Shown here one piece after another: positions 1-5,273 of a stretch of DNA of 5,273 bases. Every line of letters begins with the position of its first letter. Positions within the stretch are counted from its first letter, which is position 1. The position numbers and the translations under genes are program-made. The stretch is from an uncultured Archangium sp. (lineage in GTDB: Bacteria; Myxococcota; Myxococcia; Myxococcales; Myxococcaceae). The stretch lies in contig CAMLFP010000387.1 of the NCBI GenBank assembly GCA_946479335.1, positions 1-5,273 on the forward strand, given 5' to 3'. The notes under the pieces were generated by a model. That model was not told the origin of the DNA. It was given only the letters and a program-made list of their open reading frames with translations, and did no database searches.

Positions 1-871
<871 letters not shown>

Positions 872-877
872 GGGTCA

Positions 878-883
878 CTTCCT
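878..883 (-). promoter_or_regulatory. Ribosome binding site of ftsH
   Basis: AGGAAG on the minus strand, separated by six bases (TGACCC) from the ATG at 871. It fixes the ftsH start and lies inside the 46-base tilS-ftsH gap. No terminator-like hairpin with a T-run is evident in that gap, consistent with co-transcription. Confidence 0.75.
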
Positions 884-917
884 AACGCATGATTCCCCGA
901 AGCGCCCGCCGCTTCGC

Positions 918-1898
918 TCATGAAGTTGCGTGAAGCCTGGGCGGCGCCGCCACCACCAGCCCCCGCCCATCTTTGCAGGCGAAGAGGCGATCTCCCGGGA
1001 GCGTCGCCACGCCGCGATCGCGCGCAGCGCGGAGACAGTCGTCGATCAACTCCGCCGTCAACTCGACCCCCTGCGCCGCCAACCACGCCGCGAGGGCGCG
1101 CCGCGCGATCGGTCGCGGGAGCGCCGCCAACTCTGCGGGGAAGTGCGCAGGCATTGCGCCGTCGGTGAGCAGCGCGCGCGACGCCTGGCGCGTCAGCTCC
1201 GCGTCGTCTTCCGCCGCCAACGCAGCAAAGCGGGCCAACGCTCGCTCGACGCCCGGCCCCGCTGCGGCCGCGAGCGCCGGCAACACCTGCTTGCGGACCC
1301 GCGTGCGCAGGAAGCGCTCGTCGTCATTCATGGCGTCGTGCGCCACCGGCAGCGCCAACGCCGCGACGTACGCCTCGACCTGTGCGCGGGTGAGGAACAA
1401 CAGCGGGCGGATCACCAGATCGGCGCGCGACTCGTGGATGGCCGACGCGCCCGACAGGGCCGCGCCCCGCGCCAGCCGCATCAACAACGTCTCGGCCTGG
1501 TCGTTCGCGGTGTGCGCCGTCGCGATCACCGAGAGCCCCCGCGCCGATCGCACGGCCTCCAGCGCGGCGTACCGCGCGACCCGCGCCGCGGCTTCCACCC
1601 CAGCGCCTGACACGCGCGCTTCACGCACATGGTGCGGCACCCCGAGCGCCTTCGCTGCGGCGGCGACCGCCAGCACCTCGTCGCCCGCTTCCGCCCGGAG
1701 CCCATGATCGACGGTGAGCGCCTCGAGCCGGAGCCCCAGCCGCCCCGCGATCCGCGCCGAGGCCGACAGCAGCGTCATGCTGTCAGGGCCTCCCGAGACG
1801 GCCAGCAGCACCCCTCTTTCAGTGGGGACCAGCCGGCGGAATGCGCGCCGTAAACCGTCCTCAACCACTTGAATCGCCTGGGCTTTTTCAGCTTCCAC
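918..1898 (-). CDS. tilS: tRNA(Ile)-lysidine synthase TilS
   Basis: Cytoplasmic N-type ATP pyrophosphatase that joins lysine to C34 of tRNA-Ile with anticodon CAU, so that it reads AUA and is charged with isoleucine. Numbering from the GTG at 1898 (326 residues): the PP-loop SGGPDS is at 35-40, VDHGLR at 63-68, the family block ATAHTANDQAETLLMRLARG at 126-145, and the tRNA-recognition motif NDDERFLRTRVR at 191-202. A helical region follows and the protein ends soon after LPGDRLFACKDGRGLVV. It is therefore of the short type, without the full extra C-terminal domain of the 432-residue E. coli enzyme. The start is uncertain. The frame is open back to a TTG at 1970, but that codon has no Shine-Dalgarno and lies inside the small RNA described below. 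GTG at 1898 or GTG at 1868 (AGG 8 bases upstream, P-loop at residue 25) fit the family better. The stop is 46 bases before ftsH. Confidence 0.95.
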   Translation of the reverse strand: MEAEKAQAIQVVEDGLRRAFRRLVPTERGVLLAVSGGPDSMTLLSASARIAGRLGLRLEALTVDHGLRAEAGDEVLAVAAAAKALGVPHHVREARVSGAGVEAAARVARYAALEAVRSARGLSVIATAHTANDQAETLLMRLARGAALSGASAIHESRADLVIRPLLFLTRAQVEAYVAALALPVAHDAMNDDERFLRTRVRKQVLPALAAAAGPGVERALARFAALAAEDDAELTRQASRALLTDGAMPAHFPAELAALPRPIARRALAAWLAAQGVELTAELIDDCLRAARDRGVATLPGDRLFACKDGRGLVVAAPPRLHATS

Positions 1899-1926
1899 GG
1901 GTGCTGGTTTTCCGCTTGACGTCGAT

Positions 1927-1955
1927 TTGCGTAAGTGCCTCGGGCTGCATACTAT
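1927..1955 (+). promoter_or_regulatory. Candidate promoter of the small RNA
   Basis: TTGCGT (1927-1932), a 17-base spacer, then TACTAT (1950-1955) gives sigma-70-like elements that would start transcription near 1962, about 13 bases before the first hairpin. The match is moderate: 3 of 6 at -35 and 4 of 6 at -10. A sigma-54 alternative is TTGACG, 5 bases, TTGC (1916-1930). It has a perfect TTGC -12 element but only one G of the invariant -24 GG. I recall that pxr of M. xanthus is reported to depend on sigma-54, so both are worth keeping. The core CATACTATG (1948-1956) is palindromic, so a -10-like hexamer also faces tilS. Confidence 0.4.
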
Positions 1956-1961
1956 GTCGGT

Positions 1962-2084
1962 GACTTCCAAACGTTGGACCCTGGGGTTTCCCCCTCCCCT
2001 CCAGGGTTCACGGGATTGGATCGGTTCGCCGGTCCATCCCTCTTTTCAGGGCGCTCCATGGCTGGATGGAGCGCCCGGTTTTTT
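1962..2084 (+). ncRNA. Structured small RNA with three hairpins, Pxr-like candidate
   Basis: No protein frame explains this intergenic stretch, but as plus-strand RNA it folds into three back-to-back hairpins. SL1 pairs 1975-1986 with 1999-2010 (12 pairs, two of them G-U) around an all-pyrimidine 12-base loop, TTTCCCCCTCCC. SL2 pairs 2012-2024 with 2029-2040 (12 pairs, one bulged T, one G-U) and is capped by a TTCG tetraloop. SL3 (2049-2076) is a perfect 11-bp stem followed by six T, an intrinsic terminator. A U-rich linker (TCTTTTCA) joins SL2 and SL3. Three stem-loops with a cytosine run in SL1 are the known architecture of Pxr, the Myxococcus xanthus small RNA that blocks fruiting-body development during growth. 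A C-to-A change in its cytosine run restored development in an evolved strain. Homology to Pxr is my inference from architecture and the likely host; I could not align it. The 5' end is estimated from the candidate promoter. It is divergent from tilS and convergent with the lipoprotein gene. Confidence 0.68.
2049..2084 (+). terminator. Rho-independent terminator of the small RNA
   Basis: Perfect 11-bp stem, 2049-2059 (GGGCGCTCCAT) with 2066-2076 (ATGGAGCGCCC), loop GGCTGG, two G, then TTTTTT at 2079-2084. The T-run follows only on the plus strand; the minus-strand copy is followed by TGAAAAGAGG. It therefore terminates rightward transcription. As no plus-strand protein gene lies upstream, it argues for an independent RNA gene. 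Its last T is also the first base of the reverse-complemented stop of the lipoprotein gene. Confidence 0.9.
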
Positions 2085-4126
2085 CACTCGCGCGCGTACC
2101 AACCGATGTTGCTGCCGCGCGTGTCATTCGCGGAGCACGCGAGGCTGCCGATGTTGCGCCGGCCGAACGCGGCGACCGACGGCGTGATCGCCCCGGAGCT
2201 CTCGCCGATCACCCGCACCGTCGGGAGCGGCGTACCGCCGTCAGGCAGCGAGCCGATCAGCGCGCGCCCGGGCCAGTCGATGTCGGCCACGTGCCACAGC
2301 TGGCATGGCGCGCCCAACAGCACCGTCTCTGGCGCAATCGGGATGGTGGCGATCGGCGTGGCGCCACCGAAGGCGAACACGCGCACCACCGGCTGCGGCG
2401 CGAGGTAGCACTTGCCCGCACCGAACGGCGTCCCCGCGTCGCCGGGCGCATCGGCCACGCAGCGCTGGTTCGTGGGGCAGGTGCAGGCCTCGCCGTCGTG
2501 GCAGCCGGGCGTGTCGTCGACCACACAGGCGACCGGGTTGGCCGGCGTGCGCTTGTCTTCGAAGTAGTGCACCAGCACCGGGTAGGTGCAGCCCGCGTCG
2601 CAGCCGACGTCGTGCTCGGGCGAATTGAGCGTGATGCTCTCCGCGGGAGGCAGGCCGCCGCCCTTCTCGTCGCGATCGAGCACCGGGTCATCGGCGTTGC
2701 CCGGCTCGCCCCAGTCGAAGTTGAAGCCCGGGTGCGCCGGCAGCACGGTCTTCGCGGCGTAGCCGTTGAGGTCGCCCGACGTGTTGCCGTTGGAGGCCTC
2801 GAAGAACGAGAAGGCGCCGGTGAAGGCGTCACCTCCGTCGAGCGCGCTGGGGCGCACGAGATGGAGATCGAGATCGACGTTGGCGAAGTCGGCCCACTCG
2901 AGCTGCACGACGAGATCGCGCTTGAAGCTGACCGCGAACTGCAGCGTGGTCGACGAGCTCGCGCCCTGCGTGTCGGTCACGGTGAGCTGCACCACGTAGC
3001 GCCCCACGAGGGTGAAGTACTGCGCGATCTGCGGGGTGTTGCCGAGCGGACGGTTCACGACGCCGGTCGGGTCGGAGAGCAACGTCCACGCGAAGGTGAG
3101 CCCGGTGCGGCCATCTTCCACGTCGCCAGAGCACTTCGTCACGTCGCTGTCGTCGCTCACCGCCGAGAACGTCACCTGCTCCCCGGGGCGGACATCGCGC
3201 ACGCTGGTGAGATCGACGGTCATGCCCATCACCTGCGCCCAGTCGGCCGCGGAGCTGTAGTCGCGGGTCTCGCCGGTGCTCTCATCGCGCGTGCGGATCA
3301 GGTTCGCGCACGTCAGCGGCGGGCTGTTGGGCTGGAGCGTGCCCTGCAGGTCAACCGACACCGATGGTTGCGCCGGGTCATCGGAGGCGATGGTGAAGGT
3401 GCCGGCGTACGTGGTCTGCGCCGCGCTGGTGGGCACGAACTCGATGGGCACGTTGAAGCCGGTGCCGGGGTCGAGCGCGAAGCCACCGTCGGGGAAGACG
3501 TTGTTCGCGCCGAGCCTGAACGCCGGCGCGTCAAGGCCTCCGAAGACGAGCCCGTCGATCGCCAGCGGCACCTCGCCCGCGTTCACCACCACCACCGTCG
3601 GCAGGGTCGTGGGGTCGACCTGCATGGCGCGCATCATGGGCTCCTGGCCGAAGTCGATGCCCAGCGGGTCTTGCGTCACCGCGTCGGTGCAGCTGCGCTG
3701 CGCGGTGCAGTCGAGCGTCACCGCGATCTGCGCCTGCGCGCCCTCGCCCGCCATCGCCACCAGGAGCGACGGGTGATCAGGGTCGTTGCTCTTGATGTTG
3801 AGCCGCGCCGGGAACGCGGCCACCGCGTCGGGCGCGAACGTCACCGCGAGGACCTTCGAGCCCCCGGCTTCGATCGTCGTCGGCACCGACCCCAGCGCGA
3901 ACTTCGAGGCCGCGGCGCCCTCGATGGTGACGCTGGTGATCTCCACCGGGGCCGCCGTGCGCGAGGTCAACGTCAGCACCTTCGTCGCGACGCCACCGAC
4001 CTTCACCTTGCCGAAGTCGAGGCCCGTGGGCGTGGTGGTGAGCGAGGGCTGCACCTTCGTGACCTTCGAGCCGCACTGGCAGGCCTCGAGCACCACGAGC
4101 GCCACCATTCCAAGCGTCAGTCGCAT
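2084..4126 (-). CDS. Large secreted lipoprotein with two choice-of-anchor-D (ASH-like) domains and a PKD-like domain
   Basis: Predicted exported, lipid-anchored protein of 680 residues; the exact role is unknown. The N-terminus MRLTLGMVALVVLEAC is a short lipoprotein signal with lipidated Cys16. Glu at -2 of the lipobox (LEAC) is unusual. Two immunoglobulin-like ASH/choice-of-anchor-D repeats follow, at about 28-128 (GLDFGKVKVGG to IKSNDPDHPSLLVAMAGEG) and 150-264 (GIDFGQ to IASDDPAQPSVSVDLQGTL). A PKD-like fold comes next at about 300-400 (LTFAWTLLSDPTG, GRYVVQLTVTDTQG). At about 403-530 is a domain with VDLDLHLVRP and DPVLDRDEKGGG, typical of myxobacterial surface proteins. A Cys-rich stretch at 534-573 (CTCPTNQRC) suggests disulfides, and a final beta-rich region includes LWHVADIDWPG. 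The frame is open to 4249, but the ATG at 4126 is chosen because it begins the signal peptide. No strong Shine-Dalgarno precedes it. It is divergent from the small-protein operon. A structural or adhesive surface role is inference. Confidence 0.9.
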   Translation of the reverse strand: MRLTLGMVALVVLEACQCGSKVTKVQPSLTTTPTGLDFGKVKVGGVATKVLTLTSRTAAPVEITSVTIEGAAASKFALGSVPTTIEAGGSKVLAVTFAPDAVAAFPARLNIKSNDPDHPSLLVAMAGEGAQAQIAVTLDCTAQRSCTDAVTQDPLGIDFGQEPMMRAMQVDPTTLPTVVVVNAGEVPLAIDGLVFGGLDAPAFRLGANNVFPDGGFALDPGTGFNVPIEFVPTSAAQTTYAGTFTIASDDPAQPSVSVDLQGTLQPNSPPLTCANLIRTRDESTGETRDYSSAADWAQVMGMTVDLTSVRDVRPGEQVTFSAVSDDSDVTKCSGDVEDGRTGLTFAWTLLSDPTGVVNRPLGNTPQIAQYFTLVGRYVVQLTVTDTQGASSSTTLQFAVSFKRDLVVQLEWADFANVDLDLHLVRPSALDGGDAFTGAFSFFEASNGNTSGDLNGYAAKTVLPAHPGFNFDWGEPGNADDPVLDRDEKGGGLPPAESITLNSPEHDVGCDAGCTYPVLVHYFEDKRTPANPVACVVDDTPGCHDGEACTCPTNQRCVADAPGDAGTPFGAGKCYLAPQPVVRVFAFGGATPIATIPIAPETVLLGAPCQLWHVADIDWPGRALIGSLPDGGTPLPTVRVIGESSGAITPSVAAFGRRNIGSLACSANDTRGSNIGWYARE

Positions 4127-4151
4127 GCGTCGCTTGTAGCTGGGAATTGCG

Positions 4152-4180
4152 TTGATAACGGCACCCATCTGTCGGATAAC
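4152..4180 (+). promoter_or_regulatory. Sigma-70-type promoter of the small-protein operon
   Basis: TTGATA at 4152-4157 (5 of 6 to TTGACA), a 17-base spacer, and GATAAC at 4175-4180 (4 of 6 to TATAAT). Transcription would start near 4187, giving a leader of about 36 bases that contains the GGAGA ribosome site at 4209-4213. It lies in the divergent gap between the lipoprotein start (4126) and the first small gene (4223), and is more AT-rich than its surroundings. Confidence 0.55.
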
Positions 4181-4181
4181 G
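4154..4181 (+). repeat. Direct repeat GATAACG x2, possible operator
   Basis: GATAACG occurs at 4154-4160 and again at 4175-4181, exactly 21 bases apart (two helical turns). The first copy overlaps the -35 element and the second is the -10 element. Ribbon-helix-helix regulators commonly bind tandem short repeats over their own promoters, so this could be an autoregulatory site for the adjacent genes. Two 7-mers could also be chance or simply promoter sequence. Confidence 0.35.
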
Positions 4182-4222
4182 CAGCGCGATTCCCCACCAC
4201 CCCATTCTGGAGACGTACAAAC

Positions 4223-4423
4223 ATGTCCGGCACCGACAAGCGCAAGCAATCGCTCTACTTCCCCGAGGAGATGCTCAAGGAGATCCAGGAAGAGGCGAAC
4301 CGTCAGGACCGCTCCCTCTCGTGGGTGGTGCAGCAGGCGTGGAAGATCGCGCGGGAGCGCATCAAGTCGTTCCCCGCGGTGAATGACGTCGCCGGCGCGC
4401 CCGACCCGAAAGAGGACCGCTGA
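4223..4423 (+). CDS. Small ribbon-helix-helix-like protein, copy 1 (TIGR04563-like family)
   Basis: 66-residue protein. The core KQSLYFPEEMLKEIQEEANR reads as a beta strand (KQSLYF) followed by a helix. The turn DRSLS and a second helix (WVVQQAWKIARERIK) complete the strand-helix-helix order of Arc/MetJ/CopG-type DNA-binding proteins. The tail (about 50-66) is polar and probably disordered. I believe this matches a small conserved family of Myxococcales and relatives (TIGR04563, from memory). DNA binding is inferred from fold order, not shown. The ATG at 4223 is supported by GGAGA at 4209-4213, nine bases upstream. It is first in a two-gene operon with a paralogue 2 bases downstream and a clear promoter upstream. 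Transcriptional regulator, or antitoxin-like protein without a toxin partner, are the alternatives. Confidence 0.92.
   Translation: MSGTDKRKQSLYFPEEMLKEIQEEANRQDRSLSWVVQQAWKIARERIKSFPAVNDVAGAPDPKEDR
4411..4416 (+). promoter_or_regulatory. Ribosome binding site of the second small gene, within the first
   Basis: AGAGGA lies in the last codons of copy 1, nine bases before the GTG at 4426. The copy-1 stop TGA (4421-4423) is 2 bases before that GTG. This arrangement indicates translational coupling, and it decides for the GTG start of copy 2, which has no nearby ATG. Confidence 0.7.
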
Positions 4424-4425
4424 GC

Positions 4426-4611
4426 GTGTCGACGACCGATCATCGCAAGCAGTCGCTGTATTTCCCCGAAGAGATGCTCGCGGAGATCGAGCGCGAGTCT
4501 CAACGGCAAGATCGGTCGCTGTCGTGGATCGTGCAGCAGGCCTGGAAGATCGCGCGCACTGACATCAAGCGCATGCCGTCTCCCAACGACGTGCTGCAGC
4601 AGCACCCGTAG
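4426..4611 (+). CDS. Small ribbon-helix-helix-like protein, copy 2 (TIGR04563-like family)
   Basis: 61-residue paralogue of the preceding gene, starting at GTG with a good internal Shine-Dalgarno. The two share KQSLYFPEEML, then EI, E, RQDRSLSW, VQQAWKIAR, IK and NDV, so the whole strand-helix-helix core is kept while the first-helix surface (AEIERESQ against KEIQEEAN) and the tails differ. Many codons for identical residues differ between copies, so the duplication is old and both are under purifying selection. Ribbon-helix-helix proteins act as dimers, so the pair could form homo- or heterodimers; this is inference. The gene ends 3 bases before the stop of the convergent chimeric frame. Confidence 0.91.
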   Translation: MSTTDHRKQSLYFPEEMLAEIERESQRQDRSLSWIVQQAWKIARTDIKRMPSPNDVLQQHP

Positions 4612-4614
4612 TCT

Positions 4615-5094
4615 TCAGTTCGACGGGCGGGCCGGCACCGCGCAGTTCGCGAAGGTGATCCGGCTCGCGTCGACCTTGAACCCCGCCTCCACCGTCGAGT
4701 TGAACGCGCTCTGCTTCAGGTACGCAGCGGTGATGTTCGAATCGATGCCCGCGAAGCGCTGCGCAGTGCTGAGATTGCGTGACGCATCATCGCGGACGCC
4801 GTCGAGCATCGTGTAGCCGTCGCTCCCCTTGAGAATGTAGTCAGACGTCGCAACGCGAAACGCCTTCTGCTCGATGGGCCGGCCCGGCGTGGTGAGCGCC
4901 TCGCCACCGATCTTGAGCGAGGTGACGCGCGAGCCCGCGGGCAGCGCGCAGTCGACGTGCAGCTCGACCGCGTCAGACACCTGGAGGAACGAGCCCGCCG
5001 GCGAGGCGATGACCTCGCTGTCGGGGAAGAGCCGCTCCACCGAGTGCTCGAACATCGCGTAGACCTGCGCCTCGGAGAGATCGACGGCCTGCGC
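4615..5094 (-). pseudogene. 5'-nucleotidase, C-terminal domain only
   Basis: About 157 residues match the 5_nucleotid_C fold of secreted bifunctional metallophosphatase/5'-nucleotidases (UshA type), which dephosphorylate nucleotides outside the cytoplasm. Recognisable parts are DLSEAQVYAMFEHSVE, FLQVSD, PAGSRVTSLKIGG and the hallmark FRVATSDYILKGSDGYTML. In the last motif Ser replaces one Gly of the usual GGDG(F/Y). The roughly 350-residue catalytic metallophosphatase domain with its metal-binding Asp/His/Asn residues, and the signal peptide, are absent. What remains cannot be exported or hydrolyse substrate. Confidence 0.8.
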
Positions 5095-5273
5095 GAGGCG
5101 GCCCGCCTGGCTCGCGTCCTCGAGCGAGGCGATGAGATCGCCGAGGGTGCCGTAGTAGACGCGCCGCCCGCTCTCGGCGGCGGCAATCGCGAGACTGATC
5201 GCGAGGTGCGTCTTCCCCACGCCCGGGGGGCCGAGGAAGATCACGTTCTCCCGGCGCTCGATGAAGCCCAAGG
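4615..5273 (-). CDS. Chimeric open frame: truncated IstB ATPase fused to 5'-nucleotidase C-terminal domain (partial, likely non-functional)
   Basis: The frame is uninterrupted and enters from the right edge. The leftmost possible start in view is a TTG at 5271, which is an internal Leu of IstB, so the true start is outside. Counting from that Leu, residues 1-59 are IstB-like (P-loop GPPGVGKT at 14-21) and end at SQAGRL. From about residue 62 (VDLSEAQVYAMFEHSVE) to the end at 218 it is the C-terminal substrate-binding domain of a UshA-type 5'-nucleotidase. The switch falls near bases 5085-5095. Neither family naturally continues into the other: IstB should go on to its Walker B (VIDE-type) motif, and the nucleotidase should be preceded by a metallophosphatase domain. 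Neither activity is expected to survive. A deletion next to an IS21-type element, or an assembly join, would explain it. Confidence 0.85.
   Translation of the reverse strand, partial: LGFIERRENVIFLGPPGVGKTHLAISLAIAAAESGRRVYYGTLGDLIASLEDASQAGRLAQAVDLSEAQVYAMFEHSVERLFPDSEVIASPAGSFLQVSDAVELHVDCALPAGSRVTSLKIGGEALTTPGRPIEQKAFRVATSDYILKGSDGYTMLDGVRDDASRNLSTAQRFAGIDSNITAAYLKQSAFNSTVEAGFKVDASRITFANCAVPARPSN
5095..5273 (-). mobile_element. istB: IS21-family remnant: 3'-truncated istB
   Basis: IstB is the AAA+ helper that works with the IstA transposase to select targets. What is seen is the segment GFIERRENVIFLGPPGVGK, THLAISLAIAAAESGRRVYY and GTLGDLIASLEDASQAGRL, a close family match covering Walker A. 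Walker B, sensor regions and the right terminal inverted repeat are missing because the sequence switches to nucleotidase near 5095. istA and the left end, if present, lie beyond 5273. Transposition in cis is unlikely without the second end. Confidence 0.85.

Follow-up and report, generated by a model that had tools for sequence, protein, structure and literature searches.

A small RNA with a conserved C-rich loop beside tilS, apparently representing an undescribed family in most Myxococcales genomes searched

Open-access searches on myxobacterial small RNAs return papers on Pxr and little else. Pxr blocks development while nutrients are abundant. The Pxr locus lies behind pxrR and has a predicted sigma-54 promoter, and the group is reported to lack Hfq (PMC5684412). 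C-rich loops are also described in small RNAs of other bacteria: GsrN, an sRNA switched on by a general-stress sigma factor, uses a cytosine-rich 5' loop to bind G tracts in mRNAs (PMC5869019), and the rhizobial sRNAs SmelA075 and SmelA099 carry CCUCCUCCC loops that are termed anti-Shine-Dalgarno (PMC3927594). A listing-level search of the open-access literature on myxobacterial sRNAs and their parallels found no named tilS-linked myxobacterial RNA. However, such a transcript may already be catalogued, because PMC9548883 gives sRNAs from M. xanthus RNA-seq in its supplements.

The stretch of DNA analysed here (the window, 5,273 nt) had been proposed, in a sequence-only reading, to encode beside tilS a three-hairpin RNA that is a likely relative of Pxr. 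The proposed anatomy was borne out when positions 1950-2100 of the + strand were folded, which recovered three stems of 12, 12 and 11 pairs, a UUCG middle loop, a C-rich first loop and a terminator (Table 1). The free energy of the fold is -71.1 kcal/mol, compared with -52.6 on average for shuffled sequences (z -4.65), and none of 200 shuffles was as stable, in agreement with the claim that such an arrangement is hard to get by chance, while the opposite strand of the same region folds more weakly (z -2.94; 2/200 shuffles as stable). It was also fair to describe the strand as free of protein genes, since the short + frames that cross the stretch have no support. A terminator scan of 1700-2300 returned two sites with 0.5 expected, namely SL3 and SL2, the latter followed by UCCCUCUUUU; because this U-rich tail comes after it, SL2 is a possible first terminator. 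Because the candidate promoter fails the sigma-70 scan, transcription from about 1962 is plausible but no more than that. The window RNA has the features of the C-rich-loop sRNA class, with a conserved unpaired C-rich loop on a stem, an intergenic position and a terminator.

Table 1. Features of the window RNA and its gene neighbourhood
Feature	Coordinates	Strand	Description	Basis
Candidate promoter of the window copy	1927-1955	+	TTGCGT-17-TACTAT (-35/-10-like)	Below sigma-70 scan threshold
SL1	1975-2010	+	12 pairs, C-rich loop 1987-1998	RNA fold
SL1 loop	1987-1998	+	UUUCCCCCUCCC in the window; proposed target-pairing site	
SL2	2012-2040	+	12 pairs, one single-base bulge, UUCG loop 2025-2028	RNA fold
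SL3 and U run (intrinsic terminator)	2049-2084	+	SL3 2049-2076, 11 pairs; U run 2079-2084	
tilS, tRNA lysidine(34) synthetase	918-1898	-	Divergent neighbour of the RNA	TIGR02432, 149.5 bits
Choice-of-anchor-D gene	2084-4126	-	Convergent, abutting the terminator	NF012200, 82.1 bits
Tandem TIGR04563 small-protein genes	4223-4423, 4426-4611	+		TIGR04563, 122.3 and 110.9 bits

Alignment to relatives places the start of tilS most likely at GTG 1898, versus TTG 1970 of the mechanical ORF. The window TilS is 98% identical to a metagenomic protein (over 82% of the query) and 65% identical to TilS of Archangium sp. MAGs; its best match among the genome contigs, at 66%, is that of an uncultured Archangium MAG (L001). 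The start of the choice-of-anchor-D gene was picked by eye inside ORF 2084-4249, and its product is a putative lipoprotein. Both TIGR04563 proteins weakly resemble ribbon-helix-helix proteins. The window also contains part of ftsH, and in a single frame at 4618-5271 (-), residues 2-63 are IstB-like while residues 68-157 match the C-terminal part of a 5'-nucleotidase. This frame could be what is left of an IS21 element, or it could come from an assembly join close to the window end.

The same RNA lies upstream of tilS in the Archangium MAG mentioned above. For a wider survey, the order and the family were taken as Myxococcales (145 genomes) and Myxococcaceae (96 of these, leaving 49 outside). 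A DNA search of the family genomes found a copy in eight at E<=0.001. The consensus of nine sequences has 35 pairs, 14 of them changed on both sides, and the covariance model built from these sequences (R1) matches 124/145 order genomes at E<=0.01, although the 20-bit match in G118 is probably false. A core model comprising SL1-SL2 from 30 diverse copies (R3) was run on 195 phylum-level genomes that included the 145 of the order. At E<=0.01 it matches 129/195 genomes, 126 of them strongly (>=52 bits); the strong matches fall in 125/145 genomes of the order and in 1/50 others (G166), while those in G091, G150 and G153 are weak only (26-27 bits). In another 188 genomes drawn at phylum level, the single match at E<=0.001 scored 33 bits and lacked both tilS and a U tail. 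Among the 20/145 order genomes that have no strong R3 match, 10 of the 19 with a listed size are <=3.9 Mb. M. xanthus carries a copy (L197), and no Rfam family scored above its cutoff in the 21 scanned sources that carry the tilS-linked RNA. As judged from sequence comparison, the window RNA is one copy of a separate and apparently undescribed small-RNA family present in most of the order genomes searched.

Weak matches were treated separately. Eleven such loci (L274-L279, L282-L284, L318 and L321) were set aside, as no tilS occurs in any stretch retrieved; the weak match in L318 corresponds to a tRNA-Pro gene followed by a hairpin, and that in L321 is SL1-like and has no U tail. The weak matches in G091, G150 and G153, and those at second sites in G117 and G092, lie outside these eleven. 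A second match in G009 (L274 1427-1489, + strand, 27.5 bits) combines an SL2-like, U-tailed hairpin with a shortened SL1 part and has no tilS. In genome G140, the RNA is tandemly duplicated beside tilS (L254 1388-1467 and 1486-1563, + strand), with the C-rich loop in both copies.

The position of the RNA is fixed with respect to tilS, which lies divergently upstream in 124/124 genome loci with a strong match examined; the strong matches in G011 (at a contig edge) and G082 are outside this count. An alignment of 98 rows (A6) was assembled from the window, 96 genome loci and L279, a 20-bit match. tilS is present in 97 rows and absent from L279, and it was scored divergent in 96, the window being scored negative because the mechanical ORF begins 72 bases upstream of the likely start. 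tilS is likewise divergent in 25/25 loci kept out of A6 by a limit of 100 sources, and by coordinates in L315 (the G166 locus), L316 and L317.

Compensatory changes upstream of tilS, proposed in the sequence-only reading as a check, were found. In A6, which was fitted to the covariance model and whose pairing counts include the L279 row, 96.6% of cells are paired, versus 78.5% in shuffled and <=60.3% in slid controls, and two-sided changes occur at 29/35 pairs (574 such cells versus 140 in shuffles). A MAFFT alignment of 30 core sequences, which was not model-fitted, still showed two-sided changes at 15/22 pairs. By element, 7/12 pairs of SL1 are changed on both sides with 99.6% of cells paired over the 98 rows, 11/12 pairs of SL2, and 11/11 pairs of SL3 among the rows having it. 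A structure kept with compensatory changes in relatives indicates a real RNA. The paired columns also report on the strand: in 97 sequences (L279 dropped here and in the counts below) G-U pairs number 374 and A-C pairs 24, an excess that points to selection on RNA of the + strand. The intergenic inverted repeats could in principle be a DNA-level element, for example a repeat of terminator type separating tilS from its neighbour. However, tilS reads away from the element, and the G-U excess, the conserved single-stranded loop and the U tail on the + strand all speak for an RNA, leaving this explanation a negligible chance.

Letter conservation across the 97 copies is highest in the SL1 loop (99.3%, gaps aside), compared with 91% in the SL1 stem, 65% in the stem of SL2 and 75% in that of SL3. 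The loop is 10-13 bases long and takes the form UCCCCCCCCUCCC in 63 copies, UCCCCCCCUCCC in 24, UCCCCCCUCCC in five, the window form UUUCCCCCUCCC in three, and CACCCCUCCC and AUCCCCUCCC in one each. Since the loop is more conserved than its covarying stem, it is likely the working part of the molecule. SL3 is less widely distributed: it has >=9 standard pairs in 67/97 copies, and of the 30 without it, 29 are from outside the family (L143 being the exception), where six copies do score an SL3 that may be a chance hairpin. In 25/35 A6 copies from outside the family, the nine bases that follow SL2 include >=6 U. The general lack of SL3 there, together with the U residues after SL2, argues that the ancestral form was probably an RNA of two hairpins terminating at SL2, to which the family would then probably have added SL3.

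Downstream of the RNA the neighbours vary. Among 100 loci, 70 (the window among them) have a TIGR04563 gene on the same strand, 20 have a choice-of-anchor-D relative in convergent orientation, in one case at a distance of 1 kb, and 10 have neither; the convergent genes of the window and L249 were left uncounted because they overlap the model end by 3-5 bases. In many of 25 loci inspected (for example L148, L150 and L152), a markedly similar stretch (TCACCTCGAATCCGCCCCGGAGAC...) stands right before the TIGR04563 start codon. In 69/99 non-window loci this gene lies on the RNA's strand and 54-538 nt beyond it, which raises the possibility that the RNA is a cis-acting leader or attenuator of the gene, and the mean pairing of the loop with TIGR04563 start regions (-8.7 kcal/mol versus -7.0 for shuffled) is in keeping with this. 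However, strong pairing (<=-10 kcal/mol) with these starts is not in excess (12/70 versus 15/70 shuffled), the 20 loci that have a convergent gene instead keep both the loop and the stems, and the window pair of TIGR04563 genes is 2.1 kb away. In addition, the hairpins appear independent of each other in the consensus folds. We thus consider a cis-acting role improbable.

The assignment to Pxr was the part of the sequence-only reading that did not hold. The Pxr family model RF01812 found nothing in the window at E<=10, although it scores the M. xanthus Pxr (L117) at 129.2 bits as a positive control. Pxr was located with a published primer in 7/10 genomes, and six of the copies (L113 left out) were used to build a second model, R2. 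This model likewise gave no match in the window at E<=10, and over nine sources carrying the tilS-linked RNA its sole match was 12.5 bits (E 0.34, L122). At E<=0.01, R2 matches 94/145 order genomes, all of them in the family, with scores no lower than 31 bits. A comparison of the tables places both RNAs at separate sites in 87/145 order genomes, and 37/49 order genomes outside the family have the tilS-linked RNA only, with no Pxr match. Membership in Pxr was rejected on the lack of an RF01812 or R2 match and on the separate Pxr-like loci in the same genomes. The alternative offered in the same reading, that the RNA would otherwise be a new structured RNA, is the one that stood, as the family is conserved and distinct. 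In the whole genome of the nearest named contig's source (G001), two tandem Pxr-like copies of 58 bits each (Rfam cutoff 80) lie behind a sigma-54 response regulator (L319 1465-1572 and 1705-1817, + strand).

The surroundings of the window RNA also differ from those of Pxr, its neighbours being tilS and the convergent choice-of-anchor-D gene, with no pxrR. The sigma-54 promoter consensus TGGCAC-N5-TTGC, with <=2 mismatches allowed, occurs in the window only at 445 and 4104, a chance-level result, and nowhere near 1975. What the two RNAs share is the layout of three hairpins with a C-rich SL1 loop. R1 also scores 15.7-22 bits at six Pxr loci, with E between 1.9e-6 and 3.1e-4 over 23 kb, and these two points are the case for a Pxr ortholog relocated beside tilS and gating development. 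Such scores mean that the two may be distant kin. In the window RNA, however, the Pxr loop word GGUUCCCCCCCACCCC is missing at <=3 mismatches, and local similarity to Pxr is no better than in shuffles (87/500 as good), the score falling from 20 to 15 when the Pxr loop is masked. The M. xanthus copy is borderline (29/500 shuffles as good), and since its score drops only from 24 to 21 on masking, the match there involves more than the C run. With separate Pxr-like loci in the same genomes, including the tandem pair behind a sigma-54 activator, and a tilS-linked family extending to genomes beyond the reach of any Pxr match, relocation of Pxr is most improbable. A different history, which we offer only as a speculative and quite unlikely one, would make the tilS-linked RNA an old, order-wide C-rich-loop regulator, ECF-controlled in most lineages, and Pxr a derived copy that moved to a new locus, came under a sigma-54 promoter and took on control of fruiting-body development.

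Upstream of most copies there is a promoter-like motif, GGAAN-N15-19-GTT/GTC, which we take to resemble ECF-type promoters such as the EcfG consensus. It occurs <=70 nt upstream in 68/97 copies versus 6.4 in first-order resamplings, a comparison in which kinship among copies is uncorrected, and in 66/3505 other 70-base stretches. The variants are GGAAT (43), GGAAA (17) and GGAAC (8), with spacers of 17-19, and a looser form, counted without a control, is present in 79/97 copies. The strict motif is missing upstream of the window copy and of 28 others among the 97, including the M. xanthus copy, which has the looser form only. The sigma factor of GsrN is of the ECF type. GGAA[T/A/C]-N17-19-GTT in most relatives suggests control by a stress-type sigma factor, and in the window copy such an ECF-type motif is absent, lost or replaced.

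Taken together, the most likely reading, and one more probable than not, is that the RNA is a trans-acting sRNA that uses its C-rich loop to pair with G-rich sites in mRNAs, in the manner of GsrN. The RNA would be transcribed away from tilS and end at the intrinsic terminator, and it would act in trans, with the UCCCCCCCCUCCC loop pairing with G-rich stretches of mRNA leaders, either G tracts or ribosome-binding sites, and thereby changing the translation or stability of the target mRNAs. SL2 and SL3 would serve as terminators and shield the RNA, and a short SL1-SL2 form may arise at the U-rich stretch that follows SL2, beside the full-length one. Target searches did not clearly support such pairing. 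Complements of the loop that are 13 bases long, with <=1 mismatch, numbered 350 in six genomes together, versus 388 for the reversed control, and are not enriched. In 400 kb of one 9.3-Mb genome, loop pairing of <=-10 kcal/mol was found in 18.1% of start regions versus 13.2% of internal ones (n=243, crude gene calls), and the 16S tail, for comparison, gave 11.5% versus 5.3%. The predicted starts are poorly called, because GGAGG stands upstream in only 26/243.

A loop that is nearly all C and conserved, with complementary sites unenriched in the six genomes, could also mean that the loop recruits or sequesters a C-specific RNA-binding protein instead of seeding base pairing. Rho and KH-domain proteins are candidates for such binding. 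This reading is less probable, since no partner protein emerged from the analysis, and sRNAs for which pairing to G-rich mRNA or to ribosome-binding sites is reported have the same build, with a short stem-borne C-rich loop (PMC5869019, PMC3927594).

The tilS-linked RNA is found in more order genomes than Pxr (125 strong matches versus 94), at a fixed locus and with a loop conserved beyond its stems. If it proves to be a stress-controlled C-rich-loop regulator, it would extend an alphaproteobacterial mode of control to a group reported to lack Hfq and provide Pxr research with a second, probably older RNA for comparison.

Among the described systems, Pxr (RF01812) resembles the tilS-linked RNA in its three hairpins and C-rich SL1 loop (GGUUCCCCCCCACCCC in Pxr) and occurs in the same order and often in the same genome; it differs in its locus behind pxrR, its predicted sigma-54 promoter, its stems and the confinement of its matches to the family. 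GsrN of Caulobacter crescentus likewise has a cytosine-rich loop in a 5' hairpin and a length of ~100 nt (PMC5869019). A stress sigma factor activates GsrN, whereas for the tilS-linked RNA there is a promoter-like motif in relatives; GsrN has full-length and short 5' forms, whereas two terminator-like hairpins may point to such forms here. GsrN also belongs to another bacterial class and targets the katG leader. Against sRNAs of other bacteria, relatives of the window RNA scored below cutoff, with 30.5 bits for ar14, 26.3 for BjrC68 and 23 for Xoo2; for ar14 (RF02344) this best score (L125) compares with a cutoff of 58.8, and the window gave no match at E<=10. ar14 itself has C-rich anti-Shine-Dalgarno-like loops. 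Together with SmelA075 and SmelA099, it shares with the tilS-linked RNA such a loop, several hairpins and variable stems. The two rhizobial sRNAs carry the motif in every hairpin (PMC3927594), whereas the tilS-linked RNA carries it in SL1 only.
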